This document shows, piece by piece, positions 1 through 64,000 of a DNA stretch of 64,000 nucleotides. A program made the position numbers and the translations under genes. The notes below the pieces were generated by a model, which made no database searches, was not told where the DNA came from, and was given only the letters and a program-made list of their open reading frames with translations. The stretch is from assembly GCA_018389105.1 (NCBI GenBank), contig JACATO010000334.1, forward strand, positions 124,001-188,000, given 5' to 3'. The DNA comes from Nautilus pompilius (Eukaryota; Mollusca; Cephalopoda; Nautilida; Nautilidae). How positions within the stretch are numbered: position 1 is the first letter of the stretch; each line of letters opens with the position of its first letter.

Positions 1-65
1 TGCTTAGACCCTCAGAACATCATCACAAAGATCACTTAAATATCCAAGAAAATATTCCATTAGAC

Positions 66-2218
66 CAGGGGTGGGCAAACTTTTCTCCCCGAGGGCCACA
101 TGGAACATCCGTAAGGTCTCTAGCAGGCCGCATTCGACAAAAAAATTAATTTACTAAATAATAAATTTAATAAAAGTTATTTTCACACAAAAATACAATT
201 ATTATTCATACAACTATTATTTGGTACACAAATAAAGTAACAGATAAAACTGAATTTAATGTTATGTTGCTTCATAAATGTTACTGAACAGTTAAACTCT
301 TAATGAGATTTATGCAATTGCACACAATCCTGCACAAGTTTGTTGTAGTCAGGATTCAGCATGCTTGTAGTTATACGCAAGACAATGTGCAAAATTGAGT
401 CTGTTAGAAGAGACCTGTTCTTTGATTTGTTAAAGTTCATACATGAGAAAGTCTGTTCACAAATATAGGTTGACACAAAGAATACATATTTTTCTGGCAA
501 ACTTTTTCAAATTACCAAACTTCTCTGTACTGAGTAATGCATAGAATTCAGTCAGTTTCATATTCTTAAAACTCTCCTTCAGAGTATTATCTGCTTGGAG
601 ATTAATTAATTCCAACTGGAGATCATTTGACGCTGCTTCAATATTAAATGAAAAGGGTACCTCAACAAATTGAACTGATCTTCCATAGATTTAAAATCAG
701 CAAACTGCCTTGAAAACTCATCTTTTAAAGCAGATACCTGCAAACTGTATTTCTTTGAACAGACTTGTGGAACAGCCTGTGTCTGTAACAAGGGAAAATG
801 CACAAAGTTGTGCTCACTCAGTTGTTTGGAAAAGAGTGCTGGTTTCACTTGAAAAGATATAATTTCCACAAACAATTCATGTGCAAAAACATCCTTCCTT
901 GTATCTTAATGTTCAGTTCATTCAGTTTGTCGAAAATGTCAACTGTGAATGCTAAATTGCACACCCATTGTCTTTTTCATGTTACTGAAAAATTCACAAC
1001 TAATGTTCTTCATTTCGAGAAAGAGCAAAATTTCTTCTCTCAGATCCCACTCTTCTCAAAACATTTCCCAGGCTTAACCAACATACATTGCTATGATACA
1101 GTACATCTGAATATTCACACTCCATATCATCCAGCAGATTTCTGAACTGTATGTGAGTTAGCCCCCTGGCTCGTAGTAAGTTAATGACAAGTATCCAGAT
1201 CAATCACACGTTTGAAATCCAGGACAGATTTACACAGACTTTCCTGGTGAATAATGCAATGGAATGATAACACAGTCAAGTGGATGCTCACCTTTCATTT
1301 TGTCATTAAACAGCTTTATGAGGCCAACATGTTTTTCTGTTACTGCAGGTGCACCACCATCTGTTGTAATGCTTGCCAACTTGTTCCAAGGTAAACCAAA
1401 TCCTGGCCAGTTGTGGTGTCCTTCAATGGTTCAACTGACAGCAACTCTTCAGTAATTGCAAAATTATCATCAATTCCTCTAATAAACACAAGCAGTTGTG
1501 TTGTCTTGTATGTCAGTGCTCTCATCTAGTGCCAGTGAGTACCACTCGAATGACTTGCAGTAGCTGTTCTGACAGATTCTGCGAAATGGCATCAATACAA
1601 CGAACTACAGTTCTCCTTGACAAAGATATTGCTTCAATTTTTGTTCTGACTTCTGGCCATGCAATATCAACAGCATCAAGCATACTCCTTTAAAAGTTCT
1701 GCTTCAGAAAATGCTTTCTTATGTTTGGAAATTTTATAAGCACAAAATTGTCCTTTGTGGCAGCCTCTTGTACGGTTATTTGTTTTTACAAAAAATTTTG
1801 TTGTTGTTTTAAACTTCTTAACATGTCATTGGCTTTTCACTGTAGTTCACTTCGATAAATTACTTCCAAAGTTTCTGTGCTTAGTCTGAAAATGTTTCTT
1901 CAAATTATACCCTTAAAAACATCAACACTGTTATGGCATATTAGGCACACTGCTTCACTTTTAATATTTGTACATCCATTCCTTGATAAATGTATGGCAT
2001 TCATCTTCAATTTTCCATTTTTTTTTTGTAGTTTTTGTAGCACTCATTGTTAGGATAATATATATATATATAAGACTTAAATAATACTATGTCCATTTCT
2101 GTTTAAATATGGCCGCGAAATCTCATTGTAGTCTCCTTAAAAATGTTATTCTGTGTGAGAATATCCAGGACTGCACAAATAGATCTCCTGGCTGTAGGCT
2201 GTAGTTTGCCTACCCCTG
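66..2218 (-). mobile_element. hAT DNA transposon with decayed transposase (GTF2IRD2/ZBED-like type)
   Basis: The ends are inverted repeats: CAGGGGTGGGCAAAC at 66-80 and its near complement ending in CCTACCCCTG at 2218. They are flanked by an 8-bp target duplication with one mismatch (cattagac at 58-65, cattatac at 2219-2226), which is typical of hAT insertion. The minus strand carries a decayed transposase running from an ATG near 2046 (MSATKTTKKKWKIEDE) through a BED-finger-like N-terminus (NLKKHFQTKH) to a C-terminal part at 300-500 (CEQTFSCMNFNKSKNRS, PDYNKLVQDCVQLHKSH). The C-terminal part resembles the dimerisation region of GTF2IRD2/FAM200/ZBED5-like hAT proteins. Several stops and frame changes split the reading frame, so the copy is dead, but its ends are intact. 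Family similarity is from memory. Confidence 0.85.
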
Positions 2219-3094
2219 CATTATACTGTTAAATAAAAAATCCCCTGGGAGTGATAGCCTTAATACTAGAGCTTTAGAAAAGATCTGATTACCAATTAGC
2301 TAGTCATCCGATATAGTCAACTGAAAGACACTCACTCACCTACTGCAGTGCAACATCACACTGCTTCTCATGGCAGAAGATTATGAATGCCTGGGTAGCT
2401 GGAAGGCAGGCCCATTTGCTTACTAAATCATAACTACAGCATTTGCAAATAGGCTAGCCATAGTTACAAATGAATAAACAAATTCAGGTCAAACCTGCTT
2501 AGTTTGAAGGCAATCCATTCAATTGATCAGAGAAACTTCATGCAGAGTAGCTACAAATAACTCTGCTGCAGCAATCAGACCAATCTAGAGCTTCTGACAA
2601 GGTAGAATAGTTATCTGTATAGGACACAAAGCTTTTAATTTTGGAGATTTCCTTACATAAAGATGGTGTGCTATTCAGACAAAGACAAATGTTATCCAGA
2701 ATGGGTTTGCATCCAGGTACTTTATATTCTCATGAGGAATACAATAGGACGTACCAAATAACTGATAAAATCAAATCATATAGTATGCTGATCACATTGT
2801 GATTACACTTTGGGACTGTCAGCAATGACGTGTTTTTTCTGTGCAAAGATTACTTCAAGGCTATGTCTGGTATCCAAATAAATGCATCGAAGACTAAAGG
2901 AGCAGGACTGGAGTCCCTCAGGACCAAAATGAAGATAACACATAGAAATTCTGGATATTTATTTTCCCAAAGTTAAACATGTAAATGTAGATATAGCTTA
3001 TTATACAAAACCTTCAATTTAAAACTGCAAACTTCTTTCCCTAGTGATAACCAAAATTCTAAGACTAACATCAAACATAAGGCAGTTTGAAAAT
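2219..3094. other. AT-rich stretch without recognisable gene
   Basis: I see no convincing exon here. A minus-strand stretch near 2338-2420 has an acceptor-like and a donor-like site with a short open frame (FCHEKQCDVALQ), but it reads into a stop before the donor and has no partner exon. The rest looks like decayed repeat or intergenic sequence. Confidence 0.4.
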
Positions 3095-4310
3095 CAGGTG
3101 TTATTTGCAACAATAAAGAAATTGCATCAGCTAGAATATTCAAGATTCATTTGTAAATTTTCTGTGTATTGAAATAGCCCATTCATGTATCAGCATCTTC
3201 AGTCAATGTTGAAGTAATTTTTCAGCAAAAACATCAATCCTGTATTGTGAAAATATGCATGGAGAGTTGTAAGTGATTGAGGTAGACAGCAGATGGTCGA
3301 AATGGGCCTTATACATTAAAAAATTGTTGAAAAACTGTCTTCCGGTAACAACTCTTCACATGTTTATTGGAATGATTAAGAAAACTGGTGGATCAATTTA
3401 AAATATCTATCATCACAAAAAGAATAGGTTTTGGCAAGGCTTCAAGGAGGAGGTCAGGGGTGCCTCAAGTGGCACATTAACTAGAGAATTGGAAAAAAGT
3501 ATCGCAAAAAGGATATCTTCTCTTAGAAGATATTTAGTAACAATTAAGTTCAACAATTAAGTTCAAATCATAGGTCCCAGCTAAAAAAAGCCAGAACTTT
3601 ATGTCATACAAAGTTAAGACTAACTTCAACTTTTTAAGAAATGCCAAACAATGGCAAATATAAGATTGGAACAAGATGATATCTCAGAAAGTGAAAAAAA
3701 AAAAAAATCAGGTGAAAGATTTAAATCAAACTATTTTTACCAACCAAAAGCAATTTGTTAATCCTACCACAAAAAAAAAAACAATTAATACAAACTGATT
3801 TTGTAGAATCTAAGAAGCTACATTCTTATGGTAATTTCTGGTTTATCCCCGAGACAAGACAATCACATAGCAGAAGTAAAAAAGAAAAAAATTCTCTTGG
3901 TTCAATGGCCTAGAAATTCTCCAAATTAAAATCAAATTGAGAACATATGGGCAATGACAGAAATATATTAAAAATGTTATCTAAGAAGTAGAGAAAAAAT
4001 GGCGAAAGCCATTAAGGAGGCTTTGAAAAATATTTCAACACACGAGGCATTAGTTAAAACAATGCCAGTCAGGTAGAATAAAAGCAATCATTAGAAAAAA
4101 GCTACTGGTCAAAAGATGCTGTAGTTTTAACTCATTCTTATTGTTACAATTTTAGATTTTTAAAATAATTTTCCTTTATTCATGATTGTTAATAAATACT
4201 TGATAAACCAGAACTCTTACCTGGCTTTAAACCTTTGTGTAAAAAAAACAACAACGAAACAGCGAAAATCATTGAATGGGCCAACCCGACTGGCCTAAGC
4301 TATAAGGATA
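3095..4310 (+). mobile_element. Decayed Tc1-like transposon, copy 1
   Basis: The plus strand around 3854-3960 reads as a decayed Tc1 catalytic region: QDNHIAEVKKKK followed by QWPRNSPN and IENIW, matching the DN...H and WPxxSPDLNPIENLW landmarks of Tc1/mariner transposases. The whole block is similar to 55984-56950 elsewhere in the window. Shared words include catgtatcagcatcttcag and ggagagttgtaagtgattg, which shows one dispersed family. Many stops are present. The end points come from where the two copies cease to align by eye, so they are approximate. Confidence 0.7.
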
Positions 4311-5295
4311 GCTGACAAGCACCACATGACAATAACAGACAAAAATTAGAGGGTTAGTGACTCAGTTTTGCAGGTAAGGAAACAGTATTCAATAATTTAG
4401 TTGTTATAGAAATGCCAGATTGCCACAAACCCAATGTGAAAACCAAACTGATCAACTTCATATAACAGGAGCAGAAACACATGGTGAATAAAAATAGTTA
4501 ACTTTCCCAAGGACATCTAAAGATTAAATATTGTAAACAGCTCAGTTAATAAAAATGGTAAAAGATACTATTGACTAATGTAAGACACCAAAGATGTATA
4601 CCAATTTTAAATATTCAAATTAAAAGGTAACTGAGTTATCAATCCACATGGCAAAAAATACTTAAACTCAAGCTTCTTCTGCTGGCATAAGTTATGTAAT
4701 TACACCAAAAAGCTATAAAACTAAGTGCATCAATACTCCTGAGATATAATCTGGAAGATAATTCACAAGGTTGTGCCAACTACAAAAACAAGTTTAAATG
4801 AAAAATGATAGCCTTTCCAAAATTCCCACATTGCAGAACATTAGACAGCAGAGTCACCTGTGCCGACTTCCTTTTCCCACAGAGCCAGAAAGTATGGGAC
4901 CTAGTCCAACATAACTCTGTATATAATAAGCCACCCTGGAAAACTTAATCTGTATAGGCACATCTTTGGCTTCTTGACAAGTAATCAATCAAGAAGACCA
5001 CTGCCTAAATTTTAAAAAAATCTTTTCAGAAGTCTGTAGTCACAATAGACAAAAATAACAGATTAATTCTGCACGCTTAGAGTGCACACACTTCTATACC
5101 TGGCTGATGCATCTGTTAGGTTGCACCATGTACTAATAATTCATTCCTTTTCAAGTACATATGAGAAAGAAGAAAGTACACAAAGTAATTACAGAGGCAG
5201 AAAATAAATCGATAATGAACCGTGTTAATGTTTTCAGAAAACCTTAAAAAAATTTTTTAGTCCAATATAAAATAATAGTGCATACAAAAAAAAAT
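4311..5295. other. AT-rich sequence, possible 3' UTR of a minus-strand gene
   Basis: No gene is recognised. If the minus-strand terminal exon at 5296-5408 is real, this stretch would hold its 3' untranslated region. A 78-bp segment at 4858-4935 has a fair acceptor and donor on the minus strand, but no frame that joins it to a neighbour. Confidence 0.3.
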
Positions 5296-7383
5296 TCATT
5301 CTCTATTTAGTGGAGAAAATTCAATGGCAAGCAACAGGTATTCAATATTTCCTCGTTGAACAAATGACATACCATTAAAGGCTGTAATGTCCAGAATAGT
5401 TCTGACATCTTTATATTTGTTATAAAAAAAAAAAAAAGATTTAAAATAGAAAATAATTTATGTATAGACGATAGTCAAGAGAGATAGACAGAAGAGAATG
5501 AAAGTAAACAAGAGATAGTGGAGAGATTGAAAGGAGGGGAGAGAAGAGAACGAAAGGAAAAAGACACCTATCAAAGGGGGAAAAAAGGGGAGGATGGGTG
5601 GGAGAACGAAAGGAAAAAGGCGCCTATCAAAGGGGGAAAAAAAGGGGAGGATGGGTGGGAGAACGAAAGGAAAAAGACACCTATCAAAGGGGGAAAAAGG
5701 GGAGGATGGGTGGGAGAACGAAAGGAAAAAGACACCTATCAAAGGGGAAAAAAGGGGAGGATGGGTGGGAGAACGAAAGGAAAAAGACACCTATCAAAGG
5801 GGGAAAAAAAGGGAGGATGGGTGGGAGAACGAAAGGAAAAAGACACCTATCAAAGGGAAAAAAAGGGGGAAGGATGGGTGGGAGAACGAAAGGAAAAAGA
5901 CACCTATCAAAGGGAAAAAAAGGGGGAAGGATGGGTGGGAGAACGAAAGGAAAAGGCGCCTATCAAAGGGAAAAAAGGGGGAGGATGGGTGGGAGAACGA
6001 AAGGAAAAAGACACCTATCAAAGGGAAAAAAGGGAGGATGGGTGGGAGAACGAAAGGAAAAAGACACCTATCAAAGGGATAAAAAGGGGAGGATGGGTGG
6101 GAGAACGAAAGGAAAAAGGCGCCTATCAAAGGGGGAAAAAGGGGAGGATGGGTGGGAGAACGAAAGGAAAAAGACACCTATCAAAGGGATAAAAAGGGGA
6201 GGATGGGTGGGAGAACGAAAGGAAAAAGACGCCTATCAAAGGGGGAAAAAGGGGAGGATGGTGGGGAAGAACGAAGGAAAAAGACGCCTATCAAAGGGGA
6301 AAAAAGGGGAGGATGGTGGGAGAACGAAAGGAAAAAGACGCCTATCAAAGGGGGAAAAAGGGAGGATGGGTGGGAGAACGAAAGGAAAAAGACGCCTATC
6401 AAAGGGGGAAAAAAGGGGAGGATGGGTGGGAGAACGAAAGGAAAAAGACGCCTATCAAAGGGGGAAAAAAGGGGAGGATGGGTGGGAGAACGAAAGAAAA
6501 AGACGCCCTATCAAAGGGGGAAAAAAGGGAGGATGGGTGGGAGAACGAAAGGAAAAAGACGCCTATCAAAGGGGGAAAAAAGGGGGGAATGGTGGGAGAA
6601 CGAAAGGAAAAAGACGCCTATCAAAGGGGGAAAAAAGGGGAGGATGGGTGGGAGAACGAAAGGAAAAAGACGCCTATCAAAGGGGGAAAAAAGGGGAGGA
6701 TGGGTGGGAGAACGAAAGGAAAAAGACGCCTATCAAAGGGGAAAAAGGGGAGGATGGGTGGGAGAACGAAAGGAAAAAGACGCCTATCAAAGGGAAAAAA
6801 AAGGGGGAGGATGGGTGGGAGAACGAAAGGAAAAAGACACCTATCAAAGGGGAAAAAAGGGGAGGATGGATGGGAGAACGAAAGGAAAAAGACGCCTCTA
6901 TTTCTTTTCCACAGTTTAAATGAAAACTGTAAACATTTTCCATCGCTAAATGCTACCGAGTCGCCTTTCTACAAGGACATTTCACGGGAACACAGCCAAG
7001 GAAATAGGTGACGAGCTATAAAACGATAATCATGATCTTCTCGGAAGGAGAACATTTTAAGAACCCCCCCCCCCCCCCCCCCAGGAAGGCGGCGGCCGAC
7101 GGACGGGCGGAGGAGCTCCCTCTCGAGTCCGGCGGGCCGTCTTGGACAGTAGTAATCTCCACCATGATGGTGGTTGGTAACGAGCAAGAAGCCACCCCCG
7201 GGCCCTGCCGAGGGGAGGGGGGTAAATCACCGGGTGAACGGCGTTCATTCGTCAGCACCACCACGGGAACAGACAGACAGACACAGGCCTACAATGAAGC
7301 CGGGCAGACGAAAGATTAACACTCACCAATGGCAGGAACAACCAGACGCAGGCAATTTTCAGTCTCTTGAGCGGCGCTGCCAT
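5296..7383 (-). CDS. Tentative minus-strand gene: signal-peptide first exon and terminal exon
   Basis: Two separated exon-like segments. The first (7383 down to 7327) starts with ATG, encodes MAAPLKRLKIACVWLFLPL, which looks like a signal peptide or anchor, and ends at a perfect donor GTGAGT in phase 0. It lies in the CpG block, 609 bp from the divergent start of the VOPP1-like gene. The second (5408 down to 5296) follows a long T-run and an AG, encodes VRTILDITAFNGMSFVQRG then NIEYLLLAIEFSPLNRE, and ends at TGA. The two do not join directly: the first ends in phase 0 and the second needs one preceding base. At least one more exon would have to be present, and the interval is largely filled by a minisatellite. 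I do not recognise the protein. They may be unrelated or chance open frames. Confidence 0.3.
5515..6896 (+). repeat. G-rich minisatellite, about 25 units of 52-57 bp
   Basis: About 25 tandem units begin with gaacgaaaggaaaaagac and continue through cctatcaaag, a G-run, an A-run, a second G-run and aggatgggtgggag. Successive starts include 5548, 5604, 5661, 5716, 5771 and 5827. Units differ mainly in A/G homopolymer length and by a cacc/cgcc variant: cacc dominates the left half and cgcc the right half. Unit length is not a multiple of three and the plus strand has no stops, so all three plus frames stay open for hundreds of codons. This is a repeat artefact, not protein. Most units fit a G-quadruplex pattern of four G-runs. 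Confidence 0.95.
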
Positions 7384-8460
7384 TTATTCTGTCGGAAAAC
7401 CCGAATTAAAAAAAAGGAAAACAAACGGATCGTTTTTTTTTTTGTTTTCTCCCCCCCCGGCACAAACTCAACAAAAAATAAAGCGTTTACGGGGAGTTTC
7501 TTTTACGCGCGGGCGAACGGCGATTCCTCCCTTCACCATGCTACCAGAAACTCCGCAGCCAGGCACGCAGCTCGTCCTCGCCATATGATTACGGACCGGC
7601 GAGCGGGAAAGGCCGACAACAGCAGAACGAACCCGAACGTTGGTTGGCGAAACCATAACGACGACAAAAAAAAAATGGTTATTGTTTATGCAGTCGACGA
7701 CCACCCCACACCTCCCCGGGAGGGGGAGAGGTTCCTGACTGCAGCAGTTTACCGGAGGAAGAAAAAAAAAAAAAAAAATAATAATAATAATAATAATAAT
7801 ATGGCGTCCCGTTCGACCGTGGGCCGCCCACTTTCATTATTAAAAAAAAGTTCTTTTTTTTTTTAAAACTCCTTCCCATCCGGACGAGAATTTTCCGAAG
7901 CAGACGAAAATGTAAACGCGCGCAAAAAAAGAAAAAGAAAACAAAAAAGAACAACAACAATAACAAGTTCAAAGGTCAATATCGGAACAGTAATGGCGGT
8001 TCGCGTCGTCTTGTTGACGTTGACACTGCTATGGAGCCTGCAGGCAGGAAAGGTAAGGTTTCTCGATGAGAAAGCTTTGAAAGGTCCGTCCTGCGACGTT
8101 TCCTACTCCTTCCTGGGTGCCGACTTGGTTATTTGAAAGAGGATGAATATCTCTTTTTTTTAAAAAATCCCCCCCCCTCCTCCCTCCCTCATATATGTAT
8201 ATAGGGGGATGGGGAGATCTCCCTAATGGCCTTCCAGTTATCTTTACCCCGTCGTCTGCGGTAGTTCTCCTGCCTCCCTTCGTCCCCACCCCGTCCGAGA
8301 GCGTTCTCCTCGTTTGCTTTTGTCTTATTTTCTTCCGTTCGCCCGACGAGCGAAGCCAAACCGGCAGCTTTCTCCATAACTGCTGGATGCTGCTATCGTT
8401 AGATCGCGGCAGGGGCTCGGTTCGTCGTGACCCCCCTCCCCTCCCTCGAAACAAAACTGG
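7060..8460. promoter_or_regulatory. CpG-rich promoter block of the VOPP1-like gene
   Basis: GC and CpG content rise sharply against the AT-rich surroundings (for example ggcggcggccgacggacgggcgg near 7088, and repeated CG through 7490-7640 and 8250-8430). The block has a poly-C run at 7065-7081 and an A-run followed by (ATA)n at 7761-7800. It contains the start codon of the VOPP1-like gene (7993) on the plus strand and a signal-peptide-like minus-strand exon (7327-7383), so it may work in both directions. No clear TATA box is placed. Confidence 0.65.
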
Positions 8461-11400
8461 AGGGGAACGCTTCAGCAAAGTTCCAGCTTTACTTGAAACT
8501 AAAGTTACTGGATCAATAAATCACAAAAAAAAAAATTAAAGAAAGAAGGTGTCCCAGTGTGGGAGTTAATAAACCCAACCGTAGCCAATACGAGTAATCG
8601 GTTTGTGGAGTTTATCCATAATAGTTTACCATAACAGAATATGTGGAATGAGCGCTATCTTTTAATCCAAACGGAAACTTCAAAGATAAAGATCATGTGG
8701 TAATATTTATTGCCTGTCAGTCTGTTAAGGAATGTGTACCTCACCAGCTGTTACCAGAATCATTTTTTTTTTTTTTTTTTTTTACAGTGGGCTTCCTTAA
8801 TGAGTTAGAAATCTGTCGTCTTTGCAATATGTTAGTTTGTTGCAGAATATACAGCAAGCATTTGAGAGAGATTCCTTTGTTGGTACTTGGCTAAGCTGCC
8901 TTTTGCTGCAGCACAAAGAGCCCCTCTACTGTTTGGCAAGAAACCAAGCAAGTATTGTTATCACAGTGTGGTCCAGGTTCCCTATATCCTTTCGTGAGAG
9001 AGAGCTTTAATTTCATCATATTGATGAGATGTGGGCAGGTTTTTCAGTAGAAGATCCAGCTGTTCCCATACATGATTGGCTCGGTGTTGGGACTTTAAAT
9101 GCCTTGATTCCTCTTCCACCTGAATATGTGGGGGGGCATTGAATATCAGCATGCTTTGCCAATGAAATAATTGGAAATGTCTTTAAAATGGTAGTGTACC
9201 TAGCAGAATTGAGGTGTCCTTTGATAAATAGCAGTTTTGTCTTTCTACCAGACTAGATTATAGCCCTTACCTTATACTCCGATCTCCATGCTTGACTTTG
9301 AGCTGGAGATATTGGGTTTTAAGGCCTTTTTAAGCTTTTTCTTCATATCCATGTGCAGTCTCCAGACATGAATTGCTAAAACCTGAACTCATTGGAGAAG
9401 AGTAGATGTCACAGTACATGAGAGATTCACCAGAGAGAAACCTGAAACATTTTATTTCTATTGTACAGAAGTGGGGTTCTTGTGTGTTACACATTCGGTA
9501 GTATCATCAATGGTGATGGCATTAAACCATTCTTAGGCTTATTTCTTTTTTATGTGTGATTCCAGCAAGTTAATTTTGATGGTGTGCAGACATGGTGAGT
9601 AATAATAGGCTGCTTTGCCATGCCATTAACGTTTTACTCAGAACTTCATGATAATATTCACCATAAATCCATGAGAAATGTCAAGAGCTTTGGCAGTCTG
9701 TCATTGGCTCTGACCACACTGAACAGTCCATAGCATCACCTCAGAGAAATATGGCAGAATTCACTTAGACATTCAGGCATAATTACCTGAAATATGTAAA
9801 TTTTAAATAGAAACTCATTTATAGGAATGTTCAAATTAATATGTCAGGGCACTGAATATCTTTATACAATAGCCATTGTAAATATACAGGGTGTTTCAAA
9901 AAATTTGATATCATTTGAGATGTAAATATCTGAATAACTACATAGTCTAGGCAGATGAAACTAAACAGGCTTAATGTTGAGCAAAATAAGATTTATTCAT
10001 CAAAATTTGAATGAGAAATTCAAAGGTATGTGGATTTCATGAACGATTTCACAAGTTTTCAATATGCGCACCGCCTGTGACACGGCACATGTCAAGTCGG
10101 TAGTCCAGCTCCTGCCAAACACGCTGCAGCCTGTCTTGGATAACAGTCTCCAGTGCGGCAGTGATTCTCTGCTTGAGTTCCTCTAGCTTGTAGAAAGAGG
10201 GGGGGCATAGACCAGTCCCTTCAAATAGCTCCAGAGAAAAAAATCGCAAGGTGTCAGGTCAGGTGAACGTGGTGGCCATTTAAACAGCACATTGTCTTCA
10301 TCACCAGCACGCCCGATCCATCTCCCTGGCAGATTCTCATTGAGATAAGCCTGCACAGTGAGGTGGAGCCCCGTCCTGTTGAAAAATGAAGTGTCCATTC
10401 TTTCGATACTGATGGTCCTCCAGATCCTTTTGCCCTGCACAGACAGCCTTCCTCTTTGAACTTTTTGTACCATGTCCAAATCTGCATTGCAGTTGGTGCA
10501 TTTTTAGTGAATTCTCTCACAAATGCCCGCTCGAGCATACTCTAACACACAAAACGCCTTTTCTTTTCCAGTGAATGGCATTTCTATACCTGAAAAGAAA
10601 AAAACAAAAACATTAAACATAGAATTTTGAATTGTTTCTACACATGCTGTTAAAATTTGAGATCATTTGAACAAGAATTGGTCAAGTTATTAGATTACGA
10701 AATGATATCAATTTTTCTGAAACACCCTGTATATATATATATATATAAAATTAGGTTTTCATATGTAAAATAACAAAAAAATTTAAAAGGATTTTGCTTG
10801 GTTATTTCAAATGGGAATAAGTTTAAGCTAATATTTTATAATTTTCATAATGACACTGAAATGTACATATCTGAACAAATAAATGTTCTCAAGGACTGGT
10901 TAATATTGTAGTCAATAATATATTTTAATGTTTAGTGGACGGATAGTTCTTCGTAACCTTTTCAATCATAAACATTGCTTTGCTAAAGTTCACTTAATCC
11001 ATAAATGGTAATATTCATTGTTTTGGGTATGGTTTATTTAGTGTGGAAATCTGATGATACATTTTCTCCAATAGCTAACAAATCTAATCATGGTTGCCAA
11101 GGAATTCTGTATCCTGGGGGAAAGTAATGACATTTGTTTAAAAAAAATTCTAGGAAATAGCATTTAATCTGTTTGGTGCTGTGTGTGTGTGACATTAATA
11201 TTATTTTAATAATTTATCAGTGATATACTTTATTTTACTCTTGTTCCATTTAATACTATTTTCTTGTCTAACTTGTTTTCACGGTTAAAGAAGTTTGTAG
11301 ACAAAACAGTGGTTCATCTTATACTGGAGATTACATCCATTACTAGTGCACATGATGATATTTGTAGTTGGGAAGTGGAACATGGACACATGCTAAAAAA

Positions 11401-14400
11401 CTGGATCCAGAAATGTTTACTATTAATATTTCATCTGTATTATTCTTTGTGTGTATACACTTACTATTATATTATCTGCTAGCAATTGAAAAACAATTAA
11501 CTTTATTGATATTATTTAACCCAGCTAAAATATCTGAATCAGACTAATAGCAAGGCAAGTATGTCATAAATATAATTTTTAAAAAAAACAGCAAATTTTA
11601 TTTCTACTTTATTACAACTTTAGTCTTATAGGATTCGTGTAGAGATGTGAATACTGAATTCTTTCTTTCTTTATAAAATAAATGCTTAGCAGTTTCTCCC
11701 AGTTTGTGCAGATACTTAATGAAATTCATATGTAGACAAATTTTGGCATCCTCGATGTAAATATTACATTAACATTGAAGGATAATATTATATAGATTTG
11801 CTTGTGAAAAGTCTATTTAAGAAAACAATGATTACAAATACTAACATTATCGTTTTTATAGACTTCTATTTTGAGAAGAAGTACTTATAGTTTTATATTT
11901 TTTAAAATGTGTTTTTGTCCTCTCATTTTTAATTGAATATTTTAATATACACTACTTTTTTTCCTAACACATTGAATGGAACTTGAACATTATAAAGTTT
12001 GCTTTTTTCATACAGTGCTCATTTTTGTCTATTGGAACCTTCATGTAGCCGCTCTCTCAGATCTGATACAGACTGGTTTATTTATAATCAAGAATTTATA
12101 ATATGTAGAAAAAGACAGGAAACCTAATAAAATTAAAGGAAATTATTAAAGGTTTTTGCTAAATTATCTCTGAGACTTTATATTATAAAATAATACTTTT
12201 TGTAACAATTACAAATGAATGGCACAAATTCAGTAGTACTCATAAAATTAGTTTTCAACAGTTAAAAAATTACATACATAGACATTTTCTCGCCCTGGGG
12301 CCATAATACACTTCATGGCAGAGATTTGAAACTGTTTGAATGCATGAGTGAATTTATTAAATCTTTTCTTATATTTCTTTAGTAAATAATAGTGTATGAA
12401 AAGGCATTGGTTCCTGTGTCTGAAATATGAACAAACAAGTCTTTAAAATCAAAGCAGATAGATAGTAGAACCGGCTTTACGGAAATTGCTACATTGCTAG
12501 TGTGATCTGGAAAGTATTCGATAACCACTATATGACGGACAAAGTGTAATCTGTTTGTGCAGTGTTGAAAGGTGGTCTGTTATATCTTAAATAAAAGAAA
12601 CTGAGTGGGTGGCAGTTTTAAATGTTGGATTTAAAACCCCAAAAAATAAATCTATTCAAAGATCTTTCACTGTTACAAGTGTTCTCATGTTATAAAAGAA
12701 ATGTGTAATGTTCTTTTTATAAATTGTATTTTTTTTTTCTAGGTCAGTGGATACTATTGTGACAGTGACAGGTGAGTATCTGATTAATTTTATTTTTTTT
12801 TTTCAATGTCTGTCTTGCATTGTTTATGAAACCTTTAGATATTTGAGACTTTTCTTTAAGGTTCACACTTAAAACCATTCATTGTAGTTCACACATTTGA
12901 CTTTGCCATTTGAATAAAAGAATAGAGAAGCAATTTAATGATTGCAGGGCCTTTTATATTTGAACAGTCTTTAGTTGACTAAATCTCTACTGAAGCAATA
13001 AATACTTGGTGGAGGAAGCTTTAATTTATTTAACAAGGAAAATATATTTAGACACAGTAAGATTTGAATCATCTTTTCGGTTGATCTCAGCATGCAGCAA
13101 AGTAATGAAGTTTTGGCAAATCCTTTGAATTTTTTGTTTAAACAAGAAAGCAATTCTGCCCATATGATGGCATTGTTTCCAGAACTTTTGTTTTTGCGAG
13201 TCAAAGCACAAGTAAAATAAATTCACTTAAGCAATGGGGCTCACTCAGATAGTATACCGTGACAGAATTAGCTTCTTTACCATGTGAACTGCTAGAAGTA
13301 ACTTTAAAATGTGATATTTTTAAACAGTAATTAACGAAGCCCTGGAACATCTAGTGTCTTTAATTATGGTTATAATATATTCATGACAATTTTTTTAAAA
13401 CATTTGTTTTCCAGGTGTGGTGAAGATGAATATTGTTGTGGCTTCAATATTTGCTGTTCATCATATAAAGTGTGGGAGCTTTGGTATTTCTGGTAATTAT
13501 CATTTTTATTATTAATATTTCTGCTTTTATCATTATTTTCATTGTTATACCTAATTCAAAATAAGTGTTTTCCAAGATATTTTTTGATTGTTTTTCTACC
13601 TTTAGATGACAATAATAAAAATTTCATTGTGAAATTCAGAGCAAAATAAATCAAAGTAAATTCTTATAACTGTAAAAAATATTCTGTATATACATGAATA
13701 AATTATATGTAGTATGCCATGGATGGTATGGAATTCCAGCAAAGAGGATATTAAAGCTAGCATTTTAGAGACTTCAGTAGTTGAAATGGTTAATAGTAAG
13801 AAGTTTTAGGTAAATGTAAGTAAACAGTTTTAAAGGAAAAAAAATATCTACTGTGCTTGAGTTGCACTGTAGATACATATACTCTAGACAGAAGACTTCA
13901 TTTAAACACTATCTTTCTTGTACATGGCTTATTTTCTGAATGTTTTATCTTAAAAGAAAAGGGGCATAAAATGTGATTTTAGTATAGAGGGCCCTATTTA
14001 TCAAGTATACAAATTTTACTAAAAAGGAAGGCTGAGAATAAAAATTGAATATTACAATAGTTGTGTATAAATATTATGCACAGGATCACTATTATTCAGT
14101 ATTACTCGTCAATATTTAAAAGGTAATACATACAAAAAGAATGCAACATTTAACAGGTATGTTTCTTCATTCTTTCAGTATGAATAATCATATTTTACTT
14201 GGAAAATCTTGTTTAATTTTTAGGTTTGGAATAATAATATTCATGATTTTGCTGTCCTCGTGTGCTTGTTTTTGGAAGTATCGTCACAGTGGCCACTATG
14301 TCATAATTAGTCCTGAAACACCATACACAACATTAACAAACAATACTATTTCAGTCCAAACGGTAGGTAATTCTTACTACAACATTCTGAAATAGTTTTT

Positions 14401-17356
14401 TTTTAAATTTCTCATTTTATTACCCTGATAACTGACAGGAGCAAAATTTGTATTGTTTCTTGATTTTTTAATGATTGACTCGTGCTTTTCCAGTTTAGTT
14501 ACAGGGAATTGAGTTGCAAATACTGGTGTGATTGAAAGCTGTACTATTAGTTTCTTTAAAATTTATTAAGTACTTTTATAAAATTCACAATTTTTTAAAG
14601 ACAAAATGTAATTTACTTTCGTAATGACCATCTCTTGTTCACTGCCCTTTCAGCAGTAGCTGTACTAATTATTCTTTACTACTGATAGTTAACAGGGGTG
14701 TGCGCAGTGGTGAAAATGGAAAAAAATTAACTCCCAGAGCACTATTTTCAAATATCATACAGAAGGTTATGGTAACTTTTTGAGTGAATATTTTATTCAT
14801 TGTTATGGGATATATCTCTCACTTTGTTTTTCATGACTATGGCATGCGGTCCATGCTGCTTCAACTTTGTCATAACCATTTTTCCACGTATTGAGTGGGG
14901 TTGAACGTGTTCGATGCAGTCCATTACGAATTTGGGTTTACTCCAGCTTGTGGAAGGAATCTTCAATTGAGCAGCTTGAAAGTTCTCTTTCCTGAGAGAG
15001 CTAAAGATGACTACTGTCTCTCTCCAGTCCAAGAATCACTAACTGACCTCTGGTCAGCTCGATGAGTGAGGGAGGGTACAGCTTCACATGCAAAAATCAA
15101 TACTACTATCCCTACCTGACGTAGCTAATTTCAAGCTGGAAAATATATCTATAATAAAAATTCAACTTAGGAAAATATAATAAAGTAAACTAATTCATAC
15201 AGACACACACAAAAAAAGAATCTTTCAACAGAAATGTTTCTGAATTGTAATTATTTTACTCCAAGAGCAGTGTTCCAACTCATTTCCACCACTGGGCCTA
15301 CAAAACTTGAACATAGCTAACTTAGCAATATGAGAAAGCTTATATTAGTTCTTTAGCTTTAATTTGATTATTTTATAAGTGACTTATTTAGCCATTCAGA
15401 TTAGCCTTCTTTGAAATTAAGTTTGCAGCTTGCTATAACAGTAGGCATGCAGTAAGCGTACATTTATATTGTTTTTTCTGAAGCTATAGTATGACGATTG
15501 ATTACATTTTTAAAATTAAGTATTTTTGTATAATTGTTGTTAGTGAAAGCCAGTGACATTTTTCTTGATTGATCTGTAGTATTTTATAAGTTTTCTTTGT
15601 GTATATGTACATACACTGGTTTTCAAAAGCTAAATAACAAGCAAACAAAAATTTTTTTTCTAAAATGGTTGGTTTTATTCATCAAATAATCAACATCATC
15701 TCCTCCTTGTGTACCAGCTTTTATCAAAGGAATGCGTTAATTACAATACACACAATTTCTATGGGTGTACAGGGAAATGAGAAGGAATTCTAACAAAGAA
15801 TGGAAACAAAAATGAATTAGCAGTAGTCAGGGTTAGAGTATGTGGTCTCTCCTGACGACATTAAATAACTCATGGCAGCTTTGCATGCTGTTTATAACGC
15901 TATCAACGAGAGCTTGGTGCATTAAAGTCTACTGTTTCATCAGGGAAGTTTGCAGTTTTTAGAGTATTTTGGAAGATGGAGGGTGACAACACTTCTTCCT
16001 AGAAAATATTCTCAATAGGTTTTAGTTTTGGAGACATGCTGGCCACATTATGTAAGTAATTAAGTAATGTTAGCCCAATTGCAACTATGTGATCTAATAT
16101 AGGAATCCAGTCTCATCCCTATAACCAGCTGCTGTCTGGATTTCTCCCTGAAACACATGCAGATCTGTAGGCCTACTCATTGATGTTCCTGTCTAGAATC
16201 TTGCACCACCACCGCCTTAGTGATCCTTTTCTGTGATGTTTGTGAGCTGGTCATGTGTTCCACGCTTCCACCAGATGAGTACATGCTGTGAGTCACATTG
16301 AAGGCTAAATCATAACTCACGTGGCTCCAGTCATGTTGTGTATAAGCGACATGTTCACTGCATCAGTTCAAATGCTGCTTTTTATGGTAGTGGGTCAAGA
16401 TGATACACACTATGCATCAGTTTTCTCACATAGAACCCTCTTTCATGCAGCCCCCTGCATATGGCTGAGGCTGATTCAAGCTCCCTGTGGCTGTAGAAGG
16501 ATCAGAACTAAGTTGGGTCATTGTTGAAGTTTTGTTTCACTGAGCCAAAAGTGACATTCAATGATCATTTGCTGGTGTTATGACCCAAAGCCTACCTTGA
16601 TCTGGTCTTTAGACAAAACTCAATTTTACCAATAAGTCTTCGTCTTAGAGAATTTTCCAAAAAATTGCAGAACTATCCATTTGTAACATTTCCTTTTAAA
16701 ACATATATCCTAACAGAGCCAAAATTGATATGAACACATGCTAGCTTTTTTCATGACTTTATACAAAAGATCATTTACATAATTCTTTGATAAAATTTGT
16801 AACAAAGAGGATTTTGTGTTGAACATTTGTAAATCAGACTTCAATTATTTAGGAAAATTTTTTGATTTTTTTTTGTTTCTCTTTTACTCTTAGTAGGAAT
16901 CTAATTTTTTGCCAAGAACAAGATATATTCTTCTGCATGGAAGTCAGTTTTATGCTGTGCTTTGCCGCAAGAAGCAAGGAGACTTTTTTTGGCATTGTCA
17001 TTAAATTTTAATCTGTTGTCTAAATTCAGGTTATTTACTATACACCTCAAACTGCCCAGTATTTTATTGATGATGATGATATTGTTTTATCAGTTTTTTC
17101 CTCTGAAATTAGTCTGACAAAATATGTGGTTATGTGGTGTAATGTATAATTTTGTCGTTTTCATTAGCCACCGAACTCATCAGATGCCTTTATCACAAAT
17201 AATCCAGGGAATGGGAACTTTTACACCCGAGTGCTAACTTCCTACCCACCTGCCTACACTGCACAGTATTCTGAAAGACCAGGTGAAGCTTTCTCTCATG
17301 AACATTCCAACACACTGGATTCATACTACCACAGAAAAACAGCAGCGGCTCAGTGA
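7993..17356 (+). CDS. VOPP1-like: VOPP1/WBP1-like single-pass membrane protein with PPxY motif
   Basis: Five coding exons join in frame with GT-AG sites: 7993-8052, 12743-12771, 13415-13492, 14224-14362 and 17168-17356, giving 164 residues. Residues 1-19 form a signal peptide ([19 protein letters not shown]). A short Cys-rich ectodomain follows ([14 protein letters not shown], residues 31-44), then ELWYFW leading into one membrane span (about 51-72), a basic KYRH stop-transfer and a cytoplasmic tail with PPAY at 129-132. This order, with paired cysteines before LWYFW and a PPxY WW-domain ligand in the tail, is that of VOPP1 and WBP1. Human VOPP1 has 172 residues. Family members sit on endosomal/lysosomal membranes and bind WW-domain proteins, VOPP1 notably WWOX. 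Function here is inferred. Intron 1 (4.7 kb) and intron 4 (2.8 kb) hold DNA transposon remains. The exact orthologue (VOPP1 versus WBP1/WBP1L) is not settled. Confidence 0.85.
8537..9009. other. Intron 1 sequence of the VOPP1-like gene, no feature
   Basis: Intronic sequence with a T-run near 8764-8783. I see no exon or recognisable repeat. Confidence 0.5.
9010..9790 (-). mobile_element. Probable decayed Tc1/mariner-type element
   Basis: The minus strand near 9150-9010 reads [15 protein letters not shown] then [15 protein letters not shown], which resembles the second catalytic aspartate region (DNAPPH) and the following IEHVWDxL landmark of Tc1-like transposases. The rest is too decayed to follow and no terminal repeats were found. 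Limits are rough. Confidence 0.4.
9887..10729 (-). mobile_element. Tc1/mariner-superfamily element, internally deleted, intact ends
   Basis: Inverted repeats of about 30 bp (cagggtgtttcaaaaaattt at the left, and aaattgatatcattt complemented at the right) bound an 843-bp element flanked by TA at 9885-9886 and 10730-10731. The minus strand keeps the N-terminal helix-turn-helix part ([27 protein letters not shown]) and the C-terminal part ([59 protein letters not shown]). The centre that would carry the first catalytic aspartate is missing and small frame changes split the rest. This looks like a short non-autonomous derivative of an otherwise full-length family. It lies in intron 1 of the VOPP1-like gene. 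Confidence 0.9.
10732..12742. other. Remainder of VOPP1-like intron 1
   Basis: AT-rich intron sequence with a TA-repeat at 10729-10747. I see no exon, RNA gene or recognisable element before the acceptor at 12741-12742. Confidence 0.5.
14705..15294. repeat. Possible MITE with short inverted ends
   Basis: The left edge CAGTGGTGAAAATGG at 14705 and the right edge, which complements to CAGTGGTGGAAATGAG at 15294, are near-matching inverted repeats about 590 bp apart. Further inward, ctcccagagcac on the left matches the complement of the tccaagagcagtg block on the right only loosely. No convincing target duplication was found. A minus-strand open frame inside (14793-15032) is not recognised. It lies in intron 4 of the VOPP1-like gene. 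Confidence 0.4.
15613..16570 (-). mobile_element. Decayed Tc1-like transposon in VOPP1-like intron 4
   Basis: The left edge (cactggttttcaaaagctaa) resembles Tc1-type ends. On the minus strand a decayed transposase can be followed in pieces: a central part with [10 protein letters not shown] and, after it, [12 protein letters not shown], the relic of the SPDLNPIENLW landmark. A region aligning with the usual C-terminal ETVD...SMPRR segment follows. Many stops are present. The right edge is approximate. Confidence 0.6.
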
Positions 17357-18350
17357 ACAACATGGCTGGCCAGCTACTGTACTATGATATTTTGAGAAAA
17401 TTCCAGAAAGGTCACTTTTTAAATGGGCCCCCTCTCTCAGTATCATAACTCAATCAAATTCTTTTGTTCATTCTCTTTCTTTCTTTCTTTCTTTTTTTTT
17501 TTTTTAAATTTAATGATTCATTAGGAATATATTTGTTTGGTCACATTATAAAACTTAAAAATTTTTCTACTTGATGATTGATTTTGTTTATACATGAATA
17601 TATATATTTATAAATATGTATATATTTTTAAGCAATTTGCACACATACATAAATAATACAATGTGTTATCAAAAGTGCATTGCTTTCTTAGATTAAAAGG
17701 TATGGATAATTTTCTTTATTGAAAAAAAATGAAAACCATAAATACTGTTTGTTTTTTTTTTAATTAGTTTTTCTACATTAGGAATACAGAAAAATTTTTT
17801 TAAAAAATATACAAGTTAAAAAAGATATTTTGAAACTAACTTGTGCTCATTATCAACTTCAATAAAGTAGCCTCCAAAATAACAAGGGAAAGGACTGCGA
17901 TGTGCTCTACAATCAAACATTAATCTAATAAACAGGATAGTTATATTTACATTTTGAGAGGTCAAATATCATAGCACATTTTTCCCCTTCTGTTATTTTG
18001 GAGTTTTCTTTAATGTAGTTACTGAGGAACACAACGAGTTATGTTTGGAATATCCCAGGTTTGTGTTTTTTTTTTTAAATTTTGCATTCCTTATGTTAAC
18101 TGCTACCTTCTCTGTGCTGTTTATTTATTATTTTTTTTTTAAGTTTAGAATTTGTCCTGCTATCTTTTCAGTAAGAAAAGTGATGAAACAAGTCGAGAAA
18201 ATAGTGCTTATTGGAGCCACCTTTTACAAGGGAGATACAAATGAAACCTGGCTGAAATAGAATTGCTATAATCACTCGCATCTGAACAGGTTTTGTTTGA
18301 ATGTTCCTAGAAGTGTTGGTATCAGATTTGCACTCAAATAAAATGAAACA
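17357..18350 (+). other. 3' UTR of the VOPP1-like gene with candidate poly(A) signals
   Basis: Sequence after the stop at 17354-17356 is AT-rich and gene-free. AATAAA hexamers lie at 17861-17866 and 18337-18342. Either could end the transcript. Others lie further on (near 21658, 22788 and 26362), so a longer UTR is possible. Which is used cannot be told from the sequence. Confidence 0.45.
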
Positions 18351-18362
18351 ATAATAACTATG

Positions 18363-18410
18363 AATAATAATAATAATAATAATAATAATTAATAATAATA
18401 ATAATAACAA
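18363..18410. repeat. (AAT)n microsatellite
   Basis: A run of ataataata with one interruption (aataattaataat). Confidence 0.9.
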
Positions 18411-18959
18411 AATAGAAAAGTAGCTTCATGTTTGCTGAAGAAAGTTTGACACTAAACCAGTTCTTTTAGTGTGGATGGATTACTGTTTTTTTGCTTGTTT
18501 GCAGACATTTAGACATTGTTGCAGTTTCTTAATAATACTGCAAAGCCTTCGACAAATAAGAATTTGAATTTTGGACTTTTTAAAAAAAAAATAGTTTCAG
18601 TAATGAATATCTTTAAAGGGGGCAGCAAGTTATCTGTGGATTTCTTAAAGCTACATTGGCCATCACTCTTTAAGATCAGCGTTTGTTACTTGTAACTAGT
18701 TTTTAAATGACCTGAAAAATGTTGTGTGTATCTATATATATATTACCACTAAAAAAAATTTGTAAGCAGAGGCATGTTTACAGGAAAATACAAGTTTACA
18801 GGTTTCTATTTAATTTTAGTAGATATTACAAAAATGAAAAAAAAAATTATATACATGAACCAATATGCATAAAGTAACTGAGAAACAATCATATAATACA
18901 TTATGTTAGCGCATAAAATGTCCAATCAGGTTACTCCAAGTAACAGGTGATAGTATACA

Positions 18960-19095
18960 AGCTAGGTGACATGCTAGGAACTTCATTTCTAAAGATAGTG
19001 TATAGGCTGGGAGCCCACCCTGTTGGAACCAGCTTGATATGGTGTACCTCTTTAGCATGGTTTCCTCCCACATGAAAATGAAGATTTAGTAGGGA
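18960..19095. repeat. Dispersed repeat related to 40780-40930
   Basis: The stretch accagcttgatatggtgta...catggtttcctcc matches accagcttgttttggtgta...catggtttctcc at about 40838-40877 in the same orientation, so both belong to one dispersed repeat. It may be a tRNA-derived SINE body; the head is clearer in the other copy. Confidence 0.4.
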
Positions 19096-19299
19096 CTTTG
19101 TTTTGCTCACTGTGCTGGCAACACTTAAATAATTCACCATTGTGGCCTCTCACCAACTAGTATTTTGGCTATGGGTAATGACGAGATGTTTTATTGTTGC
19201 TGTGGCAACTATACTCTATAGTGGTATTGAATATGGGGAAGACAAGTCAATCTTGCAATGTGAACTGCTATATGTACTTGCCATAATAAGTCTTTCTGA

Positions 19300-19955
19300 G
19301 AGAGGAAATCGTTAAATGTACTGTCATTTCTAACAGTTAAGAAGAATACACATCAGGATAAGTTTGGACAGAAGTTTATTTAGTGGCAGGTTGATGAGTT
19401 CTTGCTGTATCACTGTATCACTCATAGCCCAAAGTGGTAGTGTCATTATTTGGATTTGGTATGAACATGCAGAATTATTTATGGAATTGAAATGCTACAA
19501 GAATATTTTCTCCAAAGGTATAATGTATCCTCTTGTGACTTAATATTTATTTCAATGAGACAGTAACCCTAAACATTCTAAATTAGGTAAAGGCTGCATT
19601 TGAAGCCAGGAACAGGAAGGTGTTTCACAAAACATGGCCTGGTCACCAGACTTATCACCTGTTATTTGTGATGAAATTATCAACTGGGTTATAAAATCAA
19701 CATTCCACAATGTGACATCTGGGGTAATACATTATGTTCTGGAATGTCTTAATTTTAAAAAAAATTAAGTGCTTTGAATCTGCAAAGCTGTTATGAACTA
19801 AATAAAAGTGGTTATTTTGATACGTCAAGTATTTCAAGTGAAATAAACAGCCTGTTTTTGTAATTAATGATCTAATAACCACTAGAATTAAATAAAAGCT
19901 GTCGACTTGTGTTCCATTTAAATAGTCCTTTCTTTCCTAACTTTTGACCAGGAGT
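19300..19955 (+). mobile_element. Decayed Tc1-like transposon
   Basis: The plus strand near 19560-19740 reads in pieces as a Tc1 catalytic region: NPKHSKLGKG, then SQEQEGVSQNMAWSPDLSP and a downstream HYVLEC, matching the DNDPKHTSK, WPPQSPDLNPIE and ELLQECW landmarks. The right end (cttttgaccaggagta, ending about 19955) resembles a Tc1 terminal repeat. The left end was not located. Confidence 0.6.
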
Positions 19956-22900
19956 ATACACACACACATTCATAAAGTGTTTACATGGAAGATAGATATC
20001 GTAATGTGCACTTCCTCCTACATTTACTATATTTGAAAATTTTTTTTTTTCAATTTTACTTTTTCCACTGGTGAAAATGGTGGAAGGATGACAAAATTTT
20101 TATTATTTATTATTTACTACTATACAAATACTTTTGCATATTTATAAGTTTTGAAATAAGCATTATTTTAAAATGATAACTTACAAAGGCCAATGACAAA
20201 GACTTCCGATATAGTGGTTAAAAAATAGACATAATTTGTATAACCTCTGACAGTTACATTGCGCGCTCATGCATGGAAACATGTTGCCAAGAAAATATTA
20301 AAATGCCAATGTAGAGGAATTGATTCTATCTGCTGTACATAACAATATTAAACATGATTTTGTACTAGTTTGGTACATTAGTTGTATATTAAGTCACAGT
20401 TTTTATAATATTTATTATGCATGGCAAAAGTTTTCTTTTCTGGAAAAAATGTAATGTCTTTTCATTAAACAGTGCTATGTTTAAAATGATTATTCTACTG
20501 TGAAAAGAAAGTTTTGCATATGTAAATCAACTGGGAAAAATTGCTGTATGTGTAGTTGTTTTTATGATATATTATATATAATATAACACAACAACATTGT
20601 AATTATGTCCTAAGGTTCTGTATGCAAAGTAATGATCAACATGGGCTACATAACCATATTTAATTAAAATGCATCAAGATTTAAATAATGCCTTCTGGTA
20701 TTACTGCTTGAAAAATATCTTTATTTAATTCTGTTTATGTTGGATAACCATGTGTTTTGCTGATGATGTATCTCTAAGTAGTTAAAAACCAAAAAAAAAA
20801 AAAAAAGTTAGATGTTATTGAATACTTTTGACAAAATTATATTCATTTAGTGTTGTTTTTTTTTTAAATTACTAACTGTTAGAATTCCTATTTTAAAATT
20901 TTTAACATCTGTATTTCTGATTACTGTCGATAGTTTTTTAATTTGTAGAAAAACTGACTGTTTCAAGTTAACTTTTCTGACATTTTACTCACATTAGACT
21001 GCCACCTTCCATTATAGGAAATTTCAGTTATATTGCACATGCTTATACATTTGTTTTTAAGGGACCCATTCTTAATCACAAGTTGCTGGTATGATACAAG
21101 AAAACTAAAGGTGATTTTTACTTTTTCATTATTATTTGGTTGAGATGGAACTGGAAGTTGTGGTTTCAGATGAGGATATAGGCTTAACTGCTCACCAAAA
21201 TCTCTAAGTGTGAGGTGTAATGCATTTCAGCTACAAACAAAGCAAATTAAATTTCATGCACAATTAAACGTAAAGTATCAGATATAAGCTTGAATAAGCT
21301 GTGCAAGTGTGGAAAGTTTGTGAAATGGTTTTGATTTATTAGAGAGCTCATCATAAATTTACTAAAATATTTCCATCCCTTAAGCACTTGGATTATGCTG
21401 AATAATTTTTTAAAAATTAGACCCTTGTTTGAATTTTAAAGATTTTGTGCTATATAAAGTTAATAATACCAGAGGTCATCATTACAAATAAGCTAAAATG
21501 ATGGCCTGACTGAAATCAGATTTCTGTTACCTAAAAAAAGAATTTCTAGTGAATGGGATAGATTATTGACAAAGTTATGTAATTGTGATGATGATTAAAG
21601 AATCAGTGATGGCTGTTCTTTGGAATTCCCCATGCATAAGTTTCATTGTAAATACTAAATAAATTTGTAATGTTAATTGTATTCATGCTAAAAGCATCAT
21701 CATAATATTGATCATTTCTGGTTATCTAGTATATTTTAACATTTTGTTATGGATTTTAGAAGTTGAAAAAAAAATTTTACTTTGTTATCATTTAGACTAA
21801 GTGCATGTTCAGGCACTTAAAAAATACATGAAAGTAAAAAAACTCACTTTATTTTAAAATTAACTACCATTACAAAATTACTAGTAATTTTTTTAAATAA
21901 AAAAGCCTATTATAATAACAAATTTTCATTTTTAATTATTTAAGAAGGCACCTGGTTGTAACAATGAGTAAACAGTGGATATGGCTTCAGAGTAGAGAAA
22001 ACAAATTGTTACTATGATTAAGAATCAACAATTGGTCCTCTACTTGGATTTTTTTTAAAATTTTCAAATTAAACAATGTAAAGTGCTAATTGCTTTTGCA
22101 TACTTGAACTTTGTCATCTTATAAAGGTATGCATTAACAAGTGATCTGAACAGTAGTAACGGTTGCAAGTTAAAGCTGTAGATTCCAGCCTTTTCCTTTG
22201 ACATTTGAAGCCATAATTAGAATTGGTTTTCAAATCAAAATGTTTTAAAACTGAGGTGTGTTCAGTTTAAAGATTTTGAGATGCACTTGCCACTTGCTTA
22301 TTTTCCATATTCCAATTGCAAACTAATCAGTCTTTCATAAAAGTGTTTAATATTGATAAAATTATGTCTACATTTTAAGTTTTTCTATAATGGTGGCTTA
22401 TTAAAAGATTCCCCTCTCTCAACTTTTATCCTTTAAAGACAAAACAAAACAAAAAAACCTTGAAATTAAAATTTTAAATTATTTTATTCCTACATATTCA
22501 GACTTAAAGTGGTTCTAACAAATCACCATCTTTCCTGTTCCTCCCCAAGAAGAAGAAGAAGAAGAATTACTGTTGTTTATTTCTTTTCTTTTCCTTCCGA
22601 AGAAATGGAAGGTTGGGGAGGGGAAAGGATCTGGACTGATTCTGAACATAGCGTTGATGTCATAATTTCAGGTGACTTCTGCAGTGCCAAAAAAAAAAAT
22701 AAAAATGTTAATAGAGTTCTTGTTACTTCTGTGTATGATTCTGTTTTACCTGTGATATTTATATTGTCCTTGCAGTGAAGAATATTGTAAATAAACGAGT
22801 ACTTTTGTGCTTGGTGGTAGTACCAAAGTGAAACAAAAAGAGCTTTAATGTCTTGTTCCCTGGCAATACATTTACAGACACAGTGGGATAACCTGGTATC

Positions 22901-25900
22901 CCATCACAGAAAATTAACACAGTAGATTGTGTGCTGGAAAATTACTAGTGAAAGAAAACTCACTCTGGATATTTCATTTTTTTATACTGTTGTTTTTATA
23001 TTTTATAAATATAAATCAGAAGAGGAAAAAAGATATGTTGTAAACATATGATCAGAATGTACTGTAAAATTTAAAAAAAAAAAAACAAACTATGAAGTAG
23101 AAAAATGTGATTTGTTGTTGCTTTATGGAGTTTTGGTGATGGTTGGCTAAGGTGGGCTCTCTGCCTATTACCACTGACTTAAATTTGCAATTTATTTTCT
23201 GAACTAGTATTTCTTTATTGTTTTGGAAAGATAGCAAATGTTTCATACATGAGGGAAAGAATTTCTAGGTATAGGATAGTCTTTTAAAAAAAATGTTAAA
23301 AGCTACCAGATGGTTGTACATTTGTCAAGGGTCAGCCTTATCCATTTTTTTCTTTCTGTTTTTTTAATTGGTATCATGCCTGGTCAAATATATATATATA
23401 TAGGACTCAAAATCCTTGTGCACCTCTACCATCTTGTCAGGATTTTGGAGATGATGAAATACACCATCAGGTATTTTTTGTTGATGGTAAGCTAAATGAG
23501 CATGATATGTGTACAGCCAGACTCAGCACACCCATCCCAAACACACTGTCTGTTTATATCTTATTAGAAAAACCAAATCTTTGTCACAGTTTAGCTTCAC
23601 AATAACAGCGTATAGTTCACACATATGGCAATCAAAACATCCTCTTTAAATTAATGATTAACTGCCCCTTTAATCTGGATGTAAAGTATTTGATTTTAAA
23701 TTGCCTATGAAACTTGAATGAGATTGTTGTCCAAATTATTTTATCTACAATTCTTGACATTAGGTACAAGTAGTGGTAATGATTTTTACAGTTCTAGGCA
23801 AAGATGAAACAATGTCTTTGAAATGGTTAAAACAAGTAAATCAGATGTTTTACTTAAACATGCAGTCATTGTCTCCATTAAAGCATAGTTTAGTTAATGG
23901 TTATTAAATTAGAATTTAGATTTACTTGGTAATCTTTAGAAAATTGATGAAATTCCTTGCACTGTACCTTCAATTTTCATAATTAAACTCATTTATTCCA
24001 GAAGCTATTCTCCATTTATTTTAGTATTTATAAATTCATTGACCGACTATTTGAAGCCGGTAAAAAGTACATACTACATTCTAAACAGCAAGCGGCTCTA
24101 ACCATTATGTAATTTTATAAAGAACTTTGTTTTTAGGTAAAATGTATAAAATTTTGTCATAATGGAAGCTGGGCTTGAAAATTTTTAAAGGGAGAAAGCT
24201 CAGAGTTCTCATACTGTAAATTTATATTAAGTCTTTCAGATTCGTGTTAACAACAGATAATTGGATGAAAACACCCACCTTGCCTCATTAGAAAGTTGTT
24301 TTGCTCTTAGAATGTATAAAATGTGTAGTTTGATATTTTTATGTTAACCCCTCCCCCCCCCCTTGTTTTCTGAAATGCACGCATGTGTGTATTTAAGGGT
24401 CATGATGGATGTGGAAAAACTAGAAATTAAAAAGAAGTATCACAACTAAGAAACCACGCTGCTTTTGTCTTCGTTTTCTACTTGAGTGACATTGTGTAGC
24501 GTGGTGGACAATGTACAGTTGTGTTGGTCGTGTTAACAAAAAGAAAGCACCAACCTTTGTTACAATCTTTTTTTCCGACCACTTTTGAGATACATGTAGT
24601 ATCAGTTGTCTTTCAGATTAGTTTTCACATGCAGGAGTCAGGTTGTTCGGATCTTATTTCATGGTATACAACAGACAACACTGCCTGCTGATTGTTCTAG
24701 ACAATCCGACAATCTTCTGGCAAAAAAATAATCTGTTTTTGGTGTTTGTTTGTATTCTGATTTGTTTAAAGTTTTTTTTTTTTTTAAATTTCATTCCAGC
24801 ATTAAAAACAGAACTACATTAACAAAACAGCAGTGCAGTTCAACTAGGGTTTACTTGAAAGGTGTGAAAACTGATCCAAGCCATAATCTGTTTGAATTCG
24901 CGAATGTAGCCTTGTTGGTTAAGTTAAATTCTAGATATGTTTAGAGTTTGTAAGCTATTTATTTGGCTAACTCAGCAAGAAAACTGCTTCAGTTGGCAGT
25001 GTGGATTTTAACTGAGAAGTCCACGTTAGAAAAGCAATTCTTAAACACTTCTAGAAGTACTCGCGCAAAAGTTTAAATTTGTGGGTGTGTATTTTTAAAT
25101 TACTATTTGCATGACACTAAATATAATCAAACCTATTAGCCTAGTGTTCCCCTCTTGTTTAATCATAGTTACTCTCATGGACCAACAAAGGTTTTAATGT
25201 TCATCTCTGCAGTGCTTCACCAACATGTTTGTTATGGACATTTTCTGAGTGTTTAGCAGGTTAACCCACTTTGCAGATGGGATTGTCTTTTTGACATGAA
25301 CACTCCTACCTACCCAATGGACTGACCTATAGATAGATCCCTGCATAACTTGTTAAAAATATAACAGCTTTAATTAAGTCTATACATCTCCATCTTTCAC
25401 TCTTCCAGCAAGCGTGCAGTTTGTTTTTGTTTCCTTTAAGTTACAGAACTTTTCAATTTATTGAAGTGCCTTTTAGTGTATACCATTAAGAATTTTGGAA
25501 AGTTGGATGCTGATCAATCTTAGACAACCTACCACTGGTTTGGTGTTTATTTTTTAATGGAAGATTGCAACTATACCCATTTTTGGTTGGCATTGTAACA
25601 GTGATTGATTGTACACATGGAACTTCATATTACTTTTGATCAGGCTTCAGAAGCTTTAAACTAACATTAAATCTCTGCTGGCAGTAGGAAGATACGATAC
25701 CACATCTTCACCTTGGCTCCCCATTGTATGCATGGATAAGACATTGATATCCAACAAGCATGACAATGAGCTTGTTAACCAGTTGATGTACTGTTTGGCC
25801 CTAAACAGAATTCTGCAGAGCATATTATAAAAGGCTTTCATCTGGTAGGGAGAATAGTAATAAAGATTTGGAAATTAAAAGGAGCAGCTATAGAATGTTT

Positions 25901-27819
25901 TTGTGGATTTCAGATTTAGAAACACCCATCTAATAAAAAAAAACCAAGGAGCAGTAGGAACTAGAATTGTTGAAAATATCTTTAGATTATGACAAGTGCT
26001 CTCAAGAATTAATTTTCTACACCCTTAAGGGAGAAAATCACATTCACTTTAGACAGGTTTTTTTTTTTTTGCTTTGTTTCTATAAGAATCTGATATAAGA
26101 AAGGGTATATATATATATATTTTTAATGAATACATTTTTCAGACTTACTAAAACTACTGTTATTCACTAAATGATGTGTTGTTTTGCCATCCTAGTTTTA
26201 CATAGATCTGTACTGTTTATATAATACGAGTTAAAACTTTATCATTAGTCATTTTAATTGTCTGTATTTTTCCCTACTGTTACCTTGTTTTTACATGCTA
26301 AATGTACATAAATTGTTGTTGAGTTGAATATTACTTACTTACTTTATGATGATTATAAGAATAAAGTTTAGTCAGTTTCATTGATTTTTTTTTTTTATTT
26401 CTGCAACGAGAACTTATCATTGAGAATTGAAAAATTAAAAAGCAAATTCTGCAAAACATAGTCAATGACATTTAAATAGGATGTACATGCAATTACAAAG
26501 TAGATTAACTTTGTATAGTAGCTTTAAATATTTAAAAAAAATTTTTGGCCAAAAAAAGTCCCAATTAAGAAATGAACTAAAAGCTGAAACACTGATGAAT
26601 AGCTCGACCAAGCTTTGGATTGAACTGGCACGTTTCTTACTGGACTGATCAGGCTAGCCAATGTTCGATGACATCAAATTATAAAGGTAAATCAGATGAG
26701 CTAAAGGCTTAAAACAAAAAAAAAAAAAAGTGCAAAAGCATCTACCAAATTTTCATTTATTTAAAACTTTGTCAAGAACATCTCAAAGTGAATTGATTAA
26801 TGTACAACTCCCTGCCCCTTCTCACAAACCAGCACTTTCTAAAATTTCTGCTGTTTGAAACGTTTTACTGATCATCCCGCTGCAACACACACACTGACTA
26901 GCCGATGCTGTACGCAGGATCATTAATGAAAAACTAACTTCTCCAATCTGGCTGCAGGAAAACGTGCCATGTGGTCTCTTCAAGGCTGGAGTGAAATTTG
27001 CAGTATCTGCACTGGAGTGGGAATTCATTGCTCAAAATGAGAGTTGGTCGGAACACTACTATTTCAACATGGATAAAGCAATTTGACATGCAAGAAGTGT
27101 CTCCTAGACCTTGCAATGGTTGCAGCTGACAACCAAGAAATAGGGAATGCAATCAGAATGTAGAGTATAAGCATTCTACCATTATCATCTTACCTTCCAT
27201 AGAGTTGTGTCTTGGACAATGACCTCGCTTAACATGTGACCAAAAAATACCCCAACTGGTCATGTTGTTCCATGAATAAACGTTCAGATTACATACAGGA
27301 AGTGTATGCATCACTGAAAGCATGTTTGGTCATCTTAAGGGATGAAAACCATCACATGGTCACTTCCACCCACCAAGACTGACAGGTGCTTGTGCTTATA
27401 GCCATCCAATGTATTACATTTATATTATGAAAAATAGTAAACAACAACAACAAAAAAAAAATTCATTTTATCAAACAACCATACAATATTTATATATTAA
27501 AATGGGACCATTTTTTAAAGTCCCTCCCTCATTTTTATTAGTATCTAGTAGCCATAGCTTTGTGACATTTCATTTTGTTGCGAGTGAGTCTATAGAAAAC
27601 CAGACACTAGTTCTTGAAATGTTAAAATGCATGATTAAAGTAGCTTTTCTCCTTGAATGGATAGAATCTAATTTCAGTTTGTTAGTTTTTTTTTAATGAT
27701 AATAGTAAGTAGTGCCAAATATTCAAAATATGTAACAAGTAAAGTTTGAATTTAGTATAATTATGAATCACAAATACTAACAATATCCAACTTAAATCTT
27801 ATTTGTTAAATGCTATAGT
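19956..27819. other. Gene-poor AT-rich stretch between two converging genes
   Basis: No exon was found on either strand. There is a (GAA)n tract near 22547-22567, a C-run at 24352-24362, several A/T-runs, and AATAAA hexamers near 21658, 22788 and 26362. TGTAAATA-type Pumilio-like words occur at about 21648 and 22783, which would fit a long 3' UTR of the VOPP1-like gene but prove nothing. Segments 25640-25850 and 26580-27400 are somewhat richer in GC and may be old repeats; I recognise no protein in them. Confidence 0.4.
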
Positions 27820-27825
27820 TTTATT
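27820..27825 (-). terminator. Poly(A) signal of the secreted-protein gene
   Basis: AATAAA on the minus strand, 40 bp after the stop codon of the five-exon secreted-protein gene (stop 27865-27867). Its position suits a short 3' UTR. Confidence 0.55.
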
Positions 27826-27864
27826 GTTATACATAATGAACAGTACGTACTGAATCAGATAACA

Positions 27865-30800
27865 TTAATATTTCTCACAGTTTGCTGAAGAATACTGTGT
27901 GCACTGAGAATCGGATGTGATCTCCTTGTAGCCCTTCACTCTGTTCAGCTTAGAACCTAGTAAAGAGAGAAACATATTCTTAAAAACTAGCGTGTCTGCT
28001 TTCTTGCAGTTCCTTTAAAAGGACTATTTTCAAACGTGTTGATCCTGCAGACACACATGCAAACAATTTGATTCAAGTACTCATAAAATTTTTTCAAATA
28101 GCCAAAGTCTTGAGTGCATTAGAACAACAAATTTAGCATATAAGATTGCCCATCCTGAGTTTGGCTACTGAAAAGTAGCAGCAGCACCATCCACCACTCG
28201 CTAGTTTCATGATGTGATAAAGAAACAAAGTTAAATCCACTCAGCTTCAACTAAACTTAAAAGTCTCACGACCTGAGCCTGGTAAAGTTGGTATGGTCAA
28301 AACAAACCACTCGGTACTGATTAAATCACCAGAAATTCAAATATATGTAAAATTGTGGTGAATACATTAAGGTTTTAAAAAAAAATGAATATATATTTGA
28401 CTATCTAATATGTGCAAGTGTATAAAACTGGTGTACTCACCTATAACTAGGTTTTCCAGATTACAGTAATTTGTACCAAAGTCGAGAACAGCATACCATT
28501 TTTGTGACCTGGAAATGCCCTAATTTTGTAAAGAAAAAGGTATAGTTTCAACAAACTTTTCCTGGGTAAGACTAATGAGCAACTTGCTCTATGAATGTAG
28601 AGTTAAAAAGGTTAACTTCCAAAATTTACTTTCCCACTGACATGGTTAAGTGTAGAAGTCCATAGTTTTATCATGTATTATGATCTAAGGGTAAGTTTCG
28701 ATGTTAAAAACAATTGCAAATTATTAACTAATTAAATACAGTAAAAACATCAATTATCCACACTAAATGGAATCAGGGGATGTTCAGTAAATCATTGTTC
28801 AGATAATCAAGTTCTCAAAAAAATTGAGTGAGTGTTAATGAGTATCATACCACATTCCTACATGGGAACCTATATTAAATTACTGAAAGTTTGGAAGTAA
28901 ATAAAGATAGATCTGTCCATTTATAAGCACATTTTATTGATTAGTTGAACAATGTCATCAATCAGTATTAAAAGTCTGAGTCTTGTTTAGGAACTGCAAA
29001 ATTGCATTCATTTGAGCAACAGTTGAGTTGCTTCTGTTCCTTCCTGCCACTCCCAAGTTGAAACAGCAGTCAATTCTCTCCTTAATTTCAAAATGGCTAT
29101 GTATGTTACTAGTTTCATCATTGACTACACCATCCTCATCCATCTGATCATCGCATTTAATCACACTTTCTTCATCTGTTTGGATAACATTATCAAGCCA
29201 ATCTTTTACACTACTTCTAAAAGGTCTGGTTTTAATAGACAAATTTTCAAATGAAAACAACACTTCACCTTGAGAATACATTTGGATCCAGTTGAACAGG
29301 TGAAGGTCAAATCATCAATATACCGACTTTTCGGTGTAGTGTGGGTAGCGGTTATTTGAGTTTTGTTCACAGTTTCCAGCTGGAAAAAAAAGAATCTACA
29401 CATTTACATACACTGGCAAGCCATACAAAATAAAACAGAGGGCTAGTTTGCATTACCAATAAAATAATTCACTAAGCATAAAAGAGAATATAAGACCCCC
29501 CAGGTTTGCTAGGTTTTATGCTATAAGTGTGATTAATTATTAATATGTGCTAATAAAATGATTTATATACTAGATATTTCTTCAGTAGTCCACAATTTTG
29601 GCTGTCAGAGTAGTAGAGAGACACGAGTGAAACAAGTGCATTGTTAACATTTACAAAATGTTTTGCCTTCAAGGTCACAATTCCTACATCCAAGGAGGTC
29701 ACATGATAGCTCTATATTTTACAGAATGTTGGTGCCACGATACCGAAAAGCATCAAAACTGTATGATGCATTAAAGCCAAGCCATAGGATTCTCTGCTTA
29801 TTAAATGTAAAATATGCAGAGCATCCACAACTTCATTTTCTTCATGGCTGCTGATTCAGACTTCAAACTGAAAATAAAAGAAGCTCTAGCAGATTCACTG
29901 AAGCCATCCTTAGACCTCAAAGAGACTGTTTCCACTTTTTAATGTTGCTAAGTAAAGAACTGTAACTTCTTATTTCAAACAGAAATTAAGATTCACAGAG
30001 CAAAGCAAAATATCAATTGACAAACTAAAGGAGTGATGCTGGAAATTCATAGATTGTTTTCTGCTTTCTATGTTTCCATCTCACCACTTGGTTTTTTTTA
30101 AAAATTTATTATGCTTTCAGCGGATGATGTATTGTCTTCACCAAAATTTGTCCATATCAGTTTCAATTTTTTTTTTCAACCTGTCTCACCACACACGTAA
30201 GTCAGAATGATTGTTCAGCTTTTGCTGACTTGGCCCATAGTAAAGTTGGTGCTGCTTCTCTTGCTAATAAAATGATTTATATACAAGATATTTCTTCATT
30301 AGCACCAGTCACCCTGAAAGTACAAGCCGCCATTGTGAGCCAAGACACTGGCATGAGAGCAGAAACCACCACGTAGTATGAACACTAGGGTGTTGATTCT
30401 GTCATGACATGTTATGGCCTGGTCCTACAGGATGAGTTTTTTGGGTAAAATGAATAAAAACAAGTCTCATTAATATTTTTTTGGAAAAATGTCCCCCACC
30501 AAAAGTAATGAAAGTCAGCATATCAAAACAATTCAGATAATATATTTATAATGAAAAGACGTATGTTGTTCTACAACTATTGTATGAATAAGTCTTTTAT
30601 AATAAAATAAAATATGGTAAGAAATTGTTTTATTCCACTGGTAATCATGAAATAACAACTACAGGAATACAAATGCAATTAGAGAGTACGCAAAAAGTAC
30701 ACATCAATTAGAATTAGAATCAAGAAATCGTAAATTGAGACTGTCAATGGACTTGCAAGTAGACGTGATCTCTTTTAGTAACTTATAGCTCGTTCAGCAC

Positions 30801-33800
30801 AGATATTTGATCGTTGAACACCTGGAATCACTGAGGCCTGACGGCTCCAGAAATTATTCAAACTGTTTAAAAGCTTTTTGGCAGTTTAATGCTTTTACTG
30901 CATCCGTAACCTTGGCAGCATCTTCCTCACAGAATTGATGAGCTGAAAACCATATATCCATCCACACGCCAGACAGGAAATCACAGATTGCTTTGAGCTG
31001 CTCTCTATACTCAGGCAAAAGAATGAAAGACAAAAGAGCAAGAATGCCCCGTGAATTCCATCTAGCATTGCTCATCGCAGGTAGTTTTTTAAATTTTATG
31101 AAGGGAAAAGCTCTGTTCTTACAATAGTACTTGTAGTAACAGCACAGTTCATAGAGATATTGCATATCATCGCTCCACTTGAGGTCCTTCACTTCAACAG
31201 TTCTTCACTCTGAAGAAAATTTTGGCGGAGCTCATTGTAGTTCCGAATTAGATGATCAGCAAATTCATAAGATATTTCAGATGAAGTAGTTCTCCCAGGA
31301 AGCTTGTCATTCATGAGGTGCTTGAGAATTGTGTCCAGTATGTGGTGCTGACAACCAACATATTGTGGTAAAGGAAGCCCTCTTCTTGTGAATTCCTGTC
31401 CTAACCGCTTTACCACACCACCAAGTCTTCCAGTGTTCACAGCCGTAGTGTCCGTTATTATCATCAGAATTCTTGGCCAAAGTTGAAACTCATCAAGAAC
31501 TTCAACAAGACCATTGTAGATGCTTATTGCTTTGCCATCATGCAATTGCATTACCTTCAACCAATTTCTTTTTCAGCATTCTTGAGCAAAACAACTTGGA
31601 GTTCTTTTTCGCCTATCTTCTTTCCATCAAAGTGCAACCACCAATCTTCATTCTTCAGGGTCTCTTTGTACTTTTTTGGGTCTGCAACATTTGTCTTTTT
31701 CTCTCTCTATAAACAGCAGCATATGATGGAGTTGGCATCTTGTAGCCCTCATCTGACAGCTGTCGACACAAATTAGCAGATTTTCTCAGAGAAATATTTT
31801 GTTTTCGTGATAAGCTTGCAGCAGTTCTGGCAGATTCATATCTTCGCTTATTCTTTTGTGGTGACAATTCCCATTCTTCTTCTCTTGGTGGTTGATCCTC
31901 AGCAGTGGTGTCAGTAGCATCACTTTCCTGGCCACTGGAGGAAGAACTCAATACTGATGATGATGTTGCTGCTAATGTTAAGGCTCCCACTTCATTTGCC
32001 TGAGATTTTAGCAAAGCCATCTTGCTTGGATGGATGGACCCAGTCTTCTCTCAGTGACATAACCAATAGCCCCCCTTAGACTTTACTTGTAGTTGATGTA
32101 ATTTCTTGTCCTCAGCACTCAGCCATATACCATCTGCTTTGGTGAGGTCAAAAACTCCAGCAAAAATTCTTTATCATTGGCTTTTGGTTTTTTTAAGTGC
32201 TTGTCATGCTTTACAAGCAGATTCTCAATTTTCCTCCTTACTGATTTCTTTGTGATACATGGAAAGTTCAATTTTGACCAAAGAGTCACCAGTTCTTCTG
32301 AAATAATATCAACTCGCTTCCTTCTCTCCTTCTTTTGCTCAGCAAGATATTTGTATCTGCCAATAATCATGGCTTGTGTTGACATTCGCACATATTCATG
32401 CAGGCTTTACTAATAATTTTTAAGCCTTTTCTGGAAGAGCAGCTCTTTTTGTAATGGATTAAATTCTTGCTCCATATCACTCCACTTTTGTCAATTTCTT
32501 TTTTGCTGCGTTTATAAGACATCATAAAGTATGTAAACTTGTCGAGATAATTGCACAAATGAATAAGTGATATCTGAAAATGTAAACAGATGCAAATATA
32601 AAAGTTGCAGTGGTGGGGGAGTTTTTCGTAAAAATAATAAAAATGAAAGTTATTTCCATGACTTTTACCTAAAGACTCATCCTTTCATACACTGGCCTTC
32701 ATGAATTTCTGAAAAAGCCACAAACAATCAACACCCTAATGAACACTGCTGGAGAGTTCCATCTGTAAGAACTCTTACGATCAGTCACAGAGATGTAATA
32801 GTGAAGCAAAGAAGTCATACAGAGATCAGCTTACAGAAACAAACAACAAAAAAAAAAAAAAGAAAATATTCCAACTATACATTTACTTACTCCCTACAGG
32901 AGAAAGGTTGTATCTGTACAACATTCAGCTGTTGCAGAAACAACTATATATATATAGTAGGGGATGCTAATGGCCAGCCCTCCAGCTTGGACTACAAAGA
33001 GATTGACAGCAGAATAAAAAAACAGAAAAATAGCAAATTGATAAGCACCTCATATACAGTGGCACATGATGATCCAACAACATACTGTTGCTCCAGGAGA
33101 TGACCCATACCACCAACACCAGACTTAGCTTTCGCTACTACTACTATTTCAAAACTAGAAAGAAACAAAGCGAGGAATCAACCAGTCAGTTACACTCACA
33201 GTTGATGCAAAACCATCACCAAACCAGACAAGAAAATCAAGATGGAAAAAAAAGGGGGCAAACTAGTGACTAATAAATACATGAGAATATTGACGCACAA
33301 CATCAGAACATGAATTATACATTATGGATGTTCAGTGAGGCGATACTAGGACCCACCAAATTAGCCATACCTGGAGGGGCCCACCAAGAATTACAAAATT
33401 TACTGGAAAAGGAAATTGCAGGAACTTCATGATGGTTTAACAGATGCAATAAAAAATAAAGAGGAAGCCCAATAAGAAGAACAATACTGCTCCTAATCGT
33501 GCTAAATCTAGATGTAACAAAGGCAAGTTGCACACAGTACAAGAGAGCTGGAATGACAAGAGAGCAGTCTCAGCTCGGAACGAGATGGTAAGAAACGGTG
33601 CAGATTGATGGAACAGCTGAATGATGAAATCAATACTCAAAGAGAATGGAGAAACCATCAGCAGAAAAGCAGCAGCAAATGTCTTTCTATCTTGCAAGAT
33701 TGAAAGTACAATTGAAATTCCAGTACATCAAAAGTGAGTACAAGAGAAAAGATCAAGCAAACAATATACAGTGGCTCCAGAAGACACTATGAAAACAGCT

Positions 33801-36800
33801 ATTACTACGCAAGACTAGCTTGTAGTTATCAGTTAACTGAAAATCCACTAATAGACTGGACCCAAAAAAAATTTCTTGAAGTCAAGGCAATAACTGTATA
33901 ATCAAAAGAATTAGATTTCAAAGGCATGTTATTGATGGATGGTAAACTTTACCGAGCATTTGCAGAGTGGATACAAATCTACACAGAAGGGTCTGCCAAA
34001 GTAGCAGCTATGGACAGAGGAGATAGAATACATACACAATATGCAGCGGTCAGGGAACTAACAAAAGGATTTTCATAGGTACCAAGACTGAATCTGAAAC
34101 TCTTTGAAGCTGCTAACATTCCATTTGCAAAAGATTTTTACTGCTGACAAAATAATGTCTGTGCAAAAATCCTTTAAAAGTGAAAACTTAGAACTGGTCC
34201 TGTCTTTTCTGCAGGCAGTTATCCAGTGGATTCCTATGCATGGTGACAGTGATGGCCACAATCATTGAAAAGCATAGTTCTATAAGCAGTCCTGAACTGG
34301 AGATAGACTGTCTGTCAGGTGTGCCTGCAGACTGTCAAGAGAGACAGCAACACTGGCCAGAACATATCAACCTCCATCAGAAAGCATAACTTTATGGAAA
34401 AAAAGAGAGAGAGAAACAGCAACAACAAAAACAAAAAAATCTGCTGTATTAATCAGGGATGTTACACTGCAAATGATGAGAATGATGTTGGAAGAAAATA
34501 CACATTTTTTTTCTGATCTCTTGCCTCTTATTCAGCTCCTTAAAGAGGAAAGCTTGATGCGTCTGCCCACTTTTGACTTTTTTGCTTGTTTCTCATCGTT
34601 ACATCAATAAAACCACAAGCACAAATCAAATTTACTGAGCTAAAATCACCATCATCAAAAAACATGCATGCTATGTACCACACTAACTGGCCATCACCAT
34701 TACTTTTCAATTCCAAAAAATGCAATGGAACTTATCCTTAAATAATAAGCAAATATGGCCATCATTAATTATTTTAGTGATGGTATTAGGTATTTGCAAG
34801 AAATTATTTCTTTGCAGATAATGTGAAAGTAAATCATTTGAAAAAAAAAAAAAGTGATGAGCTTATTGAGTTTTATTTTTTTTTAAAATATAAATGTATC
34901 TTAAAGACATCTTAATTGCCCATTTAACTGAAAATTCACTATCTATTGCATTCTTCTGTCTAAAGTTACTGCAGAATAAAACCATTTTAAAAAATGGTAT
35001 TTTACGAAACAGAGAACTTTTATTATGTGTGTGTGTGTGTGTGTGTTCCGGTCTCTGGTTTGACACTGTAGACAGATAATGCTGGGATTTGACAAAAAGT
35101 ACTAACTCAGTTACAGATACTGCAGAGAGTTCTGTAGCAAAACACTACTTTTACTATACATTTTTTTTAATTAACCGGACTCAACTAAGGCATTCGAGAT
35201 CCCAGTTTTCAAGCCTCGCCCCAGAGATACCAAACAAACAAAAGAAGATTACTTTATAAAGGCACTTTTCTCCTCCCTGTTTGCAGTTTTCAGGTCCACT
35301 CCAGAGCTTTATCTGAGACACTAGATTTGTCAAGATGTACGAGCAATTCGAATCAAAATTCCTGCAAAGAAAACAGAAGCGTTAAGTTCACTTGGTTTTC
35401 CTGGCAAGAACGGCAACTGGATGCGATCCTAGCATCGCCTCCTCTTTGAACTAACAAATAAGTTCATTTGGTTTTCCTGGCAAGAACGGCAACTGGATGC
35501 GATCCTAGCATCGCCTCCTCTTTGAACTAACAAGTAAGTTCATTTGGTTTTCCTGGCAAGAACGACAACTGGATGCGATCCTAGCATTGCCTCCTCTTTG
35601 AACTAACAAGTAAGTTCATTTGGTTTTCCTGGCAAGAACGGCAACTGGATGCGATCCTAGCATTGCCTCCTCTTTGAACTGACAGACTACAAAATAGTAA
35701 AGGATTCAATTACTTTATCCAATTAAAGAAAATTGAATATGCAGTAACTGTGGCAGTTTTATATGAGGTGAATTTTGCTATTTTAACTGAATTATTTATA
35801 CATATTTAACATATTTGTAAGATAAGAATATATATATATCTGATTTCCATTTTCGGAAAGCTTGGGTAAAATCATCAGTATTGAGAATAACAAACGAGAT
35901 ATTATACAGGGAGTCACTGAGAGTGGGGAAGGGGGGATAACTCAAAGGATAAGAGTTGCTTCCCTTAGACCATACTTTACAAAGCATGTTATTTCAAGGG
36001 AACCACATTAAGTATATTTATCACTTTCTCGTTTCTTTTAAGATTTTTAGATTAAGGAAACGGTTAGGCGTTACCCAGCTCCCTTCACGATTCTCGGGGG
36101 TTAGTTTTTCGATATCCGGATCACGAAGCATCCCCGAGCCCGGACAGGTTCGGCACTGTGGTAATATTTGTTGGTTCCGCTGTTTGGTTAATTGTACCAT
36201 CACCTTCTCCATTCCAGGACGTATTTCACACCCGAAGCACATCCCGATTGGCAGAACAGGGGGCGCGTAGGCGTCTCTTTAATTCCCTCAAAATCGTGCA
36301 GAATGCCGAGTAACGAGTACTGTTAAAGGGGAATACATGGGGGGGGGGGAGCACATTTCAGCCCTCGCCCACCGGGCAGCTGGAACAGTTAATCTCATCG
36401 GCCCCCCCCTCCCTGAAGAAGCGAGGTAAGGGGGCTGCGGATGGACGATAGCGGAAGTCAAGAGGACGAAGGGCCCAGCGGCAGACAAGCAGAACAGGTA
36501 ACCCTAACGTCGGTCCGACGCCGCCACGGGTAGTCTATTAAAGGGACGACATCCTCCTTAGGGAAAAAAAAAAAAAAAAACCTTCTCCCACCCCATCTAA
36601 TAATAAAATAAGGGTATCTACGTGTGTGGCATTAGAACTTTTGCCCCCTCCCACCGTTGGCGGGGGGGGTCCAGCGACTTTAAACGACGAGACAAGAACA
36701 GAAAGTCCCCCGCGACTTTAAACCGTCATCTTTATTTCCTCACGCGCGCGGATTCGGTGACGCGGATAGCGGCAGCCGAGCTGCGGTGTTTGCCATCGAT

Positions 36801-36910
36801 GTGCACGTCCGTACTCACCAGGTGACCAAACACTGGGCATGAAGCGGCATCGATGCACAATAATCGGCGAACGCCAAAAAAACGACTGCGACGAAGGAAT
36901 TCATTTTCAT
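27865..36910 (-). CDS. Secreted cysteine-rich protein, five small exons, unnamed family
   Basis: Exons on the minus strand: 36910-36819, 35361-35253, 29379-29269, 28519-28441 and 27956-27865. All junctions are GT-AG and phases agree (2, 0, 0, 1), giving exactly 161 codons with the stop. Residues 1-20 or so form a signal peptide (MKMNSFVAVVFLAFADYCAS). The mature part has nine cysteines (27, 37, 57, 64, 95, 101, 123, 149, 157), possible N-glycosylation at N36 and N72, and conserved-looking blocks CLVTWNFDSNC, GGEKCLYK, RYIDDLTFTC, WYAVLDFGTNYCNL and CTQYSSANCEKY. From memory it resembles an uncharacterised family of small secreted proteins in invertebrates and fish; no function is known to me. 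The start lies in a CpG-rich block 637 bp from the divergent CFAP69 start. Intron 2 (5.9 kb) carries a TIR element and a LINE. No exon exceeds 111 nt. Confidence 0.85.
28739..29255 (-). mobile_element. Tigger/pogo-like transposon fragment
   Basis: The left edge after TA (cagtaaaaacatcaattatc, then gttcagataatcaag) has the look of a Tigger terminal repeat. On the minus strand an open frame ending at 28958 (DWLDNVIQTDEESV, RSNSTVAQMNAILQFLNK) resembles the acidic C-terminal tail of TIGD-type transposases. The other end and most of the transposase are missing. The fragment lies in intron 3 of the secreted-protein gene, directly after the exon 3 donor (29268). Confidence 0.55.
29546..30306. repeat. 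Pair of direct repeats about 45 bp long, 715 bp apart
   Basis: tgctaataaaatgatttata with the following tac(t/a)agatatttcttca is found at about 29549-29595 and again at about 30263-30306, with two or three differences. The sequence between shows no recognised gene. Confidence 0.7.
30387..32737 (-). mobile_element. DNA transposon of unresolved superfamily with intact ends
   Basis: Inverted ends AGGGTGTTGATT at 30387 and its exact complement ending at 32737 enclose 2351 bp. They are flanked by tatgaacact (30377-30386) and aatgaacact (32738-32747), a 9-10-bp target duplication. The minus strand encodes one decayed protein in several pieces: a charged N-terminal domain (32391-32119; RKRVDIISEELVTLWSKL), a Ser-rich linker and SLSRKQNISLRKSANL (32020-31655), a likely RNase H-fold core (31560-31189; MIITDTTAVNTGRLGG and YVGCQHHILD) and a C-terminal part (31192-30854; ARWNSRGILALLSFILLP). 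The D, C-x-H and RWNS landmarks recall hAT or MULE transposases but fit neither cleanly. It is broken by several stops and frame changes. Confidence 0.75.
32800..34270 (+). mobile_element. Decayed LINE with endonuclease and RNase H relics
   Basis: The plus strand near 32930-33130 reads IVGDANGQPSSLDYKEID and PTTYCCSRR, then PTPDLAFATTTI in a neighbouring frame, matching the apurinic-type endonuclease of I/R1/Jockey-like LINEs (GDFNAHH.W, TPDLS). Near 33980-34260 it reads WIQIYTEGSAK and later VIQWIPMHGD, matching the IYTDGSA and LQWIPxHC landmarks of a LINE RNase H domain. The reverse transcriptase expected between them is not visible, so the copy is internally deleted and degraded. It lies in antisense orientation in intron 2 of the secreted-protein gene. 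Confidence 0.65.
35384..35687. repeat. Four tandem copies of a 76-bp unit
   Basis: Units start at 35384, 35460, 35536 and 35612 with aagttca(c/t)ttggttttcc and run through ggcaactggatgcgatccta and gcctcctctttgaact. Spacing is exactly 76 bp and differences are few, so the duplication is recent. The array begins 23 bp upstream, in transcript sense, of exon 2 of the minus-strand secreted-protein gene. Confidence 0.95.
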
Positions 36911-37000
36911 ACTGCGCAGTTTTCTCCCCCCCCCAACCACCAGCGCTTCTCAGCTCGTTCCCTTTAATTACGGAGGAACCCGGAAGTTACCGAAATACCT
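36040..37000. promoter_or_regulatory. CpG-rich divergent promoter region
   Basis: CpG-dense sequence in AT-rich surroundings (for example cacgcgcgcggattcggtga at 36739-36758 and cggtccgacgccgccacggg near 36511). It covers the minus-strand first exon of the secreted-protein gene (36819-36910) and lies upstream of the CFAP69 start at 37548, which suggests shared promoter sequence for two divergent genes. Confidence 0.6.
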
Positions 37001-37094
37001 CAATAAATTAGTTATCTGTATTCCTTTTAGAAACGTTTCAGTTTGTAATTGCGAATTCTGCGAACACCAGCATATTGGGCAAATTTTACTTGAA

Positions 37095-37185
37095 CCTATT
37101 ATTATTATTATTTTATTATTATTATTAGTAGTAGTAGTAGTAGTAGTTATAGTAGTAGTAGTAGTAGTAGTAGTAGTAATCATAA
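37095..37185. repeat. (ATT)n then (TAG)n microsatellite
   Basis: attattatt runs change into tagtagtag runs. The tract lies between the CpG-rich block and the CFAP69 start. Confidence 0.9.
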
Positions 37186-37340
37186 TAACAGTAATAATTC
37201 TAAAAAAAATAATTAAAAGTAATTTCAAACGAACTAGTGACATTTATATATGATTTTTTATACTTCAGTGATTTTATTTATTTATTTATTTGTTTACTTA
37301 AATTTAATTGTCTTTACGTTACTTTACCCATGGTTCCGTC

Positions 37341-37354
37341 GTCCGCCTAGCAAC
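37341..37354 (+). promoter_or_regulatory. Candidate RFX X-box upstream of CFAP69
   Basis: GTCCGCCTAGCAAC resembles the RFX X-box GTNRCC-N2-RGYAAC. The right half-site AGCAAC is perfect and the left half has two mismatches. It lies 194 bp before the CFAP69 start codon. RFX factors drive ciliary genes in animals through X-boxes at this kind of distance, so the site suits the gene. Binding is not shown. Confidence 0.4.
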
Positions 37355-37547
37355 AGACGTTTATCATGGCTGCCAACCCCGCGAAGAGGGAAAAGCTGAT
37401 GCCGTGAAAACTTCCGCGTACTTGTATGACACAAGTTTGGCAGACATTTACAGTCGGAGTTTTATTTTTATGTTATAGCGGTATCTTTGTTGGTGGCGCT
37501 GAATTTTTTTTTTTTAAAAATAGATAGATAAATAATAATCAAAAGCC

Positions 37548-38167
37548 ATGGCTGTAGAACTGCGATCAGAGAACGCAGCAGGGAGACCTCAGCTTCCAGT
37601 TGTATCACACATTATAACTGATGAAGATGTTGGACTTTTCCAGGTAAGGTCCAAAGGCTGCTGGTTTAAAGTTTGAAGAAGATTTGAAATAAACATTCTT
37701 AAGAAAGAATTTTCCTAACTCATTACGTTTTTCTGTGTATAATAAAAGTAATATACTCTCTCTCTCCATCTCTCTCTCCCCCTCATCTCTCTCTCTTTCC
37801 CCATAGCTCTCTCTCTCATCTTCTTTCCCCATATCTCTCTCCCCATCTCTCTCTTTCTCTCCCTCATCTCTCTTCCCCCATCTCTCTCTCTCCCACTCTC
37901 TCTTTCTCTTCTCTCCCTCATCTCTCTTTCCCCGATCTCTCTCCCTCTCTCTCTTCTTTCCCCATATCTCTCTCTCTCAGCTTTCTCTCTCCCCATCCCT
38001 CTCCCCTCATCTCTCTTTCTTTCCCCATATCTCTCTCCCTCATCTCTCTTTCTTTCCCCATATCTCTCTCCTTCATCTCTCTTTCTTCCCCCTATCTCTC
38101 TCTCCATCTCTCCCATCTCTCTCTCTCCCCCATCCCTCTCTCTCCCCCTCATCTCTCTTTCTTTCCC

Positions 38168-38205
<38 letters not shown>

Positions 38206-39293
38206 TCTCTCCCCATCTCTCCCCATCTCTCTCTTTCTCTCTCTCCCCATATCTCTCCCTTCTCTCTCTCCCCCATCTCTCTCCCATCTTTCCCCCCATT
38301 CTCTCTCTCTCTCCACGCTCTCTCCCATCTCTCTCTTTCTCTCTCTCTCTCCCCCTCATCTCTCTTTCCCCCATCTCTCTCTCCATCTCCCTCTCTCCCT
38401 CATCTCTATTTCTTTACCCATCTCTCTCTCTCTCTCAATTTTGTTATCGTTCCCTTTTTATTTATTATCAGCTGCTTTTATACAACCTTTCAAGAATCTA
38501 GCATGTGAAAGAATAGGAACTGTAGGCTTTGCTAAATGCTCTAAATAGCTAAGATATTTTATTCCTGAAATAATTTAAGGGAAGCATAAACTTTCAACAA
38601 GATAAAGGACATCAAGCTTGGGCTGCAAGCTATAGTTGAAGTAAAACCATTATCTTAATTAGGGAACCAGTACTGGTGTCTGTTCTAATGGCTTTATTTA
38701 ACAGCCTCAAAGATCTTATTCGCCTTACTAACAGTTAACACCTTGCTTATTGATTTTTAAATTGTGACTAAGTTACTTTTAGATTTTTTTTCTACATCTA
38801 GTGAAACAATTTTAAACAATGATCTAGTTTATTAGTTTGGTCCATAAAGTACATTTGCACTTAGAGGTGTTAAAATCATTTGTTTTTTTCTTATACACTA
38901 AGTCAGTTATCTAACACTCTGAAGTTGATTATTTTCTTGTCTGCATTAGCTTTGACACATATCCAACCCCTCTCAATCATGTTGATAATGCTGTTCTGGT
39001 ATAGTCGTGGTGCAAGTCATGAACTTTCCATTTAAAGCAACCCCTATCCCAGATCCTTCTGGCTGCCTTAAAAGGAAACACATCAAAAGGAAGATCACAC
39101 AGAAACTTTATATGGCATAAGTATTAGGTCTTAACCAATACAAAATCCATTCCATGTTGCCTTTCTGACTAGCCTGTGCTAATAACACTATGTTAATTTG
39201 TCACTTGATTTTCAATTAAGTTTAAAACAGTAGTAAAAAAATCAAAATAGATGTCAAGACCAGATTGTTATATTTTTTAAAATGATTTCTTAG

Positions 39294-39358
<65 letters not shown>

Positions 39359-42300
39359 TCAGGATACAACACAAATATTATAAGCTTAGAAAAAGTCATC
39401 AAGCTTCTTAAAGACCCACACTCTGTAAGTAAAAAATTAAACTTTGGACTTTCTTGGTATCATAATCATACCATGAATCACAATGAATGTCAAAGCTTTT
39501 CCTGCATTACTTTTTGTAGTGTTCATTAATGTTAAAGATGGAAACTAGATGTTTGCATCAGAGTCTAAAACAAAAATATGTAAAAGGAAAAAAAAATTTT
39601 TTTTTTACTTGTAACTAAAGAGATGTGCTATATACTGTACATATAAATAAGTGCCAAGTAACTTTGAATAGTATGTGTAATGCATTGCTTGATATTTTAA
39701 TAGAACTAAAATTGTCCAGTTTTCTAAAAGTCGTTAGAATTTAATCAAGACTTTAGTATATATATATAATGTGTGTGTATTTTTAGCAAATTTATTTACA
39801 TGCATCACTCTTGCCATATGTTTACAGAAAGCTGGATATCAGCCATAAGTTTTTAGTTTAAAATTATATCTACAGTTTATTAAGTATTTAGTATTGATTT
39901 AAAAGTAAACATTTCGAACAATTTTTGTATCTGGCATACTGTTTGTGTGCATGTGTGTGTAGGGATTTTTTTTTAATAATTAAAAATTATCTCCCTTGAA
40001 AAAAAACAAAGACAACAGAAACTACTGTAGAATCAGTCACTAAGCAGCGGAATTAATACTGTTATCACAAATCAATTACCAGTCTGAAATCAGATGTTCA
40101 AAATTTAGTCTTCAGTTTATTATTTAAATTCACTACTTCCTGTAATCTTTAAAAAGTTTGCTTGAATGTCTCAAATGAAAAGTACAGCTATTTATTACAG
40201 TATATCATTTAATTATTAACTTCTGTTTGGATGGCATTTTTGTGATGAGAATGCTGTGAGTGATTATATCACACACTGATTTGCAGTTGAGTTTAGAAAT
40301 TTCAGCTTGATTTGTGGCACTTCGGAGCATTACTTTCTGCCAGTAAATGAAACAACATTTAGAACTTAGCAAAAATGTGTCTGCCAAAAATATGCTCGAT
40401 ACAGATTCTAAGCAAATTCTGTCATAGTGAGCTTTAGCACTGGTCAAATTACATCATTCAAGTGTACCAACTAACAGTTTGCAGATTCAAGACCAGCTGA
40501 AGCTGCTTGAACACAGATTAGAACACCCACCACTAAGTAATAATATTTTGCACCAGATCAGTCTTCCCCAGGAATAAACCATGAGATGGTGACCAGGAGG
40601 ATCACCAAACTGTAGGTTTATTAGTTATTTTTATTCCAATAATACTGCTATTTTTAGCAAAAGTTTGAAGATTGTTCTCATGTTTAGTGTACTGTATGCA
40701 TGTTTTTTAATCATTGGGTGGTGGAGATGATTTTTAGATTCCATGCATTCATACAACTGTAAAGTTGTGGAACCATGCTACTTTTGTGCTGGATGGTGGC
40801 CTGGGTTGAAGGCCAAAGTTTAATCCCCAGTTGAGACCAGCTTGTTTTGGTGTATGTCCCTATCATGGTTTCTCCTTGGTCATCTTTAGCTAGTCCCATG
40901 AGTTTTTTTCCAGTTTCTTATTACATTTAAGAAGGAAGGGTTTTACTAGGATTCTCCTTCCCTGAAGTCGGCAGTGCCGGACTCCTTGCGTCGCAGGATA
41001 TTGCTCTCTAGCAAATAATCAGAGCACTGCATTCCTTCACCAGGATAGTCTCTCTATTTAATTACCCTTTACGCATACAAACACACTAAAGATTTTTTCA
41101 CATAGTTTGAGAATGATGCTAAATCCATTATAGGTGCCACGTGGATCTGTTGTTTTCTTTTTTTGAATCTTGAAAATTTACTTTGTGTTGTTGTTGTATT
41201 TTTCTTTTAAAGTATCATTTAAAGGTAATTAGCAGTTATGGAATAAGGTTTTGAAAAAAAAAAGGTGGGTACATTGAACTTTCCTGAACTATAAAAACAA
41301 CAAAACACAACTCCATGGTAATATCTGAATGAAAATGTCTATGATCATTAAACTACCATTAATAAATAAATTTTTTTACAATGTTCCACTCTTTTAGATC
41401 AAAGTTTTGACATTATTAAAAATGTTTTATTTTGTCCATTTCAGCATTAAAACTGGAAGGTGGTATGCTATTAATACCTTTGAAAATATTTAAATAGGTT
41501 CTTGGTACATTAAATGAAAAGAAGAGTAGTTTTTGGTTGTGATGAATCTCAGGATTTCACCAATGATAGTGTTTGTTATAATGGATATAATAAATTATCT
41601 ACCGAAACAAATTTATGTAAATTTTTTAAAATCATTTTTTTTTTCAGAAAGTGCAGGATAAAACTAGAGCCCATTTAATTTGTCATTTCCTTTGTATTCT
41701 TTATTGTTTTACTTATCAATGATTACTACACAAAAAGCCAAACTGTTAAAAAAAATAAAAACTGCTTTATTTCAGGTGTCTTTGTATGACCGACACACAC
41801 GTGCTTTAAAGAAGGTTGCCAAACACTATGAGAATGGCTTTGTATCCTTTACTAACTTTTCAGAATTACTAGGAGTCCTTAGAAGTTTTGTTTTGTCTTT
41901 AGCAGTATTACAGTTTTTTTTTGTTGTTGTTTAAATAAATGTAATAATTAGGCTCCTGCTGCAAACTGATAATATCTGCCTTCAGTTGAATGAATTATCA
42001 CTCTCTCAAATGTGGAAGTCTCTTAATTTTGGAGTTTTTGGGTATTTTCTCTTGAGTCAAGAATTTAGCTCATAAGCTCAGAAATTTTGATGGCATTTCA
42101 ACAATATCATTCTGATGCTTTGTATTAGTACATAATTTTGTGACAAATTTAACAAAATATAAAATAAACATTATAATCTATATGGTAAGATATATATCCA
42201 TTTTTTCTTTTCACTCTGCTTTTTGTTTATTATTAATGTGCTTTTATTTAAATAGCTATAGCAGTAGGTTACTTTTTAGCTTGGGTGTTAAGTTTTGATC

Positions 42301-45300
42301 CCTGAAGAAGAGAAATCATCATACAATCAAAACAATCATTATCGCACCTCTAAAATACTTAATAGAAATAAACGTAATTTTTTCTCTCTGTACTGTGTCG
42401 CTTCTCTGTTTGATATCCATGAGAATTTAAGAGAGATATTGGGCATTTTATTCATTTTTAACTTTTGAAAATTTGTTTTAGTTATCTTTTATATTGATGA
42501 TTTTTATACATTTAGGAAAATGGTAGTATTATAGACTGTTTATTTTATTTATTGTACATATCTTTATATTCTGAAACTGGTCCAGTTTTAGAAGTTTGCT
42601 AATTTTATTTTACATACAGGCAGTAGTTATTCTTTTTTTCTTTTCGAAGACGATATATTTTACTTTTAACACTTGTGTTTGCTTTATTGGTCTGCTGAAT
42701 TTACATAACCCTGACATGAAAAATCAGTTTCTTAAAGATCTGGTGCATGTTTTTAGCATACTGAATATCTGTTGTGATAAAATTCTGGAGATTCCCAAGT
42801 ATGAAGAGGGGGTCTTGGCAATATTCCAGTTATGCAGCATGTCATTTTTGAAAGAGAAATCTTCAGATGAATTGGTCTATGAAGAAATTGTGAAAGAATG
42901 CATATCTCAGTTGGGTAAGCAGAATGCATGCTAACTGAACTGCACTGAAATTTTATGTTGGGACTCAATTCTTAAAAAAATCGATGCAACTTTAATAAGC
43001 AAGAAAAATTCAAAATTAGTTTTCCCACTTGGTTTATGCTTCATTTTCATTTTCATTTTATAAACCCTGATTTTGACTTGCTTAGCAAGGAGGGAAAGTA
43101 ACATTTCATACTAACATTAACAGCAACATTTATATAACCATTCTAATATTGATGCGATGATAAATTGGATGGGTAACAGGTGTAAGTAGCAGCAAGTAAT
43201 ATAATCATTCTAATGCTAACAATAACATTTACCTACTAGCTAAAGGGTTAAGGCAGCAGCCATTAGTTTAGCTTCTTAATATTGATAGCATTAAAAATGT
43301 TTAACAATACATTATTTTATTTGATACCCCTTAGAATAAAGCTGATATAAGCATCACTGCCTTGATTGTTTGTTTTTTTTTTTGCCTTTACTTTTACCTT
43401 ATATAAAAACAACTTGCATTGATGGTAGTGAACCTTCTTTTTATAGGTTACCTGATGAGAACACCAAGTATAGCAGTCCAGAAACAAATCTGCAAGACTC
43501 TCCTTTCATTTTACACTGAAGAACCTATTCTGAAAGAGATACAAAGTATGCATGCTTGAAGTTTTATTGACAACTGTTTACTAATGTTACAAACTTTCTG
43601 TTTACTTGCACTAGTTGACACTTTCTGATATGTAAAAATGTTCTTGAAACAAAAGGGTAAATCACTTGTTGGTAAATGCTGCTGTGTTTTATGGTTATTT
43701 AACTGCTGAGAATAATGTAAAGGAACAGGTCAGAAAATCAGGCAGGTAGGAAACTACTGCTAAACCTGCAGCTAAGAATCTTTGATGGAAATGTGTATAA
43801 TAAAAATACTTTTTCTCTTTTTTTTGTCCTTTTTGAAAATAGTAAGAATATAAATGAAAGTTAGTGGTAATTTTTCAGGGAAATTCCTTACTAGAATTCT
43901 TCTAAATGTGCGAGGAAATGGAAACCCACACAATTGGCCAATGAAGAAGAGTAAGAGCTGTTTTTGATTGGGGATTAAATTCTGGTCCACAACTTTGGCA
44001 ATCTAGAGCTGGGCCATTGGCTACCCATATATATATATAATTTGTAAGGCTAACTTGTTTTAAAATAGTTTTAGTGAATTACAGAGGGGCAGGAATACAA
44101 GTCCTTGCCCTCTAAATTATGTCCAATGTATTTTTGAATGTATTGAATGTCACACTGATTTAAGAGCCTATTATTAACAACAACAAAAAAAGAATAACAT
44201 TTATGGATACTCGGCTTACTATGACATTGACAGAGTTTTGTCTGAGAGTTCAAAATTACAAAAAATTTAGACTTCTATATTTATCCCTTATTTATTAAAA
44301 TTTTCCCAGTACCCAAATACAGTTTCTGTAAAGTTATTATGACATTTTGCAGACTAGGGTATGAGTGGATGGCTATTCCAAATAGCGCTCTGAAAAAATG
44401 TGAACCTGTCAACTTAAAAGTATCTGTGAGTGAGTGAGTTGATGGTTAAATGGTTAGCCTCCTAGTTTGGTATATATTCAAAGCCTGCTAAGTGATCATA
44501 ATTTTCAACATGGCAATTTATAACCTTTTTTTTTTCCAGTCTGTTTTTTGGTGCAATTTGTACATTACAAGATAACTCTTGAGACATTAATGACTAGTTC
44601 TTTAGGTACATTTATTCTGCAGGTTTCTCTATTTAGTGCTGGCTCATGGTGGAACCTGTAATTTTAGCTGGAATACAGGCATGTAGCATCACAATTAATG
44701 GACCATTTCAGAAGTGCTTGATGCATATTAATTCTGACACTCCTTAATGAAAGAATTTGTTATAACTTTTCTCATTAGAACTCAAAGATTGTTGGAGTAC
44801 TCAGAGTAAAAATGCACCAGTGAGCTGGATACCCATTCCACTGGCTGGTTGCTGAAATGAGGAGTGTGTGCAATCAGTGCAATCACCTGTCATTTAAACT
44901 AACCTAAAATAGAACAGCTAGCACTTTTCCAACTTACATCTATTAGTAAATGTCCTTCCATGCAGTATTACCAGCATATTCAAAAGTACAAAAAGGTATC
45001 ACATTTAAACAATTATGTCTGCATAATTTAGGATAGGTAGTGCTTTGATATCTTTTGAGAGATGGATGCATCTTTTATATTATTTTAGGCATTTTCATTT
45101 ATGAATTAAAAAAAAATATAAATTGGATGTAAAATTCACTTTGCTTTTCTCTTTTTTTCTCAAACTTTTCAATATTTCAAACTTTTTTTAAAAGAAGTTT
45201 TTTTATATACTATCAATAATATATTCATAAAGCTTTCTTTGGTCTGGATTGTTTTTATTGTTTAGAGTACCAGCCATGCTCTCGAGCCTACATGCAGAGA

Positions 45301-48300
45301 ATGATGGAATGGAGTGACATTTCTGAGACACTTGTTAAGGTAAGTACATGGAAAATACACAGTATATTTTGAAAAACTCACCCACCATATAAAAATTGTG
45401 CTTTTGCATTTTTTTCCAGAAAAGGGAGGTAATCACAGACACTACTTGTAGATGGTTACTTCCTATATCAAGTTTTAAATTAACTCTTTTGGTACTTAAT
45501 AAATTTTGGGCTGGAAAGTTTCAATTATCTACCAAAAATTGAAATTAGGAATTTGATTGGAGAAGTTGTGGGGTTTTCAATGATGAGGGTATTCCCACTT
45601 ATTGCAAAAGAGGGAAATGTGTTTTTTGAAGTCCTTGGGTAAATCTGTTTTAAAGTTACTCTCTTTATATATTTTGTTAATTTTATCTTGCTTTTTAGGG
45701 ATAATTATATGCTTTTTTTCCCCCAGAGCAGATAATTTATTCCTTGTACATTTCGCTTTTTTATATAGCTTTAGAATTTTAGTTTTTTAGTTCATCAAAT
45801 AAAGTATTCTCAAATAGCCAGATCTGTCTTGCTTGCCTGCAGTTCTATTTCTTTCTCAAATTCTAATGCAAGTATGTTCCTAACAACTTTTGTGTTCAAG
45901 AACGTTCAACGACTCTCTTTGTTTTAAGGTAGGTGTATGTGTATATGTGCTTAGAATCTTTGGTAATTGAAAATTTATTTTTTTCTAAAACACCAATAAT
46001 TTAAAAATTAATGTGATGTGAACATATTCTGGAGTCCAGCATTTGAAGGTTTAATTTGGTGATTTTGCAGACAAATAAATAAATAGATGACAACATAGGA
46101 AAATCTGTACAATTTTATAGTTGTGTTGTTTTTTTTTAAACATTCTGCATATATAGTTTTTTACGAAGGGAGATAACCAGTGACAACAACAAACTATTTT
46201 TATTTGCATATTACTCTCAAATGCTTGAGACAGAAAATCTGAGATGAAGACTTACTTAAAACATAGGTTCTGCATGTAAATATAAAAAATGTAATGTGGC
46301 GCAAACCTTTTGTAATAATCATTAAAGAGATTTATTAAAAAATTAGTTTGGAATCTTAGAGAAACACCAAAGTCTTAAAGCTAAATGTTTAATTTTTGAA
46401 GAACATTTTACATTATTTACCAGGATGAATGGGCCCTAATTTAAGCTGTTCACATAGACATTTGATGTAAGAACACATCGGCAATACATGGATGCTATAA
46501 TTTGAGTGATTCTGATAAGCTGTTTAGATTTAAGTTATCTAGTAGGCATCAAGGAATAAATGAAATGTACACTGAACTGGTTAAAAAATTGAAAAATCTG
46601 ATTAAACAATTTAAATCATTTGAATTACATATCAAGTTAAATGCTGTATATTTTTGCATGTAAAAAAAAACTTTTTTTTTCAATAAAAACAGCATTTTAT
46701 TGATAGGAACTTCTTGAAAAAAGAAAAATGCAAGAATAACAAACAATTTTCCACAGTTACAACAGGATCTGCACATTGCTGTCTCATTGAGTCAGTGTTT
46801 TATGAAGAAGATGTGTGATATCTGCATCCACTGCTGGTGGAGGTTGCCCTTGTGCTGCTGAAGAGTGTGGAAAGGGCCTTGATGATAATCTCAGCAACCA
46901 GCACATCTTGTGCAAGCATGGCCATTGGCATGTCGGAAGACATTGCTGGCCATGGTACCACGGTAATCTGTTGTTCTTGATAGAACTTGTGATATGGGTG
47001 CAAGTGTTTATGTTGGGGTTTGCTTGAAAAATATGATACAACTCAACTTTGAAAAATACCATTCCTGTATGATGCTTAGGTGTGTGTGTAATTCGTTACC
47101 CATGCTTATCAAACACACTTAGTCATGAGTCAGACCCTTTTAACATGGCCGCCCTGCAGCTAGACATTGGTAATATGGTGACATTTTTGCAGTCTTACAA
47201 CTTGCCTTATGACTGGCATGTTGGAATTCCTCTCCCAAGATTGCTTACTTAAGACATTGTTATTCAAAACTGGTTGGTGAACACACACGGGTCAAATGAG
47301 GAAATTGATTATCGCCTTCTCAAGTAAAGTTCTGTAAAATTTCAAACTGCTTTTTCAAATAAATCAAGCAGCATGTGCTAATTGTGGAAAATTAAAAAAA
47401 AAATCAATGCTTCTTCTCAGTTAAGCAGTGGATGATGGTTTTTGTCATGTTGTGTAAGTTTCATTGAACAGAGTTAGTGCATTACACAGTTATCAACATT
47501 CTTTATATCGTACCTTTTAAAATCAGCAGTATTCATTACTGCACATTGTGGTGTACTTGTTTTTTAAAGAACAATGAAGGTCTATACAGTATATCTGCTA
47601 AAATTACTGATCACAAATTATTAAATGTATTTTTAGGAATATTTGATTAAATATCCTCATACTGATACTTTGGAGACTGCCATCTTATTTTAAAAAGTAG
47701 TGCCACCAAACCAGCATGAACCATGCAGCACTACATCTTATCACTGATGCAAGCTGACCACTGCATAGCATTGTGCACAACTACAATACACAGCCAAATA
47801 GTATAGAGAATATGTATATCTACCTTACAGTTAAACTCCACACAGCAGCATTATGCACAACTGTGATACAAAGAAAATGTTTTCTTGACCGAAGAACTAT
47901 AGCATTACACATATATGAAAAGCATCAAAAGTGTAAATTTACCAAAATCTCAATGAAATGATACCAGTAAATAACTGTTTATTGTGATACTTTGATATTT
48001 CTTTATTAATCACTTAGTGAGCATTTTAATAATGTCATCAAATTCACAATGTAGAAAAATGCCTTCAATAAGTGTGTCTCTGTGTTTTAGCATTAACAGC
48101 AATGGCTGTGAACCTTTTGGCAATCAGTAGAACTGTCACCCTTAAATTTTAACAGGATTTCTTTATAACTGCTTAGAATAAACTCTAGAATTTGGCTTTG
48201 TAAATGGTGATTTTTATCTACAAATTTATAAAGGAAAGGATTGGATAAAATACTTTTTATAGACAGGTTGTCTATACATGCAGATCATTAATGTCTATTA

Positions 48301-48494
48301 AAGAAATTCTTTAGTTATTAGTCATAGTAAGTTTTAGTTTTGTTGATTTGTTTAATACATTTTCTTTTAATCTCAAACAATTGCATACTTGAGATTACAG
48401 TATTCTTGGTGTATCACATTTTGAGTTATTTGCTTTTGAAGAATTTGACAGGTGAATTGTTACTCTACCTGAAGGAGCAGATTATTTTCAAGAC

Positions 48495-48544
<50 letters not shown>

Positions 48545-51500
48545 TAATAATAATATAATAAAACAAGCAAAACAAAGCTTTGACAAGTTATGATTTTACC
48601 AAAATAAATACATGCATACTTTTCTCACAGGGCTGGATGTTCACAGTTTATTATAAAGAAAAAACTTGAACTTGTATGATATGCTTTATTTTCAGGCCTT
48701 ATTGCTTGTAGAAGATGATTTAGATGTAAAACTTGATGTAATGAATACCCTGCAATATCTGTCTAAGCAGTCTGGTAAGTTAATAATTGTAATGCACCTC
48801 TATTGTTGCATCAAACTTGCAAAATGTAAAGATTTGTTTTTCTTTTAAGAATGTTGTTGTACTTTTGTTAATACCTTTATTATTTATGTTGCTAATATTA
48901 TTAATAATTTTAATACTACTATATTAGTACTATACTGTTATTTAGAATCCATAGCCATGCTTATGTATAAGCTCTCTAATTTCTACAATAGTAGAAGGAA
49001 TTAGAAAATGCCACATTAACCCAAATATAAATTTAAGCTACTGTATCACTTTGAGATTCCATATAGGTAAGAAAGGCTTGATTATAAAAGGCCTATTCTT
49101 TGTGATATATATACATAGAAAAAATATACAAATACAATGCAATAAATTTTTTTTTTGAAAAAAGGCAAATACTTTACCATTTTCCTGAAGCCAGCATTTT
49201 TTTTTTTTTGCATTAAAGTCAGTGAAAGTTTCTGAAGTATATATACTGTGTTATATCTTTTGAGGAAGTTTAATGTTGTTAAGTGTAGGGGTGCTAGATT
49301 CTCCAAATGACAAAAGTGGTTATCCAGTCTACCTAAGTTTATATTCCAGATGTGTAAGATGGTAATAATAATAATAGTAAACAGAAGAATGAGTTTCAAC
49401 AATCATTCCCTATCACCTCCTTTAGGTTTAGTCCTGTTCTTTGTATACTTGTGTTGATTTTATCTGAAACTGATGCTTTTCATATTGACCTATGTGGATT
49501 TTGAATCCATAACCTGTTGGTTTTTTTTTTTTAAAAATCAACTGTTTAAATCTACTTAAATGCAACAATCAATTTTCTAGATCACCAAAGTTATATTTCA
49601 CACAATATGGCACTAATAATAATATTGTTTTCAATGGAGCTAAATCCTCATCACTATTTAAAACAAGTATCCTGTAATGTAACATTTACCAAAATTAGAG
49701 AAGATTATTGAATTAAAAATAGGAAATCCCTCAGTTTACAATACGTGCAAATTTGTGATGTTGTGATGTTCTGTGATGCACTGGACCTATATATATAAAA
49801 GCCTCATGAGAGAGAGAGAGAGAGGTATCACTATTCAACAACAATCATGGAAAAGGAGAAGCATATGTTGGAAACTTCATAAGGGGCAGTGGCTGCACTG
49901 ACTAGTATGTCCACTAAGAAAGATTTGCAGTAAACCATCTTCAGAAAGCTCAACTTGGTTGCAAGCAGGTCATGACGTCAAGCCTGCAGACACATGATAT
50001 ATGTTGTAATAAGTAACAGACATGCTGTAATGGCCCAAATTGCAGAATCCTTAACATTGAACAAAATGTTTGTTTTATGTGCTGGTAGCTAGGCATTGGC
50101 AGAAGATTACTTATGCACAAACCCTTCCTTAGTGTGAAGAACAAGAACATCTGCCTGCATTTGTGTATAGAGTATTCTGGCTGAGGAACTGACTAATAGA
50201 AAAAGGTTGCATGGCCTGACAAAGTATGTTTCACCCTATTTGCAAGAGATGGCAGAATGTGGGCATAGTGGAGATCTTACAAAGTGCTAAATTCCACATG
50301 CATAATTCCAGCTGTCCAGGTGGTGTTGTCATAGTCTGGTTGGCATGGTTATGGTTCTTTTATCCCATTGCAGAATTGTGTGATAATATATGAATATATA
50401 GGTATTGTGGCACACCATATTCGTTCTGCACTGCTATATCTGGATGGAAATGGCCTCTTTTTAGGATGACAATGCCACCATCCATCAACTAGTATCATAC
50501 AACAATACTGGTTTTTAGAAAAATTTAACTTCACATGTCTTTCCTGGCCAACTCATTCATAGTTACTCTGGACCAACTACGAATGAATAGTTACAAATGC
50601 CACTGCCTTGTAGCAGCTGTTAAATTCATGCAATGATGACACGTGTAAATTGTTATTCAGACAAAGGCAGTTCTTCCCACTATTAAGGCCATTCTATAAT
50701 TTTTGGCTAGACAGTGTATAATGATAATGATAACAGCAAAAATAATAAATAATTAGTACTGCAAGTTAAATTATTGTTGTAAGTTGGCTGATTGTTGACA
50801 AATCTCCAAAAATGCAGAACTTCTTGAACATAAATTAAATGCTAATTTGTTGTTTTCCAGCCGTGTGTTGTAACGACATGGTAAAAGCTCATGGTGCGGC
50901 TTATCTCTGCAAGCATTTAATGGAGCCAGACCCCACTGGGCAGCTGTTGTTCATTTCTGTGGAGATCTTGTGGAACCTACTACAACTAGGAAATGCAGTA
51001 GATGTGTCAAAGCAGCTCAACAATATGGACTGTATCAGGTAAAACTTTGTACTTCCTCAGATCTTGTGGCAGATCAAAGTTGAAAACTTGATACAAATTT
51101 CTAAACATCTGAATACATGGGCATTTCTTTATTGTGTTTCAGTAAAGTGATTTGCTATTAGATAAATATTGTTCTTTTTATACTTGGATCTCTGCTATGG
51201 CTGAACAAAACAACAACACAACGTCAAAACAAACAAAATAGTTAATTTTTCTTGGTATGGAAACAATTTATCATAAAAAATAGCAAAACTGAAGAGAAAA
51301 TCACAAGTAAAAATAGAACCACCAAAAATGGGGGGAGTGGATGATATACCATCATCAGCAAGATGTTTTAAAAAATTTACATTCAAAAAAGAAAATACAA
51401 ACATTATTTTCATGAATATTCAGTATATAGTATAAACAAGCTGAAGTACATTTAACATTGATTGTTCAGAGACCTGAGTTGTTTTGTGGTATTAAATTAG

Positions 51501-54500
51501 TTTTTTTTTCAAACCATGGAGATTGAACTGCCTTTTTGTAATTTTTCTGTTTCAAAATGTATTCATTTGTTTAAAAAGGAACAATGGGTGGTCTGCACAA
51601 CCTTGCATCATGTTTCAGAGAAGGTAGAAAATTGAAGGGGCAATTTTGAATCAGTATATGCATTCTTGAATGTGTTATAATTTTAAGGCTTGGCAAATAC
51701 CCCTGTAGTTCCTATTCCTTAAGGTAATTCAACAGTTGCCTGTGCTTGGCAACATGTGGTTGTCCTGGTGTAAGAAGTTACATAACCAGGTCATCATAAA
51801 CAGCACAGATTGTCCAGAATGCCCTGCTGATGTAATGATCACAAGCACTGTGCTAACACATGGCAGTGTTGGTACAAGAAATTCAGCTCATCATAGGGGC
51901 TACCATTGTGGAGGATACTAGAAAGTGTTTTGTCTGCACATTTGATTATACAGAAATCCAACACAAGCTGGGCATTAAAAAAATGGGAATGGCTGCTGTC
52001 AGGTAAAAAAGGAAAACAGTGCCACTGTTGCCAACCTGTGATAGAGGAGGCATCTGAGTATTGGAAGCTCAACAAAGGTCTTCTTTGCTCAAGAAATTTA
52101 AGTTTTCTCCATCATTTGTGAAAGTGATGGGATGATTGCTGGAATATGTTCAATATTATCCAGGTGTGCTTTCTTCATCCAGATTCTGCATTAATATGAA
52201 AACACTATGTGGGATTGCTTCAAAATTTGCATCACATCATTCATGACTGTCGTTGCTTGAGTCTTATGACAAACATCCTCCATGCAGCTCAAATTTCACT
52301 CCCAGTGACCTTTTGAGATCCCTGAAGAAGACTTGGTGGCTGGTACTTCCTGTCTAATGATGAGTAGAAATCAGAGTGTGTTGGGTAGCAATGTGGAAAT
52401 AAGTAAATACTTTACTGTGCAAGATCCTGTGAAGAAAGAAATATCACAGATTTCTGCCTGTGCATGTGGTGTTTTCATTTGTAAAACTTATTTATTGTTT
52501 CTTGTATCAAAATTTTAAAAAGGTAGTGGCTTTATCAATACGTAAAATTCACACACAGTTTGATATTTCTGTCACATATACAATGTAAGTCAAATATTTT
52601 CATTTAACAATGGTTGACAAAATTGTTTTATAACAGTAATGTGTTTTATTTTCATGACTTTGGAGTAGATTTTTATTTCTAACAAGTTCTGTTGTTGTTG
52701 TTTTTCTCTTTGCCTGCAGCCACCTAATGGATGCTTTCATGTATCAGCTGACCCAGGGCTATGGACACTATGACCAGCAGCTGCGAAATGATCTACTTGT
52801 TATCACCTTGCTCATAGCCTATAATTGCCCAGAGGCTCCCTTTGTAGCAACTGGGTTTGCAAAGAATCTCACACTGCTTGCCACCTATCCTGAAGGTAAA
52901 GTCTGCAGGTGACAGATTTCAGCTGGACACCAGACCAAAACAAATGATTGGTCTTTGGTTGTCTGACCTTTCTGTGCTAAGTTTAAAATTATGTGTGTAG
53001 CATCAAAGAAAATAACTGTTTGGTTTTGATATGCAGCCATTGGTAAATATTCAGTAAAACAAGATATATTTCACTTTGAAACTAAAGCAGACAATTGGCT
53101 GCTTCTGGTTATGTGACCATGACATATGAAATAGTAAGAAAGATATTCATTCCCCCCCCAAGAAAAAAACCCAACAAAACAAGCAAACAACTTGGCTTTA
53201 AAAAAGTATAAAAGAAAACTTTTTAGCATTTTTCTTTTAACAAAAATAAAAAAAAAATTTCAATTGTTTTCACTACGCATTCTTGAAGTAAACACCAGTC
53301 TTGGGTGTGCTTGCTGAAGGTCAAAATTCATAAGAGGAATGTGGTAGCAAAAACCTTTGTTTTTATCACTTCCCATCGGTTTTTTGCAATATTTATTTAA
53401 TTATTTTACTTATCTATTTAAAAATTTTTAAAAAAAATCTCTCTCACATTTGTGTACACATATTAGCCATGTATACTTTGTTTTACTGTTGTAGTGAAAA
53501 GTCACAGCATTTTAGTTAAGCACTTGAAGCTTTCCACTTGTCATGAGGACTTTGAGATGAAGAAGCTGCTGTTTATGATTGTCTGCATGTTAAGCAGAGA
53601 AGCATCAGTAATTCCAGTAAGTTAACTTTTTTTTTTTTTTTATTTTGGTGGATTTTATTTTAGCCTTAAGTTACTTTCTTATGGTAGACAACCCTTAGTT
53701 TGTGTTCAGGTGCAAGTTGAAAAAAAATCAGTCATTTGAATTCTGCTCTTCATTTTAGCAAACTGTGTTGTTGTTTTTTTTGTGTGTAGCACAGGGATAG
53801 CATTATTTGTGGGCACAATGGCGCTTGTTGACTGTGGTAATCGGGCTCACTTTTTTCTAGTCCAATCACACATCTTGTTAAGGCATTCTGCAGAGTGAAG
53901 CTAGGACACATTTCAAGTGGCAAGCTTGTGCTTTGGTGACCCTCAGTGGAAACTGCTCATCACTGCTAGTCAGTGGGTGCTATAAACGAATGTTAAAAAG
54001 ATTTATTTAATCAAGCATGAAATCTTAAAAGGTAACTTGTATATGACACGGTGGGTGACCTTTAAAGGTTTCGTGCTTAACCAATCTTTACAGGGGAGAC
54101 TACCCTGGTAAGGGAGTGTAGTACTGCAGTTATCCTGTGCCATAAGGTGTCTGGCACTGTGAACTTCAGCGGGGAAATCTTTACTAGAAGTTTTGATTTT
54201 TAGATATGGAAGAAAACCCATATGACTGGCTGATAAAGAAGAATAAGATGAAACCTTGCCAGGGATCTATGCTAAATCTAGATGATTCTGACCAGAGATC
54301 AAACTTGGGCCTAACTACTGGACCACCACTAACCTTTGAATAAGTGATTAAATATTGCTTAATGAAATACAACAAACATAATTTCTTTGAATTTACTAGT
54401 TTTTATTGGATTAATATTTTAAGAACATTTTTAGTTATTCATAACTTACATTTTTTTTATAATCTGAGTTGATATCATTGGCTTTTGGAATTTAAAATTA

Positions 54501-57500
54501 TCAGTATCTAACCTTATTGATAAATGTACAAACAAATCTGCTCTGCTATTATTTTGTTGTTCATGTATGCTGTCTTTCATGCAGCATAGTTATTAAAAGA
54601 GACAGCAGTATCACTTTCCATAGCGCAAACTAATCATCCCTTTTGTGCCTCTTGTTTATCTGGTTAATTTAATATCTACAGAAATAGGCTGAAAATTTTT
54701 TCAGGAAAAAATAAACAAGAGAAACTAACATTGCTGCATATAAAGTTTTATACTGTCTGTTTTATATGTGATAAAAAACTATTGTTTTTAGTGATGATTA
54801 AAATTATTATTAATGGCATAATAATAATAATAATGAAATATGGTAAAAAATTATTCAATTCTTAATATGGTGCTACAGAGCGTTTCTCTGCTTTTTTTAA
54901 GGTACATTTTCCAGCTGTTTCAACATTTGATATTTAGCTTAGATAAATTGTTAACAAGGAGGCATGAAGTCATTGAGGCTAATACATGGCCCCCAGGTAA
55001 AAGAAATGCTTATCAATATAATTTTTTTAATGATTTAGTTTTACTATTCATAACTCTTAATTACCCATTTAAAATTACACAACTATAAAAGTTTTTCTGA
55101 TATAAAGACATTGACATTTCAGCTAATTCATAGCAGCATCCCCTATATTCAACAAGCTTCTCATTGTCTTTGTTTACTTATTATCACTGCTAAAACAGAA
55201 TTAATGCAAAGTTTTGGAACCCAACTTGTTTCTCTTCCTATTTTAGTGTCAGTCACTTACATATTTACCTTTTCTTTCAGGTCTTTATTGATGGTCACCT
55301 GCTCTTGGGTCTATTGTCATTTGTACATGGCATAAAAAACCAGTCATTGCCACTTCAGTGGAATTTGGCTGAGTACGAGGAGCTACAGCTACTGGCTCTT
55401 GATTCACTGAGCATGCTGATCCCGAAGATGACAAATTGCTTCATGATATATCAAGGAAACACACGACTGCTGCTGCTACTTGAATGGTGTGTAAGTGAAG
55501 GTCAGTAGTATAGCACAGCCAACTTGCTGAATAGAGTAATATTAGCTTCAAGGGCTTGGGGTGATTAAAATGATTATTATTACATCTCACCTAGTTTCAT
55601 GTATATTAAAAGGGATACTAGAAATTTTAACAAATTTAGGAACAATCCAATGTAATGGTTGATTCATATTTTCTGTCATCGTTGAAAAAAGAAGTTCTTC
55701 TAATCTTGTACAATTAACTGAGAAGAAGAATAAAAACAAGTTTGCTATATCTCTACCGCCAATAATAATACTTTAAATTTCAGTAACCTACAGTAAACTT
55801 GCCACCATAACATATAAACCATTAATATAAACTAAGTTTTATCAAACTAACAAAGATAAGGAAGCAGAAGAATAATTTAAAGTCTTGAAAAATTCTTAAT
55901 GTTTGCTTTTATATTAGGCAAAGCCTTGAATCTAAATGCAGAACTTTTGTTCAACAATGAAACTTTTTTCCCTATTCATTAACACCAGTGTTATTTACAA
56001 TAACACAAAATTTGCATCAACCAGAATATTCTGAAGTTTTCCATTATATTCTAGATGATTCTTGATTTTTTTTGTTATGTTCTGGAAATTGTCAAAACTT
56101 TCCTTTCAAAATAGAAAATTCTGGTGATTTCTAAGAATTTTTTCTAACTTTTACATGTATTGAAAAAATCACCCATGTATCAGCATCTTCAGTCAATGTT
56201 GAACTCATTTTTTATCAAAAAATATTAATCTTGAGTTGTGAAAATATGTATGGAGAGTTGTAAGTGATTGTGGTGGACAGCAGATTGTTGAAAAGGGCTT
56301 CCTTATACATTCAAAAATTGTTGAAAAACTTTTTTTCCAGTAACAACTGTTCACGTGTTTATTTGAATGATAAGAAAACTGGGGATCAATTTAAAAAAAC
56401 TATCACCACAAAAAGAATAGTTTTGGTAATCTTAACAACTGGAACAGCATTTAATACAAATTGGTGTTTGAATCTTTTAAAAACACATTTCTGTAGAATC
56501 TGTTAAGAAACTTCATTCTGGTGGCATTTTTGATTTTTAAAATCTAAATCTAACTGAGAATATACAGGTAGTGATGGAGAACTATATAACAAAAAGCATC
56601 CAAGGAATAGAGAAGAATTGGCAAAAGTCATTAAGGAGGCTATGGAAAATATTTAATCATACAAGATATTAGCTTTAAAAAAAATCCAGACAGAATGAAA
56701 GCAGCCATTAAAAACAGATTACTAGTCAAAATGTTAATAAAATACAAACTTTGTATTTTAACTCATTTTTGCTGTTATTATTTTAGATTTTTGGAAGTAA
56801 GTATCTTTATCATGTTTGTTGATAAATGCTTGATAATGCTAAACTACTTTTGCCTAGTTTAAAGCAATGTTAAAAAAAATGAATAAAATATTGAAAATTA
56901 CTGAGTGCCAAATTGACTGGCCAAGGCTGTAGGTGCCATAATTAATAAAACTTTACAAGGTGATATGCACTGTGAGAACTTTTGTCTCAAAACTAACAGA
57001 GTCTTGCATATGCTAAATTCTTCAGAAATTCTTGGTTAGACCTTTTTGGAATCTGTAAGGCAGCCATGGAATTTCCATTATTCAAATATTAACATTTTAT
57101 AAAAAATTCAAGGATGCTTTACTGTGATGATTTGTGATATTCTAGTTTTAATTACAAAGAAAAATTAATTAAGAGGTTTGGATGTCATTTTTGCAGGCTT
57201 ATGACTGAAGTTTTTAAGATTTTTTTTATGATAAAGAAAATGTATATTTAACCATTTTTTTTACAGTAGTAGCATATCAGATTTTACCAGTGGTCACAAA
57301 TATAAATTAAGTTGAAAGTATTCTCTACTAAAAATTCCAAAATATTTTGATAATTTTGGAGTTTGCCTGGAGTGCTTTGCAAGTAGGATTGTTGGAAACT
57401 TTAATAAAAAGTGTTTCTGAATATTGCATTTGTCTCTTTATAATCATGAAGTTCAGTCTAGACTTCTTTCTTTGTTGTATTAATGGTTATATAATAGCCC

Positions 57501-59147
57501 AGCTAGACTAACATTGGTTTTACTTGAAACCCAAAAATTATTTATTATTAATACACCATTTTAATTAAAACTAAAGATAGATGACACCAAAAAAAGGATG
57601 CAACTCACCATGTGGCTGACCGATGCATTATTAACCAAGTGATAGGGTTATAGTGCTTGCACTCTTTTCCAGTTAACAAATGAAGCAGTTTAACAGAGAT
57701 GAATTGGGTGTGCATGACATGCTGGGTATTCACAGACAAGTTGTGCATTTTTACAATATTACAAGAAATTTCTCTGAAGTTGAATATTTTAACAAATAGA
57801 AATTGCAGTGTGTCCAAATGCCATGCTCATCTAACCTATCTTTACAAAATATCAGTTACTCGTGGCACTTTTTTTGTTGTTGTTGCTGATAGTTCCTCAA
57901 TGCATTCACTGCATAATATGATATGATATTAATACATTGCAAAAGATCCACAGTGTGTTGTTGTCAAGACCTAGTGGGGTCACAATGAGACAAAAAAGTT
58001 CGCTTATTTGAACTTACCTATTATAACAACAAATTACCATACTCTGCTTTATGTTATACTGGACTATTTGTAATTATAATACAGATTATGTTAAGAATAT
58101 GAAAAGAAGGAATAGTCTTATTTTGGCCTTGCTAAAGGGATATATTGAAAGGTTTGGGAAACAAAACCAGCTCCAAGCTAAATTATTCACATTTATATCC
58201 AGTGGATTTATAATGCATCCTATTTTAGACTCTAAAATCTTATATGGATAGTCATATATTTCTTATACTTGAATGTAGTAATTATTTGAATCTTATTGTG
58301 TTTATTTGAACTTATTTCATAGGAATCTGATGTAAAAGTTTTTTTTTTTTTGGCTTTCTGTTAATTGATATCACCTCTACTAATATCCATTCTAAATGTG
58401 TGATGAGTCATCTATCTCATTGTGCCCCATCATAACCTGCATTGAATGTTGGGGCATAAATCCTAAGCTCAGTACTTAAGGGGGACATTTGTACATGCTC
58501 TATTAAAGCAGTCTTTAGGTGTGCCCTGTGCACCATAATTGTCAATTAATTACAGAGAATACTGTTAATAACTTGATATTTAATAAATGTTCAAAAAGTT
58601 ATCTTATGAGCAAAAAGCTCTCCACACTTGAGAATTTTTTGTTTTCACTAAGGTAGCCACAGAAGAAGTAGGTTTTCACATGCTTTGTAGTTGCTGTTCT
58701 TCACAAAATAAAGGCTGATATGAATAAAATGCATCTTCTTTGACTTATCAGCTTTGTTTCACTGTGTTTCTTGTCTCACCACTCCCCACTCCCTCATACT
58801 TTTAATACTAACTTTTGTTCAAATATATGCGTGTGCAGCTTTGATCAGCTTGATCTGACTTTTACAAATGTAAGTTTCATCTTAATGTCTAAGATTATGA
58901 AACTTAGGTAATGCCATTTTATTTTTTAAAAATTTTAAATATATGTACAGAGTTATCTTGTGCGAATTTGTCTTCAATGTAGAAAAATACCTGGGCCAAG
59001 GCAACAGTTTCCATGGTGAAGGTAGCCGAGGCAACAAGCGTGCCCAGTTGAGGTACTGCCTGAGAGTACTGGAGAGTGTGGTGTTGACTGGAAATTCCGT
59101 AATCTTACTGGATCTGATTGATCAAGGAGCCATGCAGCTTATTGTTT
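37548..59147 (+). CDS. CFAP69: Cilia- and flagella-associated protein 69, N-terminal half
   Basis: Twelve exons: 37548-37643, 39363-39424, 41776-41841, 42728-42914, 43447-43545, 45266-45339, 48696-48774, 50861-51038, 52720-52895, 53495-53616, 55281-55500 and 58983-59147. The ATG has a strong context (gccATGG). They encode about 507 residues, mostly armadillo-like helices. Blocks match human CFAP69 (941 residues): QLPVVSHIITDED, EPDPTGQLLFISVEILWNL, GHYDQQLRNDLLVITLLIA, HEDFEMKKLLF and GNSFHGEGSRGNKRAQLRY. CFAP69 is an axonemal protein needed for sperm flagella and involved in olfactory cilia; it works with the central apparatus. Exon phases agree except between exons 1 and 2, where one base is out of step, so a sequence error or an unseen small exon is likely there. 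Exon 12 ends in phase 1 and the C-terminal half lies beyond 64000. Introns hold many transposon pieces. Confidence 0.93.
37746..38437. repeat. Pyrimidine-rich (TC)n-derived tract, about 690 bp
   Basis: Nearly pure C/T on the plus strand, built of loosely repeated ctctctctctccccatatctctc and ctcatctctctttctttcccc motifs. It lies in intron 1 of CFAP69. Open frames on the other strand (Arg/Glu-rich) are low-complexity shadows. Confidence 0.95.
39296..39358. repeat. (ATT)n microsatellite abutting a splice acceptor
   Basis: About 21 ATT units end a few bases before the acceptor of CFAP69 exon 2 (AG at 39361-39362). Confidence 0.95.
40780..40930 (+). repeat. Possible tRNA-derived SINE
   Basis: ggatggtggcctgggttgaa followed by aagtttaatccccagttgag gives a rough A-box and a B-box-like GTTTAATCCC at tRNA spacing. 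The body after it matches 18960-19095. It lies in CFAP69 intron 2. Confidence 0.4.
43858..44028 (-). repeat. tRNA-derived SINE, copy A
   Basis: On the minus strand the head reads ggtagccaatggcccagctc and then ccagaatttaatccccaatc, degenerate A- and B-boxes. The body aligns with 54160-54337 (ggaaat..cttactagaa, aaacccaca/tat, tggc..at.aagaagaata). It lies in CFAP69 intron 5. Confidence 0.6.
46690..47310 (-). mobile_element. Decayed Tc1-like transposon
   Basis: The minus strand near 46960-46760 reads VPWPAMSSDMPMAMLAQDV, then continues as RPFPHSSAAQGQPPPAVDAD and TQ-DSNVQILL in neighbouring frames. This matches the WPAMSPDMNPIEHxWD landmark and the C-terminal tail of a Tc1-like transposase. 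Limits are rough. It lies in CFAP69 intron 6. Confidence 0.6.
48498..48560. repeat. (AAT)n microsatellite
   Basis: About 15 perfect AAT units followed by interrupted ones, in CFAP69 intron 6, about 140 bp before exon 7. Confidence 0.95.
49760..50716 (+). mobile_element. Decayed Tc1-like transposon
   Basis: The right end (tttttggctagacagtg at 50700-50716, then TA) is a typical Tc1 terminal repeat in complement. Upstream on the plus strand are relics of a transposase: GGVVIVWLAW (GGSVMVWG type), MTMPPSINYHTTILVF (QDNAPxH type) and LDQLRMNS (LWDQLRR type). The left end was not found. It lies in CFAP69 intron 7. Confidence 0.65.
51590..52470 (+). mobile_element. Probable decayed mariner-type element
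   Basis: Plus-strand fragments near 52160-52440 read VCFLHPDSAL, then RLGGWYFLSNDE and VLGSNVEISKYFTVQDPVK. These resemble the C-terminal part of a mariner-type transposase (PNLKKxLGGxxFxSNDEV... followed by the YF region). No ends were identified. It lies in CFAP69 intron 8. Confidence 0.45.
54160..54337 (-). repeat. tRNA-derived SINE, copy B
   Basis: On the minus strand the head reads tggtggtccagtagttaggc followed by ccaagtttgatctctgg, a good A-box and B-box pair at tRNA spacing. The body matches copy A at 43858-44028. It lies in CFAP69 intron 10. Confidence 0.65.
55984..56950 (+). mobile_element. Decayed Tc1-like transposon, copy 2
   Basis: Aligns along most of its length with 3095-4310, in the same orientation, with many differences and several small gaps. 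The shorter length shows internal loss. It lies in CFAP69 intron 11. Confidence 0.7.
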
Positions 59148-60907
59148 GTAAGTTTGGATAGGATTTAGCCATAATAATTTGGCTCAGATGATTAAATGGG
59201 AGATTAAAAAGTAAAGGAGTGAGCAGGGTTTTCTTTTTAATTGTTAATGTTTTTAGATTACAAGGAAGGTCATCAGTAATAAATGAATTTCTCTCTCATT
59301 AATCATTTGCAAGTTAAAAAGATTACACATTGATGAAAAAAATGATACCTTGGGTGGGCTTATATCTAAGTAAATAGTGTATATACCGTCTTGTCAAAAA
59401 ATAAATAAACATCCTGTTTTAAAGTAACTGCCTTTTCCTGTATTCTTCTTTAGTACAAATATTGCTATGATTATTGGTTCTTATTAAATTTGCTTTTTGC
59501 TTTACAAAGAGGTCAGGCTGAGGTGTCTGTGCATCTGTGTATGACAGGTCTTTATTGTAGATGCATTGTGTTGTACATATCAGAATGCTGCACAAACCTA
59601 TGATGCTTTATCATAGGCTTTTGGTCCTCTAATTGATGAGTTGGTGTATCTGTAAGCTGATAGGCTGCATAACTGCATATTAACAATTTAAAATAGTTTG
59701 TTAATTAAATTTTCATTTGTAATGACAGTGAAAGGGTAAACCTACTTTCCAGTTTAAAAAATAAAAATGATTTAAATTGTTTTTGAAATGTGTGTGTCTG
59801 TGTGTTTGTTTACTTTCTATTAAAGAGGAATAAATTTTAGTCCTTAACTCTCCCTCCCTCTTAAATAGCTGAAATCTAATAGCAAAATGCATATTTGAGA
59901 GTATAATCTTCATAATTAGTATATTATGACCTCTGTCACATAAAAACAAAAGAAAATAAGTAGTAAAGCAATTTAAAGTTTCTATAGCTATCTTGTTTTA
60001 AAGTGATTTTCTGTGGCCTTTCATGACATTATTTTTGTAAATTACTAAATGGTTTATTGAGAACTTTGACAGATTCCATTGGGAAACTTTACAACATAAT
60101 ATCTGAAAGAAAAAAAAAACAATACAGACTTTTTTATTATTGTTGTTACTGTTGTTTTGGGATGTTTTTTTTAAATTTTAACTGAAACAGGTCTGTGTTG
60201 TTTGATCCACAATCGTACAGCATATGTTTTTTTTTTTTAAATCTATTTTAAGATTTTGAAAATTTGCAGCAAACATTTATAAACAGCTGTACCTCTACTT
60301 GTTAATTATTATGAAATTATAAAGACTAAAGTTCATGTTTCCAATTTAAGAATATAATAGAATGAACCCTTACCTTCCTTAATGAGGCTCCATTGTAAAC
60401 TTCTGTTATTGAAAGCTGAGGATCAAACACTAAAAGAAATGTTTCAAAATGGATACTCATACGGGAGCATAATAATTAGTGTGACTTTTTCTTTTTTATT
60501 TCCCTATCTGTCTGCATATTAGATAAATTCACCAACTCTAACATGTTGTCACGCTACTCATCATCAATTTCTTAACACTTATTTGGTTGTTTGGCACCAC
60601 CTATCATGTGGCGGTGGTGATTGTATTATTCTTTTCATTTCTCTATAGTCGTCAGTTTATTTTTACTCAGGTCCGATAAGGTTTTTTTTGTTTGATGTAT
60701 ATAGCTGTGGTTTTCTGGGTCTTCCTTGTTGTCGTCGTCTTGATTGATCCCTTAAAAAATTGTTTTTTTCTGCCTGAGGATCCTGCAGTTTTCTTTAATT
60801 CCCAAAAGAAAGGTAGTTTTCACATTTTCCTAGAGCAGCCACAAGCACTTCTTACTACTTTATGCATGGAATGGCAGAGATGCTGGTGATAGTTCATTAT
60901 TCTAAAT
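59148..60907. other. CFAP69 intron 12, start
   Basis: AT-rich sequence after the exon 12 donor. I looked for the next CFAP69 exon, which must supply two bases and continue the armadillo region, and found none up to the hAT element. Confidence 0.6.
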
Positions 60908-63007
60908 CAGAAGTTGGCAACCATTCAAGAGTTGTGTGGTTTAAAAGTTAAGTATGTTGGTTTAGTTCAGACTAAAATTACTACATTTTGCAAGTAAATA
61001 ATAGATACATATACTTTATTCATTAAATGCTCATCAAGTTTAAAACAAATGAAAAAGGATTCTTTTATTTTAATAGTTATGCTACATATTATGCTAATGC
61101 TGCTGTACATGCCAGTTTAAAAAATTATCACTTAGCCTGGAAAGACTTGCTACATAGTGAGATTCTTCCTATCCCAATTAGTGTCAGGGGTGTACTTGAA
61201 TACTTTCAGCTGCACGGTAATCAGTTGTCACTGTGTGAAGGAAGGCCAGACATCAAATTTAATATGTGAAAATATCTGCTCACAGAGGTATATGCACCCA
61301 AAGGCTGAAAACATAGCAATAGGAACTTTTTTCAGACAGATTAATTTCTCAGTGCTGCAGGTCATAATAGAGGCCTCAGGATCATTTTCATTAGTTTCAA
61401 GTTCAGTCTACAGACTTTTAAACTTTGCTGACCACAAGTTTGAGCATTTTAAATCTTTGACCTACATTTCAAGTTGTTCAGTGTTTAACCAGATTATTTT
61501 CACGCTAAATAATGAATGAAAACACTGGACCAGGATGTTGGAAATCTTGAAACATCTCAGAAAATTCACATTGTAGTTTTTACATGACCAAACTGACCAC
61601 AACGACATTAACAGCACAATATACTGATAGATCTTTGAGAGATATCTTTGGAAAAAAACAAGTTTTGCAACAACTGTATTCAAACTTTCATGCAACTCTT
61701 TAAGTGAGATGTAATGTCAGTCAGAAATATGAGTTTCCCCAACCATTTTTCATCATCTAGTTCGGGGTAGTTTGGCTGTTTTTTTTGGATAAAGACTACT
61801 TGATCGCATCAAGACATTTTAAAACTGATCCTTTATGTCAACTCCTCTGTGTTCAAAATGTTTGATAAAAGCTTGCTGCGGGTTTTGTAATTTCATGCAG
61901 TAGTTTCAAGCAACAAAATTTTTCTCATTCCATCTGAATCTTAAGCATAGTATTATGCAATAATGGTTTGATGAGGAATGTCATTAATATCAGTGCTTTA
62001 AACCATAGTGCTTCTTAATGCTATAGTTTTCTGGTCTTTTACATCTTTTGCCATTTCACTCACTCAACGTTTAACATTTCTTGGAGAGATGGAAAATTTC
62101 TTTTACTAGAGTTAAAATCATTTCCTTATTTGGCAACTCATTGAATAAATATTCAGAGCTATTGAGAAACGACTCTCTTAAATATCCTCCATCTGCAAAA
62201 GGGCTTACCATGCTTCACAATGCACATTTAAGTCTTATAACTTCCTTCTGAAACTTGACTTTCACCTGTCCTCATATATATTAAAATACTGCTTTGATTT
62301 TTGTCTGCTGTTACTGCTCTTTAAATTACCTTTTTCGATGTCAGATTTCTTAGAGAATGACTTTTAATGCTTGGTTTGAAAATGCGTTCATATGCTTGAT
62401 ATATGACACAACAACTTCACAGCAGAAAGCACAAACTGCATGATGCTTCTTGGGCATAAATCCAAATTGAGTTGTCCATGCATCTTGAACAGAACAAATG
62501 CCTAAGGCCACATCTCTGACTGAATATTTCTTTATCTAGAAATTGAAAGGGAAAGCTATATATATATAATTATGCTAACTATTGTTCTGTTAACCTAATT
62601 AAAGTGTCTGGAAAAGCAGAAATAACATTTTGTTAACTAATAAGTAGATGAAAGAAAATAGGTAAAATGAGACAAATAATTACTTAGAATTTAAGCATTT
62701 TAACTCTGTTAACATGAATTTTAGAAAATTTATGGGTGTCCTTGTAATGCAATGAGTATGTAAACACTTTTCAGCTTAGCAAATTAGATTTGGTGCACTG
62801 AAACCCAATTCCATTTGATTTTTTTTTGGCATTGCTCCAGTGCTTGCATAATGTCTTAGGCATCAGAACATGGAAAAGTTTCTATATTAAACACACACTT
62901 TGCTGGTACACATTTGGTAGAAAATACAAAGTGCATTTTAAAAAGTGATCCTGATTGACAATGTGCCATACAAAACCTACATGTGTGCTATAGATTGCCA
63001 ACCCATG
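60908..63007 (-). mobile_element. Decayed hAT transposon, second copy, different family
   Basis: The ends are short inverted repeats: CAGAAGTTGGCAA at 60908 and, in complement, CATGGGTTGGCAA ending at 63007. GTTGGCAA cores like these are common in hAT ends. The minus strand near 62480-62330 reads FGFMPKKHHAVCAFCCEVV, a relic of the BED-type finger that begins such transposases. Further on are scattered relics with many stops. No matching 8-bp target duplication was seen, so the exact ends are uncertain. It lies in CFAP69 intron 12. Confidence 0.6.
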
Positions 63008-63124
63008 ACTTGTATTCTTTTTTGCAGCATTGAGTGTCCAGGATTCAGAACAATACCTACCATCCATCAACTGAACTTGTTAATGGTTCCTTGATGTATT
63101 TTTAAAATTTCTATAGCGTATTAT

Positions 63125-64000
63125 ATTTAGCAGCAGCAACAGCCTGACTGCGAGGACCACCTCCACGTGGTGTCAGGCGAAACAAAGAGTCCTTGACCAC
63201 AGCAATGCAGAGGGTTTTTTTTTTTTCTTTCTTTCCAACGTCTGGGGCTTCCCGGCCCTAAGTCCCAGACGATCAACCCACAGGGCCACCCAAATTCCCC
63301 AAGATACGCCGGACCACATCCAGCGGTTCCTCCTGCTACGCGCCGATGATGTTGAAAGGAACCCCGACCTGCACCTCCATGTGGTGTCTGTGGGGGCCCA
63401 ACAACAAAAAAAGCCTTGTCGTGTGTCATCTGTCAGAAGTCAATCCACCAATGCTGTAGCGGCATGATGCGAGCGGAGACTGAGCAACAGTGACAAACCG
63501 GTGCCTATCAATGCCCCCAATGCTGCCCGCAAACAACCGTTCCAAACCAATGCTGCAAGTGCGGGAAGGGTTTCTGACTCCTCCAAAACAGGGCGACCTG
63601 CAGAGTCTGCAATGCACCAGCCCACCTTGTCTGCACGAACCTGTCCAGAGTAGAACGTGAGAAGCTGATCAGAGGCCTGAGGAGCTGGACTTGCTGCAAC
63701 ACGCTGCAGTTATCCACCCCGCCACAACCATCTCAACCGCCGCATTCAATCAACAAGCTGCAATCCACTAACCAACTGCCAGAAAGGACGGGTTTGGTGA
63801 CCCCCGTCACCAACACCAGCCAAGCCGAGAAGGTCAATTGTGCAGAGTGCCACAGAGTCATCAAGATGAACCCGAGAGCCGTATGTGTCACGTGTGGTCA
63901 ATCCCGTCACCTCGCCTGCACCCGCCTCCCACGCAGAGAACGAGAAAACATCTGAGATGGCTGCAGAGAGTGGCGTTGCTGCGGAACAACACCACCTCCA
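63125..64000 (+). mobile_element. LINE-like ORF1 region with three PHD-type zinc fingers, cut by window edge
   Basis: A GC-rich block with an abrupt change from the AT-rich intron. On the plus strand three tandem Cys/His units can be read: CGVCGG...CVICQKSIHQCC (63380-63525), CCKCGKGF...CRVCNAPAHLVC (63545-63690) and NCAECHRV...CVTCGQSRHLAC (63837-63985). Each fits C-x2-C, a spacer, C-x2-C-x4-H-x2-C, and ends in a W-x-C-C or Q-C-P-Q-C pair, like PHD fingers. Such fingers occur in ORF1 proteins of some non-LTR retrotransposons. A few stops interrupt the frame. It probably continues past 64000. LINE identity is inferred; a host multi-PHD gene is less likely because of the stops and the intronic position. 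Confidence 0.5.

What the first reader, a model, noticed from the sequence alone, without database searches (positions are those of the whole stretch)
27865..36910. Hidden five-exon gene for a secreted cysteine-rich protein of unnamed family
Every exon is below 112 nt, so no long open frame marks this gene. Yet five minus-strand exons with canonical GT-AG sites and compatible phases join into exactly 160 codons plus stop, with a signal peptide, nine cysteines in the mature part, two N-glycosylation sequons and a poly(A) signal 40 bp after the stop. Chance agreement of five phases and two ends is very unlikely. I recall similar blocks (CLYK, DDLTF, WYAVLD, NYCNL, CTQY) in uncharacterised secreted proteins of other animals, but no known function.
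Basis: partly seen in the sequence, partly recalled or inferred. Interest (0 to 1): 0.85.

Follow-up and report, generated by a model that had tools for sequence, protein, structure and literature searches.

The report
Unnamed animal-wide secreted cysteine-rich protein
This stretch of animal DNA encodes, in five short pieces, a small protein with relatives from sponges to fish and amphibians for which we found no published function; it is predicted to be secreted, is probably a distant cousin of a bacterial protein family of unknown function (DUF1499), and likely works inside lysosome-type compartments or outside the cell.

Summary
Five minus-strand exons (92, 109, 111, 79, 92 nt; all GT-AG; phases fit) give 160 codons plus stop, with AATAAA 40 nt downstream. 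Exon 1 lies in a CpG-island-like stretch.
The protein belongs to an unnamed animal-wide family: 114 relatives by single sequence, 681 by profile. It keeps 38 of 38 positions conserved at 90% or more in 239 aligned rows, including all eight family cysteines.
The family is probably a distant branch of bacterial DUF1499: profile score 38.8 against at most 24.6 in 200 shuffles, the same predicted KA1/TBP-like topology, and a shared D, SxS, DxGxN signature. The window protein itself misses Pfam's DUF1499 cutoff.
Function is inferred. The zebrafish member is among 30 strongly iridophore-enriched genes; iridosomes are reported to be lysosome-related organelles. Membrane-anchored relatives carry YxxO sorting-type motifs in 26 of 52 tails (shuffle mean 10.3). 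I infer a ligand-binding protein of the secretory or endolysosomal lumen. Gene and family are secure; mechanism is not.

The parts
36300..37000 (.). CpG-island-like stretch around exon 1, probable promoter region (role inferred; borders chosen by me)
   Evidence: GC 0.541 and CpG observed/expected 1.06, against 0.343 and 0.33 for the whole window
36819..36910 (-). exon 1 (ATG, signal peptide, start of the HAxC motif region), 92 nt
   Evidence: best tblastn E 1e-5
36851..36910 (-). predicted signal peptide, about residues 1-20 (by eye)
   Evidence: hydrophobic start before MPLHAQC; no predictor run
35253..35361 (-). exon 2, 109 nt (Cys37, Cys57, Cys64, CLYK)
   Evidence: best tblastn E 8e-13
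29269..29379 (-). exon 3, 111 nt (ATHTTP, YIDDLTF, Cys95, Cys101)
   Evidence: best tblastn E 3e-8
28441..28519 (-). exon 4, 79 nt (SxS, WYAVLD, GTNYCNL)
   Evidence: best tblastn E 7e-11
27865..27956 (-). exon 5 with stop codon, 92 nt (CTQYSSANC)
   Evidence: best tblastn E 2e-11
27820..27825 (-). poly(A) signal AATAAA, 40 nt after the stop

Best explanation
The window encodes, in five collinear minus-strand pieces with GT-AG borders, a 160-residue member of an unnamed animal-wide protein family that is probably distantly related to bacterial DUF1499; it is predicted to be secreted and likely acts as a disulfide-braced ligand-binding protein in the lysosomal or extracellular lumen. Shown by calls: the pieces, their order, and conservation of the eight family cysteines and of all 38 near-invariant positions. 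Supported by profile and model comparison: common descent with DUF1499 and a shared predicted topology (helix, four strands, helix, after a short first strand) of KA1/TBP-like type. Inferred mechanism: the signal peptide brings the protein into the secretory pathway, and up to four disulfides (pairing unknown) would make the small domain stable in an oxidising or proteolytic lumen. The polar residues shared by bacterial and animal members (D89, S107, S109, D117, G119, N121 and, less strictly, H24; window numbering) lie on the fourth and fifth strands and the loop before the last helix, where they would form a binding site. The ligand is most likely a small molecule or lipid head group. Some relatives would reach the same lumen as membrane-anchored proteins with tyrosine-based sorting tails. 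My odds by step: real gene 0.99; DUF1499 descent 0.85; secreted or endolysosomal lumen 0.6 (endolysosomal specifically 0.4); ligand binder rather than enzyme 0.4.
Against: The window protein scores 17 bits with PF07386, below the 22.6 cutoff. The bacterial CPxSPNCV motif and the arginines around the signature are absent from the animals. With hhalign option -glob 0 the same comparison is weak (probability 9.7, E 8e-4, score 19.9, though 30 shuffles reach at most 5.7). Foldseek E-values are modest (4.9e-4 and 1.5e-2 at best) and KA1/TBP-like is a common fold that shows no function. The window protein itself has no sorting tail, and the expression clue is one table row in one fish. No ligand is known, no coordinates were available to measure the proposed site, and ten bacterial neighbours showed no recurrent partner.
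Confidence: 0.5

Rival explanations
1. It is a secreted or lysosomal enzyme: the invariant polar residues (H24, H80, D89, S107, S109, D117, N121, Y122, E142, Q151) would be catalytic rather than only binding.
For: These residues are kept in 234-239 of 239 rows, more polar conservation than a purely structural domain needs; six of the shared positions are also fixed in 51 of 51 bacterial members examined.
Against: No match to a known enzyme family in Pfam or NCBIfam (one chance-level hit); best structural matches are non-enzymatic KA1-type domains, with some cyclase-like members of the wider fold.
Confidence: 0.25
2. It is a secreted structural, signal or immune protein (matrix component, hormone-like ligand or host-defence factor) with the cysteines only giving extracellular stability.
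For: Signal peptide, eight conserved cysteines, small size; most members examined look soluble (192 of 244 with short starts).
Against: Very strong conservation of polar residues across animals is unlike fast-evolving immune proteins; anchored relatives with YxxO-type tails and iridophore enrichment point to an organelle lumen.
Confidence: 0.2
3. The similarity to DUF1499 is convergence or chance, and the family is an animal invention.
For: Only 54-55 columns align well; the animal motif, searched as two peptide patterns, was not confirmed in viral contigs or in the prokaryote genome collection; CPxSPNCV and the arginines are missing from animals; the window protein misses the Pfam cutoff.
Against: Score well above 200 shuffles; order of predicted elements agrees; two longer relatives pass Pfam's own cutoff (23.6 and 23.4 bits).
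Confidence: 0.15
4. The exons are a decayed or mis-joined gene (pseudogene or artefact).
For: No RNA evidence; one long intron (5.9 kb) carries mobile-element-like debris.
Against: All 38 near-invariant residues kept, no stop, intact splice sites, CpG-island-like 5' end, poly(A) signal.
Confidence: 0.02

Closest known systems
Unnamed metazoan family, e.g. zebrafish LOC100535932 (P0072), Haliotis rubra LOC124259459 (P0003), Lottia LOTGIDRAFT_143540 (P0006)
   Same: 38 of 38 near-invariant positions and eight cysteines; single domain of similar length; 38-58% identity among the 114 hits
   Different: Window protein has an extra Cys95 and two sequons that few members share; 52 of 244 members examined have long N-terminal tails, the window protein does not
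DUF1499 (Pfam PF07386), bacterial members such as the Nitrospira defluvii protein L047
   Same: D, SxS, DxGxN signature; same predicted topology; significant profile similarity
   Different: No CPxSPNCV motif, no arginines around the signature, extra cysteines and an extra C-terminal segment in animals; window protein below the Pfam cutoff
KA1 domains (AMPK alpha C-terminal domain, Chk1, MARK kinases)
   Different: No sequence relation (no KA1 match up to E 10); KA1 domains are cytosolic parts of kinases, without these disulfides (general knowledge)
Helix-grip / TBP-like proteins: BamC N-domain, Aha1 C-domain, PR-10 allergens
   Different: Larger sheets in the PR-10 type; no sequence relation found

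Membership tests
Unnamed metazoan eight-cysteine family | Eight conserved cysteines (27, 37, 57, 64, 101, 123, 149, 157) | tested here: met
   238-239 of 239 rows have each of them; the window protein has all
Unnamed metazoan eight-cysteine family | Near-invariant positions (90% or more) | tested here: met
   38 of 38 kept
Unnamed metazoan eight-cysteine family | Entry into the secretory pathway by signal peptide or membrane anchor | tested here: inconclusive
   Hydrophobic start judged by eye; no signal-peptide predictor or experiment
DUF1499 (PF07386) | Score above Pfam's gathering cutoff (22.6 bits) | tested here: not met
   17 bits, E 0.0082; two relatives pass with 23.6 and 23.4
DUF1499 (PF07386) | Core signature D, SxS, DxGxN | tested here: met
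   Window D89, S107, S109, D117, G119, N121; all fixed in 51 of 51 bacterial members examined, a set fetched partly by a pattern that contains SDLGVN
DUF1499 (PF07386) | N-terminal CPxSPNCV motif and arginines flanking the signature | tested here: not met
   Present in 50-51 of 51 bacterial members (C, N, C, V and R91, R95, R105, R107), not in the animal rows
DUF1499 (PF07386) | Same fold | tested here: inconclusive
   Predicted elements agree in order, but on a relative (P0003), from models, without direct superposition
KA1 domain | KA1 sequence profile | tested here: not met
   No KA1 match up to E 10
KA1 domain | KA1-like fold | tested here: inconclusive
KA1 domain | Binding of anionic phospholipid | not testable with these tools
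   needs a binding assay
C-type lectin (automatic name of three amphibian relatives) | Lectin_C domain | tested here: not met
   No such match in the window protein up to E 10, nor among the eight families found for 33 members at E<=0.1, two of which (P0029, P0040) bear that name

The most novel reading that the evidence does not exclude
Animals inherited a bacterial envelope-type domain (DUF1499), armoured it with four disulfides and made it a dedicated lumen protein of lysosome-related organelles. It is delivered either by a signal peptide or by a YxxO-tailed membrane anchor, it binds a purine, pteridine or lipid cargo, and it is needed for crystal-bearing vesicles such as the iridosome.
Probability: 0.15. 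Interest if true: 0.8.

Novelty: new variant of a known kind. Interest (0 to 1): 0.5.

Why it matters
A protein family kept almost unchanged at its core residues from sponges to fish and amphibians, yet without a name or function that we could find, is a gap in animal biology. The link to DUF1499, the shared polar signature and the iridophore expression give concrete, testable handles: a fold, candidate site residues, a compartment and a model organism. Solving the function on one side, bacterial or animal, would inform the other.

Tried and rejected
Own-genome search for paralogues or an anchored sister gene: the genome search did not complete, so copy number outside the window and the species are unknown.

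Relatives in viruses or prokaryotes by animal-type peptide patterns: patterns matched (6, 33 and 14 stretches) but none was confirmed as a relative. tblastn of a family consensus against plasmids: one chance-level hit at E 9.

Solved structures by sequence: none with one sequence, only hits at E 0.15 or worse with the profile, none for DUF1499. NCBIfam: one chance-level hit in 5 proteins.

Bacterial gene neighbourhood of DUF1499: ten co-oriented neighbours in nine loci, no recurrent partner (single cases of lipocalin, acyltransferase, mechanosensitive channel, AraC-type regulator, DUF4190 and NYN; four without a match). A 524-residue DUF1499 ORF has no recognisable second domain.

A name in print: searches for DUF1499, PF07386, COG4446, three sets of six accession numbers, and six conserved peptides gave one mention of an animal member, the zebrafish line in PMC3706446. 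The library holds only open papers, so this does not show that nothing was published. Two wider iridophore searches were seen as listings only, apart from the abstract of PMC7584913 and PMC3706446.

Protist origin: two transcripts from protist collections (P0101 from mmetsp, P0159 labelled Colp12) match; contamination by animal prey is possible and was not tested. The 'merc' rows that might have been protists are 56-62% identical to copepod proteins (Oithona, Tigriopus; by the representative P0106).

Anchored members as one ancient paralogue: not supported; the label needs 14 changes on the tree, at least 4 forced by well-supported branches. Absence from insects, nematodes and amniotes was not tested: I saw none among the names in the rows listed, but only 120 of 681 and 120 of 637 hits were shown.

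Full report
1. Observation. Exon lengths are 92, 109, 111, 79 and 92 nt; by these coordinates the introns are 1457, 5873, 749 and 484 nt. The 5' end lies in a CpG-island-like stretch (36300-37000: GC 0.541, CpG observed/expected 1.06; window 0.343 and 0.33). Its promoter role is inferred, and the signal peptide was judged by eye.

2. More than chance. A search with the product found 114 proteins at E<=0.001 among 119 candidates, 38-58% identical; the profile of 33 members found 681 among 4325 (best 120 listed). Conversely, 169 relatives searched against the whole window hit these five pieces in order with best E of 1e-5 to 8e-13, and no other place below 1e-3. In an alignment of 239 rows (the window plus 238 of 250 fetched relatives; 12 dropped as fragments, of odd length or holding X) the window protein keeps 38 of 38 positions conserved at 90% or more. 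Eight cysteines are kept in 238-239 of 239 rows. Cys95 and the two sequons are not family features.

3. Who has it. Named rows include a sponge (Amphimedon), Trichoplax, corals and anemones, a chiton, gastropods, bivalves, an annelid (Owenia), a brachiopod, a bryozoan, nemerteans, a rotifer, a priapulid, crustaceans, hemichordates, echinoderms, amphioxus, sea squirts, sharks and other cartilaginous fishes, bony fishes and amphibians. I saw no insect, nematode or amniote among the names, but most hits were not listed, so loss is not shown. In a tree of 92 rows, 41 of 89 inner branches are open; the window groups with a sea cucumber (97/84), both on long end branches, while its highest identity is to a chiton (60%). 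The source species stays unknown.

4. Relation to DUF1499. Pfam gives PF07386 at 17 bits for the window protein (cutoff 22.6). 20 of 33 members match at E<=0.1, best 5.9e-7, and 7 of 97 at E<=1.4e-4. From a consensus recalled from memory (Pfam E 1e-43) I fetched one annotated DUF1499 plasmid gene and 80 bacterial loci (the best 80 of 434). Profile comparison gave E 8.7e-6 over 55 columns, and 5.4e-6 with the larger animal alignment: score 38.8 against a maximum of 24.6 in 200 column shuffles and 12.9 for the reversed profile. With the option -glob 0 the result was weak (probability 9.7, E 8e-4, score 19.9; 30 shuffles at most 5.7). The shared residues are D, SxS and DxGxN: fixed in 51 of 51 bacterial members examined (D75, S92, S94, D100, G102, N104) and, in animals, D89 234, S107 239, S109 235, D117 239, G119 215 and N121 239 of 239. 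The bacterial set was fetched with six peptide patterns, one of which (GYSDLGVN) contains part of this signature, and was cut to those most like the consensus, so its conservation is inflated there; the D75 and SxS part is not in any pattern. H24 is invariant in the animal rows and aligns with a histidine present in 43 of 51 bacterial members. By a crude pattern 13 of 51 bacterial members have a lipobox in their first 60 residues, so some at least look exported.

6. Compartment. Of 250 relatives, 244 could be scored (four lack the HAxC motif, two have under 15 residues before it): 192 have a short start of signal-peptide type and 52 a tail of more than 15 residues before the hydrophobic stretch (heuristic). 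YxxO motifs occur in 26 of the 52 tails, shuffle mean 10.3 and maximum 19 of 1000; 3 have an acidic dileucine motif. In a hand-picked set of 15 genera, one tail each, 12 have YxxO, shuffle mean 3.1 and maximum 10 of 10,000. For that set I dropped named rows that looked to me like gene-prediction extensions or odd signal peptides (Mobula, Narcine, Danio, Danionella, Pelodytes, Gigantopelta and Amphimedon, all without the motif, and Crassostrea, with it) and second rows of Saccostrea and Branchiostoma (without). The choice was made after seeing the motifs, so the 52-row count is the fair one (14 of the 25 named rows in it have the motif, counted); relatedness inflates both. YxxO signals serve endocytosis and lysosomal sorting (general knowledge), so a plasma-membrane route is also possible. 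The anchored label needs 14 changes on the tree, so anchored and soluble forms are not two clean clades.

7. Expression clue. The zebrafish member P0072 is LOC100535932. [quoted passage not shown] The abstract of PMC7584913 characterises iridosomes as lysosome-related organelles. Other papers were seen as single passages only: PMC9425974, PMC3597751, PMC8774089, PMC6375958.

8. Verdict. The gene and its family are secure, short of RNA evidence. Descent from a DUF1499-type ancestor is likely. A ligand-binding role in the secretory or endolysosomal lumen is my best inference; enzyme, matrix, signal or defence roles remain open. I rate the animal family a new variant of a known kind because the window protein fails Pfam's cutoff and lacks the bacterial arginines and CPxSPNCV motif while sharing the core signature and the predicted fold.

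Noticed in passing
42596-42934 +: ORF with an exon of a cilia- and flagella-associated protein 69 (CFAP69) homologue: Pfam PF21049, E 2.6e-19.
   Followed up: partly
30854-32391 - (inside intron 2): Chain of broken ORFs in one orientation that looks like a decayed mobile element; no credible Pfam match in four ORFs.
   Followed up: partly
35383-35684: Four copies of a 76-bp tandem repeat, 97% matches, ending just upstream of the exon 2 acceptor.
   Followed up: no
28958-29281 -: 107-residue ORF overlapping the end of exon 3 in another frame; only weak, implausible Pfam matches.
   Followed up: no
5518-6923 +: Long overlapping ORFs made of a short charged repeat (GGRTKGKRxLSKGEK type) in three frames, a tandem array rather than a gene by look.
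   Followed up: no
10183-10538 -: Two overlapping ORF pieces that look like a broken mariner-type transposase (recalled resemblance; Pfam only a weak helix-turn-helix match).
   Followed up: no
L058:3878-5449 +: Bacterial DUF1499 ORF of 524 residues with a long C-terminal part that no Pfam family matches at E<=0.01.
   Followed up: no
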